Source: an uncultured Selenomonadales bacterium
GTDB taxonomy: Bacteria; Bacillota_C; Negativicutes; Selenomonadales; Selenomonadaceae
Assembly: GCA_937916025.1 (NCBI GenBank)
Contig: CALGGX010000126.1
Span: 1 to 9,341 of the forward strand
DNA length: 9,341 nt
Reading direction: 5' to 3'
The notes under the pieces were generated by a model. That model was not told the DNA's origin. It did not search any database and saw nothing but the letters and a program-made list of their open reading frames with translations. The position numbers were made by a program, and so were the translations under genes. Of this stretch, positions 1 to 9,341 are shown piece by piece. The stretch's first letter is position 1. Each line of letters starts with the position of its first letter.

Positions 1-179
1 AGAACCGCATTGTTGATAAAGCCCATAAGCAGCTTTTTTTCATAATCAGACAGCTGATTCTTTTCCACCCACAAAAGAACTGCAAAGCTTGCGCCGGCCG
101 CCAAAAATGCGGCGAAGGTGGCGCCCGTCCATAATTTTATTGCCCTTGTAACCCTTGTTTCTCTTCTGTTTTGTTCCAT
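1..179 (-). CDS. N-terminus of a small membrane protein of unknown function (partial, runs off the window)
   Basis: An open frame begins at ATG 179-177 and stays open to the left edge, giving the first 59 residues (MEQNRRETRVTRAIKLW...). A basic N-terminus is followed by one hydrophobic segment at about residues 17-38 (small residues A, G, F, L and V between two W residues), then a charged stretch. This looks like a signal anchor with the N-terminus inside. A strong Shine-Dalgarno site (AAGGGGAAGG) ends 2-3 bases before the ATG. The frame starts 23 bases after the stop of the preceding gene, so it may be the next gene of the same operon. All four arginines are AGA or AGG, whereas most genes here prefer CGN. 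I do not recognise the family, and the visible part is too short to assign a function. Confidence 0.7.
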   Translation of the reverse strand, partial: MEQNRRETRVTRAIKLWTGATFAAFLAAGASFAVLLWVEKNQLSDYEKKLLMGFINNAV

Positions 180-202
180 AACCTTCCCCTTTTCCTTCTC
201 AT

Positions 203-868
203 TCATCCGTTCTTGCAGGCTTTCCTTCTCCCCAAGCCGGGTCCGGCGGCTTCCTCGCCCTTCTGTTGTTCCTCTTGCGCCCTCAGCTCTTTGAACCAAT
301 CGGGGAAGATATCATCGACGGGACACGTTTCGAGCGTTCCGGCTTGGAGCTGATCGATCTGATCTTGCAAGTCTTCAACGAAATCTTCTTTGCCTTCGTC
401 GGCGAAACCGAACCACGACGCCTCGTACATCACATCGACCATCAGCTCATAAATATTTTGTTGAGTGTATTCGTCATCGGACACGAAATAGCCCATGATC
501 TCCGATTGCGGATCGAGATCGTAACCGTAATTGGTTGCCTCCTCGCCCTGCTCGATCACATCCTCGAGGTTCACGTATGGGAAGCACGGTTCGGGCTTAC
601 ACTTCGACAGATCGGAAATAGTTTTGAAAGCATAAAACAATCCGTGTTTGCCGTCCGGCGGTGTGATCTTCAAAAGCCGCAACCGATCGAGATACGCGCC
701 GTAAAATTCTTCAGCGTGCTCGCGTTCCTGTCTGATCGTCTTATAATGAGCCTCCGACTCCTCGTCGCGATAATAGTCAAGAATGTCACGCCGAACGCGG
801 TACAGATAAGAGTCGATCAGCCGCTCTCGATCGAGTTCGCGCAGATGCTGTTGCACTGTCTTCAACAT
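203..868 (-). CDS. Acidic protein of unknown function, paralogue B of a tandem pair (faint DUF6557 resemblance)
   Basis: 221 residues from ATG 868-866. A TTG one codon upstream is also open, but GAGGAG lies 6 bases before the ATG. The protein is paralogous to the gene just upstream: both begin MLKT(I/V)Q..LRELDRE.LI, and both contain DRLR.LK at about residues 61-68, a central EPC...V.L(E/D)(D/E)V(I/L)E.G stretch, and (Q/E)IMG(F/Y).VSDD.YTQ followed by EASWFG(Y/F)ADE at about 150-157. The C-terminal 25 residues (Q/E/K then G/R rich) do not match the paralogue. There is no signal peptide or membrane segment, so it is probably cytoplasmic. From memory the layout, an LG/MG motif followed about 25 residues later by E-x(3)-(F/W)-(F/x)-G-(Y/F), resembles DUF6557, a Bacillota family of unknown function. 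I could not check this. No catalytic motif is visible. Confidence 0.85.
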   Translation of the reverse strand: MLKTVQQHLRELDRERLIDSYLYRVRRDILDYYRDEESEAHYKTIRQEREHAEEFYGAYLDRLRLLKITPPDGKHGLFYAFKTISDLSKCKPEPCFPYVNLEDVIEQGEEATNYGYDLDPQSEIMGYFVSDDEYTQQNIYELMVDVMYEASWFGFADEGKEDFVEDLQDQIDQLQAGTLETCPVDDIFPDWFKELRAQEEQQKGEEAAGPGLGRRKACKNG

Positions 869-871
869 CAA

Positions 872-1573
872 TCACTCCTCACGACGCAAGTTCTTTTGGA
901 TCAATCGCAATTGCGTTTTGTTCGCTCGAGTGTTGTATTGATTGACCATATCGCTCGCCCGACGCCACACTTCTTCAAACTCCCGATCGACTTCCCGATC
1001 GAGCGTGGGCTCGTAGTCGTCATCATCGAACTCGATCTCCGAATCATCGTCTAAGATCGGATTGTTGATGCTGTCAATGACTTCAGCCTTATCCTCGTCC
1101 GCATAGCCGAACCACGAAGCCTCATGCATCACCGCGACCGCCAGATCATAGCGATGATTTTGAGTGTACCGATCATCGGACACCAGAAAGCCCATGATCT
1201 GTTCCTGACTGCAGAGTTTGTAGGAATAATTTTCGGCGGCGTCGCCGTGCTCGAGCACTTCATCGAGATGCACGAACTCACAACACGGCTCGGTTTCGTA
1301 ATTGAGCGCGTCACTGATCCGATCGTAAAGGTAAAGCAATCCGATCTTGCCGTCGTCGAGCGGAGCCGTTTTCAAATCCCGCAACCGATCGACGTACTCA
1401 CCGATATTTTTCATCGTGCGCCGATAAATTTCTTCGAGCGTCAGATCGGCGATATCGGATTGCTCGACATTGCAATACGCCTCAACAATCCGATCGCGAA
1501 TACGATACTCGTAATCCTCAATCAGCTGTTCCCGATCGAGTTCGCGCAAGTACTCTTGAATTGTCTTCAACAA
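872..1573 (-). CDS. Acidic protein of unknown function, paralogue A of a tandem pair (faint DUF6557 resemblance)
   Basis: 233 residues. I place the start at TTG 1573-1571, because GGAGG sits 5 bases upstream and the protein then begins MLKTIQEYLREL in register with its paralogue. The longer frame from TTG 1585 would put the Shine-Dalgarno site inside the gene. Shared blocks with the downstream paralogue are DRLRDLK (62-68), the EPC region (95-97), QIMGFLVSDDRYTQ (about 125-138) and EASWFGYADE (151-160). After residue 170 it carries its own acidic tail with runs of D (about 175-187) and then a basic end. The gene lies 22 bases after the HNH nuclease-like gene and 3 bases before its paralogue, so the three are probably cotranscribed. 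Strong acidity and tandem duplication would suit an immunity or antidote role, but that is inference. The DUF6557 comparison is from memory and unverified. Confidence 0.85.
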   Translation of the reverse strand: MLKTIQEYLRELDREQLIEDYEYRIRDRIVEAYCNVEQSDIADLTLEEIYRRTMKNIGEYVDRLRDLKTAPLDDGKIGLLYLYDRISDALNYETEPCCEFVHLDEVLEHGDAAENYSYKLCSQEQIMGFLVSDDRYTQNHRYDLAVAVMHEASWFGYADEDKAEVIDSINNPILDDDSEIEFDDDDYEPTLDREVDREFEEVWRRASDMVNQYNTRANKTQLRLIQKNLRREE

Positions 1574-1595
1574 CGCCGCCTCCAATCAAATTCGC

Positions 1596-2459
1596 TCAGA
1601 TGAGCCGTTCCAATCCCTCACGAATTGCCTTGCGAATGATCGCATCACGCGCCTTGAGAAAATCCTCAAATTTCAAGACCTCCGTCGGGACGCAATGATT
1701 GATCCTGTATTGTTTATTGATTTCGGTATCGCTTTTGCCGAACTTGCCTTCGACCCACTCATTAAAATCGGTATTGCCCTTGCTCTTATTCTCGCTTTCG
1801 CTGAGCAACTGAAGGTTTGCGAGCGAATTGACTCCGTCGGCGTCCTTGAATTTACTTTTCGGGAACATGTGATCGACATCGTTCTTATCCCTGACGATTT
1901 TCTGATCGTGGAACGTCGCCAGCGCCAATTTCACCGTCTTATCCTTATACTTCACGTCGATAATTTCGGTAATGGTGTTGTCGATGATCGCCTCAACATT
2001 GACGGTGTCGGCGTCGGAGGCAAGCATCTCCCACAGGGGAAAACCGTCGTCGGCTTTGTCCTTCAATATCCCTTGCAATCTGTTGAGAGTGGTGTCACCG
2101 CTCTTGCCGAAAATCCCCTTGATGTTGGCGACGATGAACCACCAGCGAATGCGCTCCCAATCGCCGCCGAATTTCTTATTGTCTTGCTTCAAATGTTCGG
2201 TATTATTATGCTTGTAAATGTAATAGGCGATGGGAATGAGCGAGTTGTTGGAAGCGAAATGATCTTTATTGAAGCCGAACGAATTGATCAGTCGGACAGT
2301 CAGACGAATCGCATCGAGCAACTTATCCCGGTTGGCAGCGATGAACCCCATATTGTCTTTGAAGTTTTGAACCTTGAAATGAACATCGCCGTCGGACAAA
2401 AACAGAAACGTCTTAAGCACGGTATCCTTATCGAGCTCGTACAATGTATTGGCACTCAT
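1596..2459 (-). CDS. Stand-alone C-terminal half of a DUF262/DUF1524 (GmrSD-like) HNH nuclease
   Basis: 287 residues from ATG 2459-2457. The protein matches my knowledge of the second half of DUF262-containing type IV restriction-like proteins. It has the linker block LKTFLFLSDGDVHFKVQNF (about 15-33), a helical core with NNSLIPIAYYIYK (71-83), and a C-terminal DUF1524/HNH region with DHMFPKS (196-202) and NLQLL...N.SKG (215-228). D196 and H197 are the expected nuclease residues. The N-terminal DUF262 NTPase domain, with its DGQQR-type motif, is absent here and from the gene upstream. The start is nevertheless well formed: AGAGGTGATC ends 4 bases upstream, and the ATG overlaps the stop of the previous gene (ATGA). 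Full-length relatives act in restriction of modified DNA. Whether this half cuts DNA alone, needs a partner, or is a remnant cannot be decided here. The gene looks more AT-rich than its neighbours, possibly a sign of transfer. Confidence 0.85.
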   Translation of the reverse strand: MSANTLYELDKDTVLKTFLFLSDGDVHFKVQNFKDNMGFIAANRDKLLDAIRLTVRLINSFGFNKDHFASNNSLIPIAYYIYKHNNTEHLKQDNKKFGGDWERIRWWFIVANIKGIFGKSGDTTLNRLQGILKDKADDGFPLWEMLASDADTVNVEAIIDNTITEIIDVKYKDKTVKLALATFHDQKIVRDKNDVDHMFPKSKFKDADGVNSLANLQLLSESENKSKGNTDFNEWVEGKFGKSDTEINKQYRINHCVPTEVLKFEDFLKARDAIIRKAIREGLERLI

Positions 2460-3166
2460 CGTTGATCACCTCTAATCTCAAACGCCCGAATTTCGTCTGC
2501 CGTAATCTCGTAGCCCGCCATGTAAATTCCGCGTCCACGACATTTATCGAACAGCCTGCGATTCCGATTGAAGACAACTCGATCCCACTTGTCGCTCAAC
2601 AATACGATCGTGCTCTTATGCCAATCCTTCATCGAGATTTGCCCGACGTACCTGTCGATGACGTCATAAAGCACGTGTTCGAGCGAGTCTTCGCCACGAC
2701 AGATCGCCAAAAGCCTCGGAGATAATTCTTCCGTCTCGAATTGCATCGGGTACGCATTGAACCACGGCACAGGCTCTGTCTTACGCTCGGGTCTCTTCCA
2801 ATCAATCGCCTCCGCATTCGGTACGAGGAACGGATTTTGTTCGAGCAACTCAAGCGCGTTCGTTTCGATCAATCGATCGAGCACCTCAAGCGGCGATTTC
2901 TTGAATTTCGACAGTGCTTTTTCGATCGTGATCGTGAAGTAGAAATCCTCCCGACCGCTCAGGCTCAACCACTCCGCGCGGAACTCCTCAATCGTCTTGT
3001 CAATCGACGGGTCGTCATACGGCTCGGTTTTTAACCAATCGGCAACGTGCTCCGCGAGATGCCCGATGTAGCACGTCCACATATGCCCCATGTCGGGCGA
3101 CGGCAGACGCGTGAACATGTGCCGGAAATTGAAGCTCCGATCGAGTTCTTCGGCAGTATAAATCAT
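2456..3166 (-). CDS. Hypothetical protein, 236 aa, coupled to the HNH nuclease gene
   Basis: The frame runs from ATG 3166-3164, with GAGAGG 5 bases upstream, to TGA 2458-2456. The stop overlaps the next gene's start by four bases, which implies translational coupling and a functional link to the HNH module. I do not recognise the family. The sequence has aromatic-rich stretches (FNFRHMF near residue 12, PWFNAYPMQF near 133), a helical middle, and a C-terminal part (about 183-225) that reads like alternating strands: STIVLLSDKWDRVVFNRNRRLF, then GRGIYMAGYEITADEIRAF. There is no membrane segment, signal peptide, Walker motif or DUF262 DGQQR motif, so it is not the missing half of the nuclease. 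It is probably cytoplasmic. A partner or regulator of the nuclease is possible by position only. Confidence 0.8.
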   Translation of the reverse strand: MIYTAEELDRSFNFRHMFTRLPSPDMGHMWTCYIGHLAEHVADWLKTEPYDDPSIDKTIEEFRAEWLSLSGREDFYFTITIEKALSKFKKSPLEVLDRLIETNALELLEQNPFLVPNAEAIDWKRPERKTEPVPWFNAYPMQFETEELSPRLLAICRGEDSLEHVLYDVIDRYVGQISMKDWHKSTIVLLSDKWDRVVFNRNRRLFDKCRGRGIYMAGYEITADEIRAFEIRGDQR

Positions 3167-3192
3167 GAGGACCTCTCCCTTCGATTGAATTG

Positions 3193-3213
3193 AAAAAGTC
3201 GCGTCACCGACGC
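3193..3213 (-). terminator. Weak hairpin plus T5, possible terminator or attenuator
   Basis: On the minus strand, 20 bases after the stop of the 98-residue gene, GCGTC-GGT-GACGC can form a 5-bp GC-rich stem. An alternative GTCG/CGAC pairing reaches directly to a run of five T. The stem is short, so termination would be partial at best. No convincing promoter lies between it and the next gene, which argues for attenuation within one operon rather than a true end. Confidence 0.3.
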
Positions 3214-3232
3214 CGCCTGTCCACAGAACTCA

Positions 3233-3529
3233 TCAATCACCGTCAAAGTCATCTCTCAATCGCCTTGAAAACTTCCCTGCCTTTATGCTGTCAAGCAAAT
3301 CTTGATGGAAATCTTTCATGAGCTCCACAATGTGCCGGACTTTTTCGGCGGTGTAGCCCTCTACCGTGAAGACCTTGCCTTCCGGAATGCGGAAGACAAC
3401 GCGCTTGTTGTCGTGATTGCTGACCGCCATTTGGAACGATTGACCCATCACTCCGTACACGATGACGGCATCGCCTTTGCCGATCAGATCGTCGTTGAAG
3501 TCGCATTTGGAGAAATCGTATAACGTCAC
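3233..3529 (-). CDS. Small hypothetical protein, 98 aa, downstream of the ADP-ribosylglycohydrolase
   Basis: The start is GTG 3529-3527. AAAGGTGAG lies about 8 bases upstream and overlaps the stop of the ADP-ribosylglycohydrolase gene, so the two genes are 9 bases apart and probably translated from one message. The N-terminal two thirds looks like a small beta domain (DAVIVYGVMGQSFQMAVSN, then RVVFRIPEGKVFTVEGY, residues about 20-59). A helix follows (TAEKVRHIVELMKDFHQDLLDSI, about 60-82), then a charged tail ending DDFDGD. No cysteine cluster, membrane segment or known motif is visible. I do not recognise it. The tight link to the hydrolase suggests a partner or accessory protein, by position only. 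A frame shifted by one base (from 3542) is also open but gives arginine-rich low-complexity sequence and is a shadow. Confidence 0.75.
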   Translation of the reverse strand: MTLYDFSKCDFNDDLIGKGDAVIVYGVMGQSFQMAVSNHDNKRVVFRIPEGKVFTVEGYTAEKVRHIVELMKDFHQDLLDSIKAGKFSRRLRDDFDGD

Positions 3530-3538
3530 TGTCGCATC

Positions 3539-4480
3539 TCACCTTTCAATCGCATTGAAAAACTCCGCCGAAATGTTGTCGAGCAGAGTCTTGTTTTTGA
3601 GCACATCGAGCCACTCGTCGGGAATCTTATCGATGCCGTAAGCAATGCCGCCAAGTCCGCCCGCGATCGCCGCAACCGTATCGGTATCGCCACCGAGATT
3701 GACTGCCTTCAGCGCGAGCTCCCGATAGTTCGTCGTGTTGAGCAAACACCAAACCGCCGCTTCGAGACTGTCAACGACGTAGCCGCTGCTCTTGATCGCA
3801 TCTTCATCGAACGCGTCGAACTTCGGATCAAGCAACCGCTCGAAATGTTTCAGTTCTCCGGCGAAGTCTTTGCGATAGAACTCTTCCGCGCGGCTCGTTC
3901 CGATCGATACCGCCTCGGCGATCGTTTTGCCGTCGATCAACTGCTCCGCAATCAGACAGTACATCCCGCACGAGATCATGCTCCGAGCATGCGCGTGCGT
4001 CAACGCCGAGATTTTTTCGATCGCTTCCAAGCTCGACTCATCGATCGGTTTGCAATAAAACGCCATCGGCAGGATCCGCATCAGCGAGCCGTTGCCGTTC
4101 GAGCCCCCTTCCGTCAACCCGCACTGAGAGATCGGAACGCCGTCGAGAAAACGCTCGATCGCCGTCGCCGTCGTGTTGCCGACATCAAAACAGTGATTGT
4201 TGGCGGTGAACTCGTCGTTCTCAAGCCACTCGACGAAATTATTCATGATGTCCTCGAGATCGAGCTTTTTGAGCCGTGCAATACTTTCCATCGTTGCGAT
4301 CATCATGCCGGTGTCGTCCGACCAAGTACCCGCCGGTTGATCCCACACGCCGCCGTCCGTCATGCCCTCGACGGGATTTTTGCGAAGTCTCGCGCGGCTC
4401 ATAAATTCGACGGGCACGCCCAACGCGTCCGCCACCGCCAGCCCGTACACCATCGACCGCACCGTTTTCAATTCGATCAT
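3539..4480 (-). CDS. ADP-ribosylglycohydrolase (DraG/ARH family)
   Basis: 313 residues from ATG 4480-4478, which has GGAGGG 7 bases upstream. An upstream in-frame TTG at 4501 would place that site inside the gene. This family removes ADP-ribose from modified proteins or nucleic acids using two Mg ions. The hallmarks are present in order: G-x(4)-DALG (13-21), TWSDDTGM (52-59; metal-binding T, D, D), GGSNGNGSLMR (125-135), ALTHAHA (159-165), and GGDTDTVAAIAGGLGG (263-278; metal-binding D265, D267 and T268). Length and all-helical layout match full-length DraG-type enzymes, so it is likely active. The substrate is unknown: no ADP-ribosyltransferase is recognisable in the window, nor nitrogenase genes that would suggest classic DraG. 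The gene follows the helical paralogue by 22 bases in the XRE-led train. In such settings these enzymes can reverse a toxin's ADP-ribosylation, but that role is inference. Confidence 0.93.
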   Translation of the reverse strand: MIELKTVRSMVYGLAVADALGVPVEFMSRARLRKNPVEGMTDGGVWDQPAGTWSDDTGMMIATMESIARLKKLDLEDIMNNFVEWLENDEFTANNHCFDVGNTTATAIERFLDGVPISQCGLTEGGSNGNGSLMRILPMAFYCKPIDESSLEAIEKISALTHAHARSMISCGMYCLIAEQLIDGKTIAEAVSIGTSRAEEFYRKDFAGELKHFERLLDPKFDAFDEDAIKSSGYVVDSLEAAVWCLLNTTNYRELALKAVNLGGDTDTVAAIAGGLGGIAYGIDKIPDEWLDVLKNKTLLDNISAEFFNAIER

Positions 4481-4502
4481 TGCAATTCCCTCCGCAATCA
4501 AT

Positions 4503-5327
4503 TCAAGGCAAACGTTTCCACGGCTTTTCGATCAACTCTCGACGCCGCTCCCAACGCTTGACATCTTTATCGCGCCCGAGTTCTTTCAACAATTCGATTG
4601 CCATGACCGCCTGCCGGAGATTCCAATCCCGAACGTCCGAGTCCTCACCGTTGTCGATGTTGTCACGCAGTCTTTCGACCTTTTTGAGCAGAATGCGCTC
4701 ATAAATTTTTTGTGCAAGTTTCGGCTCACCGAAGGCGATCAATATCCGTTTGAGTTTGCGAGCCGACACGACCGACACAATATCGTCGCGTTTCGACAAT
4801 CGCTCAAGTTCGTCAAGGTCGTCAAAGATCGTCCGTCGAAGTTCTTCGTGCTCCGACAGTTGATTGACATTGAGAAGTGCGTCCGCATAATCGAGCACCG
4901 GCGTCGATTCACTGAACAGGGAATCGGGGATCGGATATTTTTTCGACAGCTCATAATCGAGCCGTGTAACTTTCAATTGATCTACGCCGCTCCAATCGTC
5001 GAGCTCATTGCAGGATCTGACGATGATCTTCACCGTATGAAACAGCAATTTATTTGTTTCGTCCGACGCCTCCGCATTCGACAGAGCATCATACGCCGCC
5101 AACGCATATTTTTTGGTGCTGTCATAAATCCGTCCTTCGATGTCGAGTTGTGCGTGCTCGACTGAAAGAAATGCATACTCGAATCCGCGCGACTCATTTT
5201 CGATCTCCTTGAGCAATTCTTTGATCACCGAATACATTTCGCCCGCAAAACCGTAGACGCCGATCGCATCGAAATCGGCAACAGCTTGTTTTTGAGCCCG
5301 CTCATACTTCTCGATCACATCACTCAA
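4503..5327 (-). CDS. Helical protein of unknown function, intact member of a tandem pair
   Basis: 274 residues. I place the start at TTG 5327-5325, which overlaps the TGA of the upstream paralogue (TTGA) and has GGAGG 8 bases upstream. The longer frame to 5387 would overlap the paralogue by 64 bases and adds unsupported sequence. The protein is almost all helix and rich in charged residues. Strong blocks shared with the upstream copy are RGFEYAF (47-53), CNELDDWSGVD (106-116), LSEHEEL (157-163), ARKLKR.LIA.G (189-200), ERILL (210-214), DWNLRQA (234-240) and LLKELGRD (246-253). The spacing of helices suggests a TPR-like or other alpha-alpha repeat fold, so a binding rather than catalytic role is likely. 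No signal peptide, membrane segment or metal motif is seen. I do not recognise the family. Confidence 0.85.
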   Translation of the reverse strand: MSDVIEKYERAQKQAVADFDAIGVYGFAGEMYSVIKELLKEIENESRGFEYAFLSVEHAQLDIEGRIYDSTKKYALAAYDALSNAEASDETNKLLFHTVKIIVRSCNELDDWSGVDQLKVTRLDYELSKKYPIPDSLFSESTPVLDYADALLNVNQLSEHEELRRTIFDDLDELERLSKRDDIVSVVSARKLKRILIAFGEPKLAQKIYERILLKKVERLRDNIDNGEDSDVRDWNLRQAVMAIELLKELGRDKDVKRWERRRELIEKPWKRLP

Positions 5328-6137
5328 CGTAATCGCCTCCGATCGTTCCGACGGCTCGCAATCAATTCGCGATACGTCGTCCACCATTTGAGATCATCTT
5401 CGCGCCCCAGTTCCTTCAGCAGTTCGAGCACCTCGTCCGCCTGTGACAGATTCCAATTGCGCATGCCTTCGGGATCATAGCAATCGTTATGAATGTTGTC
5501 GCTACAGTTTTCAATCCGATAGAGCAATATCCGTTCAAACATCTTATTCGCGCGTTTTTTCGACCCGCATGCAATCAGCACCCGCTTGAGCTTATGCGCA
5601 AACATAACTCCGTCATGGCAACGCGTCAGCTTCAGGCAGTTGTTGACGATAAACTTCTGCAGCTCCTCATGCTCCGACAGTTGATCGACGGCAAGAAAGG
5701 TGTCCGCATATTCGACCGCCGCTTCAATCAACAAATGATCGGAACGAAATCTCGGTGCCAACTCATAATTGATCCGCGTGATCTTCAATCGATCGACGCC
5801 GCTCCAATCGTCGAGCTCATTGCACGCGTCGACGACGATATCAGCCGCATCATTCAACCGCTGATCAACTTCATCGGACTTTGGCAGAGTCAACAGCAGA
5901 TCGATCGCCGCCGCCCCGTATTCTTTCACCCGCGCATAATCTTTCAAGTCCCGATCATACACCGCGTGTTCGAGCAAAAAAAAATGCGTATTCAAATCCG
6001 CGCGGAGCATTCTCGAGCACCTTCAAATTTTTTTCGATCGCCTTGAGCATGTACTTCGCCGTGCCCTCACGTCTGAGATGCCAATACATGTTATCGACCG
6101 CGTCTTTCAGCCGATTGTACTCTTCGATCGTCGCAAT
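5324..6137 (-). pseudogene. Frameshifted paralogue of the helical protein (T9 run)
   Basis: Two overlapping frames together reproduce the sister gene. The first, from about 6137, reads IATIEEYNRLKDAV... to RGFEYAFFF and then stops at 5957-5955. The second, open from ATG 6010, carries on from LLEHAVYDRD to the stop at 5326-5324. They meet at nine T on the coding strand (5984-5976). With eight T the sequence reads EYAFFLLEHA, aligns without gaps to EYAFLSVEHA in the sister, and gives about 270 codons against 274. GGAGG lies just after the regulator's stop, but the expected start has no ATG, GTG or TTG near it: ATT 6137 is closest, and the first in-frame ATG is 6089. An internal ATG at 6010 with GAAGGTG upstream might still allow a 228-residue product. 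It could be a decaying gene, a phase-variable gene, a slippage-expressed gene or a base-call error. Confidence 0.8.
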
Positions 6138-6146
6138 CGCCTCCGA

Positions 6147-6635
6147 TCACTCCCGTTTGATCAACTTGTCGAGGAATGCCCTGCGCTCGTCCCGAATGTG
6201 TTGGTCGAACTGACGCATCGCATTTTGAGTGTACCGCACGAACACCTCTCGACTTGCAAACGAAATTTTTTCCTGCGTCGCCGGTTTGTAGTCGAGTACA
6301 TTGCTGTCGTCCGCCTTAAAAAATTTTTCCTGCTCGACCTCTCGCACCAAGTTGATGATCCCTCCGTCGTCGATCTCCACCGCATAGCCCGCCGAGCTCC
6401 AATACTCCTCCGCTTCCGTGAACAGCATCGTCTTATATCCCAGCAGATCGTTCGGCGTCGTCCCGAGCATGTCCGATATCTTGATCAGATTCTCGACCGT
6501 CGGATATCGCCTGCCGCGCTCAAAATCGCCGTAACTCACCAACGTCATCTGCAGCTCGTCCGCCATCTGCTGCCGTGAGATGTCTGCCTCCTTCCTCATT
6601 CTTCTCAATCGATCGGCGAATTTTCCTATCGACAT
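6147..6635 (-). CDS. XRE-family helix-turn-helix transcriptional regulator
   Basis: 162 residues from ATG 6635-6633, preceded by GGAGG at 8 bases. Earlier in-frame starts up to 6671 lie over the promoter and are unlikely. An HTH_3/Cro-CI type domain spans residues 5-67: FADRLRRMRKEADISRQQMAD, then the recognition region VSYGDFERGRRYPTVENLIKIS and MLGTTPNDLLGY. The remaining 95 residues have no recognised enzymatic motif. They include TEAEEYWSSAGYAVEID and a charged helical end, and probably serve oligomerisation or signal sensing. There is no LexA-like Ser-Lys protease motif and no ImmA-type HExxH partner. It is the first gene behind the promoter and lies just before the frameshifted helical gene, so it likely controls itself and the train downstream. 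Its N-terminal part uses AGA and AGG codons more than the neighbouring genes do. Confidence 0.9.
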   Translation of the reverse strand: MSIGKFADRLRRMRKEADISRQQMADELQMTLVSYGDFERGRRYPTVENLIKISDMLGTTPNDLLGYKTMLFTEAEEYWSSAGYAVEIDDGGIINLVREVEQEKFFKADDSNVLDYKPATQEKISFASREVFVRYTQNAMRQFDQHIRDERRAFLDKLIKRE

Positions 6636-6658
6636 TGTTTTGTCCTCCATCTGTTGAT

Positions 6659-6687
6659 AATGTATCACCAATTATAGCCTGTGTCAA
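6659..6687 (-). promoter_or_regulatory. Sigma70-type promoter of the XRE-led gene train
   Basis: The minus strand carries a perfect -35 TTGACA (6687-6682), a 17-base spacer, and -10 TACATT (6664-6659) preceded by TG at the extended -10 position. Just upstream is a run of eleven A (6700-6690) that could act as an UP element. Transcription would start near 6652, leaving a leader of under 20 bases with GGAGG. A TATAAT (6676-6671) lies in the spacer but has no -35 at usable distance. An imperfect repeat, TTGATA at 6653-6658 and TGTCAA at 6682-6687 (plus strand), brackets the promoter and could be an operator for the regulator; this is speculative. Confidence 0.6.
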
Positions 6688-6717
6688 TGTTTTTTTTTTT
6701 ATATTATGAGATGTCGA

Positions 6718-7908
6718 TTAAATTTTATTTTTGAGAGTGAAGTAGGCGATCTCAGGCGGGCAACCCAATCGAAACGGAAACCAACTCCCGTTGCCGACGT
6801 GGACGTAGCCGAAATAATTTCCGTGCCGAACCATGCCGCGCGTGTATTTGAATATCGGGAACAACGGCAAACCGAAGATTCCGATCTGCGAGCCGTGAGT
6901 GTGCCCCGTCAACGTCAATGGAATTCCGAACTCCGTCGCGTCGTCTATAAACTCCGGATGATGCGCCAGCAAGACGCATACCGCTCCGCGCGGAACGTCT
7001 TTCATTGCCGACGCGAGATATTCATGCTTCTGACGTTGAAAGGTTTTCTCCATTTCCGCCCGATCTTCTCTCTCCGCAATCGGCATCATCATTCCATGCA
7101 TCGGATAATCGACGCCGACAATATATAAACCGTTGCCTACATTCTCTGCGCGGTTGACAAGCCAATGTATCTTCGTCGACTTTAAACCGTCCTCGATTGC
7201 GCGAATGCCGCGATGATGTTCATGATTGCCGTGGCAGTACCAAATTCCATGCCGAAATCGATCGCAATAAGAGTCGACGAGTTTGATCGCCGCCGCATTC
7301 GTCGGCACATTATCAAAAATATCGCCCGTAATCGCCAGTAAGTCCGGCTTCGCTTCCGCAATCCGCTCGAGCAATGCCTTCAATCGATCGAGAGAGAAGT
7401 ATGCGCCGAGATGTATGTCGCTGATCTGCGCGATCACAAAGCCGTCAAGCTCGCTCGGAAGATTCTCGATCGGAATGTCGAAACGATGATCGACTGTCGA
7501 ATTGCGCTCGACTTGATTGCCGTAAAGCGCGGCGGCTGTCGAAACGATCGGATAAAAAATGCCGTACGCGAGCATTGCACGGCGTTCGCGATTGAAAGGC
7601 GTCGGCTTATGCAATCGTCGAAAGATCGCGCGGACGATTAACGCAATCGAAACAAATGCGATGCAGATCAGTTGCGCCATGAAAATTACGGTTGCAATAT
7701 CGCCGAAAATCTCGACGGCAGAATTCGGCAATTCCGCGCGGAATGTCATGCCGAAGATCAGCGCGACGACGAGCATCACGTCGACGAGCGCAATTCCGAG
7801 CCGAATTCGGCGTTTCGCATTGTCATTAAAAAGAAAGCCGACGCCGATAAGCGTCAGCCCGAGTATTGCGGCGATAATCGTCGCGATTATGATCAGAAAC
7901 AGTTTCAT
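6718..7908 (-). CDS. Membrane-anchored metallophosphoesterase (YkuE/YaeI-like)
   Basis: 396 residues from ATG 7908-7906, with GGTGAG 6 bases upstream. The longer frame to 7986 overlaps the coiled-coil gene and is not needed. Four hydrophobic segments (about residues 3-27, 35-56, 67-96 and 111-130) anchor the protein. They are followed by a calcineurin-like phosphoesterase domain with the two-metal motifs DIHLG (164-168), GDIFDN (195-200), GNHEHH (227-232), AHHPE (about 316-320) and GHTHGSQ (about 334-340). The family hydrolyses phosphomonoesters or diesters; YkuE-type members act at the cell surface, and YaeI has been linked to phosphodiester or lipid substrates. The substrate here is unknown. 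The gene sits 7 bases after the coiled-coil gene and belongs to the folD cluster. No clear terminator follows it. Confidence 0.92.
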   Translation of the reverse strand: MKLFLIIIATIIAAILGLTLIGVGFLFNDNAKRRIRLGIALVDVMLVVALIFGMTFRAELPNSAVEIFGDIATVIFMAQLICIAFVSIALIVRAIFRRLHKPTPFNRERRAMLAYGIFYPIVSTAAALYGNQVERNSTVDHRFDIPIENLPSELDGFVIAQISDIHLGAYFSLDRLKALLERIAEAKPDLLAITGDIFDNVPTNAAAIKLVDSYCDRFRHGIWYCHGNHEHHRGIRAIEDGLKSTKIHWLVNRAENVGNGLYIVGVDYPMHGMMMPIAEREDRAEMEKTFQRQKHEYLASAMKDVPRGAVCVLLAHHPEFIDDATEFGIPLTLTGHTHGSQIGIFGLPLFPIFKYTRGMVRHGNYFGYVHVGNGSWFPFRLGCPPEIAYFTLKNKI

Positions 7909-7915
7909 CGTTGTC

Positions 7916-8287
7916 TCACCCGTAAAATGCCGCAACGCGTTTGTTGAGAACGTCGACTTTTTGTTGCAGCTTTTCAATCGTCTCATTTTTCGCCGTCAAC
8001 TCAGCGTTGTGTTTGTCGTTGATATCATACAGCCGAACGCTGAGCTCGTCGACAATCTGCCGAAGCCGCATGAAGGCTTCTTCTTTTTCGGCGATTTCTT
8101 TTTCGAGTTGCGCGTTGACCTGCTCGAGCCGCGCGTTGAGCTCCGCAATCGTCTTGACCTTTGCATCGAGTTCTGCCGTCAACTGCTCGATCTGATATTG
8201 CGAAGTTGCGTTCTGCCGACGCATTCGATCCGAACTCGAGACCGATTTGCCGCTCGATTTAAACATGCTCTTGAGTTTGCTGAACAT
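7916..8287 (-). CDS. Small coiled-coil protein of unknown function
   Basis: 123 residues from ATG 8287-8285. GGAGG, embedded in the last codons of folD, lies 9 bases upstream. The alternative TTG at 8296 sits directly on that site and is less likely. The first 30 residues are basic and serine-rich (KLKSMFKSSGKSVSSSDRMRR). From about residue 30 to 118 the protein is one long heptad coiled coil with regular L, I and V positions and E, K and Q in between (IEQLTAELDAKVKTIAEL, ending KLQQKVDVLNKRVAAF). There is no membrane segment, so it is probably a cytoplasmic dimer or oligomer, perhaps a scaffold. Its gene lies between folD and the phosphoesterase with overlap or near-overlap at both ends. No family is recognised, because coiled coils look alike across unrelated proteins. 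Confidence 0.85.
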   Translation of the reverse strand: MFSKLKSMFKSSGKSVSSSDRMRRQNATSQYQIEQLTAELDAKVKTIAELNARLEQVNAQLEKEIAEKEEAFMRLRQIVDELSVRLYDINDKHNAELTAKNETIEKLQQKVDVLNKRVAAFYG

Positions 8288-8292
8288 ATCTT

Positions 8293-9156
8293 TCAACCTC
8301 CGATCTGAAGCCGCGCGGCTTTAACGACGTTCATCATCAACATCGAAACAGTCAAAAGTCCGACGCCGCCCGGCACCGGAGTGATCGCGCCCGCAATCTC
8401 CTTGACGTTGTCGAAATCCACATCGCCGACCAGTTTCTTCGGCGCAATCCGATTGATCCCCACGTCGATCACGACCGCCCCGGGCTTTACCATGTCCGCC
8501 GTTACGAACTTCGGCTTGCCCATTGCCGCCACCAATATATCCGCCTCGCGCGTTACGTCGCCGAGCGGCTTCGTATGCGAATGACAGACCGTCACCGTCG
8601 CATGCCGCGCCATCAGCAAGTGCAACATGGGCTTGCCGACAATGTTCGAGCGTCCGATGATCACCGCGCGCTTGCCGTCGATCGGAATTTCGGCGAGATC
8701 CAACATTTTGATGCAACCGGCGGGAGTGCACGGCACGAGAGTCGGCGAGCCCGTCACCAATTTGCCGACGTTGAACGGATGAAAACCGTCGACGTCTTTA
8801 CGCGGCTCAATCCGCTCGAGAATTTCCTGCTCGTGTGCTTTGATCGCCGCAGGCAACGGCAATTGCACGAGAATGCCATGCGTGTTTCGATCGGCATTGA
8901 GTTTGTCGATCGTCTCGAGCAGTTGATCTTTCGTCGCGTCTTCCGGCAACTCGACGACTTCCGAGCGAATGCCGAGCTCCTCGCAAGTCTTGTGTTTGTT
9001 GCGGACGTAGACTTTCGACGCCGGATTTTCTCCGACGATCACGACGGCAAGTCCGGGCGTCACGCCGTGTTCGGACTTCAATTGCTCGACGGCGGCGCGC
9101 GCTTCTTCTTTGATCCGCGCGGAAAATTCCTTGCCTTCCAAAATCCTTGCTGTCAA
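8293..9156 (-). CDS. folD: Bifunctional methylenetetrahydrofolate dehydrogenase/methenyltetrahydrofolate cyclohydrolase
   Basis: 287 residues. FolD oxidises 5,10-methylene-THF with NADP and hydrolyses the methenyl product to 10-formyl-THF, supplying one-carbon units for purines and formyl-Met-tRNA. I chose TTG 9156-9154, because GGGGTGATC lies just upstream and the protein then starts MTARILEGKEF. A GTG at 9165 is also open but overlaps that site. With this start the catalytic residues fall at the E. coli positions: Y50, K54, Q98 and D121. Other signatures are GILVQLPLP (94-102), DVDGFHP (121-127), PCTPAG (142-147), the Rossmann-type loop IIGRSNIVGKP (166-176), KPGAVVIDVGIN (224-235) and TPVPGGVGLLTVSML (259-273). 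The length is normal and the enzyme looks intact. It is the first gene of the folD/coiled-coil/phosphoesterase cluster. Confidence 0.98.
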   Translation of the reverse strand: MTARILEGKEFSARIKEEARAAVEQLKSEHGVTPGLAVVIVGENPASKVYVRNKHKTCEELGIRSEVVELPEDATKDQLLETIDKLNADRNTHGILVQLPLPAAIKAHEQEILERIEPRKDVDGFHPFNVGKLVTGSPTLVPCTPAGCIKMLDLAEIPIDGKRAVIIGRSNIVGKPMLHLLMARHATVTVCHSHTKPLGDVTREADILVAAMGKPKFVTADMVKPGAVVIDVGINRIAPKKLVGDVDFDNVKEIAGAITPVPGGVGLLTVSMLMMNVVKAARLQIGG

Positions 9157-9178
9157 TATGATCACCCCTGTTCAATGC

Positions 9179-9227
9179 GTAATTCGTAATTCGTAATTCG
9201 TAATTCATAATTCCTAATTCCTAATTA
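9179..9227. repeat. Seven-copy tandem repeat of a 7-bp unit
   Basis: On the plus strand GTAATTC occurs four times in a row, followed by the variants ATAATTC, CTAATTC, CTAATTC/A, giving seven units of seven bases. It fills most of the gap between the EAL-protein stop and the folD ribosome binding site, and its edge overlaps that stop codon. Such heptamers are known short tandem repeats in several bacteria and are the source of spurious MNYELRITNY-type peptide predictions. Copy number could vary by slippage and alter the folD leader. Confidence 0.9.
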
Positions 9228-9341
9228 TTTAAAGTTTTTTGCCATGAATTCATCGAAAGGAATCGGGCGCGAATATAAAAAGCCCTGTATCGTATCAATC
9301 GGATACTGCCGAACGATGTCTCGCATCTCTGTCGTTTCAAT
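9225..9341 (-). CDS. C-terminal end of an EAL-domain protein (partial)
   Basis: A minus-strand frame open from the right edge ends at TAA 9227-9225 and encodes the last 38 residues of a longer protein. It begins IETTEMRDIVRQYPIDTIQGF and continues LYSRPIPFDEF. The ET-x(n)-D-x-IQGF-x(2)-S-(R/K)-P-(I/L)-P pattern is the classic end of EAL domains, which hydrolyse cyclic di-GMP. The catalytic E-x-L motif and metal ligands lie outside the window, so activity cannot be judged. The gene ends 69 bases before the folD start, with the heptamer repeat between them. Confidence 0.8.
   Translation of the reverse strand: METTEMRDIVRQYPIDTIQGFLYSRPIPFDEFMAKNFK

Follow-up and report, generated by a model that had tools for sequence, protein, structure and literature searches.

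Gene A, which forms a tandem pair of paralogues with gene B behind an XRE-type regulator, loses its reading frame through a single base in a run of nine T. The account that seems probable is that a dispensable tandem copy in a fast-changing neighbourhood lost its frame recently, perhaps in a leaky way, and that this is not a dedicated on/off switch. The window, i.e., the whole 9,341-nt stretch that was analysed, comes from an uncultured Selenomonadales bacterium that is probably a rumen bacterium. A frameshift is present in the sequence as given, be it real or made in assembly, and intact copies of the gene exist elsewhere; the recency and leakiness of the break and the dispensability of the copy are inferred. 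In the favoured account, a synonymous change in the lineage of the window would have turned a T-rich phenylalanine–leucine stretch into a lengthy run of T, where the gain of one base would then have shifted the frame, an order of events drawn from a single DNA relative. The recent break would have been tolerated because gene A would be dispensable. Gene A is probably not a complete null, since the full frame may be present in a minority of its transcripts.

Table 1. Features of the regulator–A–B region, in window coordinates
Feature	Position	Strand	Remarks
Promoter-like site TTGACA-17-TACATT before the regulator, beside the T11 run	6659..6687	-	10/12 matches; conserved in L001
XRE-type regulator (HTH_3, 4e-12) just upstream of gene A	6147..6671	-	L001 protein 98.3% identical; likely ATG (MSIGKF) within the listed ORF
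17-nt GGAGG-bearing repeat between regulator and gene A	6132..6148	-	Family D6; 94% twin ahead of gene B at 5328-5344
Gene A upstream piece, first canonical ATG to premature stop, 44 aa	5955..6089	-	Frame open from the regulator stop (6147) onward
T9 run, site of frame loss in gene A	5976..5984	-	Nine A on the + strand; opposite T6-C-T in L001
Gene A downstream open frame, 228 aa from its own ATG 6010, with most conserved blocks	5324..6010	-	Identity 91% (P0001) and 89% (P0002) across 92% of the frame
Gene B, the intact sister of 274 aa, whose TTG start overlaps the gene A stop; predicted TPR-like helical solenoid	4503..5327	-	P0010; predicted structure

The preliminary description had placed a one-base frameshift at the T9 run (5984-5976), and the frames on either side of the run confirm it. 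In the ORF listing, the frame that comes after the stop of the XRE regulator ends at 5957-5955, while the next frame across the run stays open, with no other stop, until 5326-5324. The RGFEYAF motif lies upstream of the run, and LLEHAVYDRD and CNELDDWSGVD lie downstream. Both pieces align with gene B without gaps, from about IEEY/IEKY through about gene B residue 133, and gene B is, as had been claimed, an intact paralogue of 274 aa in a single frame. Restoring the frame of gene A takes the loss of one base or the gain of two.

Relatives of gene A read straight through the break point. P0001 (11 member sequences) and P0002 are intact single frames there, with AFFLLEH and AYFLLEH, respectively. 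P0003, which is intact, full length and 58% identical, is a possible third copy type and was used solely as an outgroup. The sole genome locus found, L001, is a contig 23,488 bp long in a Selenomonadaceae MAG recovered from the rumen of roe deer. Its synteny with the window takes in a calcineurin-type phosphoesterase, the XRE regulator, A, B, an ADP-ribosylglycohydrolase, a 236-aa protein, a GmrSD-type gene and two DUF6557-like proteins. Among 199 relatives of the L001 genome, one gave a match, as did one of 189 genomes in an overlapping family set, and in both cases it was L001's own genome (G001). The plasmids, phages and viral contigs searched gave no relative.

A comparison of the tract with a relative had been proposed earlier, and L001, one DNA relative, supplied it. 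At the tract, L001 encodes identical amino acids in a continuous frame through T6-C-T. The T9 run is thus not kept in this relative, and a conserved switch is unsupported and was rejected. A substitution and the gain of one base may have produced the run in the window, or the run may have been interrupted in L001, the direction being read from two sequences.

The beginning of gene A is less well kept. The corrected protein had been put at about 270 codons, but there is no ATG, GTG or TTG near the beginning of such a frame. At the position of gene B's TTG start, gene A reads ACG in L001 as it does in the window. The earliest canonical start codon is ATG 6089, which gives a protein of the same length as P0001, 254 aa. 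Between the window and L001, dN/dS in gene A is 0.72 over the 54 codons before the run, 0.36 over the 130 codons after it and 0.09 over 41 codons past a deletion in L001, values that compare two broken genes in small samples and cannot date the break. The corresponding values are 0.26 for gene B, 0.03 for the regulator, 0.28 for the ADP-ribosylglycohydrolase and 0.11 for the phosphoesterase. Because the upstream piece is fast and ACG stands opposite gene B's TTG, the comparison suggests that the N-terminal part of gene A was already weakly constrained or that an internal ATG is the true start. The frameshift may have struck a gene that was already weakening.

The part of gene A beyond the run shows little sign of age. 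Across 217 aligned positions after it, residues that differ from both other proteins where those two agree number 9 in the window, 9 in P0001 and 13 in P0002. With no further stop and no surplus of amino-acid change, old decay was rejected for the downstream frame, as the preliminary description had argued. That description had also taken further inactivating lesions in relatives as a sign of simple decay; this sign is present in part, L001 having its own 125-bp deletion in gene A. Since the shifted frame shows no surplus of amino-acid change, the break is either recent or an error of assembly.

An error of sequencing or assembly in the homopolymer, with gene A in fact intact, is unlikely, and several observations fit it. 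The T9 frameshift is the only frame-breaking indel noticed among genes common to the window and L001, and the homopolymer that holds it is the longest within coding sequence in the window. A search for other copies broken at the same site, with the 44-aa upstream fragment as query, found no independent copy, a weak result since very short ORFs are often uncalled. The undecayed downstream frame is also what an error would leave. Against this, nine-base runs would usually be correct if read by short reads, and other family members are broken by lesions that are impossible as homopolymer errors. The window has two homopolymers of at least nine, the second being an intergenic T11 at 6690-6700, where 500 first-order Markov simulations average 0.21. 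The L001 genome has 64 A/T runs of at least nine in ~2.9 Mb, or ~0.2 per 9.3 kb.

Reversible phase variation, in which replication slippage in the run would switch gene A within a population, is decidedly unlikely. A run of nine inside an otherwise well-kept frame, undecayed downstream, is in its favor, and so is the coexistence of on and off forms in the family, where B occurs both intact (P0012) and split by a frame-breaking duplication (P0018 and P0015), the two being otherwise almost identical. However, the run is missing in L001, and known contingency tracts tend to be longer than nine T. The genome of L001 also gives little sign of genes split at such runs. A homopolymer screen there returned 88 pattern matches that merged into the 64 A/T runs of at least nine. 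An open frame totalling at least 150 codons, on either strand, spans 24 of the 64, a count that overstates coding runs because antisense frames are counted and even L001's promoter run (L039) is included. A script flagged six of the 64 as split-like (L014, L020, L024, L032, L061 and L062), and the five that were read, all but L032, yielded no convincing split gene. L024 is terminator-like instead, L014 looks like a gap between two genes, and L020, L061 and L062 have no clear gene on both sides.

Selection against A/T runs in genes is reported to start at nine in many bacteria, and the same source describes genes in which a frameshift creates a slippage-prone run of nine, with some full product still expected (PMC1088944). 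Slippage by Escherichia coli RNA polymerase is described as needing at least seven T, a reporter with T8 showing ~10% slippage by deletion (PMC6260861), and in tssM1 a frameshifted gene is reported to be rescued at A11 (PMC4256274). Because published reporters show bacterial RNA polymerase slipping on T7 or longer, it is plausible by analogy that some in-frame gene A RNA is made.

The pieces of gene A could alternatively be two separate genes, with the downstream frame translated alone as a shortened solenoid, and this is very improbable. Its in-frame ATG 6010 lies 26 bases ahead of the run, as such an arrangement would need, but the first two helices of the fold (by the gene B model) would be swapped for an unrelated short peptide, and the arrangement is not seen in the intact orthologues. 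Programmed recoding, with slippage selected to yield two products, has precedents at nine T or A (mxiE, dnaX) and at 11 A (tssM1) in the reports of PMC1088944 and PMC4256274, but it is scarcely credible here: the run and two-frame layout was not found in the homologues (L001 DNA is without the run; P0001 and P0002 are single frames), and the common -1 ribosomal frameshift, also rejected as a mechanism, lands in the third frame with a stop ~12 codons further on.

The favoured account, loss of frame in a dispensable copy, draws on the wider history of the pair, which has been broken more than once. The 125-bp deletion in L001's gene A is out of frame, lies near the 3' end and is separate from the T9 lesion; P0017 has this break too. 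A set of 20 proteins, drawn from the best 7996 candidates scored, was sorted by eye. It holds two intact A proteins (P0001 and P0002), two that are A broken or hybrid with a break (P0004 and P0017), seven full-length B proteins (P0006, P0007, P0008, P0009, P0010, P0012 and P0013), five altered or broken B entries (P0011, P0014, P0015, P0018 and P0019), one A/B hybrid (P0005) and three others (P0003, which is full length, P0016 and P0020). In the altered B entries, P0014 has a shortened end, P0011 a replaced inner stretch and P0019 several inner gaps.

Two of these proteins join parts of A and B. P0005 is A-like ahead of CNELDDWSGVD and B-like beyond it, and P0017, from another Selenomonadaceae record, starts like B and has the abnormal tail seen in L001's gene A product, making it a B/A hybrid. 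Genes A and B (window 4503-6146; L001 2125-3645) share 29 identical bp at CNELDDWSGVD in the window, set against an overall dS of ~1.45, and the junctions of both hybrids fall at this block. P0005 and P0017 may be real recombinants or assembly chimeras. A further pair of entries resembles a B gene in two pieces. P0018 equals P0012 over the first 101 residues and then passes into another frame, while P0015 equals P0012 from residue 94 onward (180/181, the mismatch being the start residue). The tail of P0018 resembles an other-frame reading of the same L001 stretch at 10 of 17 residues, judged by eye, and the longest contigs of P0015 and P0018 are of equal size, 8087. The two would fit an out-of-frame tandem duplication that split B.

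Short contigs and assembly chimeras can account for part of the broken and hybrid forms. Because the sister gene B is intact and the pair is often broken or recombined in relatives, gene A seems dispensable, and its neighbourhood seems unstable. A bolder and improbable proposal is that regulator–A–B varies as a module within a gene island of the rumen, its solenoid genes turned off, turned on or reshaped through several reversible or recombining events, namely changes in run length, frame-breaking tandem duplication and A/B exchange at the 29-bp block that gives hybrids.

Other parts of the neighbourhood also differ between the two loci. Just ahead of the promoter-like site of the XRE operon lies an A-rich run, A11 on the coding strand in the window (6690-6700) and A10 in L001 (1569-1578), with substitutions in the flanks as well. 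Promoter-like sites number four in the window against 1.4 in shuffles. The GmrSD/HEC-05-like gene of the window (1596-2459, 287 aa) is without the N-terminal ~300 residues, including GmrSD_N, that are present in the L001 gene (5660-7423, 587 aa), and the common part is 43% identical. A second tandem pair (window 203-871 and 872-1585) is DUF6557-like in both members, the second above the Pfam cut-off and the first just below it; the L001 proteins are 208 and 274 aa long versus 237 and 222 aa in the window. The ADP-ribosylglycohydrolase is found in both loci, and a protein with a microbial-type PARG domain follows further on in L001, giving two ADP-ribose hydrolases in one island (window 3539-4501; L001 8863-9753). 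Between the ADP-ribosylglycohydrolase and the 236-aa gene, the window has a 98-aa ORF (3233-3529) with no long L001 DNA match and no Pfam family above cut-off.

The A/B family has no above-chance sequence match in Pfam, NCBIfam or the PDB sequences, where a search with profile A4 gave as its best hit a designed helical protein (E 0.056); PADLOC matched neither gene A nor gene B. The downstream frame of gene A is 46% identical to the gene B protein, P0010. A structure model of that protein (mean pLDDT 86.3, pTM 0.79) predicts a TPR-like helical solenoid, and its fold comparison scores match what helical repeats reach in general. Judged from the fold, the solenoid protein could possibly be a partner of the neighbouring XRE regulator.

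The peptide-sensing TPR solenoids of Rap, PlcR and NprR offer one comparison. Like them, the gene B protein has an all-helical repeat fold, in its case predicted, and its gene is found beside an XRE-type regulator; it differs in having no above-chance match by sequence and in being a chain separate from the HTH protein. The hybrids of this unnamed tandem pair and its repeated independent breaks in rumen Selenomonadaceae make it a small lead on a gene island that evolves fast and in which ADP-ribose hydrolases and a GmrSD/HEC-05-like gene also lie. As a lead, the break in gene A is ordinary in kind and of less interest than the wider instability of the pair.

The closest parallels to the break itself are the 'pseudo pseudogenes' of Baranov et al. 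2005 (PMC1088944), in which, as that paper describes them, a frameshift extends eight identical bases to a slippage-prone nine, a fraction of the RNA may stay intact and full-frame relatives exist. Gene A shares these features, with its frameshift inside a run of nine A/T and intact homologues (P0001, P0002 and L001 across the site) that read through. The described cases concern A runs in many genomes, whereas gene A has a T run, one DNA relative and is known from DNA alone. If it is leaky, gene A should not be annotated as dead, a caution that extends to frameshifts in runs of nine A/T in general. As reported in PMC1088944 and PMC4256274, mxiE (T9) and tssM1 (A11) are, like gene A, split over two frames at a run of similar length; in those genes slippage was shown experimentally and is needed for function, whereas in gene A, read from sequence only, the run is not conserved.
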